This document shows positions 1-64,000 of a stretch of DNA of 64,000 nt, piece after piece (position 1 is the stretch's first letter; each line of letters begins with the position of its first letter). Location: positions 3,442,501 to 3,506,500 of the forward strand of contig NZ_CP014544.1 in the NCBI RefSeq assembly GCF_001586255.1, in the 5' to 3' direction. Below the pieces are notes generated by a model that did not search any database, had not been told where the DNA came from, and worked only from the letters and a program-made list of their open reading frames with translations. This DNA is from Zhongshania aliphaticivorans (lineage in GTDB: Bacteria > Pseudomonadota > Gammaproteobacteria > Pseudomonadales > Spongiibacteraceae). The position numbers and the translations under genes are program-made.

Positions 1-553
1 AGATCATTGCGCCAACGACGCCCATAGACACCATCCAGTTACAGAGCATGCCGCGAATAAAGATCGTAAACCAGCCACCCTCGCCATGGGCCTTGTAACC
101 AAGGGTCCGCGACTCACCAATACTGCCAACCTTAGCGGCCAAAGCGCCGCCGTCAGTGTTATAACCATAGGTCAGAATAAAGGAAGCAAAGAAGGCAACT
201 GACAAGGCCCCAGCGAAATTGCCAATAAACACCAGCCCCCAATTACGCAACATTTGCTTTACGGTACAGCCCGCGCGCTTATCAATAATAGCTAAAGGCA
301 CAAGGGTAAATACACCGGTGAGTAGATCGAATTTCATTAGGTACAGCATGATGAAACCAACCGGGAAGAGCAGCGCGCCTACCAACGGGTTCCCCGTTTT
401 AACGGTTACAGTTATCGCAAAGAAGGCGGCAAGCGCCAAAATAGCACCCGCCATATAGGCCCTTACCAAAGTATCTCTGGCCGACATGAAGATCTTAGAT
501 TCTCCAGCGTCAACCATCTTTGTCGCAAATTCATTGGGTTCGATATAAGCCAC
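1..553 (-). CDS. Formate/nitrite transporter family channel, 3' end cut by window edge
   Basis: Only the first ~184 codons are inside the window. Translation from a GTG at 553 (AGGAAG ribosome site at 560-565, 6 bases away) gives a hydrophobic protein with segments around AYMAGAILALAAFFAITV, GFIMLYLMKFDLLTGVFTLV and FIGNFAGALSVAFFASFIL. The LLTGVF stretch and the later RGMLCNWMVSMG stretch fit the two FNT family signatures (FocA/NirC pentameric inner-membrane channels for formate, nitrite or similar small anions). The substrate cannot be told from this part. The upstream 400 bases hold no gene. Confidence 0.82.
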   Translation of the reverse strand, partial: MAYIEPNEFATKMVDAGESKIFMSARDTLVRAYMAGAILALAAFFAITVTVKTGNPLVGALLFPVGFIMLYLMKFDLLTGVFTLVPLAIIDKRAGCTVKQMLRNWGLVFIGNFAGALSVAFFASFILTYGYNTDGGALAAKVGSIGESRTLGYKAHGEGGWFTIFIRGMLCNWMVSMGVVGAMI

Positions 554-877
554 TGCGTACTTCCTCTCACAAGTTTTTTGTTACAAGTGATACAGCAAAT
601 AACGAACCAACTCACACACAAAACACTAAGCTATTGTTTTAAAATAAGAAATTTGAAATAAAACAAAAAGCCCAAGCTAGAAGCACCAAAAAATTGCATT
701 ACTGCCCTCGGTAAAAAAATAAGGCTTACATCGACACGCACAATTAAAGTGCGCCAACAATACCCAGTGAGTACTTAGGGTGCGGTGCGGCGGCAACTGC
801 GCTACTCGCACCAAGCCCGCAGACCGGTGGCATGTAAATACGACAGGGCCTCTGCTCGGTCTATAGCGCGCAAACGA

Positions 878-891
878 GTTCAATATTGAAC
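878..891. promoter_or_regulatory. 14-bp perfect palindrome in gene-free stretch
   Basis: GTTCAATATTGAAC is a perfect palindrome lying in the 554-954 gene-free stretch between the FNT gene and the 3' end of the amidohydrolase gene. It could be an operator or chance. Nothing else recognisable was seen in this stretch; the short open frames there have no family signal. Confidence 0.25.
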
Positions 892-954
892 GCAGAGCCA
901 AAATTGAATCTCTACGCCAACACCGTCACCCTAGCGAACGCGGGGGCCTTATCC

Positions 955-2832
955 TTAATTTGCTACCGCTCTAAGCAAACGTCCCATCGGCTTTTTACCA
1001 AACTGACCAGAGAATTCATCATTTTCCCAGGCGACATTGCCCGCAATCATGACCAGCGGCACAACACCATCAGAGCGATTCACTAACTGCTCGTGATTGT
1101 ATTCAGCGCGGAACTGGCGAATAACGTGGGCTTCACCGTCGTAATTCGCGAGGGCCTGTGGGTCGACCAAAATTAAATCTGCAACATCGCCTTCGTGGAT
1201 CGTGCCGCCTTTAACACCAAAGAGATCGGCGGCGTCTTTCGTTAGTCGCTTCACCATATACGAGACGTCTTTATCGCCACCGCTGGAAGCAAGTTTGAGG
1301 CTGCGCAAATTAACATCGTAGAACGCCATATTGGTCAGATGTGCGCCGCAGTCGTTAAAGCCCGGCATAAGCAGCGGGTTCATTATTAATTCTCTGATGG
1401 TCTCCGGGTTGCGGTTAGCGGTGACCGTGCTCCAGCTGAGGTCAAGGTCAAAGCTACGCAATAACTGCAGCATAAAGTCGGCTTCGTCGCTGATCCAAAA
1501 GAAGTCACGGTTAATAAGCTCCTTTTCTGCTTCGTTGCAGCCACTGGGCGTCTCACCGCGTTTGATCGCGATGATCCGGTCGAGCAGGTGCTGCATATTC
1601 AAACCCACCCAGTTCTCAATCGGGCAGCCTTCGATGGTCATATCACTTAAGTTGCGGTTGAAGGCATAATCTTCCAAATTGAGAATACGTTTTAGCCTCG
1701 CCACGCTCCAGCCATGCTTACCCTTTAGCCACATCGCCCTAAACGCTTTAATGTAATCGGCGTCATTCAGGATACGCAGCCGCGCGCCGCGATCTTCCAT
1801 ATCAGTTTCATTTAATTTTCGCAGTTCGGGAATTTCTTCTGAAAGCGGCGTTACTGCACCATCTGACCAAACTTTAAACGGTGCACCCAAGGCTTGTAGA
1901 TGAAAATCGCCGCGGAGAAATTTAGAATTTAAAACTTTACTAAGCAACTTCGCTAAGCGTAGAAGTTTCCGGTTGTTCGCCACATCTAAGGCAGCGACTA
2001 CCGTGGTTCGCAATGGTCGTTTATGCAGCCTGCCACTGGTCAACAAAAACGTTTTTAAGGTGTTAATCGCACTGTCTTTTGGTGGTGTTGCCTGCCATAC
2101 CGCGCCGTTGTCGCGCACGATCTGGGTTAATGCTTTAATTTCTTCGTATTTGGCAAATTGCGTGGGTATGGTTTTTTCGCAATTCGGCTGATTAGCCAAG
2201 TAATGAAAGGGCAAGGCATCGGTCGAAAAACCCGCGTAACCCAGTCTAAGCGCAGCGCTCAAGGTAGTTTGCATGGCCTTTAATTCACTGTCACTTGGGT
2301 CGCGGCTAATACTGGCATCAAAGCCCATGGCATCAATACGTAACATTGAGTGCGGAAATAAGGTGACGACATTGGGTCCGAGATTTAGCTGCTCTAGATG
2401 TTCCAAATACGCTTTTGGTGAGTCCCAGTAAACTTTGTCTGCGCAGCTACGCAATAATGACTTTGGTAAGTTCTCGACCCGAGCAAAGCAATCGACGATG
2501 GGGTCTATATCGCCGCTGCGCTGATTGCCGAACGCCAAACCTAAACTGCAATTCGCGATAACAACCGAGGTCGTACCGTGCCGCACCGACTCGGGTAAAC
2601 CGGGCGCGACTTCGAGCTCTAGATCGTAGTGGGTGTGAATATCAAACAGCCCCGGCATCAGCCATTTGTCACTGCCGTCGATTACCCGCGCCGCGCCCTC
2701 CGCATCGAGATTTTTACCTCTTGCCACAATTTTACCGTTGGCTATGGCAATGTCTTCTACAACCGCGGCTTCACCGCTATTAAAGATCTTTGCATTCTGA
2801 ATCAGGGTGTCGACTATCACTGATGAACTCAT
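955..2832 (-). CDS. D-aminoacylase-type amidohydrolase
   Basis: 625-residue metal-dependent amidohydrolase of the N-acyl-D-amino-acid deacylase group. Seen: N-terminal beta sandwich (VDTLIQNAKIFNSGEAAVVEDIAI), the metal-binding H66-T-H68 in LMPGLFDIHTHYD, a late FNDCGAHLTNMAFYD segment that suits the catalytic aspartate region, and the closing sandwich GDVADLILVDPQAL. The protein is longer than the usual 480-570 residues of characterised D-aminoacylases, so the substrate may well not be an acyl-D-amino acid. It lies 18 bp downstream of a TetR gene on the same strand, so the two are probably co-transcribed. Start ATG is well placed; cytoplasmic, no signal peptide. Confidence 0.8.
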   Translation of the reverse strand: MSSSVIVDTLIQNAKIFNSGEAAVVEDIAIANGKIVARGKNLDAEGAARVIDGSDKWLMPGLFDIHTHYDLELEVAPGLPESVRHGTTSVVIANCSLGLAFGNQRSGDIDPIVDCFARVENLPKSLLRSCADKVYWDSPKAYLEHLEQLNLGPNVVTLFPHSMLRIDAMGFDASISRDPSDSELKAMQTTLSAALRLGYAGFSTDALPFHYLANQPNCEKTIPTQFAKYEEIKALTQIVRDNGAVWQATPPKDSAINTLKTFLLTSGRLHKRPLRTTVVAALDVANNRKLLRLAKLLSKVLNSKFLRGDFHLQALGAPFKVWSDGAVTPLSEEIPELRKLNETDMEDRGARLRILNDADYIKAFRAMWLKGKHGWSVARLKRILNLEDYAFNRNLSDMTIEGCPIENWVGLNMQHLLDRIIAIKRGETPSGCNEAEKELINRDFFWISDEADFMLQLLRSFDLDLSWSTVTANRNPETIRELIMNPLLMPGFNDCGAHLTNMAFYDVNLRSLKLASSGGDKDVSYMVKRLTKDAADLFGVKGGTIHEGDVADLILVDPQALANYDGEAHVIRQFRAEYNHEQLVNRSDGVVPLVMIAGNVAWENDEFSGQFGKKPMGRLLRAVAN

Positions 2833-2850
2833 GGCTTATTATCTCTATTT

Positions 2851-3468
2851 TTATAAGTTATCAAAATAACTGGCGAGCATGGCTGCGCCCAGTTGTAATG
2901 TAAGGGCTTTCGATTGCCTTGGGCGGCCAAATACCTGGCGATGCACCAAGCCCTCTGCCATGGCAAATAGGTTAAAGGCAACGGCATCGGCGTTTTCAAT
3001 ATTGAAGCGATTCACAAACATCAGTACGCGGTCGTATAGCATTTTTTCGCCCTGGCCTAAAATTTCGGCCAGTTCCGGATCGAGTTCTTTGCGCTGCTCT
3101 AATATTTGATGAAGCTCAGGTGCTTGCTCATGAAAAGCATAGATAAGCTCCAAAACATGGTGAAAAATCCGCTCTGTCGCACCTGGCTTTACCCCGCCCT
3201 TTTCCACTTTACTACTGAGTTCAAGAAACTCGGTCGCCGACGGCACCTGTTGATAAAGCTCTTCCATGCGCTGCTTCGCTATGACGCGGAGCATGTCTTC
3301 TTTATTTTCAAAATACTGATAAAACGTACCCGTTGCGACGCCCGCTTTGCTTGCCACGGTCTTTGCCGTGGTGTCGTGATAACCATGACTAACAAAGCAC
3401 TCGCTCGCCGCGGCGATTAAGGCGGCGCGCTTTTGTTTGGCTCTGGCTTGGCTTGGCATAGCTTTCAT
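2851..3468 (-). CDS. TetR family transcriptional regulator
   Basis: 205 residues. The N-terminal TetR helix-turn-helix is clear: ALIAAASECFVSHGYHDTTA, then KTVASKAGVATGTFYQYFENKEDML, about residues 16-65. The C-terminal ligand domain is not assignable to a named subfamily. It is followed by the amidohydrolase gene on the same strand and is divergent from the MEST-like hydrolase, so it probably controls both and itself. A 7-bp inverted repeat at 3532-3553 in the divergent promoter region is the likely operator. Confidence 0.9.
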   Translation of the reverse strand: MKAMPSQARAKQKRAALIAAASECFVSHGYHDTTAKTVASKAGVATGTFYQYFENKEDMLRVIAKQRMEELYQQVPSATEFLELSSKVEKGGVKPGATERIFHHVLELIYAFHEQAPELHQILEQRKELDPELAEILGQGEKMLYDRVLMFVNRFNIENADAVAFNLFAMAEGLVHRQVFGRPRQSKALTLQLGAAMLASYFDNL

Positions 3469-3531
3469 TAAGTGACTCTTAATCTCGATTTGAACGGGGT
3501 ATCAAACGGTTAATCTAAGCAATATAGTCAA

Positions 3532-3553
3532 AACTTGAACCAGACGTCAAGTT
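3532..3553. promoter_or_regulatory. Candidate TetR operator
   Basis: AACTTGA and TCAAGTT arms separated by 8 bases form an inverted repeat between the divergent tetR and hydrolase genes, 64 bp upstream of the tetR start and 64 bp upstream of the hydrolase start. Size and position fit a TetR operator; this is inference. Confidence 0.4.
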
Positions 3554-3617
3554 CAGCTTTAATGGCCAAACATTAGTCCACTCTATTTTCGTAATGCATG
3601 GTGATATTGGGGTAAAC

Positions 3618-4520
3618 ATGAACACTCAAAATAAAAGCAATTTAAAGACAGCCCTTGCCAGCTGGAAGGCCAGCGGAGAGTGGCTGGAACTCAAAGGCCA
3701 TCAAATATTCGTTAAAGACGAAGGCCCGAGCGACCTCCCAGTATTACTACTTATCCACGGTTTTCCCACTTCAAGCTGGGACTGGTATGGCATATGGGAT
3801 ACGCTAAAATCACGCTTTCGGCTAGTCACCCTAGATATGCTGGGCTTTGGCTATTCAGATAAACCCAATGTACGTACCTACTCCATTCATGGCCAAGCCG
3901 ATATTGTTGAGGCACTGGTGGCCGCCAAATCTTTAGATCAGTTTCATGTATTGGCTCACGACTACGGCGACACCGTGGCCCAAGAGCTATTGGCAAGACA
4001 GCAACAGGGTGTCGGCGCGGGTACATGGCTGTCGTGCTGCTTTTTAAACGGCGGTTTATTTCCTGAAACACACCGCGCCATATTGACCCAAAAATTACTA
4101 CTGAGCCCTTTAGGCCCACTGTTAAATAAGCTATCCGGCTATAAGCAGTTTAGCGCGCGATTCAGCTCCGTATTTGGCGAGCAAAGCAAACCCACTGAAG
4201 AAGAACTCAGGATCTTTTGGGCCCTCATTAATGAGAAAGACGGAAAGCATATATTTCACAATTTAATTACCTATATGCGGGATCGCAAACAACATCGCGA
4301 ACGCTGGGTAAACGCCCTGCATAATTCCACTATTCCGCTCGCCTTAATCAATGGCTCGGTAGATCCCGTCTCTGGGGCACACATGGTCGCACGCTATAAA
4401 GAGCTAAAATGTCGTTTAGATTATTTAGGTGAATTGGCGAGCATTGGCCACTACCCTCAGGTCGAAGACCCTGCCGGTGTCGTTCAGCATTTCATTAACT
4501 TCATTGACGGCAAAAAATAA
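3618..4520 (+). CDS. Alpha/beta hydrolase related to the MEST/PEG1 family
   Basis: 300 residues from the ATG at 3618, chosen over an in-frame ATG at 3594 because TTGGGGT lies 4 bases before it. Alpha/beta hydrolase fold: oxyanion loop HGFPTSSWDW (H47-W56), LDMLGFGYSDKP, and an aspartate nucleophile D115 in AHDYGDTVAQELLAR, with the catalytic histidine in the late GHYPQVEDP. An aspartate nucleophile points to epoxide hydrolase or haloalkane dehalogenase chemistry. FLNGGLFPETHRAILTQKLL, the later RERWVNAL and the HYPQ(V/L)EDP region resemble, from memory, the vertebrate imprinted protein MEST/PEG1 and its bacterial relatives. Divergent from tetR, so probably TetR-controlled. Substrate unknown. 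Confidence 0.82.
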   Translation: MNTQNKSNLKTALASWKASGEWLELKGHQIFVKDEGPSDLPVLLLIHGFPTSSWDWYGIWDTLKSRFRLVTLDMLGFGYSDKPNVRTYSIHGQADIVEALVAAKSLDQFHVLAHDYGDTVAQELLARQQQGVGAGTWLSCCFLNGGLFPETHRAILTQKLLLSPLGPLLNKLSGYKQFSARFSSVFGEQSKPTEEELRIFWALINEKDGKHIFHNLITYMRDRKQHRERWVNALHNSTIPLALINGSVDPVSGAHMVARYKELKCRLDYLGELASIGHYPQVEDPAGVVQHFINFIDGKK

Positions 4521-4614
4521 GTTTTTTTGAGTAAGAGTTGCAGTTTCGTCTGGGCGAGTATAAATGAGCAAATTCATGGAACCACCGAGATGAGTAAGCG
4601 AGCCGCCCTCCAAC

Positions 4615-5514
4615 CTACTGCAGATATTCCTTAAAATAATCCACCGCCACCTTAATTTTAGGCACAGTGTATTGCGGCTGCTGATACAGCATATAAATAC
4701 TGCCCGCTGGGTGATTGGCCGTCGTCGATAAGGTTTCTGGCAGCGGCACCCACGCCAATCGACCATCGGCGATTTCTTCAGCAATACTCCAGCTCGGCAA
4801 CATCGCCAAGCCCTGGTCGCTTAGTAGTGCCTGACGAATAACACGAATGCTATTGCTGATTTGCGCGGTGCTGATATCTACCCGCTGCCATGCGCCCCGC
4901 GCCTCGACATGCCAATGCCATATTTGCGCGGGACTGCGATACACCAGAGCGCGGTGAAGGCCCAGCTCGGCGATGGTTTGCGGCATGCCAAATTTATTAA
5001 TATAAGAACGAGATGCGCACAGGCGGTGGGTATTATCGACAAGGCGGTGGGCGATAATCCGGCCATCCGGTTCGCTGCCGCCGCGAATAGCAATGTCGAT
5101 GCCGTCGCGCTGGAGGTCGGCGGTGTGATTAGACAACTCGAGATCAATCACTATTTGCGGGTAGCGCGATTGAAACGCCTCCAGCAACGGTAGCAGCCGA
5201 ACCTCGCCATAATAAGGTAGCGCGCTGATACGCAGCACCCCAGACGGCGCATTTTGATAATTGCCTACCCTGCCCTCTGCGCGGTCTATCGCCGCCAATA
5301 TGTCTTTTGATTCGCTGAGGTAAATTTTGCCGATCTCAGTGAGGCCAACATGGCGGGTGCTGCGTTTGAGCAGTGCCGCCCCCAGCTCAGACTCCAGCGC
5401 TTGAATACTGCGCGACACCGTTGAGACCGGCACGTTGGCGAGCTTGGCCGCCGCGCTGAAGCTCCCCACCTCGGCAATACAGCAGAGGTAGTGCATGGCT
5501 TTAAGCTTGTCCAT
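4615..5514 (-). CDS. LysR family transcriptional regulator
   Basis: 299 residues with the LysR N-terminal winged helix-turn-helix (MDKLKAMHYLCCIAEVGSFS, then AAAKLANVPVSTVSRSIQALE) and a C-terminal periplasmic-binding-like effector domain beginning near GVLRISALPYYGEVRLLPLL. Closest in feel to the large YafC/AaeR-type group. It is divergent from the Old Yellow Enzyme gene with about 116 bp between starts, the usual arrangement for a LysR activator and its target. Confidence 0.92.
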   Translation of the reverse strand: MDKLKAMHYLCCIAEVGSFSAAAKLANVPVSTVSRSIQALESELGAALLKRSTRHVGLTEIGKIYLSESKDILAAIDRAEGRVGNYQNAPSGVLRISALPYYGEVRLLPLLEAFQSRYPQIVIDLELSNHTADLQRDGIDIAIRGGSEPDGRIIAHRLVDNTHRLCASRSYINKFGMPQTIAELGLHRALVYRSPAQIWHWHVEARGAWQRVDISTAQISNSIRVIRQALLSDQGLAMLPSWSIAEEIADGRLAWVPLPETLSTTANHPAGSIYMLYQQPQYTVPKIKVAVDYFKEYLQ

Positions 5515-5579
5515 TATTGCGATTCCAGCAAAAGTATTTCGTAATATTAGCTGATTATCTTCTATTTTTGAAAAAGTAT

Positions 5580-5593
5580 ACTAGACGGCTAGT
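5580..5593. promoter_or_regulatory. Candidate LysR operator and -10 region of the OYE gene
   Basis: ACTAG-ACGG-CTAGT is a perfect 5-bp inverted repeat with a 4-bp spacer, in the lysR/OYE divergent region. A TATACT (5577-5582) that could serve as a -10 box overlaps its left arm. No good -35 was seen, which would suit an activator-dependent promoter. Assignment is inference. Confidence 0.35.
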
Positions 5594-5630
5594 GATGAGA
5601 TGCATTAATTGTTTTATTCGAGGTAGCCAC

Positions 5631-6728
5631 ATGAACACCAGCGCTTTATTTACGCCATTCGAACTCGGCCAGCTTAAACTCGCCAACCGCACCGTAATGG
5701 CCCCCATGACCCGTGGCTTTTCACCCAATGGCGTACCCACCGCGGCCGTTGCAGAGTACTACCGCAAGCGCGCCGAAGGCGGCGTTGGCTTGATCATTAC
5801 CGAAGGCACGCTAATTAATCATCCCGCCGCCACCGACAACACCAGCCACCCGTCTTTCTTCGGCGAAGAGGCACTGGCCGGCTGGAAAAACGTCGTTGAG
5901 GCGGTGCACTCTGTTGGCGGGAAAATTGTGCCCCAAATATGGCATGTCGGCTCTACACGTAGCGCCGGGAGCGGCCCAGTGCCCAGTGCGCCAAGCGCCT
6001 CACCCTCTGGCTTGGTCGCGAAAGACAAAAAGGTGTTTGAAGCGCTCACCAGTGCAGAAATTAAAAATTTGGTGGCAGCCTACGCGCAAGCGGCATTTGA
6101 TGCCAAGCAAATCGGTTTTGATGGCGTTGAAATTCACGCCGCCCACGGCTATTTGATTGACCAGTTTTTCTGGGCTGATACCAATGTGCGCACCGACAAA
6201 TACGGCGGCAGTCTCGCGGCGCGCAGCCAATTTGCCATTGAGATTGTTAAAGCCGTGCGCGAAAAAGTTGGTGAAGGCTTTCCAATTTTGTTCCGCTGGT
6301 CGCAGTGGAAACAGCAAGACTACACGGCGCGGCTTTGCCAAACCCCAGAAGAGTTGACCGAATTTTTAACGCCGCTAAGCGATGCTGGCGCAGATATTTT
6401 TCACTGTAGTCAGCGTCGTTTCTGGGAGCCTGAGTTTGAGGGGTCTGACCTTAATTTGGCAGGCTGGACCAAAAAAATCACCGGCAAGCCCACTATTAGC
6501 GTCGGCAGTGTAGGTCTCGACCAGGAGTTTACGTCGGCGTTCCGCGGCGAGGGGGCAGGCATTGCCAATATCGACAATTTGCTCGAAAAAATGGACCACA
6601 ATGAGTTTGATTTAATTGCAATTGGCCGGGCCTTGCTTGCGAACTCCGATTGGGTGAACAAGGTGAAAAATGCACAGCTCGATAAGCTTAAACCTTTCAC
6701 TATAGAGAATGTCGGACAACTAAGTTAG
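5631..6728 (+). CDS. Old Yellow Enzyme family NADH:flavin oxidoreductase
   Basis: 365 residues from the ATG at 5631, which has GAGGTAG just upstream (5620-5626); the open frame runs 38 codons further up but without a ribosome site. FMN-binding TIM barrel of the OYE family: ALFTPFELGQLKLANRTVMA at the start, substrate-binding HAAH (H-x-x-H) in GVEIHAAHGYLIDQFFW, then TDKYGGSLAAR, and the C-terminal FMN phosphate-binding region (SVGSVG, IAIGRALLAN). Reduces activated alkenes such as enones. The segment after strand 6 reads FRWSQWKQQDY instead of the more usual R-L-S-P type, a subgroup feature. Divergent LysR gene is the likely regulator. Confidence 0.9.
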   Translation: MNTSALFTPFELGQLKLANRTVMAPMTRGFSPNGVPTAAVAEYYRKRAEGGVGLIITEGTLINHPAATDNTSHPSFFGEEALAGWKNVVEAVHSVGGKIVPQIWHVGSTRSAGSGPVPSAPSASPSGLVAKDKKVFEALTSAEIKNLVAAYAQAAFDAKQIGFDGVEIHAAHGYLIDQFFWADTNVRTDKYGGSLAARSQFAIEIVKAVREKVGEGFPILFRWSQWKQQDYTARLCQTPEELTEFLTPLSDAGADIFHCSQRRFWEPEFEGSDLNLAGWTKKITGKPTISVGSVGLDQEFTSAFRGEGAGIANIDNLLEKMDHNEFDLIAIGRALLANSDWVNKVKNAQLDKLKPFTIENVGQLS

Positions 6729-6880
6729 TAAGCCAGCGGCGTTAGCCCTCGACTTGGCTTTGAGCGGGCTGATAAAGCCAGCCTGCCACGGCAAGCACCT
6801 TTTATAGGTGTTGTTAATGCCTAATATGTGTTTATGTACACACTTTAGTTACGCTATTCCTTATAGAAAGTGGTGTGAAT

Positions 6881-7072
6881 ATGAATAATAAAATTATTGG
6901 TATTGTACTCGTCGTGGCCGGCGCTGCTTTGGCGATATGGGGCTACAACATCTATGATTCGGCAAGCGCTCAAATTGGCCGGGCGCTAAATGGCGACACG
7001 CCAATTGAAGCGTGGGCTGGCATGGTTGGCGGTGCCATCTGTGTGTTAGTTGGTCTCACAAGATTAAAGTAA
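6881..7072 (+). CDS. Small DUF3185-like membrane protein
   Basis: About 63 residues (65 if the GTG at 6875 is used). Two hydrophobic segments, IIGIVLVVAGAALAIWGYNI and AWAGMVGGAICVLVGLTRL, separated by a short polar loop (DSASAQIGRALNGDTPI). This is the pattern of the DUF3185 two-helix membrane proteins. AGAAAG-like ribosome site (6865-6870) precedes. Function unknown. Stands between OYE and the DUF2254 protein on the same strand. Confidence 0.65.
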   Translation: MNNKIIGIVLVVAGAALAIWGYNIYDSASAQIGRALNGDTPIEAWAGMVGGAICVLVGLTRLK

Positions 7073-7133
7073 AACAGCTACTCTTAGTTATTGCACTCCT
7101 AATTGGAGCCTAAGCTACGCGCGGGAGATTGGG

Positions 7134-8402
7134 ATGGCCTCTATTGTTTCGGCTGATCGCATAAGATTTATCGTCAATCGATTTCGCGAACGGCTTTGGG
7201 TAAAACCCTTAGCGGTCTGCCTGCTTTCGATTGCGATCGCCTTCGTCGCCAAATTGGCTGATGGCACGGCCTTAAAGCAGATATTGCCGGTGATTGCGAA
7301 GGACTCGGTTGAGTCTTTGCTGTCGGTGATGGCCGCAAGCATGCTGGTCATTGCGACGTTTTCAGTGGCGTCAATGGTGTCCGCCTACGCCTCAGCGGCA
7401 AACACCGCGACGCCGAGGTCTTTTCCGCTGGTGGTAGCCGACGATGCCTCCCAGAATGCGCTCTCGACCTTTGTCGGCTCCTTTATTTTCAGCATCGTGG
7501 CGCTAACCGCGCTAAAAAATGACTACTTCGGAAGCGCGGGCCTCTTTATTCTTTTTGGTCTAACGGTGTTTGTCTTCAGCATTGTGATCCTGACCTTTGT
7601 TCGCTGGGTTGACCGCATTGCCCGCCTAGGCCGGATGGGGTCAACCATTGGCAAAATTGAAGACGCCACCGCTGGCGCTCTTGCGCGACGGCGGAATGCC
7701 CCGCGGCTGTGTGGCGTCCCGATCCAGTCTGGTCGTCAAGGACACCCGCTGTTCGCCCCGAGCGTGGGTTACGTGCAACACATCGATATTGCCGCGCTGC
7801 AGATATGGGCTGAAGAAAACCAAGCGCGAATTGTGGTGACCGCCCTGCCCGGCACGTTCGCGTCGCCAGATCGGGCGCTCGCGCAGGTCATTACCGCTAC
7901 CGGTGATAAACCCAAGATCGACTGCGCGGCTATTAGCAAGTCATTCCAAATTGGCAGCAGCCGCCTTTTTGACGACGACCCACGATTTGGCTTAATTGTC
8001 CTATCCGAAATTGCCAGCCGCGCGCTGTCGCCCGCCGTGAATGATCCTGGTACGGCAATCGATGTGGTGGGCACACTGCTAAGGCTACTAAGCCAATGGC
8101 GCGAACCGGCAACAGCAAACCAAGACCAACGGCCCGTTTACGATCGCGTCGAAGTCGCCGAAATATCCGTGCGCGATATGTTCGACGACGCGTTTACCGC
8201 AATTGGCCGTGACGGCGCAGGCCTAGTGGAAGTATCAGTGCGTTTACAGAAAGTACTTCACTCCCTAGCGTCAATCGGCGACGCAGAGATGCGCACGGCT
8301 GCCGAGTATCACCGCCAACTGGCGTTAAAACGCGCAAAAATTGCTTTAACCGTCGAAGAAGATTGGATCGCGGTTCGCGACGCGGCAAAGCCGACAGCGT
8401 AG
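7134..8402 (+). CDS. DUF2254 family predicted membrane protein
   Basis: 422 residues. GGGAGA (7122-7127) sits 6 bases before the ATG. Four hydrophobic segments lie in the first half (PLAVCLLSIAIAFVAKLA; LLSVMAASMLVIATFSVAS; STFVGSFIFSIVALTAL; GLFILFGLTVFVFSIVIL), then a soluble C-terminal half with HVQHIDIAAL-like and SRALSPAVNDPGTAIDVV segments characteristic of DUF2254. Role unknown; bacterial members are widespread and often stand alone, as here. Confidence 0.78.
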   Translation: MASIVSADRIRFIVNRFRERLWVKPLAVCLLSIAIAFVAKLADGTALKQILPVIAKDSVESLLSVMAASMLVIATFSVASMVSAYASAANTATPRSFPLVVADDASQNALSTFVGSFIFSIVALTALKNDYFGSAGLFILFGLTVFVFSIVILTFVRWVDRIARLGRMGSTIGKIEDATAGALARRRNAPRLCGVPIQSGRQGHPLFAPSVGYVQHIDIAALQIWAEENQARIVVTALPGTFASPDRALAQVITATGDKPKIDCAAISKSFQIGSSRLFDDDPRFGLIVLSEIASRALSPAVNDPGTAIDVVGTLLRLLSQWREPATANQDQRPVYDRVEVAEISVRDMFDDAFTAIGRDGAGLVEVSVRLQKVLHSLASIGDAEMRTAAEYHRQLALKRAKIALTVEEDWIAVRDAAKPTA

Positions 8403-8486
8403 CAAGTAAAACGCACCTCAACTCAAACTGAACTACACTGATTCACAGCGCTTAAGAGCTGCTCAATATAAATGGGGATGGAACGA

Positions 8487-9020
8487 ATGACCACTTTCAC
8501 ACTAAACGGCAAGAAGATCTCCTCAAGTGCACCGGGAGACACCCCGCTACTCTGGGTGATTCGAGATGAATTTGGCCTCAAGGGCACCAAATTCGGTTGC
8601 GGCATTGCCATGTGTGGCGCCTGCACCGTACATATGAACGGCAATCCGATGCGCTCTTGCTCGCTGCCGCTGGCCGCTGCAAGCAACGCTGACATTCGCA
8701 CCATTGAAGGCTTAGAAGCCCGCCACCCGCTACAAAAAACGTGGGTAGAAGAGCAAGTACCCCAGTGCGGCTACTGCCAGTCTGGTCAAATCATGCAGGC
8801 CGCCGCGCTGTTGGCGAATAACGCCGATCCCACGGATGAAGAGATTGTTCAATATATGTCGGGGAATTTGTGCCGCTGCATGTCTTATGTCCGTATTAAG
8901 CGTGCCATTAAAAGTGCTGCCCAAAGCAGCGACGGTGTCATTCAAATATATGACCCGAAGCGGCAGACGGTGGTCGACAATAGCCTCTCGGCGCAAACTG
9001 ACGAACAGGGAGTAAGCTAA
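8487..9020 (+). CDS. iorA: 2Fe-2S subunit of an IorA-type molybdenum hydroxylase
   Basis: 177 residues from the ATG at 8487 (GGGGATGGA upstream; alternative ATGs at 8472 and 8478). Contains the two [2Fe-2S] cluster motifs of xanthine-oxidase-family small subunits: plant-ferredoxin-type GTKFGCGIAMCGACTVHMNG followed by MRSCSL, then QCGYCQSGQIMQA and LCRCMSYVRI. Passes electrons from the molybdenum site in the IorB-like partner encoded one base downstream. The name follows the isoquinoline 1-oxidoreductase pair; the real substrate is unknown. No FAD subunit is encoded nearby. Confidence 0.85.
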   Translation: MTTFTLNGKKISSSAPGDTPLLWVIRDEFGLKGTKFGCGIAMCGACTVHMNGNPMRSCSLPLAAASNADIRTIEGLEARHPLQKTWVEEQVPQCGYCQSGQIMQAAALLANNADPTDEEIVQYMSGNLCRCMSYVRIKRAIKSAAQSSDGVIQIYDPKRQTVVDNSLSAQTDEQGVS

Positions 9021-9021
9021 G

Positions 9022-11307
9022 ATGTCACGAATCACGAATGACAAAAATGCAGACTATAGCCGTCGTCAGTTTTTGATCGGCACTACAACCGCCGGACTAA
9101 TGATGGCCTTTGCCCCGAGCGTCGCGCTAGCCGGCAATACACCCGCGTCTGCGCGCCTACAAAACAAACAGTTTAACCCCACGATCTGGTTTGAGATCGA
9201 TCAAACCGGCGCTATTCTGGTGAACATAACCCGCGCCGAAATGGGCCAGCATGTGGGTACAGCGCTAGCACGTATTGTTGCCGACGAACTTGGTGCGGAT
9301 TGGAACCGTGTGAGCTTCAAACATGTCGATACCGACCCTAAGTGGGGCTATATGGTGACCGGCGGATCGTGGTCAGTATTCCAGTCTTATGTACCCATGT
9401 CCCAAGCTGGGGCAGCGGGTCGCGAGGCCCTAATTGAATCCGCTGCGGCACTACTCGGGGTCGCCGCCAAAGACTGCAGAACTGAGAACAGCCAAGTTAT
9501 TTGTGGCAGCAAACGCCTGGACTTTGCCGAGATTGTTAACCGCGGCAAGATCGATAAAACCTATAGCGACGAGGAGCTTGCCAAGTTTTCGCCCAAGCCC
9601 GCAGCCAAACGCACTCTCATTGCCAAGCCGAGCAAGGCGCTGGATATTCCCGCCAAATCCACCGGCGCCGCGCGTTATGGCATCGACGCCGAACTCGACG
9701 GCATGATCTATGCGCGGCCGCTGATTCCACCTACGCGATATGGTTCATCGGTGCTAAAAATCGACGACAGTGCCGCGAAAAAAGTGAAAGGTTATATCGG
9801 CTATAAAGTGCTAAAAGATCCCGCCGAGATTTTACAGGGTTGGGTCTCGGTGTTGGCCGACACCTACCACGGCGCGATCAAGGCCGCCGACGCGGTGAAG
9901 GTAAGCTATAAAGCAGGTGAAACCGCCGAGGTCAGTGAGCAAGACCTGATCGCTGAGGGCGAGCGACTGGTTGCCGACAAATCCTCTGGTGGGCTGTTTG
10001 TTGAACACGGCAATATCGACACCGCCGCGAAACAAGCGAAAAAATCCATTGAAGGCCTTTACCGCACCGCCTCTGTTTTGCACTTTGCGCTAGAGCCCGT
10101 GAATGCCACCGTCGAGTTTAAAGACGGTATCTGCCATGTGTATACCGGCAACCAGTGGCAATCGCTTTTCCTACCGGTGGTGGCCAAATCGGTGGGCCTG
10201 AGCGAAGACAAAGTAATCATTCACCAGCACTATCTCGGTGGCGGTTTTGGCCGACGTTTGGCCGGTGATTATATGCTGCCCGCAGCGCTAACCGCGCAAG
10301 CCACCGGCAAGCCGGTAAAATTGGTCTTTACCCGCGATGACGACTCCCGTTTTGATTGCATTCGCTCGCCCTCGGTACAGCATTTTGCCGCCTACTGGGA
10401 TGCCGACAACGCCTTACAGGGCATTGAACACGCCGCTGCAGCGGGCTGGCCAACCCTCACCATGGCGCCCGGCTTTATGCCCGACAGTGTCGACAAAAAA
10501 ACCAAGGTCGACAGTTTCTCTATCAGTGGTGCCGACCACTGGTATAGCTTAAACAACCATCGCGTGCGCGCCATCAATAATACCTTGGCCCAAAAAACCT
10601 TTGTGCCGGGCTGGTTGCGCGCCGTGGGACCGGGCTGGATTGGCTGGGGCGTTGAATCGTTTATGGATGAAGTCGCTCACGCTCAGGGTGAGGACCCCGC
10701 CAGCTTCCGCCTAAAACTCTTAGACGCCAAAGGTAAAAACGCCGGTAAAGCACCGGAAGCCGTCGGCGGCGCCAAGCGCTTAGCCCATGTTCTGCAAGAG
10801 GCCAAAACCAGAGCCAACTGGGGCCACAAATTGCCAAAAAATGAAGGTTTAGGACTCGCCATTGCGGCAGGCCAAGAGCGCGGCATGCCCACGTGGAGCG
10901 CCTGTATTGCCCACGTTAAGGTAGACCCTAGCTCCGGCAAGGTGAGCGTCATTAAGCTAACCAGCGTGATGGACTGCGGCATTGTGGTTCACCCCGACGG
11001 CGCCCTCGCGCAAACCGAAGGCGCGATGCTGTGGGGCTTGAGCATGGCACTGCACGAAGGCACCGCGATTAAAGACGGCCAAGTCGCTGACCGCAACCTC
11101 AATACCTACACGCCACTGCGTATGAGCGATGTGCCCGAGTTAGACATTAGCTTTGTGCAGAACACCGAGTTCCCGACCGGGCTCGGCGAGCCGGGTGTTA
11201 TTGCGGTGGCGCCAGCCATTGGCAACGCGATTTTCAATGCCGTTGGCGCCCGTCTACGCAATTTGCCGATAAAGCCCGCCGACGTTAAAGCGGCAATAAA
11301 GGCCTGA
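9022..11307 (+). CDS. iorB: Molybdopterin-binding subunit, IorB-type aldehyde/N-heterocycle oxidoreductase
   Basis: 761 residues. N-terminal twin-arginine signal (YSRRQFLIGTTTAGLMMAFA) shows export of the folded enzyme to the periplasm, dragging the 2Fe-2S subunit along. The molybdopterin domain shows GGGFGRRLAGDYMLPA, and the conserved catalytic glutamate region GLGEPGVIAVAPAIGNAIFN near the C-terminus. Family members hydroxylate N-heterocycles or aldehydes. Typical partners also include a c-type cytochrome acceptor; none is seen here. Followed by strong hairpins, so iorAB seems to be a two-gene operon. Confidence 0.87.
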   Translation: MSRITNDKNADYSRRQFLIGTTTAGLMMAFAPSVALAGNTPASARLQNKQFNPTIWFEIDQTGAILVNITRAEMGQHVGTALARIVADELGADWNRVSFKHVDTDPKWGYMVTGGSWSVFQSYVPMSQAGAAGREALIESAAALLGVAAKDCRTENSQVICGSKRLDFAEIVNRGKIDKTYSDEELAKFSPKPAAKRTLIAKPSKALDIPAKSTGAARYGIDAELDGMIYARPLIPPTRYGSSVLKIDDSAAKKVKGYIGYKVLKDPAEILQGWVSVLADTYHGAIKAADAVKVSYKAGETAEVSEQDLIAEGERLVADKSSGGLFVEHGNIDTAAKQAKKSIEGLYRTASVLHFALEPVNATVEFKDGICHVYTGNQWQSLFLPVVAKSVGLSEDKVIIHQHYLGGGFGRRLAGDYMLPAALTAQATGKPVKLVFTRDDDSRFDCIRSPSVQHFAAYWDADNALQGIEHAAAAGWPTLTMAPGFMPDSVDKKTKVDSFSISGADHWYSLNNHRVRAINNTLAQKTFVPGWLRAVGPGWIGWGVESFMDEVAHAQGEDPASFRLKLLDAKGKNAGKAPEAVGGAKRLAHVLQEAKTRANWGHKLPKNEGLGLAIAAGQERGMPTWSACIAHVKVDPSSGKVSVIKLTSVMDCGIVVHPDGALAQTEGAMLWGLSMALHEGTAIKDGQVADRNLNTYTPLRMSDVPELDISFVQNTEFPTGLGEPGVIAVAPAIGNAIFNAVGARLRNLPIKPADVKAAIKA

Positions 11308-11310
11308 AAA

Positions 11311-11335
11311 CAGCACACCGTCCCAGACGGTGCTG
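11311..11335 (+). terminator. Hairpin after iorB
   Basis: CAGCAC and CGTC pair with GACG and GTGCTG (10 bp, AC bulge, 3-base loop) just after the iorB stop. There is no T run, so it may be an RNA-stabilising hairpin rather than a Rho-independent terminator. Confidence 0.45.
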
Positions 11336-11347
11336 CTCTACGCTAAA

Positions 11348-11383
11348 TGACGATGTGGGCCTTGTGTAAGCTCCACATCGTCA
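11348..11383. terminator. 11-bp perfect hairpin upstream of selU
   Basis: TGACGATGTGG and CCACATCGTCA pair perfectly across a 14-base loop, between iorB and selU. Lacks a T tract. Could end iorAB transcription or structure the selenium operon leader. Confidence 0.4.
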
Positions 11384-11457
11384 CTCCCACACGCTTCCAA
11401 CTTCTCTCCGTGAGCTATTCAGCGTAGACTGCTGCCCTCTCAATTAAATACAAGCTT

Positions 11458-12579
11458 ATGACCACGCGCAGCAATAGCGATGATTTCCGCACGCTCTTTC
11501 TCAAGGACATTCCCTTGTTAGATGTACGTGCGCCGGTGGAATTCAATAAAGGCGCCTTTCCCTGCGCCACTAATATTCCACTGCTCGACGATGAGCAGCG
11601 GCATGTTATTGGCACCCGCTATAAAGAGCAGGGCCAAGATGCCGCCATTGCGCTAGGTTGGCAGCTTGCCACCCCCGCCATTCAAGCCCAGCGTATTGCT
11701 GACTGGACCCGCTATGTTCAGCAAAACCCCGAGGGCTACTTATATTGTTTTCGCGGTGGTTTACGCTCCAATCTCAGTAAAAAGCTCATTGCCGAAGCGA
11801 GTATTGATTACCCCTTAATCACCGGTGGCTACAAAGCCATGCGCCGCTTTTTAATTGATGAGCTAGACGCTAACAGCCTGGCGCTGCGTCAGCCCGAGTC
11901 ACCGCTGGTGTTGATTGCAGGCCGCACCGGCAGCGGCAAAACGCGGCTTATTCAGCGCATTGCCCGCAGTTTTGATTTAGAGGGCTTCGCCAATCATCGC
12001 GGCTCAGCCTTTGGCCGCCAGCTTAAACCTCAGCCCGCACAGATCGATTTTGAAAACACCTTGAGCATTGCGGTTTTAAAGCTGCGCGATGCCCACCCTC
12101 AGTCGCCATTATTCACCGAAGACGAGGGCCATATGATTGGCTCGGTGACCCTGCCACTTGAGCTGCAGGCCACCATGCAACAGGCGCCGCTGGCCGTATT
12201 GGAAACCCCGCTAGAGGAGCGAATCGACATCGCCCTTGAGGAATACGTGCTTAGCGCGCGGCCTGAATACATCCAAGCCTATGGCGAAGAGCTGGGCAGC
12301 GAGAAATTCCGAGAGCAAATTCTTGGCAACCTCAACCGTATTCGCAAACGTCTCGGCGGTGACCGCCACAAAGCGCTAACGGCTATATTCAGCGCCGCGC
12401 TCAACGAGTTTGAAAACACCGGCAATGCCGATAGCTTTCGCCCCGGCATAGAAGTATTACTAAGCAATTACTACGACCCAATGTACGACTACCAACAAAG
12501 CCGTCGCGATGGCCGCGAGATTTTTCGCGGCAACAAAGACGAGATCGTGGCTTGGGCACAACATTACACGCCAACATAA
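11458..12579 (+). CDS. mnmH: tRNA 2-selenouridine synthase SelU/MnmH
   Basis: 373 residues. Replaces sulfur with selenium at the wobble 2-thiouridine of some tRNAs, using selenophosphate. N-terminal rhodanese domain (LLDVRAPVEFNKGAFPCATN) with the catalytic cysteine C97 in YCFRGGLRS, the same number as in the E. coli enzyme, then a P-loop GRTGSGKT (about 157-164) in the C-terminal half. First gene of the selenium operon. No convincing ribosome site is seen before the ATG. Length is normal for the family. Confidence 0.95.
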   Translation: MTTRSNSDDFRTLFLKDIPLLDVRAPVEFNKGAFPCATNIPLLDDEQRHVIGTRYKEQGQDAAIALGWQLATPAIQAQRIADWTRYVQQNPEGYLYCFRGGLRSNLSKKLIAEASIDYPLITGGYKAMRRFLIDELDANSLALRQPESPLVLIAGRTGSGKTRLIQRIARSFDLEGFANHRGSAFGRQLKPQPAQIDFENTLSIAVLKLRDAHPQSPLFTEDEGHMIGSVTLPLELQATMQQAPLAVLETPLEERIDIALEEYVLSARPEYIQAYGEELGSEKFREQILGNLNRIRKRLGGDRHKALTAIFSAALNEFENTGNADSFRPGIEVLLSNYYDPMYDYQQSRRDGREIFRGNKDEIVAWAQHYTPT

Positions 12580-12611
12580 TTCCCTTTACTCACTCTCTAC
12601 AGGAGAATCCC

Positions 12612-13478
12612 GTGCGGTTATTGACTGTTTTAACAGCGCTGCTCGTCTCAAGTTCGATTAGTCTTAGCGCCCTTGCTGAGACCTTTAGCTTCACGGCTAT
12701 TCCAGATCAGGACGAGTCGCGTCTGCAGGAACGCTTTGGCAAGGTTGCGGCGTATTTAGAGAAAGAACTGGGCGTAAAAGTAAAATACGTGCCGGTCAAA
12801 AGCTACGCCGCAGCGGTAACCGCGTTTCGCAACAACCAAGTACAGCTCGCTTGGTTTGGCGGCTTGTCTGGGGTACAGGCGCGGGAACTCGTGGCGGGCA
12901 GTGAAGCGATTGCTCAAGGCTATGAAGATCAATTTTTTGTTACTTATCTTATTGCCAATAAGCGCAGCGGCCTGAGCAAGTCAGACAAATTTCCTGCGGG
13001 CATCGCTAACAAGACATTCACCTTCGGCGCCAAGGGTTCTACCTCCGGCCGCCTAATGCCAGAATTTTATATTCGCGAGCATTTCAAAAAATCCCCAGAG
13101 CAAGTGTTTACGCGGGTGGGTTTTTCAGACGATCACAGCCGCACCATTGCGCTAGTACAGTCTGGCGCCTATGAACTTGGCGCGGTCAATTACAAAGTGT
13201 GGGAAGACGAACTCGCCGCGGGCATTATCGACCCCAGTCAGGTAAGCGTTATTTGGCAAACCCCCAGCTACCCAGATTATCAGTGGAGTATTCGCGGTGA
13301 CGTGGACGCGCGCTGGGGCGCTGGCTTTAAGGCCAAAGTTAAACAGAGCTTATTGAATATTAGCGACGCCGAGATTCTCGCCGCATTCCCCCGCCAGTCT
13401 TTTGTTGAAGCCACTAACGATGACTATCAGCCGATCAAAGACACCGCTATGGCAATTGGTTTGATGGATGCAGAATAG
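12612..13478 (+). CDS. PhnD-like substrate-binding protein, probable selenium oxyanion uptake
   Basis: 288 residues from the GTG at 12612, chosen because AGGAGA (12601-12606) lies just before it and a signal peptide follows at once (LLTVLTALLVSSSISLSALA). The mature part (FTAIPDQDESRLQERFGKVA, AWFGGLSGVQARELV, GSTSGRLMPEFYIRE) is the phosphate/phosphonate PhnD-type fold. Position between selU and selD, with its own ATPase and permease, points to selenate or selenite import; relatives in such a context have been called putative selenate-binding proteins. Periplasmic. Substrate is inference. Confidence 0.83.
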   Translation: MRLLTVLTALLVSSSISLSALAETFSFTAIPDQDESRLQERFGKVAAYLEKELGVKVKYVPVKSYAAAVTAFRNNQVQLAWFGGLSGVQARELVAGSEAIAQGYEDQFFVTYLIANKRSGLSKSDKFPAGIANKTFTFGAKGSTSGRLMPEFYIREHFKKSPEQVFTRVGFSDDHSRTIALVQSGAYELGAVNYKVWEDELAAGIIDPSQVSVIWQTPSYPDYQWSIRGDVDARWGAGFKAKVKQSLLNISDAEILAAFPRQSFVEATNDDYQPIKDTAMAIGLMDAE

Positions 13479-13491
13479 GGCTAAACCAGCC

Positions 13492-14142
13492 ATGTTCGAA
13501 CTTCACAAAATAAGCTTAAGGTACCGGGAGCAGACGGTACTCAAAGACGCCTCGCTGACTATTCGCCAAGGCGAAAGCGTGGCATTGGTCGGCCCCTCTG
13601 GGGCGGGCAAGTCTACTCTGCTTAAACATTTGCGCAGCCTGCAAGCGGCCAAGGTCGCTTGGTGCCCGCAACATGCGGGGCTGGTGCCCATGCTCAGCGC
13701 CTATCACAATATGTATATGGGCGGCCTCAGCCGCCACTCCGCGCTCTATAATCTCGCTAATTTGCTGCGCCCCCTCGCTGGGCCAAAGACCGAGATACAA
13801 GCTTTGGCGCAAAGCCTAGCGCTGGACGCCGAACTGTACAGCCGAGTAGACGAACTCTCTGGCGGCCAGCAGCAACGCGTGGCCATTGGCCGCGCCCTGT
13901 ATCAGCAACAAGCTATATTTATTGGCGACGAGCCGGTATCGGCAGTCGACGCCATACAAGCCGACAAAATGCTCAGCCTGATCAGCCAGCGCCATCAAAC
14001 AATTGTGCTCGCCCTACACGATACTCAACAAGCACTGCGCGTTTGCCAGCGGATTATCGGCTTAAAAGACGGCGCCATTGCCTTTGACTTGCCGAGTGCG
14101 CAGGTAACAGCCGAGCAACTGGCTGCGCTGTATCAAGCGTAA
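13492..14142 (+). CDS. ABC transporter ATPase of the putative selenium importer
   Basis: 216 residues from the ATG at 13492 (an ATG at 13468 overlapping the previous gene is possible). Complete nucleotide-binding domain: Walker A GPSGAGKS, Q-loop WCPQHAGLVP, signature LSGGQQQRVAIGRAL, Walker B AIFIGDEP with a glutamate, H-loop LALHDTQQ. Small for an importer ATPase but intact. The stop overlaps the permease start (TAATG). Works with the PhnD-like protein and the fused permease. Confidence 0.88.
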   Translation: MFELHKISLRYREQTVLKDASLTIRQGESVALVGPSGAGKSTLLKHLRSLQAAKVAWCPQHAGLVPMLSAYHNMYMGGLSRHSALYNLANLLRPLAGPKTEIQALAQSLALDAELYSRVDELSGGQQQRVAIGRALYQQQAIFIGDEPVSAVDAIQADKMLSLISQRHQTIVLALHDTQQALRVCQRIIGLKDGAIAFDLPSAQVTAEQLAALYQA

Positions 14143-15632
14143 TGAACTTTAAGACTCGCCCCCACAACAATACCCGACTTAAATTAAGTTTATGGCTGGC
14201 GCTGACCGGCTTTATCGCCCTGCTGTTTGCCGACATCGACATTCACCGCGCCAGCCCCGGCCAAGAATTACTGCGCATGGGCCACGGCCTAATCGCGCCC
14301 AATTTCTGGTCTTATCGCGAAATTGCCAGCAGCGCCTTTAACACCCTCGCCTTTGCCCTGCAGGGTATGGCGCTGGCCAGCGCAGCGGGGTTTGTACTGG
14401 CATTTCTGTATCGCCACCCCCTAGTGCGCGGTTTTTGCGCTTTTATACGCGCCATTCATGAATTGTTTTGGGCGCTGATTTTTATTCAATTATTTGGTCT
14501 CTCGCCGCTCACGGGTTTGCTCGCCATTGCCATTCCCTACGCCGGCACCCTAGCAAAAATTTACGGCGAATTATTTGAAGAGACCGAGGCCGCGCCGCGC
14601 AACAACCTATTGCAGAGCGCAGGGCTCAGCGCCTTTTTCTACACCACCCTGCCGCTGGCATGGCGACCACTGCTGCAATACACCAGCTACCGTTTTGAGT
14701 GCGCCATTCGCTCGAGCATTGTTTTAGGTTTTGTTGGCCTGCCCACTCTCGGCTACCATTTAGAAACTGCACTGGGCAACGGCCAGTATAATGACGCCGC
14801 CGCGCTGCTGTATGTGCTGCTGGCCATTGTGCTTAGCCTGCGCTGGTGGCTAAAAAAAGCGCTGCTGCCAGGGTATTTAATTGCCGCACTTATTTACTTG
14901 CCGCCCACCGCGCATTTTAGCTGGGCAAATATTGCGCGTTTTCTTAGCGAAGATATTATTCCTGCGCCACTGCGCAATAAAACGAATATTGATTATGTCG
15001 CCGTGTTCGACTGGTTGGCGATGCTCTGGCAACAACAAATTTTACCGGGCGTGACCAGTACCTTAATCCTCAGCCAAATCGCCCTACTGCTCACCGCCAT
15101 ACTCAGCCTGGTGTGGTTCCCGCTTAATTCACGGCAGTTTTTTAGCCCGCTAAAACGCAGCCTAGGCGATGGCTTTTTAATTATTGCCCGCACCCTGCCC
15201 GAGTATTTACTGGCCTTTATCGGCCTGTTGTTATTGGGGCCATCAATGCTGCCCGCCATACTCGCGCTGGGTATTCACAACGGGGCGATCATTGCCCATT
15301 TGCTGGGGCGCTACAGCGGCGAGTTAGTGTTACGCGAGGATGCCTGCACCGGCATCAATCGCTACAGCTATGAAATACTACCGCGAGTTTATCGCCAATT
15401 TCTGGCCTTTTTACTCTACCGCTGGGAGGTCATTATGCGCGAGACGGCCATTCTCGGTATGCTCGGTATTGGCACCTTGGGCTTTTATATTGACTCGGCC
15501 TTTGAAGAGTTTCGTTTTGATCGAGCGCTGCTCTTGATTCTCTGCGCCGCTATACTGAATATTATCGCCGATATGTTCGCCCGCAACCTACGTCAGCGAT
15601 TGCATCTGCGACCGTCCCCTGAGACCCTGTAA
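14142..15632 (+). CDS. Fused two-domain ABC permease, PhnE-like, putative selenium importer
   Basis: 496 residues, roughly twice a normal PhnE permease. Two permease halves can be seen: residues ~60-240 (FWSYREIASSAFNTLAFALQ ... SIVLGFVGLPTLGYHLETAL) and ~290-485 (LPGVTSTLILSQIALLLTAI ... TAILGMLGIGTLGFYIDSAF). Each ends with a G-x-x-G-x-P/T-L-G-type loop, so a single chain probably provides the whole membrane pore. Overlaps the ATPase stop by one base. Confidence 0.86.
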   Translation: MNFKTRPHNNTRLKLSLWLALTGFIALLFADIDIHRASPGQELLRMGHGLIAPNFWSYREIASSAFNTLAFALQGMALASAAGFVLAFLYRHPLVRGFCAFIRAIHELFWALIFIQLFGLSPLTGLLAIAIPYAGTLAKIYGELFEETEAAPRNNLLQSAGLSAFFYTTLPLAWRPLLQYTSYRFECAIRSSIVLGFVGLPTLGYHLETALGNGQYNDAAALLYVLLAIVLSLRWWLKKALLPGYLIAALIYLPPTAHFSWANIARFLSEDIIPAPLRNKTNIDYVAVFDWLAMLWQQQILPGVTSTLILSQIALLLTAILSLVWFPLNSRQFFSPLKRSLGDGFLIIARTLPEYLLAFIGLLLLGPSMLPAILALGIHNGAIIAHLLGRYSGELVLREDACTGINRYSYEILPRVYRQFLAFLLYRWEVIMRETAILGMLGIGTLGFYIDSAFEEFRFDRALLLILCAAILNIIADMFARNLRQRLHLRPSPETL

Positions 15633-15662
15633 TCCATTACCAATAAAAGCCGATAACAATAC

Positions 15663-17960
15663 ATGAGCATCGCAATCCCCCCCGCAGCAAACTATCTCGA
15701 CCTCGTGCTGATCGGTGGCGGCCACGCCCATGCCCAAGTCATAAAAATGTGGGGCATGCAGCCGCTGGCTGGCGTGCGGCTCACCGTGATCTCGCCGCAG
15801 GTGCAAACCCCTTACTCGGGTATGTTGCCGGGTCTGGTTGCCGGTCACTATCAATTTGACGACGCCCATATCGACTTAATGCGGCTCTGCCAATTTGCCG
15901 GTGCGCGCTTTATACAGGCCAGCGTAGTGGCTATTGACCTTGAGCAAAAGCAGCTGCTGCTCAACGACAAAGACCGTCCGCCCATTGGCTTCGACCTGCT
16001 GTCGATCAACAGCGGTATAACACCAGATTTGAGCATTGCCGGAGCCGAGCAATTCGCCACGCCGGTGAAACCGATCAGTGATTTTTACCCCCGCTGGCAG
16101 CGCACTCTTGAAACGCTGCGCAAAGCAAGCACACCCGCAGCCATCAGCGTGGTTGGCGGCGGCGCCGCGGGTGTTGAATTAATACTGGCCATGCAACACG
16201 CCATTAGCCAATACCCAGAGATTGTCACGCCCAGCTATCACTTGCTGTACTCCAGCGCCGAGCTACTCAAAGCCTACCCCCAGCGTATCCGCAAGCTCGT
16301 GAACACCGCCTTACAGAATAAGGGCGTTCAACTGCACGCCGAGGCCAAGGTTATCAATATCGCCGACCAGCGCATAGATATTGAAGGCGCAGGTCATGGC
16401 CAAGATAAAAACCACTCATTACCCAGCGAGCATATTTTTTGGTGTACCAATGCCAAAGCCGCCGACTGGCCTAGGCACTCTGGCCTTGCCTGCGACGCAA
16501 ATGGCTTTATCGCGATTAACGACAGCCTGCAATCACTCAGCCACGATTTTGTGTTTGCCGCTGGCGACACCGCCCAACAAGTGAATCACCCTCGCCCTGC
16601 TGCTGGCGTGTTCGCAGTGCGCCAAGGGCCGGTATTATTCGCTAATTTGCAGAGCAAGCTATTGGGCCAGCCCTTAAAGCAACATCGTCCGCAAAAAGAT
16701 TTTTTAAGTATTTTGGCCTTGGGCGGAAAAACCGCCATTGCCCACCGGCCTTTATGGCCAACACTGAGCGGCGACTGGGTGTGGCGCTGGAAAGACAAAA
16801 TCGATCGCCGCTTTATGGCCATGTTTAGCGAACTCAGCATGAGCACTAATCAGCCTAGGACGCAGCTTGTCGACCCCTTCATTACCGGCGACGAAACCCC
16901 GAGCGATGCACAGGCAATGCGCTGCGGTGGTTGTGGCGCCAAGGTCGGCGCCAGCACCCTCAGCAAAGTGATTAAGCAGTTAAGCCCTGTGCAGCGCGAC
17001 GATATCGCCTGGGGCCTAGACGCTCCCGACGACGCCGCCGCTATCTGGATAAATCAAGATCAGAACACGGCGCCACAATTGCTATTACAAAGCGTTGATC
17101 ATTTTCGGGCCTTTATCGACGAGCCGTATTTACTCGGTCAAATTGCCGCCCAGCACGCTTTAAGTGATTTGTTTGCCATGAATGCCCAGCCCCAAAGCGC
17201 AATGGCCATCGCCAGCCTGCCCTTTGCTGGCGACAAAATAACCGAGCGCGATTTACTGCAATTAATGAGTGGCGCGGTGAAAGTGCTTAACGACAATCAT
17301 TGCAGCCTAACCGGCGGCCACACCAGTGAAGCCGCTGAACTCAGCATTGGATTTGTGGTAAATGGATTGGCCGCAAAGAACGCGGTACTCACCAAAGCTA
17401 ATTTACACGAGGGCGAGGTATTAATTCTAAGCCAAGCCCTTGGCACCGGCACTTTGTTTGCAGCCCACGGCCAATTACAGGCTCAAGGCAAATGCTTAGA
17501 AGGCGCCTTGGCCGCCATGCTCAGCAGTAACCGCAGCGCGGGCAAGATATTCCACGATCACGGTGCCACCGCCTGTACCGATGTAACTGGCTTTGGTTTG
17601 CTCGGCCACTTAGTTGAAATGTTAAAGCCCAGCGGCCTGTCTGCGCAGCTAAAGCTCGGTAGCATCCCCGCCCTAGACGGCGCGCTGGCGTGTTTAGCAA
17701 ATGGCATAAGCAGCAGTTTGCAGGAACAAAACCAGCGGATTGGGGCTGCCGTCAAAAATACTGAGGCATGGCGCAATCACCCAGTGTACCCATTATTATT
17801 CGACCCCCAAACTTCGGGCGGTCTGTTGGCCAGCGTGCCACACGCTCGCGCAGCGGCCTGCGTACAGGCCTTGCGCGAGGCTGGTTACCCAGCAGCGTGC
17901 ATTATTGGTGGGGTCTATCGAGACGAGGCGGCGGCGAGCCCCATTGAACTAACAGCGTAA
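15663..17960 (+). CDS. selD: FAD-oxidoreductase/selenide, water dikinase (SelD) fusion
   Basis: 765 residues. Residues ~1-400 are an NDH-2-like pyridine nucleotide-disulfide oxidoreductase (LVLIGGGHAHAQVI for FAD, VVGGGAAGVELILAM for NAD(P)H, FAAGDTAQ near its end). From ~415 begins SelD: RCGGCGAK with C421, C424 and K427, where C424/K427 match the catalytic Cys17/Lys20 pair of E. coli SelD; then LTGGHTSEAAEL and DPQTSGGLL. SelD makes selenophosphate from selenide and ATP; the fused flavoprotein may deliver reduced selenium. Such fusions are known. Selenium use here is for tRNA; no selA or selB is in the window. Confidence 0.95.
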   Translation: MSIAIPPAANYLDLVLIGGGHAHAQVIKMWGMQPLAGVRLTVISPQVQTPYSGMLPGLVAGHYQFDDAHIDLMRLCQFAGARFIQASVVAIDLEQKQLLLNDKDRPPIGFDLLSINSGITPDLSIAGAEQFATPVKPISDFYPRWQRTLETLRKASTPAAISVVGGGAAGVELILAMQHAISQYPEIVTPSYHLLYSSAELLKAYPQRIRKLVNTALQNKGVQLHAEAKVINIADQRIDIEGAGHGQDKNHSLPSEHIFWCTNAKAADWPRHSGLACDANGFIAINDSLQSLSHDFVFAAGDTAQQVNHPRPAAGVFAVRQGPVLFANLQSKLLGQPLKQHRPQKDFLSILALGGKTAIAHRPLWPTLSGDWVWRWKDKIDRRFMAMFSELSMSTNQPRTQLVDPFITGDETPSDAQAMRCGGCGAKVGASTLSKVIKQLSPVQRDDIAWGLDAPDDAAAIWINQDQNTAPQLLLQSVDHFRAFIDEPYLLGQIAAQHALSDLFAMNAQPQSAMAIASLPFAGDKITERDLLQLMSGAVKVLNDNHCSLTGGHTSEAAELSIGFVVNGLAAKNAVLTKANLHEGEVLILSQALGTGTLFAAHGQLQAQGKCLEGALAAMLSSNRSAGKIFHDHGATACTDVTGFGLLGHLVEMLKPSGLSAQLKLGSIPALDGALACLANGISSSLQEQNQRIGAAVKNTEAWRNHPVYPLLFDPQTSGGLLASVPHARAAACVQALREAGYPAACIIGGVYRDEAAASPIELTA

Positions 17961-17984
17961 TTCAATGGCGCTAACGTGCAGAAT

Positions 17985-18524
17985 TTACAAAAACGCGAGG
18001 GCTAAAAATAGCAGCAGGCCAACACTGCACAACACCAAAGTTTGACGCCGATAGGCCGCGCTCATTAAGCCCAGGTAGAGGCCACTGATCATAATAATAA
18101 TGAGGCCCAGTGCAAACGCCGTCTCAAACCACTTATACCAGCGCGGGCCGTGGCCCATGTGTAATTCCATCAGCGCCGCCTGCCAGTTTGGCGATACCGT
18201 CGTAATCGCCACACCGTCGGCCTGCTGGCTCAAACGATAATGCTCACGACTGCTTGGCCGCGTTGAGAATTCACCGCCTCTGCCCTTCACGTATTCAAAG
18301 CGCGCATCTACGCCGAGACTTTGCAGCGCCGTGCGCACATCGCTGCTTAAGCTGGGGCTGTCGGCATCGAGCTTAAGGCCACTCACATAGCCCAACTCGG
18401 TACTGGTCATCACCTCTTTAACACCCAGCAAGTGCAAGCCACCCGATACCGCCATGATAATGACCATGGGCGCAAAAAAAGCAGCGAGGTACAAATGAAT
18501 AGAAACTAACAAACGGCGAGACAT
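17985..18524 (-). CDS. PepSY-type membrane protein
   Basis: 179 residues. N-terminal membrane helix in LVSIHLYLAAFFAPMVIIMAV and two C-terminal ones (WFETAFALGLIIIMISGLYLGL; QTLVLCSVGLLLFLALAFL), with a soluble middle resembling half a PepSY domain. The H-x-x-x-A start and HMGHGPRWYKWFE motif resemble PepSY-associated helices of iron- or copper-linked reductases. Lies 84 bp downstream of the methionine-rich outer-membrane protein and is probably in the same operon. Convergent with selD. Confidence 0.68.
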   Translation of the reverse strand: MSRRLLVSIHLYLAAFFAPMVIIMAVSGGLHLLGVKEVMTSTELGYVSGLKLDADSPSLSSDVRTALQSLGVDARFEYVKGRGGEFSTRPSSREHYRLSQQADGVAITTVSPNWQAALMELHMGHGPRWYKWFETAFALGLIIIMISGLYLGLMSAAYRRQTLVLCSVGLLLFLALAFL

Positions 18525-18608
18525 ACGCTAAATCCTTTAATTACAAATACCTTGAAGTCGATTTGTATTAGACACAGCCCAGCCTACTATCCCTCGGTGA
18601 AATATTCA

Positions 18609-19634
18609 TTAAGGTGCGTACTGCCAGCCTACGCTCACGGTGTTTTGCATTTCCATTTGCGGGCCGTCTAATTCTTGATAGATGGGTACGCCGTATTCCA
18701 AGGCCAAACGATGATTTTTTAGGGCACCGGCGCGGAATAAATAATTGGCGCTAATGAGTAGCTCGCTGCGTTCGCCACCCTGCGCGCGAGTGTCCGCGGT
18801 AGGCACCATCATGGGATTTAAGTCGGGGTCGGCGCCGTGAATATCAGCCCAACTGCTGTGCTTTATACGCAGCCCACCACTCAGTGCGGACGACCAGCTT
18901 CGCGCCAGCCACGCGCTTAGCTCATAGCGATTGCCCAAGCGGTAATCATTGTCATTTTCGCCGCTGCGCAAGGTTGCCAGCGCCTGTGCCCCCCAGTTGT
19001 ATTGGGCTGAATAGGCTTGATACGTTACGCCCGGTTTTAAATCATAGGTGCCAGAACCCAATTGCATGCCGTAGGGCAGCTTCGCATTGGCCATCGCTGG
19101 CGTGTCGTCGCGCTCATCAATTGAGCCGGTCGGTAGGCTGACACCGAGATTTAAATGCACGCCAGCCGATTTATCGACCGCTTGGTAAACACTCACCAAG
19201 GCCGCTAGCGATACGTCGCCAACACCGTCGGTTTCGGTCGTAAATTCCGCGCCCATGCGGCTGCGGAGATCCATACTTTTATTTAGCAGCGGCAGCATCG
19301 CCATAAGGGTAAGGGTATCGCTTGGCGCATACATTGCACCCAGCATATGCATTTCCATGGTCATTTTAAGCGGCGCCACCATGTACGGGCCGGGGTTCAT
19401 CATGGTACCGGTAATTTCGGCAGGGGAAATCGAATCACTGCCGTCTAAATTGCCGTCCATTTCCATGCGCATATAACGGTAGGAGAACATCCACTCGCCA
19501 GTGCTATGCATATGGTCGCCCATCACGCCGAGTGGCGCGTGACGCGCTGCGCCTTGCGCGAGGCTAGTGGCGGCTTCGTGGGCACACAAAGGAGCGGCGG
19601 CCAGCAGCGACAGAATGAACACGAACTTGCGCAT
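18609..19634 (-). CDS. Methionine-rich outer-membrane protein, MetA-degradation/transporter type
   Basis: 341 residues with a signal peptide (MRKFVFILSLLAAAPLCAHE). The body has alternating beta-strand character and ends with an aromatic strand (NTVSVGWQYAP), as outer-membrane barrels do. It resembles proteins with the phenol_MetA_deg domain that are usually just called transporter. The region after the signal is strikingly rich in methionine and histidine (GVMGDHMHSTGEWMF; MTMEMHMLGAMYA; SMDLRSRMG), which suggests contact with copper or silver. Function is inference. Confidence 0.65.
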   Translation of the reverse strand: MRKFVFILSLLAAAPLCAHEAATSLAQGAARHAPLGVMGDHMHSTGEWMFSYRYMRMEMDGNLDGSDSISPAEITGTMMNPGPYMVAPLKMTMEMHMLGAMYAPSDTLTLMAMLPLLNKSMDLRSRMGAEFTTETDGVGDVSLAALVSVYQAVDKSAGVHLNLGVSLPTGSIDERDDTPAMANAKLPYGMQLGSGTYDLKPGVTYQAYSAQYNWGAQALATLRSGENDNDYRLGNRYELSAWLARSWSSALSGGLRIKHSSWADIHGADPDLNPMMVPTADTRAQGGERSELLISANYLFRAGALKNHRLALEYGVPIYQELDGPQMEMQNTVSVGWQYAP

Positions 19635-19719
19635 GGTAGCGTCCTAGTAAATTGCGGGCGCACAGTTTAGCAAGCTAGGGACGTCGTGGCCTGCGACAAA
19701 GTGTCGCAGTTACAGGGGG

Positions 19720-20814
19720 CTAATGGCGCTCGCCCAGTGGCACCGACTCAGGGGGTGGAAAATCAATATGAAAAGACGTGCCACCCAAGGGATTTCGCTC
19801 TGCTGAAACCTTAGCCCGATGGCGATGCGCAATGCGCTCCACTGTGGCCAAGCCCAAACCGGTACCCTTAAACTCAGGACTTAAATTTCCACGCTTAAAC
19901 GGTTTGAATATCTCGCTAAGTTCACTATTGGAAACACCAATGCCATTATCGGCAACAGTGATGCGACTCCCAGCCCCCAGCGCCTCACTTTTAATCACTA
20001 TTTTAGGCGAATTACTCGTATTAAATTTAATGCCATTGGCAATCAAATTCATGAACATTTGGCTTAACAAGGCAACATCACCCACCACTGAGGGCAAATT
20101 CTCAGCAATTTCAAGTTCAGCGCCTTTGCCAGTAATTGTTTCGTGTAGCATGTCGACCGCCGCATCAATTGGCTCGCGAACCGGAACGGTAAAGAAAACT
20201 GAACCCCGCCCGCCCTGAGCATAGGCGGTTACGGCGGTAATCAGCTTAATCAAATTATTCGCCGATTTTTTGACATAAGCCAAGCGTTCAGCCAGTGACG
20301 CATAATTTTTGCTTTGTAAATCTCGTTCAGCAATATCCACGAAATTTACAATATGCCCGATAGGAGACATTAAGTCGTGGGCCAGCATATCTGAGAAACT
20401 TGCGAGGTATTCGCGGGTTTCATCCAACTCCCGCTGTATCGTGGTTTTGTCGATGGCTTCGTTTACGATTGATTTCCAAGCCAGCTCATTCATATCATCT
20501 TTAGAGTGATAGTCCAGCGCACCACATTTGAAGGCATTGCTGGCGAGTACTTCGTCGCCACAACACGTCACCATAATAGTCGGAATATAGGGGTACCGTA
20601 GGTGAATTTGAGCGATACCGCTTAAACCATCGTCCCCGGGAAGGGAGTAGTCCATTAATATGCAGTTAATTTCCACGGTTTCAAGCAACGACAACGACGC
20701 CTGCACGCTGTCCGCCTCGTAAAAATTACACTGCAAACCCGCATCACGGCAGCTGCGCTGTAAACTTTTGCGATCACCCAAATCATCATCAACAATTAAT
20801 ACATTCATGAACAA
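19720..20814 (-). CDS. Receiver domain-histidine kinase (soluble)
   Basis: 364 residues. An N-terminal receiver domain (MNVLIVDDDLGDRKSLQ, acceptor Asp in CILMDYSLPGDDG, Lys in DYHSKDD) is followed by a histidine kinase: dimerisation histidine in LAHDLMSPIGHIVNF, N-box NLIANGIKFN, G1 DNGIGV and G2 GTGLGLATVERIAHRH. No membrane segment or PAS domain, so it probably takes phosphate or input from the neighbouring relay proteins. Last gene of a four-gene operon; 62 bp separates it from the receiver gene. Confidence 0.88.
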   Translation of the reverse strand: MFMNVLIVDDDLGDRKSLQRSCRDAGLQCNFYEADSVQASLSLLETVEINCILMDYSLPGDDGLSGIAQIHLRYPYIPTIMVTCCGDEVLASNAFKCGALDYHSKDDMNELAWKSIVNEAIDKTTIQRELDETREYLASFSDMLAHDLMSPIGHIVNFVDIAERDLQSKNYASLAERLAYVKKSANNLIKLITAVTAYAQGGRGSVFFTVPVREPIDAAVDMLHETITGKGAELEIAENLPSVVGDVALLSQMFMNLIANGIKFNTSNSPKIVIKSEALGAGSRITVADNGIGVSNSELSEIFKPFKRGNLSPEFKGTGLGLATVERIAHRHRAKVSAERNPLGGTSFHIDFPPPESVPLGERH

Positions 20815-20876
20815 ACTCCTCGCCCTGAAGTAAATACAATATCGGCAAAGTTAGGTCCGGACTACAACCATCAGCA

Positions 20877-21335
20877 CTACACATCAGTGCGCACCGGAAA
20901 CTCTATAATGCGCCAGTAAAAGTCCAGAATGCCGACGAGATTGACAAAGTCCGCGCCCGCGCGCTGCTTCGTAATATAACCAGCAATATTGAGGTCGTAA
21001 GCCGCTAAAATATCGGTATCGCTGGAAGACGTGGTTAGCACAAACACGATCTCGCGATGCAATTCCGAGTCGGCACGAATTTGCTGTATCAATTCCAATC
21101 CACCCATTCGCGGCATATTTAAGTCGACCAGCAACAGCCGAGCGGGCGTCAACTGAATCTCCTTGTGCTGGCCACGCAATACTTCTAGCGCCTCAACTCC
21201 ATCGGCTACCCGGAACAATGGGTTACCCACCCGTTCCTTGCGCAGCGCACGCTCTACCGCGCGCGCGTCACCATTGTCATCCTCGATCAGTAAAATACTA
21301 ACGGTACGATCAATAATATCGATATCTCGCAACAT
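20877..21335 (-). CDS. Rcp1-type single-domain response regulator
   Basis: 152 residues from the ATG at 21335, chosen because CGGAGG lies 7 bases upstream (21343-21348). Receiver domain only: LLIEDDNGDARAVERAL, acceptor Asp in LLVDLNMPRMGGLEL, LTTSSSDTDI and Lys in GYITKQ. The pattern is that of the Rcp1/CheY-like receivers that partner phytochrome-type kinases. No output domain, so it acts in a phosphorelay. Starts 2 bases after the end of the HAMP kinase gene. Confidence 0.9.
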   Translation of the reverse strand: MLRDIDIIDRTVSILLIEDDNGDARAVERALRKERVGNPLFRVADGVEALEVLRGQHKEIQLTPARLLLVDLNMPRMGGLELIQQIRADSELHREIVFVLTTSSSDTDILAAYDLNIAGYITKQRAGADFVNLVGILDFYWRIIEFPVRTDV

Positions 21336-21337
21336 AA

Positions 21338-23449
21338 CTAAGCCTCCGTGTTTAGTGCTTGCTTGGGCCATACCACAGTAAAAGTACAGCCACCCTCCGT
21401 GCTCTCGCCAACGCTTACCGCACCCCCATACAAATCTACGATTTTGCGGACTATCGCCAAGCCCATACCACTGCCTTCTACTTCGTCCCTAGGCTTCAGG
21501 GTTTTAAACATATCAAAGACAAGTTCGCGATATTCCGGCGCTATACCGGGACCATTGTCCGTGATATCAAACACATAATTATCACCCTCTAGGCGCGCTG
21601 ATACGGTTATCTTTGCACCCGATTTTGCACCGTGTTTAATCGCATTATTAATCAAGTTAGACAGTACGTGCTGTAATGGCATACTGACAAACTCATAATT
21701 TTTCCAGTCACCGGTAAACCGCAATTCGCAATCAACAGGCTTTTTTAATAAAAAGCGCACTTTGTCGATGATTTGTGTACCGTTTACGCGGGTCTGGTAG
21801 CGACTGTCCTGCTGCTTACCGACCATAGTATAGTCGGCCAAATCCTCTAATAATTTATCAAGTCGGCGTGTTCGCTGTCGCAACAACATCAAGTTTTCTA
21901 ATTGTTCGCCATTAAGTTGCTCGGCGAGATCTTCTTCCAGCCAAGACGCCGCATTGTCAATAACTCGCAGGGGCGCCCGCAAATCATGAGAGGCAATATA
22001 CGAGAACTGTTCCAATTCAATATTCGCACAACTCAATTCGTGATTGGCCGTACGCAGCGCGCGCTCAGCTCGGTTATGGTCGTCAATCTCTGTCTGCAAG
22101 GCCGCAGTCTTATCTTTGATTTCAATAAGATAATGCCTGAGTGCCCAGGCTAGCGCGACAACCTCGTCGCGACGCCGCGAGCCGACACTGAGCAATCTGC
22201 CGCTGGGCGCAGCGCGCACTATTTGTCGCGCGCCATCGCCGCCCGTGACGCGCTCATCGCGATACCTAGGCAAGGCCTCGAGGCTAGCATCTATATCATC
22301 CAAGCGTATCGCTGAGGCAATATCTCGCAATGGCCGCGCTAGGCTCCGAGCAATTGCAATGCCGATGAACATTGCTAAAACCAGCAGCACGACAATAATC
22401 AGCAAGACATTTTTAAGTGTGTCGGCTGCCATCGCATCAATATCAGCCTTACTGCCCAGCAGGATAATACCGATCTTGTGTTCAGGGTCTCGCGGGTCAT
22501 ATGACACTGTGCGCACGCCCAGTGCACCTTGATAACTTGGACCGTCAACAGCACTGAAATAACGCGCTGGCTCTTCACTGGCAAACATATCTTCGATTCC
22601 GGGGAAGTCCTGGAATGCACTCAGTTCCTTACCAAACTCGAAGGAAAATACCTTCCGCGCGTCAATATGTTTTAGATAGTTGCCCTCTTGATCTATAACT
22701 CGGTAGGTGTACAGCGGGTTGGCCATTTGCGCCATTTCCGTGAACAAGTCATTAATTCGCTGGTTTATTACCAGCATGCCCTGCAATTGCGCCTGTCCGT
22801 TAAATATAAGCTTGGCAACCCGCACCACCGGCTCGTAAGGCAGGGTAATTTCACCGTTCTCACGGTTCAGGTTTATCCTCGATATGTAGTAGGGTGCCGA
22901 CAGGTCCTTAAAGCTTGCCCGCACATACTCCCTGCGCAGCTTGTCCTGGAGCTCCTCGGCAGGCACACGGCGCAGGCGGCCGCCGGAACCGTAGCGGTCG
23001 ATTCGCAGTTTTTCATAACCATCAAGACCAATATATCGAGCCTGAACATAATACGGCTTTTCTGCTAGCAGCTGACTAAAGCTAGTCGCGAGCAGAGAGA
23101 TAGCACGTTCACGTTCGGCAGATCCCTCTGCACTGAGAGCAACCGTCTCCGCTGCGGTGCTGCTAGCAACAATTTTTACGTCGTGAATCATTTCTTGAAT
23201 GCGGGTGGTGAATAGCAGGCCTTGCAATTCGGTTTCACCGGAAAATTCCAATGCTTTATTGGTCGCCAGCTGCACCGTTAGCGCCTGATAAACAAAAAAC
23301 AAGGGCACGCCACTGCAGACGATAACCAGTGTAATCACAAGTGCAATAATTTTTTCTTGTATACTACGCTGCCCAAACTTCATGTATGCGTGCCGTCTCG
23401 CTAACTGTAATATGAACAAGCAATGCCTTGCGCGATAAGCCACTGACAT
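21338..23449 (-). CDS. Membrane sensor histidine kinase with periplasmic sensor and HAMP
   Basis: 703 residues (681 if the later ATG at 23383 is used). Helix 1 at about 33-55 (IIALVITLVIVCSGVPLFFV), a ~290-residue periplasmic sensor of Cache type, helix 2 (NVLLIIVVLLVLAMFIGIAI), HAMP, a short coiled coil, then kinase core: H in SYIASHDLRAPLRVI, NLINNAIKHG, DNGPGIAPE and GSGMGLAIVRKIVDLYGG. Its C-terminal core is closely similar to the next kinase upstream, so the two are paralogues. Signal unknown. Confidence 0.9.
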   Translation of the reverse strand: MSVAYRARHCLFILQLARRHAYMKFGQRSIQEKIIALVITLVIVCSGVPLFFVYQALTVQLATNKALEFSGETELQGLLFTTRIQEMIHDVKIVASSTAAETVALSAEGSAERERAISLLATSFSQLLAEKPYYVQARYIGLDGYEKLRIDRYGSGGRLRRVPAEELQDKLRREYVRASFKDLSAPYYISRINLNRENGEITLPYEPVVRVAKLIFNGQAQLQGMLVINQRINDLFTEMAQMANPLYTYRVIDQEGNYLKHIDARKVFSFEFGKELSAFQDFPGIEDMFASEEPARYFSAVDGPSYQGALGVRTVSYDPRDPEHKIGIILLGSKADIDAMAADTLKNVLLIIVVLLVLAMFIGIAIARSLARPLRDIASAIRLDDIDASLEALPRYRDERVTGGDGARQIVRAAPSGRLLSVGSRRRDEVVALAWALRHYLIEIKDKTAALQTEIDDHNRAERALRTANHELSCANIELEQFSYIASHDLRAPLRVIDNAASWLEEDLAEQLNGEQLENLMLLRQRTRRLDKLLEDLADYTMVGKQQDSRYQTRVNGTQIIDKVRFLLKKPVDCELRFTGDWKNYEFVSMPLQHVLSNLINNAIKHGAKSGAKITVSARLEGDNYVFDITDNGPGIAPEYRELVFDMFKTLKPRDEVEGSGMGLAIVRKIVDLYGGAVSVGESTEGGCTFTVVWPKQALNTEA

Positions 23450-23458
23450 TATTTTACT

Positions 23459-24979
23459 TCAATGAAAAAAGCCCCGTCGCCGTGGTAGTTTCGGCAATTC
23501 GGCAGCGCTTCCTCCGCCACTATTGCGCACACGCCCTGCTTGCCAGCCGGGCATCAGTGCGCATGGCCAAAGGACTGTAAAACAGCAGCCTTCGCCACGC
23601 AGTGACTCCAGTTCAATATCGCCGCCATAGGTGTCGAGAATTTTGCGTACAATTGCTAAACCCATACCACTACCTTCAAGCACATCTCGGGGCTTCAGGG
23701 TTTGAAATACATCAAAAATTTTCTCGTGGAAGGCCGGCTCTATTCCCGGTCCATTGTCGCGTATCTGAATGCGATAAAAGCGCTCATCGGCAACGACGTC
23801 CACCGTGATTTTTGCGTCGACTCGTCCGGCATGCTTAATTGCATTTTTGAGTAAATTCACGAGGGCACTGCGCAAGGGCATGCAGTAAACCACGCAACTT
23901 TCTGCTGCCGCCCGGATATCTAGCACAGTGCCTGGTGGTGGCGACAGTGTATCGACGATTTCACGCACGAGTTCGGCCAGCGTAATACTTTGCTCAAATT
24001 GATGACCTGTTTTCTTACTCACACTGGCAAAATCCCGCAGCGCCGTAAGCAGCATTTCCATGCGCTGGGCGCGCTGCTGAATTAACATTAGATTCTCCAA
24101 GTTTTCACCATCAAGCTGTCCGGCTAAGTCCTCTTGAAGCCAGCGGCTCGCATTCGTAATTATCCGCAACGGCGCTTTTAGATCGTGAGAAGTGATATAA
24201 GCAAAGCTTTCTAGTTCGGCATTTTTGCGTAGCAATATACGCTCGACCAATTGCCGCTCGGTAATATCACGCAGTGCCAGCATGACCCAAACTTCGGTAT
24301 TTTCGTTCAGTTTACTCACATTCAGCTCTACGCTAACGCTTTCACCGCTGAGCTTGCTCAGTGGCATCTCCAGCGGCAGCAACACTCCTTGTCGCCCGCT
24401 AGGGGGACTGCTCTCAATGCGCTCCTCGCCTAAGCTCTGCGCAACATAGTGTTGATATTTTTCATGCCGGTCACTGGGTATACGTTCAAATATAGAAGTA
24501 TTCAACAAGGTGCCCTCGCTATCGCCCAGCAGGGATCGCGCGCGATGATTGGCTAAGCGAATCACCCCGTCGCGATCGGTAAAAAGCAAGGCGTCCGGCG
24601 CAAAATTAAATAAGGATTCAAAGCGAGCTTCACTCATGCGTAAAACATGGTGGCTCGCATCGCGAAAGTAAATTAGTGCGGCAGCACCCAAAAGTACGCC
24701 ACACAAGCCAAATACCTGCGCTATGACCTCGTGCCAGTTCGACAATTGCGCATAATGCAGTGAAATATCGACCACAATCAGTGCAGCAATAGCCGCACCA
24801 AGCAGGCCAATATCCCGTCGCCGCGCACCGCAATAGCTCAGCGCGAGCAGTGTCGCCAAATACGGAATACTGAAAACGAGCGTTAAGGGCAATAAGAAAT
24901 CCAGCACTGCAAGTGCTAGCAAAATCATTAAACTGCAACAGATCAGCGCTATTCGGTGCTTTTCAAGGTCAATTCGCAT
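23459..24979 (-). CDS. PAS-domain sensor histidine kinase
   Basis: 506 residues. Four or so hydrophobic segments in the first 120 residues (IALICCSLMILLALAVLDFL; LTLVFSIPYLATLLALSY; IGLLGAAIAALIVVDI; VFGLCGVLLGAAALIYF), a PAS domain (MSEARFESLFNFAPDALLFT), then kinase core with H in AYITSHDLKAPLRII, LLKNAIKHAG, DNGPGIEPAFHEKIFDVF and GSGMGLAIVRKILDTYGG. First gene of the relay operon; 9 bp to the next kinase gene. Signal unknown; anchored in the inner membrane. Confidence 0.9.
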   Translation of the reverse strand: MRIDLEKHRIALICCSLMILLALAVLDFLLPLTLVFSIPYLATLLALSYCGARRRDIGLLGAAIAALIVVDISLHYAQLSNWHEVIAQVFGLCGVLLGAAALIYFRDASHHVLRMSEARFESLFNFAPDALLFTDRDGVIRLANHRARSLLGDSEGTLLNTSIFERIPSDRHEKYQHYVAQSLGEERIESSPPSGRQGVLLPLEMPLSKLSGESVSVELNVSKLNENTEVWVMLALRDITERQLVERILLRKNAELESFAYITSHDLKAPLRIITNASRWLQEDLAGQLDGENLENLMLIQQRAQRMEMLLTALRDFASVSKKTGHQFEQSITLAELVREIVDTLSPPPGTVLDIRAAAESCVVYCMPLRSALVNLLKNAIKHAGRVDAKITVDVVADERFYRIQIRDNGPGIEPAFHEKIFDVFQTLKPRDVLEGSGMGLAIVRKILDTYGGDIELESLRGEGCCFTVLWPCALMPGWQAGRVRNSGGGSAAELPKLPRRRGFFH

Positions 24980-25201
24980 AGCAGGCTCGGCGCGCGGGAA
25001 AGTGGGATTAGCGGCGGCAAGTCATACACTCAACTCCCGCGCTACAATTTGGCTAAATTGGCAGATCAACATCGCGACATTCGCGAGCACTTGTTCCTAT
25101 GCCACTGCATAAACACCGTCTACTACTAGACTACTCTAATTGAACAAATTCGCCAGTTAATCTGCATGTGCCAACTTAGACGCTCGCACCGCAGCCAAGA
25201 C

Positions 25202-25227
25202 GCACCAAGCACAAAACTATTTGGTGC
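25202..25227. promoter_or_regulatory. 7-bp inverted repeat in gene-free stretch 24980-25473
   Basis: GCACCAA and TTGGTGC arms with a 12-base spacer, within the ~490-bp region between the divergent relay operon and regB. Apart from this and the RegA-box-like site at 25444-25458 nothing recognisable was seen in that region. May be an operator. Confidence 0.25.
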
Positions 25228-25443
25228 ACTTCAATAGCTTGCGAAAAATACATTACGCGTTAGCGAGTTCCGAAGGCTGTAAAACAACATTACAAGCCAC
25301 GCTCACGGGTAATTACATTGGCGAGTTTGCTAGCGACACTTTCTTGAAGAACCGACAAATCAATTGAATTTCGACTGTGCATCGGTAAATGACATGACTA
25401 ACAGTACTATTCTAGTAAAAACGCAACCGCCGTAAATTGAGGT

Positions 25444-25458
25444 GCGGCAAAATGTCAC
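25444..25458. promoter_or_regulatory. Candidate RegA/PrrA binding site upstream of regB
   Basis: GCGGC-AAAAT-GTCAC matches 9 of 10 defined positions of the RegA/PrrA-type pattern GCGGC-N5-GTCGC and lies 16-30 bp before the regB frame. Suggests autoregulation of regBA. Pattern recalled, not searched. Confidence 0.4.
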
Positions 25459-25473
25459 AGACTCGCCCAAGCT

Positions 25474-26778
25474 ATGGCGTGTAACGGTATACTGACACAT
25501 CCTATGTTTCCTAGCGCGGAGCTGCTATTGAATCCCAACACCGCTAATTTACGCGGCCTATGCCTGATTCGCAGCCTAGTCATAGCGGGGCAGTTTGGCG
25601 CGGTAATGTACGCCGAAAGCCAGCTGGGCTGGATGCTTCCCTACGTTACCCTAAAGCTGTTGCTCGCTGCCATTTCGGGCTTTGCCGTGTTCAGCTGGTG
25701 GCGCAGTTATCAAAACTGGCCGGTGACGGATGTCGAATTATTTATTCATTTTTGCGTCGACACTCTCGGCTTTAGCGCGGTGTTGTATTTTTCTGGGGGT
25801 GCTAACAACCCCTTTATTTCCTATTTACTCGTCCCGTTGTGTATTTCTGCCGCCACCCTGCCCTGGGCGTATACCTGGTTACTCGGCGGCTTGGGTTTTG
25901 GCGCTTACAGCTTGCTGCTGTTTAATTTTATTCCTCTAGAAGCCGTCGCCCCGAACCATCACCAACACAGTGGCGCACCGAACACGCATATTTTAGGCAT
26001 GTGGGCCAATTTCGCAGTGAGTGCCATGCTAATCACCTATTTTGTGTTTAAAATGGCATATAGCCTGCGTCAGCGTGAAGCAGAGTTAGCCAGCAGCCGC
26101 GAACACCGTCTGCAAGATGAACAGCTATTGGCAGTTGCCAGCCTTGCCGCCGGCACTGCACATGAATTGGGCACACCGCTGTCGACGATGAAAGTAGTGC
26201 TGGAAGATTTAACAGAACAAGATTTTGATACCGAGACCCGCGCCGACCTCGCCACCCTCGGCCAGCAACTCGATCACTGCCGCGATATTCTCACCAATCT
26301 CGTTAGCACGGCGAGAGACCTCAGTGCAGACAACACAGTAACCACCCCCGCGCCCCAGTATTTAGCCCTGCTCCAGGAGCGCTGGCAGGTACTGCGGCCA
26401 GATTGCGATTTGTACAGCTCACTCAGCCCGGCGCTTTGCAATATGACGCTGAAACTTGATGGGACGGTGAGCCAGGCTATTTTAAATTTACTCAGCAATG
26501 GCGCCGACACCAGCACCGACGACCTGCGTTTAGATGTGTTGGAGCAGGATCATTGTATTATTTTTGCCATCAGCGATCGCGGCCCAGGCCTGAGTACTGA
26601 GCAGGCGGCGATGATGAGCAAGGCCTTTGTCAGCAGCAAAGGCAAAGGCCGAGGGCTAGGACTCTTTTTGAGCAATGCCACGGCTATTCGCTATGGTGGT
26701 GAGCTGCGCTGGCGGCGTCGCGACGGTGGCGGCAGCCGTGTGGAATTGTGTTTACCAATTGCCAAGGTATGCCCGTGA
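25474..26778 (+). CDS. regB: RegB/PrrB/RoxS-type redox sensor histidine kinase
   Basis: 434 residues in the longest frame (an ATG at 25504 may be the true start). Six hydrophobic segments, the family hallmark YFSGGANNPFISYLLVPL (quinone-sensing loop), kinase H230 in GTAHELGTPLSTMK, and C269 in DHCRDILTNL, 39 residues after the histidine, at the place of the redox-active Cys265 of Rhodobacter RegB. ATP-binding boxes: NLLSNGADTS, DRGPGLS, GRGLGLFLSNA. Senses respiratory redox state and phosphorylates RegA, encoded immediately downstream with overlap. Confidence 0.93.
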   Translation: MACNGILTHPMFPSAELLLNPNTANLRGLCLIRSLVIAGQFGAVMYAESQLGWMLPYVTLKLLLAAISGFAVFSWWRSYQNWPVTDVELFIHFCVDTLGFSAVLYFSGGANNPFISYLLVPLCISAATLPWAYTWLLGGLGFGAYSLLLFNFIPLEAVAPNHHQHSGAPNTHILGMWANFAVSAMLITYFVFKMAYSLRQREAELASSREHRLQDEQLLAVASLAAGTAHELGTPLSTMKVVLEDLTEQDFDTETRADLATLGQQLDHCRDILTNLVSTARDLSADNTVTTPAPQYLALLQERWQVLRPDCDLYSSLSPALCNMTLKLDGTVSQAILNLLSNGADTSTDDLRLDVLEQDHCIIFAISDRGPGLSTEQAAMMSKAFVSSKGKGRGLGLFLSNATAIRYGGELRWRRRDGGGSRVELCLPIAKVCP

Positions 26779-27314
26779 ACAATAATGAAAAAATATTGCT
26801 GGTCGATGATGACCAGAGTTTCTGCGCCTCGCTACGCCGATCGTTAGAGCGTCGAGGCTATACGGTAAATGTCGCCCACAGTGTCGACGATGCGATTACC
26901 CTGTGCGAGCAATTCACACCCGAAATGGCGGTTGTCGATTTAAAATTAGAGACCCGCTCCGGCCTGAATTTAATACCCGTGTTACGCCAGCGCTTCCCCA
27001 ATATAAAAATGCTGATGCTCACCGGCTATTCGAGCATTGCGACCACGGTTGAAGCGATTAAGCTCGGCGCCGATAACTATTTGCAGAAACCGGCAAGCAC
27101 CACCGAGATACTGGCGGCATTGGAAGATCAAACCAGCCCAGCCAGCACGAGCGACGCCGAGCTCAGCCCACCCTCCTTAGACCGTATAGAGTGGGAGCAC
27201 ATTCAGCGCGTGCTAGCAGAGAACGGGGGAAATATTTCAGAAACTGCACGCCAACTCGGCATGCACCGCCGCACCTTACAGCGTAAATTACAAAAGCGAC
27301 CCGCCAAAAAATAA
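26775..27314 (+). CDS. regA: RegA/PrrA/RoxR-type response regulator
   Basis: 179 residues from the GTG at 26775, which overlaps the regB stop (GTGA) and has AAGG 7 bases before it. Receiver domain (ILLVDDDQSFCASL, Asp in AVVDLKLETRSG, MLTGYSSIATTVEAIKLGA, Lys in NYLQKP), proline-rich linker (SPPSL) and a Fis-type helix-turn-helix (VLAENGGNISETARQLGMHR, then RTLQRKLQKR). This is the RegA/ActR layout. Global redox regulator of respiration-linked genes in relatives. The terminator hairpin covers the stop codon. Confidence 0.93.
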   Translation: MNNNEKILLVDDDQSFCASLRRSLERRGYTVNVAHSVDDAITLCEQFTPEMAVVDLKLETRSGLNLIPVLRQRFPNIKMLMLTGYSSIATTVEAIKLGADNYLQKPASTTEILAALEDQTSPASTSDAELSPPSLDRIEWEHIQRVLAENGGNISETARQLGMHRRTLQRKLQKRPAKK

Positions 27315-27346
27315 GGCCACCACCCGCTGCGGGTGGTGGCCTTATT
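27310..27346. terminator. Bidirectional terminator between regA and the phytase-like gene
   Basis: A perfect 17-bp stem (AATAAGGCCACCACCCG and its complement) with a CTG loop. It includes the regA stop codon. The A run before it on the plus strand gives TTATTTTTT on the minus strand, a good U tract for the convergent gene. Confidence 0.85.
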
Positions 27347-27366
27347 GACACCTTCTTTGTGAAATC

Positions 27367-30285
27367 TTATTCGGTAGTCGTGCTGACACCCGAGTTTAAC
27401 TCAAATATCCGCACGTTATCACTCTCGGCGTTCGCCACACCAAGATAGGCTTTGGTGCCGATGAAGAAGGTAGTGATGCCGTCCGCGCCCTTATCACCAG
27501 TTGCTGCGCCAAAGTCGCGATTGTTCACGTACTGCACAAACTGAACGCCCATTGGTGAGGTAATATCGTAAATCGCAATACCACCGGCACGCTGCAAACT
27601 CACAAAGGCATAAATCCGATTGAGGCTAGACACCAGCGCAATGCTTTTGGGCGCCGCACCATTGAAGGGGCTTGCAGTGTCGGCATCATTAAAGTTCGCA
27701 CCTAAGCTAGCCGCCGTTACCAGAGCGAGGTCGCTACCTGAATCAAACAACAATTCGCCCTGTTCATTCCAGATCGCAAACGAGCGCGCACCAAAAGCAG
27801 TGATTTCGTCAACATCGTTGTCGTTGTCGGTATCGCCGTCTTCGTTACTGACTTTGAGACCACCCAACATAGCAGGGTCTGCGGCAGCGGTTGCGCTTGG
27901 ATTGCCATTATCAACCGCGAGGTCACTGGCATTGACCTGATCGCTATACGCGGAGTAAATACGTGGGCGACCTTCGTTGGCCGTAATGAAGTAGTTTTGA
28001 TTCGCGAAGCGATAGGCACCAACCTCGTCTGGCTGATACAGACCGTAAACTCCAGGCCAACTGCGAATATCAACGGTATTATCCGCTTTTACATCGAATT
28101 CATTGCCTTTGACGCCGAAGTCTTTACTCCCCAAGGCCACAATGCGATCAATGCTGTTATCAGCCAAATTGATAACGGCCACCGCGTTGTTTTCTTGCAG
28201 GGTAACAAACAGTTTGGTGTTATCTAGCGTGACGGCAATGTGTTCTGGCTCAAGATCTTGCGCGACCGTGGCACCGGCGTGCACTCTCACACCAGCGGGC
28301 AATTCTTGGGCGCGAATACCGCTAGCATTAAACTCCGCAAAGCTAATTTCTTCAACTTCTGCGACATTAACGCCATCCCTGAGGTCGATAACCGAAATAC
28401 TGCCCTCTGGGTCATTGCTGAAGTCATCACTAGGCTGCCCTTCATTGGCAACAAAAATGCGACTGCTAAGCAAGTCAAAAATCGCCATTTTGGGCGACGC
28501 GCCAACCTCAAAGGTCGCCACTAGGCTAAGGTCAGATAATAAATAAAGCGCGACGATGCCCTTCGCTTGCGGATCGTTATTATCCAGCGCCACTGCAACA
28601 TGGGAGCCCGACGTGGTCACCCATTTCGGTGCACCAAGCGTAATACCCGCGTCAGTCGCCGCTGCCGCTAGGTCGAGGGTCGCTGGCGTCGCCGATACCG
28701 GTGCGAGAGGATCAGTAACGTCTAAAACATCTACGCTATTGTTTTGACCATTCACCGCAAATAAACGCTTATTCGTGGTATCGCCAGCCAGGGCAATTGC
28801 ATTGCCCACGGCAAACGATGCTGATTTAGTGTAATCCAGATTTGGCTCTATTGGCGCAGAGGAAGTTACAACAAAAGCGCCAATCGGCAATACCTTTACT
28901 GTGCTGCTAAGCCCGGTAATACCGTAGTTATTGTCGTTCAGCACCACCGCAAAATTGGCGTCCAGCAGTGCAAAACCTTCAATATTTTCAGCCAGCGGAC
29001 TAATACCCTTAGGCAGCGGCATAGTCAGCGAATCAAAACCGAGCTGCTTGGTAATAAATTTGACGTCAGTCGGGAGAGTAGTTTGCTCCAAGCTCGGGCT
29101 TGTTGCTTCTTGATCCCAAGGGCCGCCTAAAATATTGGTCGCATTGGCAAGGTTGAGGCGGTAAAACTTACTCACCGTCTTGGCCTGCTCAACCACAATC
29201 ACGTAATCAGTATCGATTGCGATAGCTTCATTTATGGTCACGTCGCTTTGCGCTACAAAATTATCGCCGTCGAGATCACCCTTGTTCTCGCTTCGCGACT
29301 TGATCGCAAATTGCGATGGCGCATCTAAACGATAAAGGTATTCGCCAACCATTTCTTTCGCCGTGCCATCAGCATTTAATTCAACTTTAGCAACCCGCAC
29401 AATACGCGACTCAGCTGCGCCATTAGTGGGGTTATCCAAGGGCCCCTGCATAAAGAAATACAGGTATTTGTTATCTGGGCTCAGCGCTAAAGCCTCAATG
29501 CCGCGGTCTATTGCGCGTCGTTCAAAAATGGCGGGAATAATATTGCCGCTGACAGGATAGTTTGCAGCAGCTAATTGACCCGCCAAGCCTGCGGGCACTT
29601 GCCGCTCTAAAATTTCGCCGGTGCTGCTTACCAGCAGTAAGCTCGGGCCATATTCGTCGGCAACCCAGAAATTACCATTGTTCAAGCGCACCAGTGCCTC
29701 TGGATCAATACCGTCGGCACTGCGTGGCAATACATTGCCTTGATTATCGTAAGGCGTCTCGACATAGGCGCTGGTAAAGGGGTTAGGCAGGCCATTTATT
29801 GCGGCGCCATCGCTGCCAGTCAGAGTAATAACTTCGGACTGCTCCAATGTTAAACCGGTGCCAATACCGCTAAGCTGCCATTTAATAATTTGCGGCGAAT
29901 AATCACTAATAGCAAAGACAGTGCCGGGATTACCATCACAAAAATTAGCAATGCCCGTCACCGCTTCGCTGTCGGCACAATCAATCGTCGGACCGCGATC
30001 AGTGATGGTATAAAATACGTCGTTGGATTCGCTCAGTGGTCGAAACGCGCCACTGCCAATAGCCACGTTGAGACTCTTGCTATTACCGATCGTGGCGCCC
30101 TTTGAAAACTCGACACTGCCCAAAGATTCGTTAATCGTAAATTGCCGAGAATTAGGCTCTGTACCCCGGAAGCCCCGGCTATCGCTTTTACCACTGCACG
30201 CACTGGTGGCAATGATGCCGATGGCGAGCGACAGCGCCCAGAATTTACGTCCGTACATCTGCGATTCAAAAATCATCAATAGCAT
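27367..30285 (-). CDS. Large lipoprotein: esterase-like phytase domain plus LVIVD/beta-propeller part
   Basis: 972 residues (ATG at 30276 is an equally good start). Lipoprotein signal with lipobox ending ATSAC (LSLAIGIIATSACSGKSD). Residues ~60-460 match the esterase-like activity of phytase domain (FYTITDRGPTID, GIDPEALVRLNNGNFWVADE, RGIEALALSPDNKYLYFF, NIEGFALLD). The rest looks like a beta-propeller of the choice-of-anchor I type (VIDLRDGVN, VAVINLADNSIDRIVALGSK, GIAIYDITSPMGVQFVQYV). Probably a surface or periplasmic phosphoester hydrolase. A single gene flanked by terminators on both sides. Confidence 0.82.
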   Translation of the reverse strand: MLLMIFESQMYGRKFWALSLAIGIIATSACSGKSDSRGFRGTEPNSRQFTINESLGSVEFSKGATIGNSKSLNVAIGSGAFRPLSESNDVFYTITDRGPTIDCADSEAVTGIANFCDGNPGTVFAISDYSPQIIKWQLSGIGTGLTLEQSEVITLTGSDGAAINGLPNPFTSAYVETPYDNQGNVLPRSADGIDPEALVRLNNGNFWVADEYGPSLLLVSSTGEILERQVPAGLAGQLAAANYPVSGNIIPAIFERRAIDRGIEALALSPDNKYLYFFMQGPLDNPTNGAAESRIVRVAKVELNADGTAKEMVGEYLYRLDAPSQFAIKSRSENKGDLDGDNFVAQSDVTINEAIAIDTDYVIVVEQAKTVSKFYRLNLANATNILGGPWDQEATSPSLEQTTLPTDVKFITKQLGFDSLTMPLPKGISPLAENIEGFALLDANFAVVLNDNNYGITGLSSTVKVLPIGAFVVTSSAPIEPNLDYTKSASFAVGNAIALAGDTTNKRLFAVNGQNNSVDVLDVTDPLAPVSATPATLDLAAAATDAGITLGAPKWVTTSGSHVAVALDNNDPQAKGIVALYLLSDLSLVATFEVGASPKMAIFDLLSSRIFVANEGQPSDDFSNDPEGSISVIDLRDGVNVAEVEEISFAEFNASGIRAQELPAGVRVHAGATVAQDLEPEHIAVTLDNTKLFVTLQENNAVAVINLADNSIDRIVALGSKDFGVKGNEFDVKADNTVDIRSWPGVYGLYQPDEVGAYRFANQNYFITANEGRPRIYSAYSDQVNASDLAVDNGNPSATAAADPAMLGGLKVSNEDGDTDNDNDVDEITAFGARSFAIWNEQGELLFDSGSDLALVTAASLGANFNDADTASPFNGAAPKSIALVSSLNRIYAFVSLQRAGGIAIYDITSPMGVQFVQYVNNRDFGAATGDKGADGITTFFIGTKAYLGVANAESDNVRIFELNSGVSTTTE

Positions 30286-30413
30286 CCCAATTTACAATTC
30301 GGGCCAGCGCCAACAATACCGGCATTTTGACAGCGCGACTGAATGTGTACATCAGGCACCATCACGATAGTAATCTTTAAAATAGAAGCTCTAAAACAAA
30401 AGCCTTTTAAATC

Positions 30414-30440
30414 AAAAAGGGGCTGTAACGGCCCCTTTTT
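30414..30440. terminator. Bidirectional terminator after argG
   Basis: AAAAAGGGGC and GCCCCTTTTT form a perfect 10-bp stem with a 7-base loop; T runs on both strands. It follows the argG stop on the minus strand. Confidence 0.9.
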
Positions 30441-30452
30441 CTAACGAATAAA

Positions 30453-31673
<1,221 letters not shown>

Positions 31674-31692
31674 TTATCACTCCGCTGAAGCC

Positions 31693-31748
31693 CTCGCAAA
31701 ACGCTGTGCCTGCGAGATTAAAAAAAGACCGTCATTTTAGCGGTCTTT
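31693..31748 (-). promoter_or_regulatory. Terminator-like hairpin and second stem in the argG leader
   Basis: Read on the minus strand, AAAGACCG and CGGTCTTT (31724-31748, 9-base loop) are followed by seven T residues, a textbook Rho-independent terminator, then a second 6-bp stem (CTCGCA/TGCGAG, 31693-31716) and the argG start at 31673. No minus-strand gene lies upstream that would need ending, since potA is divergent. A transcription attenuator is the simplest reading. Confidence 0.55.
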
Positions 31749-31901
31749 GCCCCGCTACGCCATGCCAGCTTGCGCCTTCTGCCCAGATCGGCCAAAAAGC
31801 GGTAAAACTATTGAAATGAATGCGCTCTGGGCTATTGACGGCAAGGCTATTGCTGGCAAAAAATAGCGCAAATTCAACATCCCGACGGAAGCCCCCTCGC
31901 C

Positions 31902-32984
31902 GTGCTAGAGATTAACGCTGTTTCCCGTAGCTTCGGCGATTTTGTCGCGCTCAATAATGTCAGCTTGCACATCCAAGCCGGGGAGTTTTTCACCCTGCTT
32001 GGCCCCTCGGGCTGCGGCAAAACCACCTTGCTGCGGCTAATTGCCGGTTTTGACCAAGCCGATAGTGGGCAAATACTACTCGATGGCAAATCCCTGTGCG
32101 CGCTACCGCCTGAGCTGCGCCCGGTGCACACGGTATTTCAAAGCTATGCGCTGTTCCCCCACATGACCGTGGCCGAGAATATCGCTTTTCCCCTGCGCAT
32201 GGCCAAAATGAGCAAATCCGAAATTGCCCACCGCGTTGCCGAAGTACTCGACGATGTGCGCCTGCCCGACAAGGCCAATCACTACCCCGATGCGTTGTCC
32301 GGTGGCCAGAAGCAGCGCATTGCCATTGCCCGCGCCCTAGTAAACCGGCCTCGCCTACTACTCTTAGACGAACCGCTGTCGGCGCTGGACGCCAAACTGC
32401 GCGAGCAAATGCAAATTGAGCTAATCAACCTGCAAAAGGAAGTGGGCATTACCTTTGTATACGTGACCCACGACCAGGGCGAGGCCTTGGCCTTGTCCCA
32501 CCGTATTGCGGTGATGAACAAAGGCGAGATCAGTCAAATCGACGAGCCTTCGGTACTTTATAGCTATCCCGACAATCGCTTTGTGGCGGACTTTATCGGC
32601 CAGTGCAATATTCTCGACGCCAAGGTGGTCAGCAGCGATGCACACAAGGTGAGTATTGCCGTAGCGGGCCTTGGCGAATTGAGCGCCACTGCCAACCCTG
32701 AAATCACCTTTAATAGTGGCGATAGCTGCGCACTCACCCTGCGCCCCGAAAAAATTCGCCTCGCCGCCACCCTTGAGGCAGGCTCCGATGAAGTCCTGTT
32801 CAGCGGCAAGGTCCACGACATGCTGTACTTAGGTGACGTGACCGTCTACATCATTGAGCTCGCCAACGGTGTGCTGATAGAGGCGATGCTGGCTAACGAT
32901 GCCCCCGGTCGCACCCGCTTGTTCGATACCGGCGATGGCGTACAAATTGCCTGGCGTATCGACGCCGGCCACTTGGTCCCGTAA
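31902..32984 (+). CDS. potA: Polyamine-type ABC transporter ATPase
   Basis: 360 residues from a GTG; no other start codon exists between the preceding in-frame stop and this one. ATPase domain: Walker A LLGPSGCGKTTLLR, FQSYALFPHMTVAENIAFPL, signature LSGGQKQRIAIARAL, Walker B LLLLDEPLSALD, H-loop VTHDQGEAL. C-terminal TOBE-type regulatory domain (LRPEKIRLA). Layout with two permeases and a PotD-like protein is the spermidine/putrescine uptake system. Divergent from argG. Confidence 0.92.
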   Translation: MLEINAVSRSFGDFVALNNVSLHIQAGEFFTLLGPSGCGKTTLLRLIAGFDQADSGQILLDGKSLCALPPELRPVHTVFQSYALFPHMTVAENIAFPLRMAKMSKSEIAHRVAEVLDDVRLPDKANHYPDALSGGQKQRIAIARALVNRPRLLLLDEPLSALDAKLREQMQIELINLQKEVGITFVYVTHDQGEALALSHRIAVMNKGEISQIDEPSVLYSYPDNRFVADFIGQCNILDAKVVSSDAHKVSIAVAGLGELSATANPEITFNSGDSCALTLRPEKIRLAATLEAGSDEVLFSGKVHDMLYLGDVTVYIIELANGVLIEAMLANDAPGRTRLFDTGDGVQIAWRIDAGHLVP

Positions 32985-33000
32985 GCCAGTGCAGACTTTA

Positions 33001-33900
33001 ATGAATCGCGCCGAACGCCTCCGCAATCACTTAATGGCGCTGCCACCGGCGCTCTATCTATTGCTGTTCTTTGCCGTGCCCAGCCTAATGATGCTCTTTG
33101 CCTCATTCCGCTATCCCGGCGAATACGGCGGCTTAGCGCCGTGGTATTACATTGAAGACGGGCAATTTAGCCTCGATTTCACCCTAGAAAATTGGCTGCG
33201 CCTGTTCGAGTCGGGAATTTACCTAGGCCTACTATTTAAATCCTTGGGCTATGCGCTACTGACCACCCTTATTTGCACGATCATGGCCTACCCCTTGGCA
33301 CTGATGATTGCCCGCAGCCAAAAGCGGTTTCGGGATCTGCTGCTACTTTTAGTAATTCTGCCGTTTTGGAGTAATTTCCTGGTACGCATCTACGCGTGGA
33401 TGATTATTTTCAGCCCCCAAGGTGCGCTAACCATCGGCCTTAACCATGTCACTGCCGCACTCGGCCTCGAGCCGATTAGCCTGATGTTTAGCAGTACCGC
33501 CGTCATTACCTGCCTAGTTTATGTGCATTTACCCTTTATGATTTTGCCGCTGTACGCCAATTTAGAGAAGCACGATAGCCGCCTCCTCGATGCCGCCCAA
33601 GACCTTGGCGCCAATCGCTTTCAGTGCTTTTGGCTAATTACCTGGCCACAGTCACTGCCCGGCATCTATGCTGGCGCAATTTTAGTATTTATTCCTTCGC
33701 TGGGTATTTTCGCGATACCCGACCTGCTCGGTGGCACCAATGGCATTATGATTGGCAACGTCATTAAGCAGCAATTTGTCGAATCTCGGGACTGGCCGTT
33801 TGGCAGCGTGTTATCGCTCGTTCTCACTGGCATCACCCTTTTATTAGTCTTACTCGCCGCGAAACTCGGCAAAACTGGGAGTGCCAACAATGGTACATAA
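33001..33900 (+). CDS. potB: Polyamine-type ABC transporter permease
   Basis: 299 residues from the ATG at 33001 (a GTG at 32989 is also possible). Six membrane helices including LLLFFAVPSLMMLFASF and LLLLLVILPFWSNFLVRIYA, and the ATPase-coupling EAA loop DAAQDLGANRFQCFWLITWP. PotB/PotH type. Overlaps the start of the next permease gene by 11 bases. Confidence 0.92.
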   Translation: MNRAERLRNHLMALPPALYLLLFFAVPSLMMLFASFRYPGEYGGLAPWYYIEDGQFSLDFTLENWLRLFESGIYLGLLFKSLGYALLTTLICTIMAYPLALMIARSQKRFRDLLLLLVILPFWSNFLVRIYAWMIIFSPQGALTIGLNHVTAALGLEPISLMFSSTAVITCLVYVHLPFMILPLYANLEKHDSRLLDAAQDLGANRFQCFWLITWPQSLPGIYAGAILVFIPSLGIFAIPDLLGGTNGIMIGNVIKQQFVESRDWPFGSVLSLVLTGITLLLVLLAAKLGKTGSANNGT

Positions 33901-34666
33901 TCGCCCCAGTAAAGCTCTCGTCAGCGCTGGCGTTTTGGTTTATCTATTCCTCTACATCCCGCTAGCGGTGGTCGTGATTTTTTCTTTCAACGACTCCAAG
34001 CTCAATGCCGAGTGGGTGGGCTTTACGTGGAAGTGGTATGAAAAACTCATCCATAACGAAAATATTTTGCGGGCGGCGGGCAATTCACTCATTATTGCCA
34101 TCATGAGCGCCGCCATGGCCACGGTCCTCGGCACTCTAGGAGGCCTGGCGATCCATCGCGGCCGCCAGAAATGGCTGCCGGCACTGGTCCTAGGCCCCAT
34201 TGCCATGCCCGATATTTTAATCGGCGTTAGCCTGTTGCTGATGTTTATTTTACTCAATGTCACTTTGGGCATGGTGTCGATCATTCTCGCCCATGTCAGT
34301 TTTTGTATCGGCTTTGTCGCGCTGGCAGTGCAGTCACGTTTGGCGGGCATGGATCAAAGTTTAATAGAGGCGGCCCGCGACCTCGGCGCCAGTCCCTGGC
34401 AAAGCTTTAGGCTCATCAGTTTGCCCCTGCTAATGCCCGGCATTATTGCCGGGGCATTAATGGCCTTCACATTATCTATTGACGATTTTGTAATTACATT
34501 CTTTACTGCCGGGGTAGGCAGCTCGACCTTACCACTGGAGATCTATTCAATGGTTAAAATTGCCGTCACCCCGGAAGTCAACGCCGTATCAACCCTGTTG
34601 ATGTTGGTCACCCTGACCTTGATTACCGTGCTATCGAAAATTTCGCCTGCTGTATTGCGGCAATAA
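33890..34666 (+). CDS. potC: Polyamine-type ABC transporter permease
   Basis: 258 residues from the ATG at 33890, which has GGGAG (33877-33881) about 8 bases upstream; the GTG at 33881 overlaps that site and is unlikely. Six helices, FSFNDSKLNAEWVGFTWKWY near the start and EAA loop EAARDLGASPWQSFRLISLP, then IDDFVITFFTAG typical of PotC/PotI. Partner of the preceding permease. Confidence 0.93.
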   Translation: MVHNRPSKALVSAGVLVYLFLYIPLAVVVIFSFNDSKLNAEWVGFTWKWYEKLIHNENILRAAGNSLIIAIMSAAMATVLGTLGGLAIHRGRQKWLPALVLGPIAMPDILIGVSLLLMFILLNVTLGMVSIILAHVSFCIGFVALAVQSRLAGMDQSLIEAARDLGASPWQSFRLISLPLLMPGIIAGALMAFTLSIDDFVITFFTAGVGSSTLPLEIYSMVKIAVTPEVNAVSTLLMLVTLTLITVLSKISPAVLRQ

Positions 34667-34695
34667 CCCACTTACCCCTCTAAAAGGACGCTATC

Positions 34696-35754
34696 GTGAA
34701 AAAGTTACTGTGCTGTTTTGTGCTGTGCCTTTCGCAATTTGCTATGGCTGAAAAGGCCTTACATCTGTTCAATTGGAACGACTATATTGCCGAAGATACC
34801 GTCACTCGTTTTGAAGCCTTGTGCGGCTGTAAAGTGGTGCAGGATTATTTCTCAGCCACTGAAGAAATGATGGCCAAACTCCTCGCCGGTGGCGGCGATT
34901 ACGACGTGGTTATTCCCACCCAAAACGCCGTCGAAGCACTGATCAAGCAGGGCTTTTTGATGCCCTTAGACAAAAGCAAGCTCAGCAATATTGGCAATAG
35001 CGCGGCGGGCTACATGAACAAGGCTTACGACCCCGGCAATGTTTACTCCCTGCCCTACGCCTTTACCACAACGCTAATAGGCTACAACGAAAACAAAATT
35101 ACCGAGCTGGGTATCGACCCCGCCGACTGGTCGATTATTTTTGATCCTGCCGTGTTAGCTAAAATCAAAGGCAAGGTCACGGTAATGGACGACGCAGAAG
35201 AGTTATTCGGCGCGGCGCTGAAATACCTAGGCTACTCTATAAATGACACCAATGAGAAACACCTCAAAGAAGCTCAAGCCGTTATCCTCAAAGCCAAACC
35301 CTACTGGGCGGCCTTTAACTCGTCGAGCTACATCAAAGAACTTACCGTTGGCAATATCTGGGTAGCCCACGGCTATTCCAGCGATATGTTCCAAGCTCGC
35401 GCCGACGCTGCCGACGCCGGACGTGATTTCACTGTTAACTTTGTACTGCCTAAGCAAGGCGCGGTATTAGCACTAGATAATATGGTTATCCCGAAAAAGG
35501 CCCGCAACCCCGAGCTGGCCCATATGTTCATTAACTTTATGATGGACCCGCAAAATGCCGCGGAACTGACCACCATCGTTGGCACCGGCAACCCCAATGC
35601 GGCAGCCACGCCCTTCATTGACGAGGACATCCTTAAAATTAAGGCGATCTTCCCAAGCGCTGAACAGCAGGCAACACTAGAAACTATTGCCGCGCGCAAC
35701 GCCAAAGAGCGCCGCTTAGCCAACAAACTGTGGACGGAGATCAAGGTTCGCTAA
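34696..35754 (+). CDS. potD: Polyamine-type periplasmic binding protein
   Basis: 352 residues from a GTG at 34696 with AAAAGGA (34682-34688) before it. Signal peptide MKKLLCCFVLCLSQFAMA, then the PotD/PotF pattern LHLFNWNDYIAEDTVTRFEA, GGDYDVVIPT and LALDNMVIPKKA. Delivers spermidine, putrescine or a related cation to PotABC. Whether it prefers putrescine or spermidine cannot be told. Last gene of the operon, followed by a perfect hairpin. Confidence 0.93.
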   Translation: MKKLLCCFVLCLSQFAMAEKALHLFNWNDYIAEDTVTRFEALCGCKVVQDYFSATEEMMAKLLAGGGDYDVVIPTQNAVEALIKQGFLMPLDKSKLSNIGNSAAGYMNKAYDPGNVYSLPYAFTTTLIGYNENKITELGIDPADWSIIFDPAVLAKIKGKVTVMDDAEELFGAALKYLGYSINDTNEKHLKEAQAVILKAKPYWAAFNSSSYIKELTVGNIWVAHGYSSDMFQARADAADAGRDFTVNFVLPKQGAVLALDNMVIPKKARNPELAHMFINFMMDPQNAAELTTIVGTGNPNAAATPFIDEDILKIKAIFPSAEQQATLETIAARNAKERRLANKLWTEIKVR

Positions 35755-35796
35755 GAATGTATTAAAGGCCTTTGCAAACCTACTCAGCTGTTCTAC

Positions 35797-35830
35797 TATT
35801 TTAAGCGGCGTCATTGCGCCGCTTAAAATA
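35797..35830. terminator. Terminator after potD
   Basis: Perfect 14-bp stem TATTTTAAGCGGCG with 6-base loop and complementary arm ending AAAATA. GC core flanked by A/T runs on both sides, at the end of potABCD. Confidence 0.75.
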
Positions 35831-35868
35831 AACCGTAGCTGTACTCATCAACCAAAGGGAATTTGCTG

Positions 35869-36153
35869 ATGAAAACCTATCTACGCCGCTGGTCGGCACA
35901 ACTCGTATTTTTAAGCAGTCTGTTAATCATCTCTTTTTCTGGCCACGCCCTCGACGTGAATACTGCCAGCGCTGAAGAATTACAAACCCTCAAAGGCATC
36001 GGCGAAAAGCGGGCCGAGGCGATCATTGCCTACCGCAATAGCAACGGCCCGTTTAAATCCAGCGAGGACCTCCTGGCCGTTCCCGGTATTGGCAGCAGTA
36101 TTATTACCGCCAATAGCAAGGAACTAGAGTTTGGGCAGCAAGACCCAAATTAA
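35869..36153 (+). CDS. ComEA-like helix-hairpin-helix protein
   Basis: 94 residues from the ATG at 35869 (AAAGGGA at 35854-35860). Signal peptide ([16 protein letters not shown]), then one ComEA-type helix-hairpin-helix pair: [20 protein letters not shown] and [15 protein letters not shown] short secreted DNA-binding protein; ComEA relatives bind incoming DNA during natural transformation, but many small members have no proven role. Flanked by terminators on both sides, so monocistronic. Confidence 0.88.
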
Positions 36154-36202
36154 GCCGAAGGTTTACCAACACAAATTGGGGATAATTCCCCTTACCAACC
36201 CC

Positions 36203-36233
36203 AAACACCTGCGGCGCGATGCCGTGGGTGTTT
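36203..36233 (+). terminator. Terminator after the ComEA-like gene
   Basis: AAACACCTGCGGC pairs with GCCGTGGGTGTTT (13 bp including two G-U pairs, 5-base loop). A weaker GGGGA/TCCCC hairpin lies just before it. Between them and pyrC nothing else was seen. Confidence 0.7.
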
Positions 36234-36333
36234 ATACAAACCCCGAATTCCTGTAGCATTCTGCGCCAGAGCCATTGCTTACCGGTCCGATGCTAGTCAG
36301 TATCGCCGCCGCCGACACTGATTAAGGCCTTCC

Positions 36334-37368
36334 ATGCAAACCTTAAAGATTACCCGCCCCGACGACTGGCACATTCACCTGCGCGATGGCGAGGTATTAA
36401 GCCACACCGTCGCCGACGCCAGCCGCTACTTCGGTCGCGTTATAGTTATGCCCAATTTGACGCCGCCGGTGCGCAATCTGGCCGAAGCCAATGCCTACCG
36501 CCAGCGCATAGTGCAGGCTTTACCTGCTACGGGCCACCAATTGACACCGCTGATGGTTTTATACCTCACAGACAAAACCACTGTCGCCGATATCGCTGAA
36601 GCAGCCGCATCAGACACGGTATTTGCCGCCAAACTCTACCCCGCTGGTGCCACCACCAATTCTGACTCCGGCGTGACCAGTATCGAAAATCTCTACCCGG
36701 TTTTAGCCGCCATGGAAAAACACGGCCTGCCGCTGCTGGTTCACGGCGAAGTCACCGACGCCGATATTGACATTTTTGACCGCGAAGCGCGTTTTATAGA
36801 ACGCCACCTGACACCTATCGCCGCGAATTTCCCTGCGCTAAAAATGGTGCTAGAACACATTACAACAGCTGACGCCGCACAATTCGTGAGCGCGGCCAGC
36901 GACAATATTGCCGCCACCATTACCGCTCACCACTTGCTGTACAACCGCAACCATATGCTCGCTGGTGGTATTCGTCCGCATTATTACTGCTTGCCGATAT
37001 TAAAGCGCAACACCCATCAACAAGCTTTAATTAGCGCCGCGACCTCGGGCAGCCCCAAATTTTTCCTGGGCACCGACTCTGCACCCCACGCCAAAAATCG
37101 CAAAGAAACCAGCTGCGGCTGCGCAGGCTGTTACACTGCCTACGCGGCAATTGAAATGTACGCCGAGGCCTTTGACGCCGCTGGCGCCCTCGACAAGCTC
37201 GAAGCCTTCGCCAGTTTTTACGGTGCCGACTTTTATGGTCTGCCCCGCAATAGCGACAGCATTAGTTTGATCAAACAGTCGTGGACCGCCCCAGAGCAAC
37301 TCCCGCTGGGCAGTGATACTATTTACCCGCTGCGCGGTGGTGAGCAACTCCACTGGCAGATAGGCTGA
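36334..37368 (+). CDS. pyrC: Dihydroorotase
   Basis: 344 residues, the E. coli-type single-chain dihydroorotase (class II). Cyclises carbamoyl aspartate to dihydroorotate in pyrimidine synthesis. Metal ligands in [13 protein letters not shown], the carboxylated lysine in [18 protein letters not shown], then HGEVTD, LEHITT and the catalytic aspartate in [13 protein letters not shown]. Full length. rnt starts 8 bases after its stop, so the two are co-transcribed. Confidence 0.97.
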
Positions 37369-37375
37369 GACCGAC

Positions 37376-38008
37376 ATGGACTTTTGTGATGAAAAATCAA
37401 TGATCTCGCAGCGGTTTCGCGGCTTTCTACCAGTGGTTATCGATGTTGAAACGGGCGGTTTTAATTGCCAAACCGACGCCGTATTGGAAATTGCCGCAAC
37501 TTTTTTGCGCATGGACGACTCCGGCCAACTCGAACCCGATGACACCGTCAGTTACAACGTCGAGCCATTTGAAGGCGCCAACCTCGAACCCGCCGCCCTT
37601 GAATTTACCGGCATTGACCCCCATAACCCATTACGACAGGCACAAAAAGAAGTGACTGTCATGGGCGAGCTGATGAAGCGAATTCGCCAACAGGTAAAAG
37701 CGAGTGGGTGCACCCGAGCGGTGCTAGTTGGGCACAATGCGCACTTTGATCTTGGCTTTGTATTGGCCGCGATTGAACGCAGCAGCATTAAACGCAATCC
37801 CTTCCACCCTTTTTCGGTGATGGATACGGCCAGCCTTTCAGGGCTAGCTTATGGCCACACTGTGCTCGCAAGAGCCTGTCAGCTAGCGGACATCGACTTC
37901 GACAACAACGAAGCCCATAGCGCCGCGTACGATGCACTGAAGACTGCCGAATTATTTTGCCAGATCGTCAATCGCTGGCAACAGCTTGGCGGCTGGCGTT
38001 GGTCTTGA
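37376..38008 (+). CDS. rnt: Ribonuclease T
   Basis: 210 residues. DEDD-family 3'-5' exoribonuclease that trims tRNA and other stable RNA 3' ends. Exo I motif [20 protein letters not shown], Exo [16 protein letters not shown], Exo III with H and D in [18 protein letters not shown]. Full length with the usual RFRGFLPVV lead-in. Right behind pyrC; followed immediately by a 22-bp palindrome. Confidence 0.97.
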
Positions 38009-38011
38009 TCT

Positions 38012-38033
38012 TGCTTTTAAATATTTAAAAGCA
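38012..38033. terminator. 22-bp perfect palindrome after rnt, plus second hairpin
   Basis: TGCTTTTAAATATTTAAAAGCA starts 3 bases after the rnt stop; flanking GATC sequences nearly extend it. A second stem GGCGG/CCGCC follows at 38040-38056. Together they probably end pyrC-rnt transcription before sodB. Confidence 0.5.
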
Positions 38034-38107
38034 GATCGCGGCGGAGAATAACCGCCTTAATACGGTCACAATTTAACCACGTAAATCAACTCTCAGGAGA
38101 GAATCCA

Positions 38108-38692
38108 ATGGCTTTTGAATTACCTGCACTGCCCTATGCGAAAGACGCTCTGCAACCGCATATCTCTGCAGAAACCCTCGATTTTCACCACGGCAAGCAC
38201 CACAACGCCTACGTTACTAAACTTAACGAACTGCTTCCCGGTAGCGAGTTTGAAGGCAAAACGCTGGAAGAGATCATCAAAGCTTCTAGTGGCGTGATGT
38301 TTAACCAAGCCGCCCAGGTTTGGAACCACACCTTCTACTGGAACAGCCTTAGCCCCAACGGCGGCGGCGCACCAACAGGTGACCTAGCAGCAGCCATCGA
38401 CAAAGCTTTCGGCTCATTTGATGCATTCAAAACTGCATTCAACGCCAAAGCAGTCGGCAACTTCGGCTCAGGCTGGACTTGGTTGGTTAAAAACAGCGAC
38501 GGCAGCCTTGAAATCGTCAACACCGACGACGCCGACACCCCGATCGCCCGCGAAGGTCAAACTCCGCTGATCACTGCCGATGTCTGGGAACACGCTTACT
38601 ACATCGACTACCGCAATGCCCGTCCTAAGTATTTGGAAGAAGGTTTCTGGAACTTGGTGAACTGGGAGTTTGCTGCGGCGAATTTCGCGTAA
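38108..38692 (+). CDS. sodB: Iron superoxide dismutase
   Basis: 194 residues. Cytoplasmic Fe-SOD converting superoxide to peroxide and oxygen. Metal ligands seen: H in [13 protein letters not shown] in [12 protein letters not shown], and D and H in [11 protein letters not shown]. The [19 protein letters not shown] lead and NFGSGWTWL are of Fe-type. CAGGAGAG ribosome site. Its own terminator at 38735-38759 shows a single-gene unit. Peroxiredoxin, which removes the product peroxide type, is the convergent neighbour. Confidence 0.98.
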
Positions 38693-38734
38693 GGCCTGAC
38701 GGAAGATGGGGGACGATATGTCGCCCGCTTCAGG

Positions 38735-38759
38735 AACCTCGCTTCGGCGGGGTTTTTTT
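38735..38759 (+). terminator. Terminator after sodB
   Basis: AACCTCGC/GCGGGGTT stem (one G-T pair) with a TTCG loop followed by seven T residues. Confidence 0.93.
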
Positions 38760-38773
38760 ATGTCCGCAGAGAG

Positions 38774-38940
38774 CGTAATGCCTGACGGGAGACGGGAGAC
38801 GCTAAGAGTGGCTGGTCGAGGTAGGTTGAATAGTGGCGGCCCTATGCATGAAGTTTTGCCAGAGCAACGCTAAAACACAATAAATTCAAGCTCGTGCCGT
38901 CCTGCCTTTGCGTCTCCCGTCTCCCGTCCAGCATTCAGCG
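38774..38940. repeat. MITE-like element, copy A
   Basis: A ~167-bp element bounded by inverted arms: ACGGGAGACGGGAGACGC at 38785-38802 on the left, GCGTCTCCCGTCTCCCGT at 38910-38927 on the right. The similarity continues outwards into TGCCTG/CCAGCATTCAG-like ends. The interior has no open frame. Copies B (44801-44982) and C (52770-52897) share the ends but not the interior, so it is a dispersed intergenic repeat, probably non-autonomous. Confidence 0.7.
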
Positions 38941-38952
38941 TCCCAGAAGCAT

Positions 38953-38986
38953 AAAAAAACCCGCGACACCTTCCGATGCAGCGGGC
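38953..38986 (-). terminator. Terminator after the peroxiredoxin gene
   Basis: On the minus strand CCCGC/GCGGG stem arms (38960-38964, 38981-38985) precede a run of seven T residues. Confidence 0.75.
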
Positions 38987-39008
38987 TTTTAAAGAACCTC
39001 AGACCAAC

Positions 39009-39611
39009 TTACAGCTTATCTGAATTCTCTGACAAGTAAGCAGCAACGCCGTCTGGCGAGGCATTCATACCTTTGTCGCCTTTGTTCCAGCCAGCCGGGC
39101 AAACTTCGCCGTGCTCTTCGTGGAACTGTAGGGCTTCAACCAAACGCACTAGCTCGTCGATGTTACGCCCCAGTGGCAGGTCGTTGATCAACTGTGAACG
39201 TACCTGACCTTCTTTATCGATCAGGAAAGCACCGCGGAAAGCAACGCCGCCTTCAGCTTCAACGTCGTAGGCACGGCAGATGTCGTGACGCACGTCAGCG
39301 GCCATGGTGTAAGTCACAGGACCAATACCGCCATCTTTAATAGCGGTGTTGCGCCATGCGTTGTGAGTGAACTGTGAATCGATAGAAACACTGATTACTT
39401 CTACACCCAGCTCACGGAATTTATCCATACGGTGATCCAGTGCGATCAGCTCAGAAGGACATACAAACGTGAAATCCAGTGGGTAAAAGAACAATAAGGC
39501 GTATTTGCCTTTGGTGGCTTCGCTCAGTGTGAAGCTGTCAACGATTTCGCCATTACCAAGTACTGCAGCACACGTAAAATCTGGCGCTGGCTTACCGACT
39601 AAAACACCCAT
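39009..39611 (-). CDS. 2-Cys peroxiredoxin, AhpC/Prx1 class
   Basis: 200 residues. Reduces hydrogen peroxide, organic peroxides and perhaps peroxynitrite. Peroxidatic cysteine in FYPLDFTFVCPSELIAL, resolving cysteine near the C-terminus in HGEVCPAGWNKGDKG, so typical 2-Cys. FRGAFLIDKEG and GRNIDELVR(L/V)VEALQ are of the Prx1 group. Divergent from bfd; the bfd Fur-box promoter lies in the shared upstream region but is 170 bp away. Confidence 0.95.
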   Translation of the reverse strand: MGVLVGKPAPDFTCAAVLGNGEIVDSFTLSEATKGKYALLFFYPLDFTFVCPSELIALDHRMDKFRELGVEVISVSIDSQFTHNAWRNTAIKDGGIGPVTYTMAADVRHDICRAYDVEAEGGVAFRGAFLIDKEGQVRSQLINDLPLGRNIDELVRLVEALQFHEEHGEVCPAGWNKGDKGMNASPDGVAAYLSENSDKL

Positions 39612-39780
39612 GTTTATAAACCTCCGGTTTTATATTTGATTTAATTTTTATACCTGAAAAAACAGATATAAAAGCTTTATTCAGACCGGCAATCATACAC
39701 CCGCCCCCCGCTCTATCCCATTGAATTTTCTAATCACGACCATAGGATTTAGCTATCGGCATTATATGGCTTGCATACAA

Positions 39781-39809
39781 TTGACAAGCATTCTCATTTG
39801 CATTATCGT
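39781..39809 (+). promoter_or_regulatory. bfd promoter overlaid by a Fur box
   Basis: A perfect -35 TTGACA (39781-39786), 17-bp spacer and TATCGT as -10 (39804-39809). On the minus strand the spacer and -10 read GATAAT-GCAAAT-GAGAAT, three hexamers of the Fur-box kind. Iron-loaded Fur would block this promoter, so bfd should be induced by iron limitation. Confidence 0.75.
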
Positions 39810-39847
39810 TGCCATTCAATAAAGTGCTGACCGAGATCGAGACCAGT

Positions 39848-40045
39848 ATGTACGTTTGTCTTTGCAAAGGAATTACAGATAAGCATATTCGCGACAGCGT
39901 TGATGCCGGTGCTGGCAGCTTTCGCGAAGTGCGCCGTCAACTCGATTTGGCCAGCCAATGCGGTAAATGCGGCATTGTCGCCCGCGAAGTTTATGAGAAC
40001 TACTTAAACAGCTACGACGAAAATCTCTGTTACGCAGCGGCCTAA
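39848..40045 (+). CDS. bfd: Bacterioferritin-associated ferredoxin
   Basis: 65 residues from the ATG at 39848; the open frame extends 13 codons further up but into the promoter. BFD-type [2Fe-2S] ligands: MYVCLCKGITDKHIRDSV and QCGKCGIVAREV (pattern CxC then CxxC). Docks on bacterioferritin and reduces its core so iron is released. Bfr is encoded 418 bp downstream, across a repeat-filled gap, on the same strand. Fur-type control is evident. Confidence 0.95.
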   Translation: MYVCLCKGITDKHIRDSVDAGAGSFREVRRQLDLASQCGKCGIVAREVYENYLNSYDENLCYAAA

Positions 40046-40130
40046 GCACCCCTTCATAATCTGTATTCTTACTTTCGCAAACATTACGCACCTAGTAATG
40101 CCAGCCTCCAGACCTTTTTGTACCCTTTGC

Positions 40131-40285
40131 ATATGGATGCCTGTCCCTGCCTTCGCAGGGATGACGCGCAGATATGACCGAATAAATTACTTTGTAATAA
40201 ACACTGGAGCCCCGTCGTAATTCCTAGCGTGCCAGCGTCGCTCCTGCGAAGGCAGGAGCCCATCTCAGCAACGAAGGTACAGGCA
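40131..40285. repeat. Inverted pair of CCTGCCTTCGCAGG-type palindromic units
   Basis: Left unit: stem TCCCTGC/GCAGGGA (40144-40161) followed by TGACGC. Right unit in reverse orientation: GCTCCTGC/GCAGGAGC (40240-40259) preceded by GCGTC. They resemble the common proteobacterial intergenic repeat of the form CCCGCCTTCGCGGG-ATGACG. The rest of the 40046-40462 gap holds no gene that can be supported. Confidence 0.65.
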
Positions 40286-40462
40286 TGACGCGATAACAGG
40301 TCGCAGATAAAGTGCTGCGCCACCCACCGCCAAGGCGAAATGCATTCTAAGCAATGGGGTTCCAAGTAACATTTGCATCTCCCGTCGCGCGTTTCAACTT
40401 GAATACTCACTGTGCCCAGTCCACACTTATAAAAACCGCCAACCATGCAAAGGATCAAGCTC

Positions 40463-40939
40463 ATGAAAGGTGACAGCAAAGTCATTGCCTATCTTAATAA
40501 AGCCCTCGGCAACGAACTCGTCGCAATAAACCAGTACTTTCTGCACTCACGCATGTACAAAGACTGGGGGCTAAAACAGCTAGCCGACCACGAATACCAC
40601 GAGTCCATCGACGAAATGAAACACGCCGACAAACTGATTGAGCGCATTTTATTTCTGGAAGGCCTACCCAATCTGCAAGACCTCGGCAAATTGATGATTG
40701 GCGAGAATACCAAGGAAATGCTGGAATGCGATTTAGCCCTAGAGCTAAAAGCAATTCCCGATCTAAAAGACGGTATTAAATACTGCGAGACCGTTAACGA
40801 CTATATAAGCCGCGAACTGTTTGAAGAGATTTTGGAATCAGAGGAAGAGCACGTTGACTGGCTGGAAACCCAGCTCGGCCTAATTGAGAAAGTGGGTATT
40901 CAGAATTATCAGCAGTCGATGATGGGTGGGGTGAGCTAA
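40463..40939 (+). CDS. bfr: Bacterioferritin
   Basis: 158 residues from the ATG at 40463 (AAGGA at 40450-40454). Heme-containing 24-subunit iron-storage cage. Ferroxidase ligands fall in [38 protein letters not shown], and [18 protein letters not shown] region (E and H). The heme-binding methionine is present in [20 protein letters not shown] is a family hallmark. Partner of Bfd. A 28-bp palindromic repeat follows its stop. Confidence 0.96.
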
Positions 40940-40948
40940 AAGCGCTCA

Positions 40949-41008
40949 CCGTCGGACGTCAGACGCCTGACGTCCGACGATCCAAAGCGTCTCCCGTCAA
41001 GCATCAAG
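40949..41008. repeat. 28-bp palindromic repeat (copy 1) plus half of a MITE-like end
   Basis: CGTCGGACGTCAG and CTGACGTCCGACG form a perfect 13-bp stem with an ACGC loop (40949-40978). It is followed by AAGCGTCTCCCGTCAAGCAT, a single end of the MITE-like family, which runs into the stop codon of the convergent DUF4442 gene. Stands between bfr and that gene, where it may also act as a terminator. Confidence 0.75.
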
Positions 41009-41468
41009 CCTTTTTCACTGGCGATACATGAATCGCTATCTCAGCATCAAACACCACTTCACCCGCGTCGTTCTTCACTTCAACAATCACCGGCACTGAG
41101 CCTTTTTCGCCGGGCACGATCTCGCGCATGGTGGCGTAGCCCCGCAACACACCCTTGGCGCGCCCCAAATAACGCACGGTCATACCAGCGGGAATCCAGC
41201 GCATACCTCCAGGCAGAGAAACCATGCTGACCACGCCAGCGCAGATTTCGGCTAGGTTGCACATGGCAATCGCATGTACGCTGCCAATATGATTATGAAT
41301 AGCGCGGTGTTCTTTGATGCGCACCACCGCATGACCAACGTCCAATTCTTCAAAGCAGGGCTTTATCGTTGCAAAATAAGGGGCTTTAAGACAAACCGCC
41401 TTGGAAAATGTCCATTTACCAGCGGGATAAGGCGACAGCTTGCGCCACATTTTCAGGGTTGTGTTCAT
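41004..41468 (-). CDS. DUF4442 hotdog-fold protein
   Basis: 154 residues from the ATG at 41468, with GGAG 9 bases upstream (a GTG at 41477 abuts that site). HNHIGSVHAIAMCNLAEICA and GMRWIPAGMTVRYLGRAKG are typical of the DUF4442/PaaI-like hotdog thioesterase fold. Possibly hydrolyses an acyl-CoA; substrate unknown. Alone on its strand; its stop codon lies inside a repeat arm. Confidence 0.82.
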   Translation of the reverse strand: MNTTLKMWRKLSPYPAGKWTFSKAVCLKAPYFATIKPCFEELDVGHAVVRIKEHRAIHNHIGSVHAIAMCNLAEICAGVVSMVSLPGGMRWIPAGMTVRYLGRAKGVLRGYATMREIVPGEKGSVPVIVEVKNDAGEVVFDAEIAIHVSPVKKA

Positions 41469-41579
41469 TACGGTCACTCCAAGGATAATAAGCTAGACCG
41501 TAGCACGAACGAGTAAAATCGCCATTGACCGCCAGCGTGCACTGCCGCGCTGCACCGGCCAATAGTGGCTTGCCTAGGC

Positions 41580-42347
41580 TTACGATGGCCGCTTCCAGCG
41601 CCCGGGTTTGCTCACCCACACCCAGACACCACTTAACGCAATAAGAAGTAAGGCAATTGCCGCCAAGTCCATAATGTAGACACCAATAGAGCCAAACAAG
41701 CGGCCGCTGTGTAAATCGAGCAACAGGCGCTCCCAGCTCAAACCACTGCCGCGATATTGATCTAGAAGACTGCGTTGAATAATGGGCGGCGCCAGCGCTG
41801 GCGCGGCCCAAGCCACGCCCTCAACACTCATGGCTGAAAACATAAAGCTGCGGGGGTCAAAAGCAATCACGCCAGCGGGAGTGCGCAGTAATACTGCCTC
41901 ACCATCCAGCGCCAAGGCCTCCGCGCCGCGAGGCAAACCCAGCGACTCGCTAATATCGTCGAGCTTCTCGCCCGCAGGAGTAAAAAGTTGTAGGCGTCCA
42001 GCACATAACACGGCAATCGTGTCTGGCAACACCACCACTCCTAATAACGGGCTATCACAACTGCCAATTTGAGTTTCCGCCAGATAGAGACCATCACCAA
42101 GCTGACTCAACCAAGCACCGCTGTTAAGGGGTTTATTTAAAGGAAAGCTGCGCAGAACCGGCGAGGGAATGCCGTAGTGCTTTAATAGCCACGCTTGTTT
42201 TAAGGGCTTTTTATCGAGCCCCCAGTCGTCGCTGTGGTTAATGGCAATGCCAGTGACAACCAACACTACAACAAAAAGCGCTGCCACCACACCAATACGG
42301 CGATGCCAACGCAATAACAACATTCTAAAAATACGATAAGGGCTCAC
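41580..42347 (-). CDS. PepSY-associated membrane protein
   Basis: 255 residues. N-terminal helix with the LLRWHRRIGVVAALFVVVL motif (H residues before the helix, as in PepSY-associated membrane proteins), a ~170-residue periplasmic part, and a C-terminal helix (IMDLAAIALLLIALSGVWVW). LLLDLHSGRLFGSIGVYIMD fits a reductase-like di-heme or flavin partner. Next to an FMN-binding protein and a porin, hence probably part of a membrane electron route for metal reduction. Gap of 3 bases to the FMN-binding gene. Confidence 0.78.
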   Translation of the reverse strand: MSPYRIFRMLLLRWHRRIGVVAALFVVVLVVTGIAINHSDDWGLDKKPLKQAWLLKHYGIPSPVLRSFPLNKPLNSGAWLSQLGDGLYLAETQIGSCDSPLLGVVVLPDTIAVLCAGRLQLFTPAGEKLDDISESLGLPRGAEALALDGEAVLLRTPAGVIAFDPRSFMFSAMSVEGVAWAAPALAPPIIQRSLLDQYRGSGLSWERLLLDLHSGRLFGSIGVYIMDLAAIALLLIALSGVWVWVSKPGRWKRPS

Positions 42348-42350
42348 TAC

Positions 42351-42941
42351 TTATTCCGCTGCGCTAATGTCAGCTGAAGCTTGTACCGCATCTGCAAGGA
42401 GTAATGCAATAAGTGTGACTTGTTTTACCGCCCTAACCGATAAAGTAGCGCCGGTGATACCATCGATATGCTGGCTTAATACATCGCGCTCAGCGAGCGC
42501 GGCACCACGAAACTGCTCAGTAAAAAAGCTGTGCCGAACCTCCCACCCCCGACTCTCGCGAAAGGCCAGAATCTCAACTCGCGCCACACTTGTTCTCGCA
42601 CCGCCCGAATCAACGACAACGCCAATGGTAATCGGCATTTCCTTGCCGATTTCTTCCAATATCCACGCCGTCCTCGAACCCAACTGCCAATAACGCACCC
42701 GTAGCAGGGGGAAGTCTTTACCGCGAATCGCCTTTATTCGCGCCTTTAACGCCGGCGTTAACCAAAACACTTTAGACTCCGGCTTGGCATCATCACCAAA
42801 ACCCAAGTCGAGAAATTCGTCCACCGTCAAATACTGTCCGGCACTGGCCGCCTGTACCATCGGTGTCGTCATACACTGTAAAACTAAGAGCACGCCAAAA
42901 ATGACAGCAGCGGGGATAAGCCCGCTGCGTCGTTTTGGCAT
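42351..42941 (-). CDS. FMN-binding domain protein (covalent flavin type)
   Basis: 196 residues from the ATG at 42941; a TTG at 42977 would overlap the porin gene. One N-terminal membrane anchor or signal (LIPAAVIFGVLLVLQCM). The late DGITGATLSVRAV segment matches the D-x-x-(S/T)-G-A-T motif where ApbE attaches FMN by a phosphoester bond in RnfG/NqrC/NosR-like proteins. Probably passes electrons together with the PepSY protein; apbE itself is not in the window. Confidence 0.82.
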   Translation of the reverse strand: MPKRRSGLIPAAVIFGVLLVLQCMTTPMVQAASAGQYLTVDEFLDLGFGDDAKPESKVFWLTPALKARIKAIRGKDFPLLRVRYWQLGSRTAWILEEIGKEMPITIGVVVDSGGARTSVARVEILAFRESRGWEVRHSFFTEQFRGAALAERDVLSQHIDGITGATLSVRAVKQVTLIALLLADAVQASADISAAE

Positions 42942-42964
42942 TTTATAATGGCTGATGGCCAATA

Positions 42965-44140
42965 TTAGAAGCTCCAACCTAAACCAAGGTTGATTGAGTC
43001 GTCATCTTTCGCGCCGTCTTGCTCAGACACATCGGCTTTAATAACCACGTTCTTGGTCAGCCAATAGTTAACACCCACATCGATTTGCTCAATCTCGGTG
43101 TCAGTGCCACTATTTGCGCGGTTATCCCATTCGCCCTGACGAACAAATACGCCAACAGCGGGGGTGAGTTTGTAAGAGGCCTCAACGTACTGACCTTCCT
43201 GCTTATCACTGCCATTGGCAACAAAGCTAGTACCGTTAATATCCCACTCGGCGGCAAGCGCAGTCAGCGTCAGATTCTGCCACTGGTAGCGAGCCTGCAA
43301 CTCGATTAAATCGGCTTCGCCGTCATCGCCAAGGCCCTGGGTAACATCTTGCTGGTGCTGATAGGTCGCCGCCAGCTCTAAACCACTGATGCCGTTGAAT
43401 ACCAAGCGACCGGTGTAAGCCAGATCTTCCGCAGTTGCATTAGCCGACTTTTGACGACCGCCACGGATAGCGCCGTTACCGGTAGGATCAATTTTTAAAC
43501 CGCTGTGCAGCGCCGCGTTGTAGCGAAGGCCGGGCAGAATTTCGCCGCTGACCATGACACCGGTTTCCCACCACGTAGCAGGCAGAATTTCTTTTTCGAC
43601 GTTATTGCGCTCAACCCCGTAAAAAGTATCTGGCTCGTGGGTTTCATTAATGATGCCCACTGGCACCAAGAATTGCCCCATAGTCAGCGTATGACCTTGG
43701 GTGAAGTCCCACGCAATATAGGCTTGCTCTAGCTCCAACTCGCCAGGGCCGCTGCCATCAGCCGTGTCTTCAACAAAGCCGTGTTCAATTTCGACCTCAG
43801 AGAAAAACCGCACGGTATCGCTGAACTGATGACCAACAAAAAGAACAAAGCGGTGAGCATCAACCTTGTCATCTTTGTCTTTAAAGTGGTTAAAGTGATG
43901 CTCGCCATAACCGCCAATAGTAGTGCGGTTAGCCCAATCGGCAACGGTTGCTGATTTTTCTACCGCATCGGCTGTTGCATTAATTTTGCTGTCGGCTTGC
44001 TTTTGCTCGGCGGTCAAACGTTCAATTTCGCGTTGCTGCTGTTTGATAATTTGCCACATTTCAGCGTTGCTCGGCGCAGTCTCGGCATAGGCAGCAAAGG
44101 GCAGCGCCGCAATGGCCGCGGCTAATACGGTCTTTTTCAT
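42965..44140 (-). CDS. Porin of the phosphate-selective OprO/OprP type
   Basis: 391 residues from the ATG at 44140, where a signal peptide begins (MKKTVLAAAIAALPFAAYAE); the longer frame upstream has no family signal. A periplasmic coiled-coil segment follows (IIKQQQREIERLTAEQKQ), then a beta-barrel (RTTIGGYGEHHFNHFKDKDD ... GEWDNRANSGTDTEIEQIDV) ending in aromatic GLGWSF. Similar barrels accompany metal uptake. A Fur-like site lies upstream. Confidence 0.84.
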   Translation of the reverse strand: MKKTVLAAAIAALPFAAYAETAPSNAEMWQIIKQQQREIERLTAEQKQADSKINATADAVEKSATVADWANRTTIGGYGEHHFNHFKDKDDKVDAHRFVLFVGHQFSDTVRFFSEVEIEHGFVEDTADGSGPGELELEQAYIAWDFTQGHTLTMGQFLVPVGIINETHEPDTFYGVERNNVEKEILPATWWETGVMVSGEILPGLRYNAALHSGLKIDPTGNGAIRGGRQKSANATAEDLAYTGRLVFNGISGLELAATYQHQQDVTQGLGDDGEADLIELQARYQWQNLTLTALAAEWDINGTSFVANGSDKQEGQYVEASYKLTPAVGVFVRQGEWDNRANSGTDTEIEQIDVGVNYWLTKNVVIKADVSEQDGAKDDDSINLGLGWSF

Positions 44141-44256
44141 TGAAAACTCTCCAGTCTCAGTAACGCGGAATCTCTCGGCCCGCTTATTTTTAAATAAACG
44201 CCAAATATCGATGGCATCATTGCAAAACGCGGCAAAGCATAGCAAGTCGCAATCTA

Positions 44257-44277
44257 AATGCAAAGCATTCCCATTAC
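44257..44277 (-). promoter_or_regulatory. Possible Fur box upstream of the porin operon
   Basis: On the minus strand GTAATGGGAATGCTTTGCATT contains two or three GATAAT-like hexamers similar to the bfd site. It is 117 bp upstream of the porin start. Weaker than the bfd box. Confidence 0.35.
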
Positions 44278-44296
44278 TATTTGTCTCTGCAGACAC

Positions 44297-44324
44297 AAAA
44301 AAACCCGATGACAAAATCACCGGG
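44297..44324 (-). terminator. Terminator after grxD
   Basis: On the minus strand CCCGGTGA/TCATCGGG (one G-T pair) with a 5-base loop, followed by seven T residues. Separates grxD from the porin operon. Confidence 0.85.
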
Positions 44325-44353
44325 CTTTACATAAAACAGCCTACAAACGAGAT

Positions 44354-44686
44354 TTATTCGGCGCTAGGGGCAGCTGCGGTCGTTTCTTGAACCAAGGTTT
44401 TCAGCTCGCCGCTTTCGTGCATTTCACAAATAATGTCACAGCCGCCAACCAACTCGCCAGCAACCCACAGCTGTGGAAACGTCGGCCAATTGGCAAACTC
44501 GGGCATTTTTGCACGGATATCAGGGTTAGACAGAATATCCACAAAGGCAAAACGCTCGCCGCATTCCATAAGCGCCTGCGACGCCCGCGCAGAGAATCCG
44601 CACTGAGGCTGGTTAGGCGAACCTTTCATATAAAGAATAATTGGGTTAGCTGAAATCTGCTGTTTGATTGCTTCAATTGTGTCCAT
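44354..44686 (-). CDS. grxD: Monothiol glutaredoxin GrxD
   Basis: 110 residues from the ATG at 44686 (AGGTGG just upstream); the frame extends further but without support. CGFS active site in SPNQPQCGFSARASQAL, plus NWPTFPQLWVAGELVGGCDI. CGFS glutaredoxins bind a bridging [2Fe-2S] cluster with glutathione and carry clusters to target proteins. Fits the iron block around it. Confidence 0.97.
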   Translation of the reverse strand: MDTIEAIKQQISANPIILYMKGSPNQPQCGFSARASQALMECGERFAFVDILSNPDIRAKMPEFANWPTFPQLWVAGELVGGCDIICEMHESGELKTLVQETTAAAPSAE

Positions 44687-44800
44687 GGACCACCTACTTG
44701 TTTGATAACAGTGATAAGACCTGATTGACGCGAGGCGCTTACCGGAAAGAATTCGCGCCATTCTAGCAATTTCGCGGGCAAAAGTAATGGCCCGACAACC

Positions 44801-44982
44801 GCTGAATGCTGGACGGGAGACGGGAGACGCTAGGAACGGTCGGAAGTCTGGCGCCTGGCGCCGGACGCAAAAGCCAAAATCAGCCAAGCCAATAGATGCT
44901 AAATTCGGTTCTGCATGCGCTAATTCACTAAGGCCATCTGTCGTTGGTTTTGGCGCTTCACATCTCCCGTCCAGCGTTTAGC
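44801..44982. repeat. MITE-like element, copy B
   Basis: Left end GCTGGACGGGAGACGGGAGA... at 44808-44831 and right end CATCTCCCGTCCAGCG at 44960-44975 are inverted copies of the copy A ends. A 28-bp palindromic unit (44839-44866, starts GTCGGAAGTCTGGCGCC) sits inside, so two repeat families are nested here. The 44687-45025 region has no other gene. Confidence 0.65.
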
Positions 44983-45003
44983 CGCGCCACGTAATATGGC
45001 TTC

Positions 45004-45031
45004 GTCAGACATCAGACTTCCGACGTCAGAC
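45004..45031. repeat. 28-bp palindromic repeat, copy 3
   Basis: Begins GTCAGACATCAGACTTCC and ends GACGTCAGAC; same length and pattern as the units at 40950-40977, 44839-44866 and 57296-57323. It runs into the 3' end of the hydantoinase B gene. Confidence 0.6.
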
Positions 45032-46564
45032 GCCCCAGCCACCCCCGCCGGGGGTCTCTATTCGAAGTACATCACCGGCTACAGCACTCATACTGACCTT
45101 AGCTGGTAGGCTCATGCCATTAAAACTGTTTTTGCCGACGGCACCGTCGCCGCCACCGTCCAAACCCCAAGGGGCAAGTCGGCGGCGTTCGGTGAGCAGA
45201 GTGAACTGGGTTGGCGTTAAAAATTCAAACTCGCGAATTAGGCCTTCGCCGCCGCGATATTGACCTGGGCCACCGGAGTCTTGGCGGATTTCATAGCGGC
45301 GCACTCGCAGGGGGTAGTGCATCTCCAAGCTCTCTACCGGCGTATTCAAGGTGTTGGTCATATGACTTTGCACCGCACTCAAGCCGCGACCACGTGCGTG
45401 AGCGCCCATGCCACCAGCGATGGTTTCGTAGTAGTCCCAGTCGCCCCCGACGCCGCGCCCCCCCATAGCCACATTATTCATGGTGCCCTGACTGGCCGCG
45501 GGAATGAGATCGGGGGCAGCTTGCGCCAGTGCGCCCAATACCGCATCGCTTATGCGCATTGACGTTTCAACATTGCCCGCCGCCACTGCCGCTGGCCGCT
45601 GAGCATTAAGCAGACAACCGAGCGGCGCACTTAAACGAATAGCCCGAAATAGGCCCGCGCAAACCGGCACTTCATCGGGCATTAAACAGCGAAACACGTA
45701 ATACACGGCGGCGGCAGCGACCGACAGCGGACAATTGATATTGCCTTCAACCTGCAACGCAGTGCCGCTGAAGTCGACCACCACGCCTTTGGCACTTAAA
45801 TCAATTGTTACCGCTATAGGCAGCTGCAAATGGCCAAAGCCGTCGTCGTCCATGTAATCGGTAAATGCAAAGCTGCCACTGGGCAATTCGGCCAAACGCC
45901 GCCGAGCAATAACTTCGGCGTAGTCTTGCAACTGATTTACCGCCACGCCGAAGGGTACGGCTAAGCCAGTAATGACTTCATTTAAACGCTGCAAACCCGT
46001 GCGATTAGCGCTAACTTGCGCAATAAAATCGCCGTGCTGCCCTTCGCCAAACCAGTCATCTAGCAAATTTTTAGCTAATATTCCGGCGCGAACCAATACG
46101 GTGGGCGGGATCACCACGCCCTCTTCGTCCAAGGTTTTGGATAAGGGCATGGAGCCCGGCGCCGACGCGCCGATATCGGCATGATGGGCACGATTAGCAA
46201 CAAAAGCCAGCAAGGCACCGCTGGCGTCAAAGCACGGCGCAATTACAGTAACATCGGGTAAATGCGTGCCGCCAAGAAAGGGATCATTCACTACCACCAT
46301 ATCGCCCTGCTGCCACTCGCAAGCATCGACAATATCTGCCATGGCGTAAGCCATGCTGCCAAGATGGACTGGAATATGCGCCGCTTGGGCACACAAATGA
46401 CCTTTGGCATCAAATATGGCGCAGGAAAAATCGAGGCGATCTTTGATATTTGGCGAGAACGCCGCGCGTTGCAGCACCGCGCCCATTTCCTCGCACACCG
46501 ACTCCATGCGGCTAACAAACAAACCGAGTTTAACGGAATCAAGCTTGGGAGGTGATGCAGCCAT
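45026..46564 (-). CDS. Hydantoinase B/oxoprolinase family protein
   Basis: 512 residues from the ATG at 46564 (19 more codons are open upstream). Hydantoinase B/HyuB hallmarks: AAFSPNIKDRLDFSCAIFDA, VVNDPFLGGTHLPDVTV, ANRAHHADIGASAPGSMP, and the glycine-rich end RIETPGGGGWGV. Works normally with a HyuA subunit in ATP-dependent opening of hydantoin or 5-oxoproline rings, or with carboxylases of ketones. No hyuA is in the window. Substrate unknown. C-terminal end lies in a repeat. Confidence 0.88.
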   Translation of the reverse strand: MAASPPKLDSVKLGLFVSRMESVCEEMGAVLQRAAFSPNIKDRLDFSCAIFDAKGHLCAQAAHIPVHLGSMAYAMADIVDACEWQQGDMVVVNDPFLGGTHLPDVTVIAPCFDASGALLAFVANRAHHADIGASAPGSMPLSKTLDEEGVVIPPTVLVRAGILAKNLLDDWFGEGQHGDFIAQVSANRTGLQRLNEVITGLAVPFGVAVNQLQDYAEVIARRRLAELPSGSFAFTDYMDDDGFGHLQLPIAVTIDLSAKGVVVDFSGTALQVEGNINCPLSVAAAAVYYVFRCLMPDEVPVCAGLFRAIRLSAPLGCLLNAQRPAAVAAGNVETSMRISDAVLGALAQAAPDLIPAASQGTMNNVAMGGRGVGGDWDYYETIAGGMGAHARGRGLSAVQSHMTNTLNTPVESLEMHYPLRVRRYEIRQDSGGPGQYRGGEGLIREFEFLTPTQFTLLTERRRLAPWGLDGGGDGAVGKNSFNGMSLPAKVSMSAVAGDVLRIETPGGGGWGV

Positions 46565-46637
46565 GATGGGTGTCCAGCGCGGTAAAAACGTCATTATCAC
46601 GAATATTCGCGAACATACCAATCACGCACAAACGAAA

Positions 46638-46655
46638 ACGGCCCCGAAGGGCCGT
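46638..46655 (-). terminator. Terminator after the TonB receptor gene
   Basis: ACGGCCC/GGGCCGT stem with a 4-base loop; on the minus strand it is followed by TTTTCGTTTG. Confidence 0.8.
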
Positions 46656-46679
46656 CAACATAAATGGCAAACAGTGGTA

Positions 46680-49076
46680 TTAGAAACTATAGCGCGCACT
46701 CAGGCCAATGGTACGCGGTTGATTAACATGATGACCAACCCGCGCATTACCGCCGCGTTCGGTATCAATAGACAGCTCCGCCTTCTCATTGGTCGCATTG
46801 CGCACAAACAGCGCGGTATCCCAGTTTTCGTTACGAACACCCAAGCGCAGGTTCACAATTTCGTAGCTATCCATCTCCCGGTCATAACCGTAAGTCGCCT
46901 GAGTTAGCGGACCACCTACATTGGGATACAAGGTCGCCACGCCCTGACCATTATTATTTTGGTCAGAGATCTTGGTATAGCGCTCACCCACATTTTGATA
47001 GGTCGCATTGGCAAAACCCTCCCAACTATTAAAAACGGGGAAGTAATAGGTCACCGACGCCGCGAGTTCAAAGCCCGGTGCAGTCGGCAAATCATCGCCA
47101 TCTTGACCGCCGACAACTGCCAACACGGAACCCTCTGATTCCACATCGGAGTCCAGCTCGGCCTCCACAAAGCTCGCCGACAAGCCAAACTCCAAATTGC
47201 TCAGCGGCCGCATGAACAGTTCCATCTCAACACCACTGCTATGAGCTTCATCGGCGTTGTAAATTAAGCGCGAGGAACACGAGCCGGCATCGACAGTAAC
47301 TTGCAGATCTTTGATTTGGGCATGGAAGGCCGAAACATTAAAGGTACCTGCACCATCCATGAAATTTGTTTTCGCACCCACTTCATAATTGGTCACGGTC
47401 TCGTCATCAAAATCAGGATTATTACCGTAAATTTGTACGTCATTATTGGTCGTGCTGCACAGCGGCACGTTGAGGGGATCGTTATTGCCACCTAAACGAA
47501 AGCCCTGGGACACCTGAGCATTTAACATGACATCGTCGTTCAAGGCATGGCGCACAATAACACGCGGCGAAACCCCGTTAGAACTCACCACACTGCGGTC
47601 ATCAATAATCGCCGCCGTGTAGATCCCGTCAAAGCTAAGCACGCGGGTTTCTTCATAATCAAAATAACGCGCGCCCACCACCAACATGGTTTTATCAGTT
47701 AGGTCATAAGACACTTCACCAAAAATCGCATATTGATCCAATTGATAGGGAATATCAGAGTAATAGAGTTCATCCTTACTCGCCCGCTGTCCTGCTGTTG
47801 AACCCGAGAGGTCGGGGTGCTGAGGATTACTCGCCTCAAAACCATCAACAAACAGAGACTGATTATAGTGACGTTCAACTTCGCTATAAAATATCCCGGC
47901 AACCCACTGCATAGGGCCGTCGAAACCGCTCAACCGCAATTCTTGGGTAAGCACTTCTGCCGACGTCCGGTCGTAAAGCGGCGCATCCAGCAAGTAGACT
48001 GACGGGGCCTCGCCGTAGGAACCACCAGTAATACTGGAGTTCAGTGCGGTTGCGTCCCTAACCACCAACACATCGCGGTTGGTGTACGAGCTGACCGAGG
48101 TCAAACTCAACTGATCGTTAAAATCATAATTCACGGTGAGGTCGAACAGCGCAAAATCGTCTTCAAAACTCTCTTCTAACTGAGTGTATTGCTCATAATC
48201 ACCCAAGGTAATTGCCGGACGAGTGGTGGTGTAAGGGTTGGCTAACAGATGGTAGTCGTCTTCGCGGTTGAAGCCGTCCATATCAATTTTTTGGAACACC
48301 ACCTTCGGGGTAATGCTCAAGGCATCATTTGGCTGAAACAACACCGCCAGCCGTCCGCCCTCGCGCACGCCCTCGTTCACATCTTCATTAACGCTGCCGT
48401 CTGGCTGCAAGGCGTCAATAAATCCACCAAACTCCTGATAATAGCGCACCATCCGCAGGGCGACCTTGTCACTCAAGGGCACGTTTAAATGGGCTTTCAC
48501 ACTACCGCCATCGCTGCCATGGCTAATCGTTTCTGCGTCGCCCTGAATCGAACCGCTGACGCCATCAAAGTTAGGCTGCTGGGTGATATAGCGAATTGTC
48601 CCAGACAAGGAGCCCGAACCAAACAAGGTTCCCTGCGGTCCGCGCAACACTTCTACGCGATTCATATCGTAAAAATCCAAGTCCGGCGTAAACAGTGACA
48701 TAGAGATCACCGATTCATCCATGTAGACCCCAACCTGCTCTTTCACACCGGGCTGGTCACGAACAATTTGCCCAGCAGAAATACCGCGAATAGCAACCTG
48801 ACTCTGACCGGGACCTAAATTTTGTATGGAAATACCTGCGACATTATTCGCCATCGACTCCAAATCGGTTGCGCCGCTCTGCTGTAACTTCCCCTCGGTC
48901 ATCGCGGCTACCGAAAACGGCACATCCTGCAAAGTCTCGGACTGCTTACGCGCCGTAACCAACACCTCTTCGATGGTGCGCGTTGATTCTGCATGGCTTA
49001 ACGGCACGCCAGCGGCGAGCCCCATCACCACAGATACGCCAATTAAGGCATGCCCAGAACGTCGTTTATTTATCAT
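46680..49076 (-). CDS. TonB-dependent outer-membrane receptor
   Basis: 798 residues with a signal peptide ending near PLSHAES. TonB box-like TIEEVLVTARKQSETLQDVP, plug domain (SVAAMTEGKLQQSGATDLES; NRVEVLRGPQGTLFGSGSL), 22-strand barrel and C-terminal aromatic strand TIGLSARYSF. Group is the large set of receptors of marine and caulobacter-like bacteria with unknown ligands. No Fur box seen upstream. Divergent from the iron-type alcohol dehydrogenase, perhaps functionally linked. Confidence 0.92.
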   Translation of the reverse strand: MINKRRSGHALIGVSVVMGLAAGVPLSHAESTRTIEEVLVTARKQSETLQDVPFSVAAMTEGKLQQSGATDLESMANNVAGISIQNLGPGQSQVAIRGISAGQIVRDQPGVKEQVGVYMDESVISMSLFTPDLDFYDMNRVEVLRGPQGTLFGSGSLSGTIRYITQQPNFDGVSGSIQGDAETISHGSDGGSVKAHLNVPLSDKVALRMVRYYQEFGGFIDALQPDGSVNEDVNEGVREGGRLAVLFQPNDALSITPKVVFQKIDMDGFNREDDYHLLANPYTTTRPAITLGDYEQYTQLEESFEDDFALFDLTVNYDFNDQLSLTSVSSYTNRDVLVVRDATALNSSITGGSYGEAPSVYLLDAPLYDRTSAEVLTQELRLSGFDGPMQWVAGIFYSEVERHYNQSLFVDGFEASNPQHPDLSGSTAGQRASKDELYYSDIPYQLDQYAIFGEVSYDLTDKTMLVVGARYFDYEETRVLSFDGIYTAAIIDDRSVVSSNGVSPRVIVRHALNDDVMLNAQVSQGFRLGGNNDPLNVPLCSTTNNDVQIYGNNPDFDDETVTNYEVGAKTNFMDGAGTFNVSAFHAQIKDLQVTVDAGSCSSRLIYNADEAHSSGVEMELFMRPLSNLEFGLSASFVEAELDSDVESEGSVLAVVGGQDGDDLPTAPGFELAASVTYYFPVFNSWEGFANATYQNVGERYTKISDQNNNGQGVATLYPNVGGPLTQATYGYDREMDSYEIVNLRLGVRNENWDTALFVRNATNEKAELSIDTERGGNARVGHHVNQPRTIGLSARYSF

Positions 49077-49301
49077 ATTGTTATCCCCGTACTTAATGTG
49101 TTTCTTATTGGGTAAATTGCCGTGCTAATTAAGCACTCAGAGCCAATATCAATGATCAATACGAAATGACTCCCTCTTGGTATAGCAGAGCAATAGCAAA
49201 ACGCACTCATTTAGCGCGAAAAAGTATTCACCGTCAACACTGAGTTTGTGTTTCCAAGCAACTCGGGATTAAATGACTCGCAGAATAAATAGGAATCTTT
49301 T

Positions 49302-50462
49302 ATGACCGCCAATATCAACCTGCCCCGAATACTGCGCATTGGCGCGGGTGCCAGCCGCCTACTGCCCGAGGTACTCGACGAGCTAAACCTTAAGCAACCG
49401 CTATTAGTCACCGACGCTTTTATCGTCAGTCTTGGCTGGCTGGACACGCTAGAAACCCAACTCAGCGAAAAGGGTTTTAGCCACAACCGGTTTACCGGAG
49501 TTGTTCCCGACCCAACCAGCGCTGCGGTTACAGCTGGCCTCGCAGTATTACGCCAAGGTGAATATGATTGCGTGGTCGCATTAGGTGGTGGCAGTTCGAT
49601 AGACACCGCCAAAGCTATAGCCGTTATGGCCCACCGCGACCAGCCGATGCGCCACTACAAAGTGCCTAATTCAATAGATGATGGTCTGCCCGTTATCGCC
49701 ATACCGACCACCGCAGGCACCGGCTCAGAAGCCACCCGCGCCGCCGTCATCACCGACACCGACAGCCAAGAAAAAATGCTGTGCATGGGCCTCGGCCTAA
49801 TGCCCATTGCCGCGCTGGTCGATTTTGAATTGACCCTGAGTATGCCCTGGCGCTTGACCGCCGATACCGGACTCGACAGCCTCTGCCATGCCCTAGAGGC
49901 CTATGTGAGCAAAAAGGCCAACGCATTTACCGATACCATTGCCCTAGCGGCGATGACGGCCATCAACACCCATATTCGCACCGCCTGCCAACAGCCCGAC
50001 AACCGCGAAGCGCGGGAAGCCATGATGCTGGCGGCGACCCAGGGCGGTATCGCTTTTTCAAACTCATCGGTCACCCTGATTCACGGCATGAGCCGTCCGA
50101 TTGGCGCGCTTTACCATGTGCCCCACGGTCTGAGCAATGCCATGTTATTGCCAGAAATAACCGCATGGTCGATCAGCGGCGCCCCTGCCCGCTACGCCGA
50201 CTGCGCCCGCGCCATGGGCATGGCAGAGCAGAGGGACAGCGACGACGACGCCAACCAGAAACTCGTCGCGGGCCTGCGTTTGCTCTGCAGCGACCTCAAG
50301 GTCCCCAGTCCCGGCGAGTTTGGAATAGACGCGCGAGCATGGCAGCAGTCGCTAGAATTAATGACCCAGCAGGCGCTGGATTCCGGCTCACCCAATAATA
50401 ATCCACGTATCCCCAGTGCCGCAGAGATTAAAGATCTCTATCAAAAAGTGTGGGGCAATTAA
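49302..50462 (+). CDS. Iron-containing alcohol dehydrogenase
   Basis: 386 residues. Group III alcohol dehydrogenase: nucleotide-binding VALGGGSSIDTAKAIAV, then TTAGTGSEATRAAVI, metal-ligand regions TGLDSLCHALEAYVSKKAN and HGMSRPIGALYHVPHGLSNA. Oxidises an alcohol with NAD(P). AGGAA ribosome site upstream. Single gene, followed by a terminator at 50533. Confidence 0.93.
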   Translation: MTANINLPRILRIGAGASRLLPEVLDELNLKQPLLVTDAFIVSLGWLDTLETQLSEKGFSHNRFTGVVPDPTSAAVTAGLAVLRQGEYDCVVALGGGSSIDTAKAIAVMAHRDQPMRHYKVPNSIDDGLPVIAIPTTAGTGSEATRAAVITDTDSQEKMLCMGLGLMPIAALVDFELTLSMPWRLTADTGLDSLCHALEAYVSKKANAFTDTIALAAMTAINTHIRTACQQPDNREAREAMMLAATQGGIAFSNSSVTLIHGMSRPIGALYHVPHGLSNAMLLPEITAWSISGAPARYADCARAMGMAEQRDSDDDANQKLVAGLRLLCSDLKVPSPGEFGIDARAWQQSLELMTQQALDSGSPNNNPRIPSAAEIKDLYQKVWGN

Positions 50463-50532
50463 TTCATCACGCCTTTACCCGCCGCAGGCCTAGAAATCCC
50501 TGCGCATTCCTTATATTATTGAGGGTCTGACT

Positions 50533-50555
50533 AGGCAGCGCTGGCTGCCTTTTTG
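50533..50555 (+). terminator. Terminator before argD
   Basis: AGGCAGC/GCTGCCT stem, GCTG loop, five T residues. Ends transcription of the alcohol dehydrogenase gene. Confidence 0.88.
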
Positions 50556-50634
50556 CGTTTTAAATCCATTGCACTGCTATATTTGTGCCTTATTTGCGGT
50601 TAAACCTGCTTATTCGGCACGCGGAGATCTGTTG

Positions 50635-51825
50635 ATGACACAGCCGGCTTTAATGAACACCTATGGACGTCTTCCGGTAACATTTACCCGGGGCGAAGGT
50701 GTGCGACTGTTTGATACGCAGGGCAAAGCCTATCTCGACTGCATCAGTGGCGTTGGCGTTAACTCCTTGGGACACGCACACCCCGCCTTAACCGAAGCCA
50801 TTCAGTCACAGGCTGGCCAACTGCTGCACACCTCCAATTTATACTCAGTGCAAAAGCAGGAAGAACTCGCTGCAGCCCTGTGCGCGATTAGCGGCATGGA
50901 AAACGTGTTCTTTTGCAATTCCGGCGCCGAAGGCAACGAAGCCGCCATTAAGCTAGCGCGGATGCACGGCCACAAACGCAATATCGATATTCCCCACGTG
51001 ATTGTGATGGATCAGGCGTTTCACGGCCGGACCTTGGCCACGCTAACAGCGTCGGGCAATCGCAAAATTCAAGCGGGCTTTGAACCCTTGGTGCGGGGCT
51101 TTATCCGCGCGCCCTTTGGCGACCTTGCCGCACTCGAAAATATTGCCGAGCACAACGACAGCATTGCCGCCGTACTCATTGAGCCAATTCAAGGCGAAGG
51201 TGGCATTCACACCTTGCCCGCCGGTTTCCTTACTCAGCTGCGGGCACTGTGCGACAAACACAACTGGCTGATGATGCTAGACGAAGTGCAGACCGGCAAT
51301 GGCCGGACCGGCAAATACTTTGCCTACCAGCACAGCGACGTAATGCCCGACGTGGTGGTGACCGCCAAAGGCCTAGGTGGCGGCGTACCAATTGGCGCCT
51401 GCCTTGCCCATGGCAAAGCAGCGGCACTGTTTCAACCCGGCAATCACGGTTCTACCTTCGGCGGTAATCCGCTGGTGTGCGCGGCCGGACTCGCGGTTGT
51501 AAACACGCTGAACAGCAATGGCATGATCGACACCATTGCCGACAACGGCCGCTATATTCTCAGCGCCTTAAAAGATCAACTGGGCGATGTTGCCCACGTA
51601 AAAGACATTCGCGGCCAAGGCCTGATGATCGGCATTGAGCTGAGCAGCCCCTGTGCCGGACTGGTTGCCCAAGCCTTAGAAAAAGGCCTGCTGATCAATG
51701 TCACTTCAGAGCGGGTGGTACGCTTACTGCCGCCGCTAATTATTAACCAGCAGGAAATAGATGAGCTACTCGCCACACTGTGCCCACTGATTCGTCAGTG
51801 GCCAGCTCAGTCCAGCGCGGCATAA
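50635..51825 (+). CDS. argD: Acetylornithine aminotransferase
   Basis: 396 residues from the ATG at 50635 (GGAGATC upstream; the frame starts 22 codons earlier without ribosome site). PLP-dependent class III aminotransferase of arginine (and perhaps lysine) synthesis. [49 protein letters not shown] and the PLP lysine in [13 protein letters not shown]. Full length. Directly upstream of argF with 28 bp between, a typical argDF operon. Confidence 0.95.
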
Positions 51826-51853
51826 GGCCGGTTCAGCAGCAAAAGGTAGCCGT

Positions 51854-52768
51854 ATGGCATTAAGACATTTTTTAACCCTCATGGATTTGAGCCCCGCTGA
51901 ATTAGAGACCCTAATGCAGCGTGCCATACAACTCAAAGCCGAGCACAAAGCCCGCAAAACCAGCGTGCAATTCCCCAACCACGTTTTGGGCATGGTGTTT
52001 GAAAAAGCCTCCACCCGAACTCGTATCTCGTTTGAAGCCGGTATGGCGCACTTGGGTGGCCATGCCATCTTCCTGTCGCCACGCGACACCCAGCTCGGTC
52101 GTGGCGAACCGGTGGAAGACAGCGGCAGAGTCATCTCTTCAATGTGCGACATCATCATGGTACGCACCTTTGAGCACAGCATTATTGAACGCTTTGCCGC
52201 GTACTCTAGCGTGCCGGTGATCAACGCACTAACCGACGACCACCACCCCTGCCAACTGCTAGCCGACATCCAAACCTTTATCGAACATCGCGGCAGCATC
52301 AAGGGCAAGCAAGTGGCATGGATCGGCGACGGCAACAATATGTGCCAGTCTTATATTCACGCCGCCATGCAGTTCGACTTCACCCTTAAAGTCGCCTGCC
52401 CCGAAGGCTTTGAACCCCGCGCCGACATCGTTGCCAAGGCCGGTGACCGCGTTGAAATATTCCGCGAACCCGCCGATGCCGCCCGCGGCTCCGACTTACT
52501 CGTCACCGACGTCTGGGCCTCCATGGGCCAGGAAGAAGAAAAAGCCGAGCGCCGCCGCGAACTTGCCGGCTACCAAATTAACAGCGCGCTGATGGCCCAC
52601 GCCAACCCCGACGCCCTGTATATGCACTGCCTACCGGCTAAGCGCGGCGAAGAAATCAGCGCTGAGCTCATGGACAACCCCAAAACCGTGATTTGGGACG
52701 AGGCGGAGAATCGCCTGCATGCGCAGAAGGCATTGATGGAGTTTTTGTTGTTAGAGGCGCGGGCCTAA
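51854..52768 (+). CDS. argF: Ornithine carbamoyltransferase
   Basis: 304 residues. Makes citrulline from ornithine and carbamoyl phosphate. Carbamoyl-phosphate site [15 protein letters not shown], then [14 protein letters not shown], and ornithine site [12 protein letters not shown]. Anabolic type, full length. MITE-like copy C begins right behind its stop. Confidence 0.97.
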
Positions 52769-52769
52769 T

Positions 52770-52897
52770 GCTTAGCTTAACGCTGAACGGGAGACGGGAG
52801 ACGCTAAGGCCTGACGGCTACGCCGTAGACTCAGCATTGCGCGGTAAAGCCGCGCCCGCTTTTGCGTCTCCCATCTCCCGTCTAGCATCCAGCAGCC
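52770..52897. repeat. MITE-like element, copy C
   Basis: Left end GAACGGGAGACGGGAGACGC at 52785-52804; right end GCGTCTCCCATCTCCCGTCT at 52864-52883. The ~60-bp interior (GCTACGCCGTAGACTC, CGCGGTAAAGCCGCG) can itself fold. It fills the whole gap between argF and the FbpC-like ATPase gene. Confidence 0.72.
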
Positions 52898-52904
52898 TCT
52901 AGCC

Positions 52905-53981
52905 GTGCTGCAAGTAAAAAACATCCAATGCCAATACGAAGGCGTCTCCGTTGTCGACGACGTCAGCTTCCATGTTAACGACGGCGACATTTGCAGTTTG
53001 CTCGGCCCCAGTGGTTGCGGCAAAACAACCATCTTGCGCGCTATTGCGGGCTTTCAACCCCTCACCAAAGGTTCGGTTACGCTGCGCGGTAACTGCCTGA
53101 GCGAACCCGGCAGTATGATTACCCCCGAGCTGCGCAGCATCGGCATGGTATTTCAAGATTACGCCCTCTTCCCGCATTTGAGCGTGTACGACAATATTCG
53201 CTTTGGCCTCAGCAAACAGAGCCGCCAAGCACAGCGCCAAAAAGTCATGCAATTACTGGAGCTAGTGCGCCTCGAGGGTGTCGAGAATCGCTTCCCCCAC
53301 GAACTCTCCGGCGGCCAACAACAGCGAGTTGCACTGGCTCGCGCCCTAGCACCCAGCCCAGACTTACTGCTAATGGACGAGCCTTTTTCCAACCTCGACG
53401 CCGAGCTTCGTAAACGCCTCAGCCTCGAAGTGCGCGACATCATTAAAGAGCTAGGCATTAGCGCCATACTGGTCACCCACGACCAGCTCGAGGCATTTGC
53501 CTTCAGCGACAATATTGGCCTGCTCTACAACGGCAAACTACAGCAATGGGACACCCCGTTTAACCTCTACCACGAACCCAGCAATCGCCTCGTCGCCGAC
53601 TTTATCGGCGAAGGCAGCTTCTTGCCCGGCGTTATCGGCACCGAGCTCAATACCGTTACCACCGAACTTGGCACCCTAATGGGCAACCGCGCCTACGCTT
53701 GGCCACCCGGCACCCCGGTAGAAATTTTACTGCGCCCCGACGATATTGTGCTCAGCGACTTTGGCGGCATCAGCGCCACCATTGAAAAAAAGGTGTTTTC
53801 AGGTAGTGCCACGCTCTACACCCTGCGCCTACCTACCGGCAGCCAAGTTGAAGCACTACTGCCCAGTCATCGCGATTTTGCGATTAACGAAGTAGTAAAA
53901 ATTAACACCGAGGCCGACCACCTTATTGCCTTTGGCCGCGAGGAATTACACCACGGCGAACATAAGCCAAGAAGTAGCTAA
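52905..53981 (+). CDS. FbpC-like ABC transporter ATPase, orphan
   Basis: 358 residues from a GTG at 52905, 8 bp after the repeat. Walker A LLGPSGCGKTTILRAI, FQDYALFPHLSVYDNIRFGL, signature LSGGQQQRVALARAL, Walker B LLLMDEPFSNLD, H-loop VTHDQLEAFA; C-terminal TOBE-like domain (LLRPDDIVLSDFGG). Resembles ferric iron or other ion importer ATPases. No permease or binding protein gene is adjacent, so partners must lie elsewhere. Promoter and ribosome site must come from the repeat or from argDF read-through. Confidence 0.85.
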   Translation: MLQVKNIQCQYEGVSVVDDVSFHVNDGDICSLLGPSGCGKTTILRAIAGFQPLTKGSVTLRGNCLSEPGSMITPELRSIGMVFQDYALFPHLSVYDNIRFGLSKQSRQAQRQKVMQLLELVRLEGVENRFPHELSGGQQQRVALARALAPSPDLLLMDEPFSNLDAELRKRLSLEVRDIIKELGISAILVTHDQLEAFAFSDNIGLLYNGKLQQWDTPFNLYHEPSNRLVADFIGEGSFLPGVIGTELNTVTTELGTLMGNRAYAWPPGTPVEILLRPDDIVLSDFGGISATIEKKVFSGSATLYTLRLPTGSQVEALLPSHRDFAINEVVKINTEADHLIAFGREELHHGEHKPRSS

Positions 53982-54111
53982 AAAACTTTTCCTTATGCGT
54001 AATCCGTCTACCTCGCCTATGAATGTACTCACCACCTCAGTACGGCGCTGAAAAGCCCGCATTACGGGCAGTTAATAATTTAGCGGTTTTTACCCACCAC
54101 TTACTCACACT

Positions 54112-54120
54112 TTATCCACA
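54112..54120 (+). promoter_or_regulatory. DnaA box upstream of nrdA
   Basis: TTATCCACA is the perfect DnaA consensus, 23 bp before the -35 box of the nrdA promoter candidate. DnaA control of nrd genes is known in E. coli. Confidence 0.65.
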
Positions 54121-54142
54121 GAAGACCCACAGCATCTTGTGC

Positions 54143-54206
54143 TTGCGAAATCATGCAAACCGCATTATCTTGTATCCCAGATTCACCCAAACCCTATATA
54201 TAGGGT
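54143..54206 (+). promoter_or_regulatory. nrdAB promoter with two NrdR boxes
   Basis: -35 TTGCGA (54143-54148), 17-bp spacer, -10 TATCTT (54166-54171). Box 1 CCGCATTATCTTGTAT (54160-54175) overlaps the -10; box 2 ACCCTATATATAGGGT (54191-54206) is palindromic. Both match the NrdR-box pattern at 12-13 of 16 positions, and starts are 31 bp apart, the usual NrdR phasing. Repression by NrdR when dATP is high is expected. Nothing more was seen in the 53982-54372 gap. Confidence 0.78.
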
Positions 54207-54372
54207 TTTTCACCCAAGCCTTATAACAACTATTTACATTTTCGGGATAACTTCCGCACTTGTGTTATTTGGGTATTTCGCAAGCCCTCGCTTCCCGCAC
54301 TGGGAACTCACGAGGCAAATATAAGACTGACGTAGAGCAGTTTTAAGACATCAAGCAAGGGCCGGAGACATC

Positions 54373-57270
54373 ATGCAAACCCAACAAGACACCAGCACTA
54401 GCGCCACTGGCGCTCCCCCGCAGCACGCTAGCGACGCCGAACTTAAAGCCACCGCACCCGGCCAACTGCGCGTTATTAAACGCAACGGTTCCGTAGTGAG
54501 CTACACCGACGACAAAATCAGCGTGGCGATCACCAAGGCCTTTTTAGCGGTAGAGGGTGGCAATGCTGCCGCCTCTACTCGTATCCACGAGACCGTTGTT
54601 AAACTGACCGAACAAGTCAGCGCCACCTTCAAGCGCCGCATGCCCTCTGGCGGCACGATTCATATTGAAGAAATTCAGGACCAAGTTGAACTGGCCCTAA
54701 TGCGCAGCGGCGAACACAAAATTGCCCGTGGCTATGTACTGTATCGCGCCGCCCGCGCTGAAGAGCGCAGCCAGCTGGCACCGCTTGGCGAAAAAGTACA
54801 CCCCAGCATTCGTGTTAAACACCCCGACGGCACCGAGTCGCCGCTGGATGTAGGCCGCTTAGAATTTATCGTACAAGAAGCCTGCGAAGGCCTGAGCGAT
54901 GTCTCCGCTCAAGAAGTACAAGACGAAGCCCTTAAAAGCTTGTACAACGGCGTACCCCAGGAAGAGGTCAATACCTCGCTGGTGATTACCGCCCGCGCCA
55001 TGGTTGAAAAAGAACACAACTACAGCCTGGTTACCGCCCGCTTGCTGCTCGACAAACTCCGCGCCGAAGCCCTGAACTTTTTAGGGGTTGCCCAGAGCGC
55101 CACTCAGCACGACATGGCTATTTACTACCCGCAAGCACTGCCAATCTACCTGCGCAAAGGTGCTGAGCTTGAGCTGCTAGACCCACGCCTAGAAAGCGAA
55201 TACGACGTTGCTGCCCTCGGCGAAGCCATCAAGCCAGAGCGCGATATGCAGTTCCATTACCTTGGCCTGCAGACCCTGTACGACCGCTACTTTATTCACA
55301 GTAATGAAGTGCGCATTGAATTGCCACAGATCTTCTTTATGCGTGTTGCCATGGGTTTGGCAATGAACGAAGAAGACCGCAATGCCCGTGCCATTGAGTT
55401 CTACGACCTGCTCAGCTCATTCGACTACATGAGCTCAACACCAACCCTGTTTAATGCTGGAACCCTGCGTCCACAGCTGTCGTCTTGTTACCTGACCACA
55501 GTGCCCGACGACCTGCACGGCATTTACGGCGCGATTCAAGACAATGCCATGTTGTCTAAATACGCTGGCGGCTTGGGTAACGACTGGACCCCAGTTCGCG
55601 GCCTCGGCGCTTATATCAAAGGCACCAACGGCAAGTCTCAAGGCGTTGTCCCCTTCTTAAAAGTGGTTAACGACACCGCTGTTGCCGTAAACCAAGGCGG
55701 CAAGCGCAAGGGCGCGGTATGTGCTTACCTAGAAAGCTGGCACATCGACATCGAAGAATTCCTCGAGCTGCGTAAAAACACCGGTGATGACCGCCGCCGT
55801 ACCCACGACATGAACACAGCTAACTGGATTCCTGACTTGTTTATGAAGCGGGTATTCCAAGACGGCGACTGGACCTTGTTCTCGCCCAACAATGTACCGG
55901 ATCTGCACGACCTCTACGGCAAGGCTTTCGAAGAGCGTTTTGAGCACTACGAAGAGCTAACCCGCAAAGGCGAGATCAAACTCTACAAGCGCGTTAAAGC
56001 CGCTGACTTGTGGCGCAAGATTCTGTCTATGCTGTTTGAAACCGGCCACCCATGGATCACCTTTAAAGACCCATGTAACCTGCGCAGCCCACAGCAGCAC
56101 GTTGGCGTGGTGCACTCGTCCAACCTGTGTACAGAAATCACCCTGAACACCAGCAAAGACGAGATCGCAGTATGTAACCTTGGCTCGGTTAACCTTGCCC
56201 AGCACATTGGCGACAACGGCCTCGACCTCGCTAAAGTAGAAAAGACCGTTAAGACGGCAGTCCGCATGCTCGATAACGTAATCGACATTAATTACTACAG
56301 CGTGCCACAGGCGAAGAACTCCAACTTCAAGCACCGCCCGGTTGGCCTAGGCTTGATGGGTTTCCAAGACGCACTTTACAAGCAGCACCTGCCCTACTCT
56401 TCTGACGAAGCGGTAGAGTTTGCCGACCGCTCTATGGAAGCGATCAGCTACTACGCGATTAAAGCGTCTAGCGACTTGGCCGCCGAGCGTGGCAGCTACC
56501 AGAGCTACGAAGGTTCACTGTGGAGCCGTGGCATTCTGCCCATCGACTCAGTAGAAATCCTTGTGCAAGAGCGCGGCGCCGACTACATCGAAGTAGACCG
56601 CAGCCAAACACTGGACTGGGACAGCCTGCGCGAAGTTGTTAAAGCTCAAGGCATGCGTAACTCGAACGTCATGGCCATTGCGCCAACTGCCACCATTGCT
56701 AACATCACGGGTGTGTCGCAGTCGATCGAACCGACTTACCAAAACCTGTACGTTAAATCGAACCTGTCTGGCGAATTCACCGTAGTGAACCCCTACTTGG
56801 TTAAAGACCTGAAAGCGCGCGGTTTGTGGGACGCGGTCATGGTTAACGATCTTAAGTACTACGAAGGCTCGGTAAGCAAAATCGACCGTATTCCAGACGA
56901 CCTAAAAGCGCTGTACGCCACCGCCTTTGAAGTGGAACCGCGCTGGTTGGTCGACGCCGCAAGCCGCCGTCAAAAGTGGCTAGATCAGGCGCAGTCACTG
57001 AACCTGTACATAGCTGGCGCCAACGGCAAAAAGCTCGACATCACCTACCGTATGGCGTGGTACCGTGGCCTCAAAACCACTTACTACCTCCGCGCATTGG
57101 CTGCGAGCTCCACCGAGAAATCTACCGTTTCTCAAGGCTCCATGAACAAGGTTTCATCACAATCGGCTGCACCTAAACCTGCTGCCACCGCGTCTGCCGC
57201 TGCACCGCAGGCCGCGCCCGTACCGCTGGCCTGCTCTCTGGATGATCCAGATTGCGAAGCCTGTCAGTAA
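54373..57270 (+). CDS. nrdA: Class Ia ribonucleotide reductase alpha subunit
   Basis: 965 residues. Reduces ribonucleoside diphosphates. N-terminal ATP cone (LRVIKRNGSVVSYTDDKISV, about 32-125) and a second cone-like domain (VKHPDGTESPLDVGRLEFIV, about 150-240), as in Pseudomonas aeruginosa NrdA, which also has two cones and similar length. Catalytic core has cysteines in LRPQLSSCYLTT and HSSNLCTEITLN and the radical-path region. The C-terminal tail is Ala/Pro-rich and ends CSLDDPDCEACQ with the redox cysteine pair. nrdB follows after an 86-bp gap with a repeat. Confidence 0.97.
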   Translation: MQTQQDTSTSATGAPPQHASDAELKATAPGQLRVIKRNGSVVSYTDDKISVAITKAFLAVEGGNAAASTRIHETVVKLTEQVSATFKRRMPSGGTIHIEEIQDQVELALMRSGEHKIARGYVLYRAARAEERSQLAPLGEKVHPSIRVKHPDGTESPLDVGRLEFIVQEACEGLSDVSAQEVQDEALKSLYNGVPQEEVNTSLVITARAMVEKEHNYSLVTARLLLDKLRAEALNFLGVAQSATQHDMAIYYPQALPIYLRKGAELELLDPRLESEYDVAALGEAIKPERDMQFHYLGLQTLYDRYFIHSNEVRIELPQIFFMRVAMGLAMNEEDRNARAIEFYDLLSSFDYMSSTPTLFNAGTLRPQLSSCYLTTVPDDLHGIYGAIQDNAMLSKYAGGLGNDWTPVRGLGAYIKGTNGKSQGVVPFLKVVNDTAVAVNQGGKRKGAVCAYLESWHIDIEEFLELRKNTGDDRRRTHDMNTANWIPDLFMKRVFQDGDWTLFSPNNVPDLHDLYGKAFEERFEHYEELTRKGEIKLYKRVKAADLWRKILSMLFETGHPWITFKDPCNLRSPQQHVGVVHSSNLCTEITLNTSKDEIAVCNLGSVNLAQHIGDNGLDLAKVEKTVKTAVRMLDNVIDINYYSVPQAKNSNFKHRPVGLGLMGFQDALYKQHLPYSSDEAVEFADRSMEAISYYAIKASSDLAAERGSYQSYEGSLWSRGILPIDSVEILVQERGADYIEVDRSQTLDWDSLREVVKAQGMRNSNVMAIAPTATIANITGVSQSIEPTYQNLYVKSNLSGEFTVVNPYLVKDLKARGLWDAVMVNDLKYYEGSVSKIDRIPDDLKALYATAFEVEPRWLVDAASRRQKWLDQAQSLNLYIAGANGKKLDITYRMAWYRGLKTTYYLRALAASSTEKSTVSQGSMNKVSSQSAAPKPAATASAAAPQAAPVPLACSLDDPDCEACQ

Positions 57271-57276
57271 GTGCGT

Positions 57277-57323
57277 AGGGGCCTACGGCCCCTTAGTCGG
57301 ACGACTGGCGTCAGACGTCTGAC
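57277..57323. repeat. Hairpin plus 28-bp palindromic repeat (copy 4) between nrdA and nrdB
   Basis: AGGGGCC-TAC-GGCCCCT (57277-57293) is a strong hairpin right after nrdA. A unit of the 28-bp family beginning GTCGGACGACTGGCGTC follows at 57296-57323. It lies inside the nrdAB operon, where it could affect RNA stability or the ratio of the two subunits. Confidence 0.65.
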
Positions 57324-57356
57324 GAAAAATACATATAAAAGAATTGAGGTTATAAA

Positions 57357-58595
57357 ATGTTAAGTTGGGATGAGTTCGATAAAGAAGAAGCACCGGCCAA
57401 AGCGCCCGCTGCCAAAACCCAAGCCCCAAAAGCAGCGGAGCCTGTGGTTTCTGCTGCACTGAATACCATGAACAGCGAAGACAGCGCAGCAGTTGTCGAC
57501 CAGGCTATTCTCGACAAAGCCAATGCCGCCCTCGAACACCTTGACGTGGCCGCCGGTTTAGAAGAACTGGAAATGGGCGCTGCCCGTCTACGGGTAGAAG
57601 ACAAGCGCATCATCAACTGCCACCTCGACCTCAACCAGCTCGTACCCTTTAAGTACGACTGGGCATGGCAGAAATACCTCGACGGCTGCGCCAACCACTG
57701 GATGCCCCAAGAAGTAAACATGACCGCCGACATCGCCATGTGGAAAAACCCAGAAGGCCTTACCGATGACGAGCGTCGCATCATCATGCGCTCACTGGGT
57801 TACTTCTCAACCGCCGACTCCTTGGTTGCCAACAACTTGGTGCTGGCGGTATACCGTCACATCACCAACCCAGAGTGCCGCCAGTATTTACTGCGCCAAG
57901 CCTTTGAAGAAGCGATTCACACCCACGCCTACCAATACTGCGTAGAGTCACTGGGTATGGACGAAGCCGAAGTCTTCAATATGTATCGCGAACTGCCCTC
58001 CATCGCTAAAAAAGCGGCGTGGAGCCTGCAGCACACCCAAGCACTGGGCGACCCTAATTTCCACACCGGCACCCCAGAAACCGACCAGGAACTGCTCCGC
58101 AACCTGATTGGCTTCTACGCAGTGACTGAAGGCATCTTCTTCTACTGTGGCTTCACCCAGATCCTGTCTATGGGCCGCCGCAACAAAATGACCGGCATCG
58201 CCGAACAGTTCCAGTACATACTCCGCGACGAATCTATGCACCTGAACTTTGGCATCGACATGATCAACCAGATCAAACTGGAAAACCCACACCTCTGGAG
58301 CGAAAAATTCCAAGGCGAAGTAACCCAAATGATCGTCGAAGGCATGCAGCTCGAAATTGAATACGCCAAAGACTCAATGCCTCGCGGCGTACTCGGCATG
58401 AACTCCGGCATGATGGAAGAATACCTCCAATTCATCGCCAACCGCCGCCTAAGCCAGCTCGGCTTAAAAGAACAATTCCCCGGCGCGCAAAACCCATTCC
58501 CATGGATGAGCGAAATCATGGATTTGCGCAAAGAGAAAAACTTCTTTGAGACTCGTGTAATTGAGTATCAGACTGGCGGAGCGCTTACTTGGTGA
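57357..58595 (+). CDS. nrdB: Class Ia ribonucleotide reductase beta subunit
   Basis: 412 residues. Di-iron tyrosyl-radical subunit. Iron ligand regions [40 protein letters not shown] and [13 protein letters not shown]. An unusual Ala/Pro/Lys-rich N-terminal stretch ([20 protein letters not shown]) precedes the core. TTGAGG ribosome site. Ends the NrdR-controlled operon. Confidence 0.96.
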
Positions 58596-58617
58596 TGTAA
58601 ATCATCACGGCAATTCT

Positions 58618-58676
58618 CACTAGAGAGCGACATTTTGTCACTAGAGATGATCCCGAAGGCCAAGTTTTCTCTAGCG
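58618..58676. repeat. Left array of CRCTAGAGA motifs
   Basis: Three copies in 59 bp: CACTAGAGA at 58618-58626 and 58639-58647 (direct, 21 bp apart, two helical turns) and CGCTAGAGA on the minus strand at 58668-58676. Positioned between nrdB and the HNH gene. A related array lies at 60129-60267 on the other side of the cassette. Likely protein-binding sites or element ends. Confidence 0.6.
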
Positions 58677-58813
58677 AGGGCGGCTATCAAAGGTCGCCCT
58701 AAATCACCTCAATTGCATTCTTTTTAATACGAATCAACAAGTTACAAAGCCAAGAAGGCACTAGCTTATAAATTGACCGAGAACATTCCCCACATTTGAC
58801 TATTGGTGCGCAC

Positions 58814-59737
58814 ATGGAAGAGCTCCAAAAATGTAATAGCAGAAACATCCCGCTACCTATTCAGCGCGAAGTAAGGCAACGCTGTGGTTTTGGCTGCGTA
58901 ATATGCGGGCTGCCTTTATATGAATACGAACACATGGAAGAGTGGGCTGTAGTACAAAGACACATTGCTGAAGAAATCACACTTTTATGCGACCAACATC
59001 ATCGCGAAAAGACCGGTGGGTTACTGCCCAAACAGCAGGTCGAAGCCGCAAATAAAAGCCCATACAACTTAAGAGCAGACACATCAAAACCCTACAATCT
59101 GCATTTTTCAGGCAACAAAGCCTGCGTAGAGATCGGTAGCAATAGTTTTACTTGTGAGGACCAAGGTTACGGAACCGCTATGGCGCCGATCAGTGTAGAT
59201 GGGACACCGTTGATCGGATTGATCTTGGCTGACGGTCACTTCCTACTGAACATTGTTATATTCGACGAATACAACTGCCCTGTACTCCAAATAAAAAACA
59301 ATCAATTATTCTATTCAACATCGCCCTGGGACATCCAGCTTGTCGGTACAACCCTTACCATTAGGGAAGCACACAGAAAAATACTCATAGAAATTGATTT
59401 CCAGCCCCCCAATAAAGTAATCATCAAAAAGGGCCGCTTTCTTCGTAACGGAGTCGAGATATTAGTTCGCCCCCAAAATATTCTTATAACTAACACCTTA
59501 ACTTATCTAAGTGGCAACCATGCGCACAACTGCACGGGAGGCCTAGTAATTGGGTATCACGAGCACCCTATAGGTGGTTTCATTGCCTTAAACGGAGTAC
59601 CTAGATATCTTGGAGACAAGTCGGAAGCTCTTAAATTTGAAGCCGAGTGCAAGATAGACAATGAATACTACGCTGCATCGAACGCCTGCGAAAATATTCA
59701 GCCGGCAGCACAAGAGAAAAGCATAATATCCGATTAA
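58814..59737 (+). CDS. HNH-type nuclease-like protein with unknown beta-rich C-terminal domain
   Basis: 307 residues from the ATG at 58814 (a TTG at 58796 opens the frame). Residues 24-66 form a treble-clef: C24-GFG-C28-VI-C31, E39-H40 in LYEYEHMEEW, then C59-DQ-H62-H63-REK. The EH and HH-x-E-K pattern is that of HNH endonucleases, but no asparagine of the classic N was found, so activity is not certain. Residues ~95-300 are strand-rich (VEIGSNSF, LIGLILADGHFLLNIVIFDE, LTIREAHRKILIEIDF) with no family recognised. Base and codon use are AT-richer than neighbours; likely acquired. Confidence 0.72.
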   Translation: MEELQKCNSRNIPLPIQREVRQRCGFGCVICGLPLYEYEHMEEWAVVQRHIAEEITLLCDQHHREKTGGLLPKQQVEAANKSPYNLRADTSKPYNLHFSGNKACVEIGSNSFTCEDQGYGTAMAPISVDGTPLIGLILADGHFLLNIVIFDEYNCPVLQIKNNQLFYSTSPWDIQLVGTTLTIREAHRKILIEIDFQPPNKVIIKKGRFLRNGVEILVRPQNILITNTLTYLSGNHAHNCTGGLVIGYHEHPIGGFIALNGVPRYLGDKSEALKFEAECKIDNEYYAASNACENIQPAAQEKSIISD

Positions 59738-59775
59738 TATTTCAACAGTCGATACCACAGACAAGGAAACAGAAA

Positions 59776-59988
59776 ATGGCTAAAACTACAGAGATTTCTA
59801 TCAGGTGCGAGCATTGCAGAAAATGGTTCCCCTCTCCAATATTTATCGGGGATAGTAATTCTTTCAATACCGCCTTATTATTCAACAACCAAGCACAGTG
59901 TCAGCACTGCGATAAGATGACAGGCTGCGACAAAGAGAACTTTCGGGCCAGGTTTGAGGACGGCGGTTTTTTAGGTAGTGACACTTAG
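59776..59988 (+). CDS. Small zinc-ribbon-like protein
   Basis: 70 residues. Two CxxC pairs, C11-EH-C14 and C42-QH-C45, plus C51, suggest a zinc ribbon. Sequence between (FIGDSNSFNTALLFNNQA) is not recognised. Starts 38 bp after the HNH gene, ACAAGGAAAC ribosome site upstream, same strand and composition, so probably co-transcribed with it. No function assigned. Confidence 0.65.
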   Translation: MAKTTEISIRCEHCRKWFPSPIFIGDSNSFNTALLFNNQAQCQHCDKMTGCDKENFRARFEDGGFLGSDT

Positions 59989-60128
59989 GTATATGCGGAT
60001 TGTTACAATATCGAATCCCACATAAATCCAGAACCTAATTGGACTCTGGCTATTTTTATTGGGCCGACATTGGCAATTTCCGACTTTTGTGACAGGCCGT
60101 AACATGTTGATTTTTATATGAGTATTTT

Positions 60129-60267
60129 CACTAGCGGAAAAACGAAATTATCTCTAGTGACACAGACGGCTGAAACGCCCGTATACCACGGGATACGGAA
60201 TCGCCTCTAGCGAGAATTACCGCCTCCGCCCCAGTTCGCGCTAGAGAGAATATTTTAGCAGTAGAGA
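60129..60267. repeat. Right array of CRCTAGAGA-like motifs
   Basis: Five copies in 139 bp: CACTAGCGG (60129-60137, plus), CACTAGAGA (60151-60159, minus), CGCTAGAGG (60204-60212, minus), CGCTAGAGA (60239-60247, plus), CAGTAGAGA (60259-60267, plus, 20 bp on). The last two share a longer direct repeat, TAGAGA then AATATT. The 59989-60346 region has no gene otherwise. Confidence 0.6.
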
Positions 60268-60285
60268 AAATATTCTAAGCAACAT

Positions 60286-60312
60286 AAAAGGCCGCTAATT
60301 AGCGGCCTTTTT
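60286..60312. terminator. Bidirectional terminator
   Basis: AAAAGGCCGCTAATTAGCGGCCTTTT is a 26-bp perfect palindrome with A/T runs on both strands, between the HNH cassette and the convergent DUF3147 gene. Confidence 0.85.
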
Positions 60313-60346
60313 CAATTACAGCCTCGCTTACTCACAAATAAGTAGC

Positions 60347-60628
60347 TCATCCAATGGCAATCATTATCGTTCGGTGCAAAAAGTAACCCACAACGAGTAA
60401 CAGTAAACCCGATACATAACTTTGCCAAAAGACAAGATGTAGTCGATCGGCAAGTAAAAATGGCAAGAAGAATAAATAAGAAATCGGCACGCCAAAAATA
60501 ATACTTTTGGCAAAGGTGATGCTGACCTGGGAGTCTTTGTGTTCTATGTACGAAAATAACAAAGCCAAAATAGAAACCAGTGGTAGCGCGACAATAAAGC
60601 CCGCCAACACCGGCTTCTTATCTGACAA
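60347..60628 (-). CDS. DUF3147-like membrane protein, N-terminus possibly frameshifted
   Basis: 93 residues from a TTG at 60628. Helices GFIVALPLVSILALLFSYI, SIIFGVPISYLFFLPFLLA and SYVSGLLLLVVGYFLHRTI match the DUF3147 pattern. The frame is open another 23 codons upstream and there encodes a convincing first helix (KLYFAAKILLAASVIGYASW), but without a start codon; an ATG with GGTGAG before it (60693) is one base out of frame. Either a single-base deletion or a sequencing error. Last gene of the DUF6488-HupE operon. Function unknown. Confidence 0.6.
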   Translation of the reverse strand: MSDKKPVLAGFIVALPLVSILALLFSYIEHKDSQVSITFAKSIIFGVPISYLFFLPFLLADRLHLVFWQSYVSGLLLLVVGYFLHRTIMIAIG

Positions 60629-60703
60629 CCACGACGCATAGCCAATAACCGACGCGGCGAGAAGTATCTTTGCGGCAAAATATAGCTTGTCATAGACTCA
60701 CCG

Positions 60704-61051
60704 TTAATTTACGCCTTCAAACTTACCGCTGATATTCGCATCATAAACTTCGCCTTCATCTGACATCAGTATATAGAGTGCGCTCTCTTCATTCGGGTTT
60801 ACAACTTTGACGATACGATAGCCATCGCCACTCTCAAAAATAGTCGCGGCATCACTAGCAATATTCGCCCAGCTACCCGGCACTTTCCCAAAGCCAAGCT
60901 GGGGATCAACATTGGCAAAACCTTTAGTGATTTGAGTTGCGATGAGCAGGGCCTTTTGCTCAGAAATTGGTGCATGGCCGCTGCCATGGGCCAAGAGATT
61001 TGAACTTATAAACAAGCTCGCGAGTAAACACAAAGCAATCCGGAATTTCAT
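60704..61051 (-). CDS. DUF6488-like small secreted protein
   Basis: 115 residues with a signal peptide (IALCLLASLFISSNLLAHGS) followed by a His-containing HGSGHAPISEQ. The rest, with LGFGKVPGSWANI and EESALYILMSDEGEVYDANI, matches small proteins that accompany HupE/UreJ and CzcA/CusA genes. Periplasmic; perhaps metal-binding. Lies 14 bp behind the HupE-like gene. Confidence 0.72.
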   Translation of the reverse strand: MKFRIALCLLASLFISSNLLAHGSGHAPISEQKALLIATQITKGFANVDPQLGFGKVPGSWANIASDAATIFESGDGYRIVKVVNPNEESALYILMSDEGEVYDANISGKFEGVN

Positions 61052-61065
61052 TCTTTCACCTTTAT

Positions 61066-61938
61066 TTAGTGGCTGTGGTAGGCGCCATCACCATGTTCAT
61101 GAGCGCCTTCGTCATACTGCGAAGGCTGAGGAGCAATAATACGCCGAGGATAGTGATCGAGGATATTTGCTTTCGCCTCCGTCGCCATATCTTCATGGAT
61201 ATGCGAGTGATCACCGGTATTAATCGGAAAGTCATCAGCAAACACGGTGTGCTGGTAGCCGTGTAGCTGATGCAGAAAAAGCAGTCCGCCAATAATGATT
61301 AGCAATGTATTGGCCATAACACTAAAGCGCTTGAAAGAGGCAGTTTTACGCCACCCGACTAACAGTGCCAACATGACAGTGAGCGCCGCGATCTGACCGA
61401 CTTCGACACCGACATTGAAGGCGAGTATTTTCATAACGATACTGCCCTCGCCCATGGGCAGCTGTTGCAGCCGCGTCGACAAGCCAAAACCGTGAATCAA
61501 ACCGAAGCCAAACACCATATACATCAGGTTTGGCGAGCCTACACCAAAATAGCGCTTAAAACCGTCTAGGTTCTCGAAGCCCTTGTAGCAGACGGTCAGC
61601 GCGATAACAGCATCAATCAGGAAGTAATTTGCCTGCACGAAATAAAGCGTGGCAAAGACCAGCGTAATCGAGTGGCCCACAGTGAACGCCGTAATGAATT
61701 TTATGATATCGCTAAAGCGGCTGAGAAAGAAAACAACGCCAAACAGAAAGAGCAAGTGGTCATAGCCGGTGAGCATATGCCCCGCACCCAACAGAACGTA
61801 ATCTGGTAGACCCGCTTCTATCGCGCGCTGTTTATCTGCCTCAGACATGCCGTGGGCTAACACACTTACGCTACTGAGCATCGCCACTAGTATGACAATG
61901 AGCGCGTAAATCCGGCCTCGAATCATTGTTGTCGTCAC
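61066..61938 (-). CDS. HupE/UreJ family membrane protein
   Basis: 290 residues from a GTG at 61938, with GGAGG 6 bases upstream; the frame runs 18 codons further into the CzcA remnant. Signal-like helix ending SVLAHG, then HupE/UreJ core: GAGHMLTGYDHLLFLFGVVF, FTVGHSITLVFATL, GFGLIHGFGLSTRLQQLPMG, FNVGVEVGQIAALTVM. Histidine-rich C-terminus (GDHSHIHEDM; GAHEHGDGAYHSH). Family members move nickel or cobalt; metal here unknown. Confidence 0.85.
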   Translation of the reverse strand: MTTTMIRGRIYALIVILVAMLSSVSVLAHGMSEADKQRAIEAGLPDYVLLGAGHMLTGYDHLLFLFGVVFFLSRFSDIIKFITAFTVGHSITLVFATLYFVQANYFLIDAVIALTVCYKGFENLDGFKRYFGVGSPNLMYMVFGFGLIHGFGLSTRLQQLPMGEGSIVMKILAFNVGVEVGQIAALTVMLALLVGWRKTASFKRFSVMANTLLIIIGGLLFLHQLHGYQHTVFADDFPINTGDHSHIHEDMATEAKANILDHYPRRIIAPQPSQYDEGAHEHGDGAYHSH

Positions 61939-61939
61939 T

Positions 61940-62152
<213 letters not shown>

Positions 62153-62535
62153 CTAAGCCAACAGTGAGCTGACATAAAAACCTCCGGCTCCGATATTTGG
62201 CCATTCGGAATCCGAGTAAATGCTAAAAAGCAGGATATTAGCAGGGAATCCGTATTTACTCAGACGCAATCTGTTCAACAACTTGCCTGCGTGCACAGTC
62301 CACCCTCGCCAAAGAGCGAATCATAATGGCTGCTAATTGGCAGCTTTTACAATTTCCCACGCCCCTCAAGAACTTTCCTTGTCCCGCTAAATTCAACTGA
62401 TTATTTATTCTAAGCAGCAATATTCTGTTCACACCAAAGCCTGTGGCACAAAAACTGCAAGACATGCATTTCTTGAAATTGCTATTAGCTATTGCTGAAT
62501 TTCGACACCGTATCTAGCTGTAACGGAGTATATAA

Positions 62536-64000
62536 ATGCGACATATATTAATTGTTAGTGGTTTTAGTGTTTTCTTAGCCGCCTGTGGGGGTGGCAGTAG
62601 TGGTGCAAGCTCCAGTCCTAGCACCCCAGATGGGGGCAATGATTTTGGCCCAGCCACCACAGGAAAATTCATAGACTCCCCAGTTAAGGGCATCTTTTAT
62701 TCAACCGCCCCAAATACGACCACAATTGCTGATTTACCGCTAACCGATGCGACGGGTAACTTTGCCTACCTTGAGGGACAAACGGTTTCATTCTACTTCG
62801 GGTCGTTTAAAATTGGCTCCGCACTCGGTAATTCGATAGTGACACTTGATGATCTGTTGAGTTCAGGCAACGCCAAGACCAATGTCGCACGCTTACTACT
62901 GACTTTGGATGAAGACCAAAATCCAGATAACGGCATCAGCCTGTCGCAACTGGTTATCGACAAGGCATTGGCACTGAATGTCTCACTCAGCGATTTTGAT
63001 GTAGACCCTACTGTATTTGATTCATCCGAGGCGAGCCTATTCGCACAGGATGCAAATGATGATGGCCGCGTATTAGTTTCCGCGTTAGATGCCGACGATC
63101 ATCTTGAGAAAACCCGAAAAGATCTCTCTGACGGTACATTTGATTTTGACGGCGGTGCCGATACCGACGGTGACGGCGTAAACGACGTCGTAGACGCCTG
63201 CCCAGAAACCGCCTCTGGCCTGGCGGTTGACGCAGATGGTTGCGCGCTGGACGAAGCAGAGCAAGATAGCGACCAAGACGGCATTAAAAATGGCCAAGAC
63301 AACTGCCCTGCCATCGCAAACCCAAATCAGCTTGATACTGACAGCGACGCCCGTGGCGACGCCTGCGACCTTGACGATGACAATGACGGCGTCCTCGACA
63401 GCGAGGAAGTCGAGAATGGTTCAAACCCCTTGCTGGCGGATTCAGACGGCGATGGCGTTGCCGACGGTGACGACGCGTTTCCTAGCGATAATTCAGAAAG
63501 CCTAGACACCGACGGAGATGGTATAGGGAACAATGCCGACGAAGACGACGACAATGACGGCTTAAGTGATGCCGATGAACAATCCCTAGGCACCGACCCG
63601 CTGCGCCCAGATACCGATAGCGACGGAGTCTCCGACAGCGAGGATGCCTTTCCCAATGACGCCACTGAATCTGTGGATACGGATTCCGATGGCATTGGCA
63701 ACAATACAGATAATGACGACGACAATGACGGCCTAAGTGACGCAGACGAGCAATCCCTAGGCACCGACCCACTCCGCGCAGATTCGGATAGCGACGGGGT
63801 CTCCGACAGCCAGGACGCCTTTCCCACTGACCCCACCGAATCAGCTGATACGGACGCCGATGGCGTTGGTGATAATAGCGATGCGTTTCCGACGGACCCA
63901 GCTGAAACCAAGGATACCGACAATGACGGTGTTGGCGACAACGCCGACGCCTTCCCTGAAGATGACACGGAGTCGCTTGATACTGACGACGACGGCACTG
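62536..64000 (+). CDS. Lipoprotein with thrombospondin-type-3 calcium-binding repeats, 3' end cut
   Basis: At least 488 residues; open to the window edge. GGAG at 62525-62528 before the ATG. Lipobox LAACGGG (VSGFSVFLAACGGGSSG). Residues ~35-205 are a distinct N-terminal domain (FIDSPVKGIFYSTAPN, GQTVSFYFGSFKIG). From ~212 on come D-x-D-x-D-G repeats (DTDGDGVNDVVDACPETASG, DSDQDGIKNGQDNCPAIANP) of thrombospondin type 3. Two consecutive 57-residue units are nearly identical (171-bp period, e.g. LGTDPLRPD/LGTDPLRAD). Very acidic; surface-exposed and calcium-dependent. May be a large adhesin or OmpA-like protein. Confidence 0.85.
   Translation, partial: MRHILIVSGFSVFLAACGGGSSGASSSPSTPDGGNDFGPATTGKFIDSPVKGIFYSTAPNTTTIADLPLTDATGNFAYLEGQTVSFYFGSFKIGSALGNSIVTLDDLLSSGNAKTNVARLLLTLDEDQNPDNGISLSQLVIDKALALNVSLSDFDVDPTVFDSSEASLFAQDANDDGRVLVSALDADDHLEKTRKDLSDGTFDFDGGADTDGDGVNDVVDACPETASGLAVDADGCALDEAEQDSDQDGIKNGQDNCPAIANPNQLDTDSDARGDACDLDDDNDGVLDSEEVENGSNPLLADSDGDGVADGDDAFPSDNSESLDTDGDGIGNNADEDDDNDGLSDADEQSLGTDPLRPDTDSDGVSDSEDAFPNDATESVDTDSDGIGNNTDNDDDNDGLSDADEQSLGTDPLRADSDSDGVSDSQDAFPTDPTESADTDADGVGDNSDAFPTDPAETKDTDNDGVGDNADAFPEDDTESLDTDDDGT

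Follow-up and report, generated by a model that had tools for sequence, protein, structure and literature searches.

The two arrays of CTAGAGA motifs behind nrdB in the window (the whole stretch of DNA that was analysed, 64 kb long) are, with high confidence from comparison with related genomes, predicted to be transposon ends. The unit delimited by them, located at 58608-60222, is probably a non-autonomous mini-element with Tn7-like ends that occupies a putative attachment site, starting 12 bp after the stop codon of nrdB, and the CTAGAGA copies would represent the repeats bound by TnsB at both of its ends. The unit comprises 1615 bp with a G+C content of 43.8% compared to 52.0% for the window, and its ORFs of at least 60 aa are two cargo genes and an antisense ORF of 61 aa inside the HNH-like gene (Table 1). 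None of the genes that an autonomous element encodes (TnsA, TnsB, TnsC, TniQ/TnsD) is located inside 58608-60222. Moreover, no relatives of the TnsB or TniQ of the related genome G006 were found in the window genome, and none of 16 candidates scored there had a TniQ-domain match. Therefore, the unit was classified as non-autonomous, and its movement, if any, would need help in trans.

Table 1. Features of the window unit and its surroundings (window positions).
Feature	Position	Strand	Remark
nrdB, class Ia ribonucleotide reductase small subunit	57357..58595	+	ORF; 3′ end is the putative attachment site
CATCA, candidate left target-site duplication	58603..58607	.	G006 has an exact duplicate; right copy here CCTCC
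Left end	58608..58660	+	terminal CGGCAATTCTCACTAGAGAGCGA and two direct TnsB-like sites (58617-58626, 58638-58647)
Third left-array site TCGCTAGAGA	58668..58677	-	inverted
HNH-like protein, 307 aa	58814..59737	+	cargo; ATG at 58814 is the likely start
Two-CxxC (zinc-ribbon-like) protein, 70 aa	59776..59988	+	cargo
Right end	60037..60222	-	sites 60128-60137, 60151-60160, 60204-60213; terminus TCGCCTCTAGCGAGAATTACCG
CCTCC, position of right target-site copy	60223..60227	.	mismatches CATCA
Second left end, related type	60228..60280	+	sites 60238-60247 and 60258-60267; abuts first element; exact start uncertain
Intrinsic-terminator-like hairpin	60286..60312	+	GGCCGCTAATTAGCGGCC and T run; read by eye
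CTAG-centred array copies	58617-58626, 58638-58647, 58668-58677, 60128-60137, 60151-60160, 60204-60213, 60238-60247		
Eighth array copy CAGTAGAGA	60259-60267		CTAG core absent

In the first-pass annotation of this DNA, eight copies of the motif in two clusters, two neighbouring pairs 20-21 bp apart and two AT-richer genes between the clusters had been described. All eight copies were found, seven of them CTAG-centred and one without the CTAG core. The start-to-start spacing of neighbouring copies was 20 and 21 bp and, in a third pair, 23 bp, with remaining gaps of 30, 34 and 53 bp inside the arrays, and both genes were present with a G+C content of 44% compared to 52% for the window. The 9-mer CRCTAGAGA, searched with at most one mismatch, gave 27 matches in the 64-kb window against 15.5 expected, a number reached in 1 of 100 shuffles of the window. 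This window-wide excess is modest, and the clustering is the standout feature; at least two copies inside 60 bp occur in the window only at the two arrays, and six of the seven window matches of the 10-mer TCRCTAGAGA (at most one mismatch) are located in them. Over the 4.2 Mb of the genome the 10-mer was not enriched (294 matches, compared to 346 of a control with the pattern reversed), but 4 of its 10 exact copies are located inside the 1.6-kb unit. Two instances of the paired pattern CTAGAGA-N11..18-CTAGNGA were detected in the whole genome, each of them at this locus, against one of its reversed control.

Both end types were shared by three elements only, those of the window, of G006 and of G017. 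Their left ends are 94-98% identical over about 50 bp and their right ends 74-83% identical over 187-226 bp, and no similarity of the interiors was detected (blastn, E<=0.01 in each case), so that the ends alone are in common. The left end of the window is 94-96% identical to those of G017 and G006 over about 50 bp, and its right end is 83% identical to that of G017 and 76% identical to that of G006. A search with the right end through 21 genomes of the family resulted in strong matches in these three genomes only and in one additional partial copy in G006 (E 6e-7); at the loose threshold of E 10, chance-level matches appeared in all 21 genomes. The G006 element, whose host has an NrdB 100% identical after rounding to that of the window, spans 38,277 bp between two copies of CATCA, an exact 5-bp duplication, with the matching right end about 38.3 kb from nrdB. 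Behind its left array follow restriction-modification-type genes, a TnsA-like ORF and genes for TnsB, TnsC and TniQ. Matches above the Pfam cut-off were obtained for TnsC (TniB, E 1e-23) and TniQ (E 6e-10), and those of TnsB (rve, E 1e-5; Mu-transpos_C, E 0.003) were under the curated cut-off. The TnsA-like ORF had no Pfam match and was assigned by its position and a 27% alignment to an ORF of G503 (E 1e-7); its counterpart in G008 matched a TnsA-like N-terminal model at E 7e-5, slightly below the cut-off. The G017 element is 4,201 bp long and is flanked by ACATC on both sides (exact duplication); SIR2 and STAND-NTPase domains are present in its single large ORF, and its right end was identified through the similarity to the right end of the window.

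Within the window unit itself, the right end is an imperfect inverted repeat of the left end; the inverted third site of the left array is not kept in the left ends of G006 or G017. The inverted-terminus score of the unit was 15. In the background of 3,802 scores from 19 nrdB-downstream regions, which left out the surroundings of the G000 (window genome) and G017 right ends as well as the initial 100 bp of every region, the maximum was 12, bar two overlapping windows in G012 at score 22 that represent another left end in stacked position. Used by itself on G017, the test was not significant (12 vs 13 in a shuffle), and in the first 20 kb of G006 nothing was found because the right end is located farther away. 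No 5-bp target-site duplication was found at the window unit, with CATCA on the left and CCTCC on the right; the mismatch reflects either decay of the right copy or an origin of the two ends from separate insertions. An unlikely alternative that nevertheless deserves weight is, accordingly, a hybrid, in which the left array stems from one Tn7-like element and the right array from another, brought together by recombination or deletion among stacked elements without ever having formed one unit. The differing flanking 5-mers fit such an origin, as do the stacked ends at the nrdB site in G000, G006, G012 and G017, a decayed right end that abuts a left end on G006 contig C10, and the fact that the left end of the window matches G006 as well as G017, with the right end being closer to G017. 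However, both ends of the window unit are of the same type and in correct orientation with a near-matching inverted terminus, and in G017 the same end pair delimits a clean unit of 4.2 kb whose duplication is exact.

The preferred reading, a mini-element with Tn7-like ends, is consistent with the short and fixed distance of the elements to a conserved gene: behind the nrdB stop codon the element starts after 12 bp in G000 and G006 and after 14 bp in G017. By eye, the window-type left array was recognised directly behind nrdB in 6 of 21 family genomes (G000, G006, G017, G005, G007 and, more diverged, G019), and the sequence after it varies from species to species. A regulatory role of the arrays, as operators or similar sites that a regulator would bind and that would belong to the 3′ region of nrdB or to the two cargo genes, is improbable. 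The left array is indeed present behind nrdB in several relatives that lack the HNH gene, and a terminator-like hairpin often comes after it, but by eye it is missing from several more distant congeners, and in G006 a copy is located on another contig ahead of other genes. Furthermore, an element that bears tns genes and has an exact 5-bp duplication is delimited by the arrays, and loci with HNH relatives are devoid of them.

Tn7-like transposition genes were detected in 3 of 19 nrdB-downstream regions, namely in G006, G008 and G003. In G003 and G008 the tns genes are located 12-18 kb behind nrdB with other repeat arrays directly behind nrdB, and the far ends of these tns-bearing stretches were not found. 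In G503, which belongs to another family of the same class, nrdB is directly followed by repeats, recognised by eye, and by four ORFs with matches to TnsA, TnsB, TnsC and TniQ. The search for relatives of the G006 TniQ, which depends on shared words, covered 5.8 billion proteins, of which 7,995 candidates were scored, and yielded only five strong relatives and one weak one; one of the relatives is named Spongiibacter marinus, and two besides that of G503, checked in the same way, are not near nrdB. In the proposed mechanism, the TniQ/TnsD of an autonomous relative such as that in G006 would bind the nrdB 3′ end and recruit TnsC, and TnsA and TnsB would bring the arrays of both ends together and integrate the DNA immediately after nrdB with a 5-bp duplication, which would leave nrdB intact.

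With Tn7-like transposons the window unit and its relatives share the arrays of short inverted repeats at both ends and the insertion just behind a conserved gene; on the side of the relatives, the 5-bp duplication in G006 and G017, the TnsA-like, TnsB, TnsC and TniQ genes in G006 and defence genes in sister regions are added. The array layout of G006, G017 and the window corresponds to the architecture by which Tn7-like transposons are delimited in Benler et al. (PMC8649781). In contrast, the window unit has no tns gene, and its termini are CGG...CCG (CGGC...ACCG at four bases) and not TGT...ACA, which the corresponding section of PMC11406308 describes as typical and not universal. The gene at the site differs as well, being nrdB and not glmS, yhiN, comM, parE or a tRNA gene, the attachment sites named in the same part of PMC11406308, where nrdB is not among them; among the papers searched, none paired nrdB with Tn7-like elements. 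With the interpretation proposed here, an unexplained motif array becomes a testable mobile element, nrdB would join the conserved genes serving Tn7-like transposons as landing sites, and the TniQ proteins encoded behind nrdB (G006, G003, G008, G503) would add new members to the proteins known for site-specific targeting. Non-autonomous transposons in general, like the mini-Tn7 used in the laboratory, consist of ends and cargo only, and the transposase is supplied in trans. The window unit likewise contains only ends and cargo; it differs from laboratory mini-Tn7 in being natural, in its attachment gene and in its two conserved cargo genes, and its mobilisation is putative. If such mini-elements are mobilised in trans, their end arrays would reveal transposase-less cargo islands that are missed by tnsB-based searches, including small uncharacterised modules like the HNH/zinc-ribbon pair.

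The HNH-like protein consists of an N-terminal CxxC...H...CxxHH part, in which it resembles the HNH family PF01844, and a large C-terminal domain that is mostly beta in the model. It differs from PF01844 in this domain and had no match to any Pfam family at E<=1, that family included; its relatives match PF01844 weakly, and of four that were scanned one was above the cut-off (L021) and three were below. In an alignment of 35 hand-chosen sequences the residues C27, C30, H39, C58, H61, H62 and K65 (numbering without the first Met) were kept in all 35. HNH enzymes usually have an Asn at one position; in most members of this family this position appears to be a Glu, so that any activity of the HNH-like protein is putative. 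In total, 967 homologues were found. The 120 listed besides the window's own are 72-82% identical, and the sources named among those listed include Pseudomonas, Vibrio, Photobacterium, Shewanella, Colwellia, Marinobacter and Acinetobacter. Among the 21 family genomes, the HNH and zinc-ribbon genes were present in the window genome only. The zinc-ribbon family comprised 36 proteins including that of the window, and its gene was located beside an HNH relative in 2 of 33 loci searched (L003 and L023).

It had been anticipated that CTAGAGA clusters travel with the HNH relatives and that the arrays are absent where the genes are absent. Neither expectation was borne out: none of 31 HNH-relative loci (20 genome, 9 viral-contig and 2 plasmid loci) contained a 10-mer cluster, a two-copy 9-mer cluster without CTAG core in L028 being the sole one of its kind, and the left array is retained in sister genomes that lack the HNH gene. 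HNH homologues without arrays, together with arrays without an HNH gene, indicate that the ends are those of a transposon family, in which the HNH and zinc-ribbon genes would be exchangeable cargo. Two outcomes by which the first-pass annotation had proposed to refute itself were thus obtained in form, yet its small acquired unit with protein-recognised ends is partly supported: the acquired unit and its ends agree with the sequence comparisons, and recognition by one of the unit's own two products does not, as the ends match Tn7-like transposon ends and the predicted recogniser is TnsB of autonomous relatives.

The arrival of the two genes as an integron-type gene cassette, with the arrays being incidental, has very little in its favour. 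In L004 (Vibrio hibernica) sequences that appear attC-like by eye are located at 3890-3970 and 4850-4975, either side of the HNH gene, which by eye is an integron cassette in an integron-like array; between or beside the window genes no attC-like sequence was seen by eye, and the boundaries are accounted for by the arrays. Least probable of all is a self-recognising homing or defence cassette, in which the HNH protein would bind and cut the arrays between which it is encoded, because HNH relatives of 43-79% identity have no arrays and the arrays occur without HNH, in G006 together with tns genes. Integron cassettes, P2-like prophage cargo and small plasmids are other vehicles for the same HNH cargo, and none of them accounts for the arrays. 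A distant HNH relative (29%) is located beside P2-like phage genes on a Pseudomonas plasmid, and a 3.7-kb plasmid of Klebsiella carries a relative that is 71% identical over two thirds. On the Photobacterium plasmid pPHDD1 (L033, 3977-5194) an HNH relative is fused to an FKBP-type prolyl isomerase domain, a fusion from which names like 'trigger factor' in databases may stem. An HNH relative without CTAG array was observed about 540 bp behind nrdB in a MAG of Candidatus Thiodiazotropha (L008, 3460-4000); this position is either coincidental or represents another use of the site.

For the function of the HNH and zinc-ribbon pair, a defence or anti-element module is the best candidate, with defence at slightly less than even chance. 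Neither protein matched any family of the PADLOC models (2023 library) at E<=1. For the defence scan, 10 proteins were picked from the regions behind nrdB because they looked defence-related, and the clear matches, which carry no enrichment test, were a SIR2/ThsA-like protein in G017, a CBASS cyclase and 2TM effector in G003, HerA and a type I methyltransferase in G008, DndB, DndC and DndD in G001 (the element around them being undelimited) and a type III-like methyltransferase in G006; an 881-aa protein of G008 gave a weak match only. The odds appear balanced for a wider view, in which the nrdB 3′ end is used by a Tn7-like lineage and mini-elements with non-TGT ends ride in trans, each with one small defence module (HNH and zinc ribbon in the window, SIR2-STAND in G017), piling up into a defence island.

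Because a second left end of related type follows behind the unit, several elements are probably stacked at the nrdB site of the window genome. This second left end resembles the sequence behind the G006 element and that directly behind nrdB in G009. In several relatives (L047, L049, L053, L127) the left end is likewise followed by a hairpin of the GGCCGC...GCGGCC type and a T run, and nrdB may have its own terminator replaced by one that arrives with the left end. On G006 contig C10 (L127, 7975-8250) the decayed right end abuts another left end and a terminator before DUF6488/HupE genes, an arrangement collinear with the DUF3147-DUF6488-HupE block of the window (60228-61992) behind the second left end; this block may be the cargo of an older element. 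By eye, at least four other left-end-like types were observed directly behind nrdB in relatives (L046-L066): a AGAAACACTTAGAGG-like left end in G003, G008 and at the second position in G017, and the left-end-like sequences TGGAAGTTGACACTAGAG in G012, GGGTGACATTAGAGAG in G001 and TTCGTGACAAAGAGGG, the latter near-identical between G015 and G016. In G012, bases 16-4161 behind nrdB (L070) form a stretch of about 4.1 kb that is bounded by the 12-bp inverted repeat TGGAAGTTGACA...TGTCAACTTCCA; no G006-type TnsB and no TniQ match were detected in this genome. The stretch is possibly another mini-element, and a window-type left end comes next.
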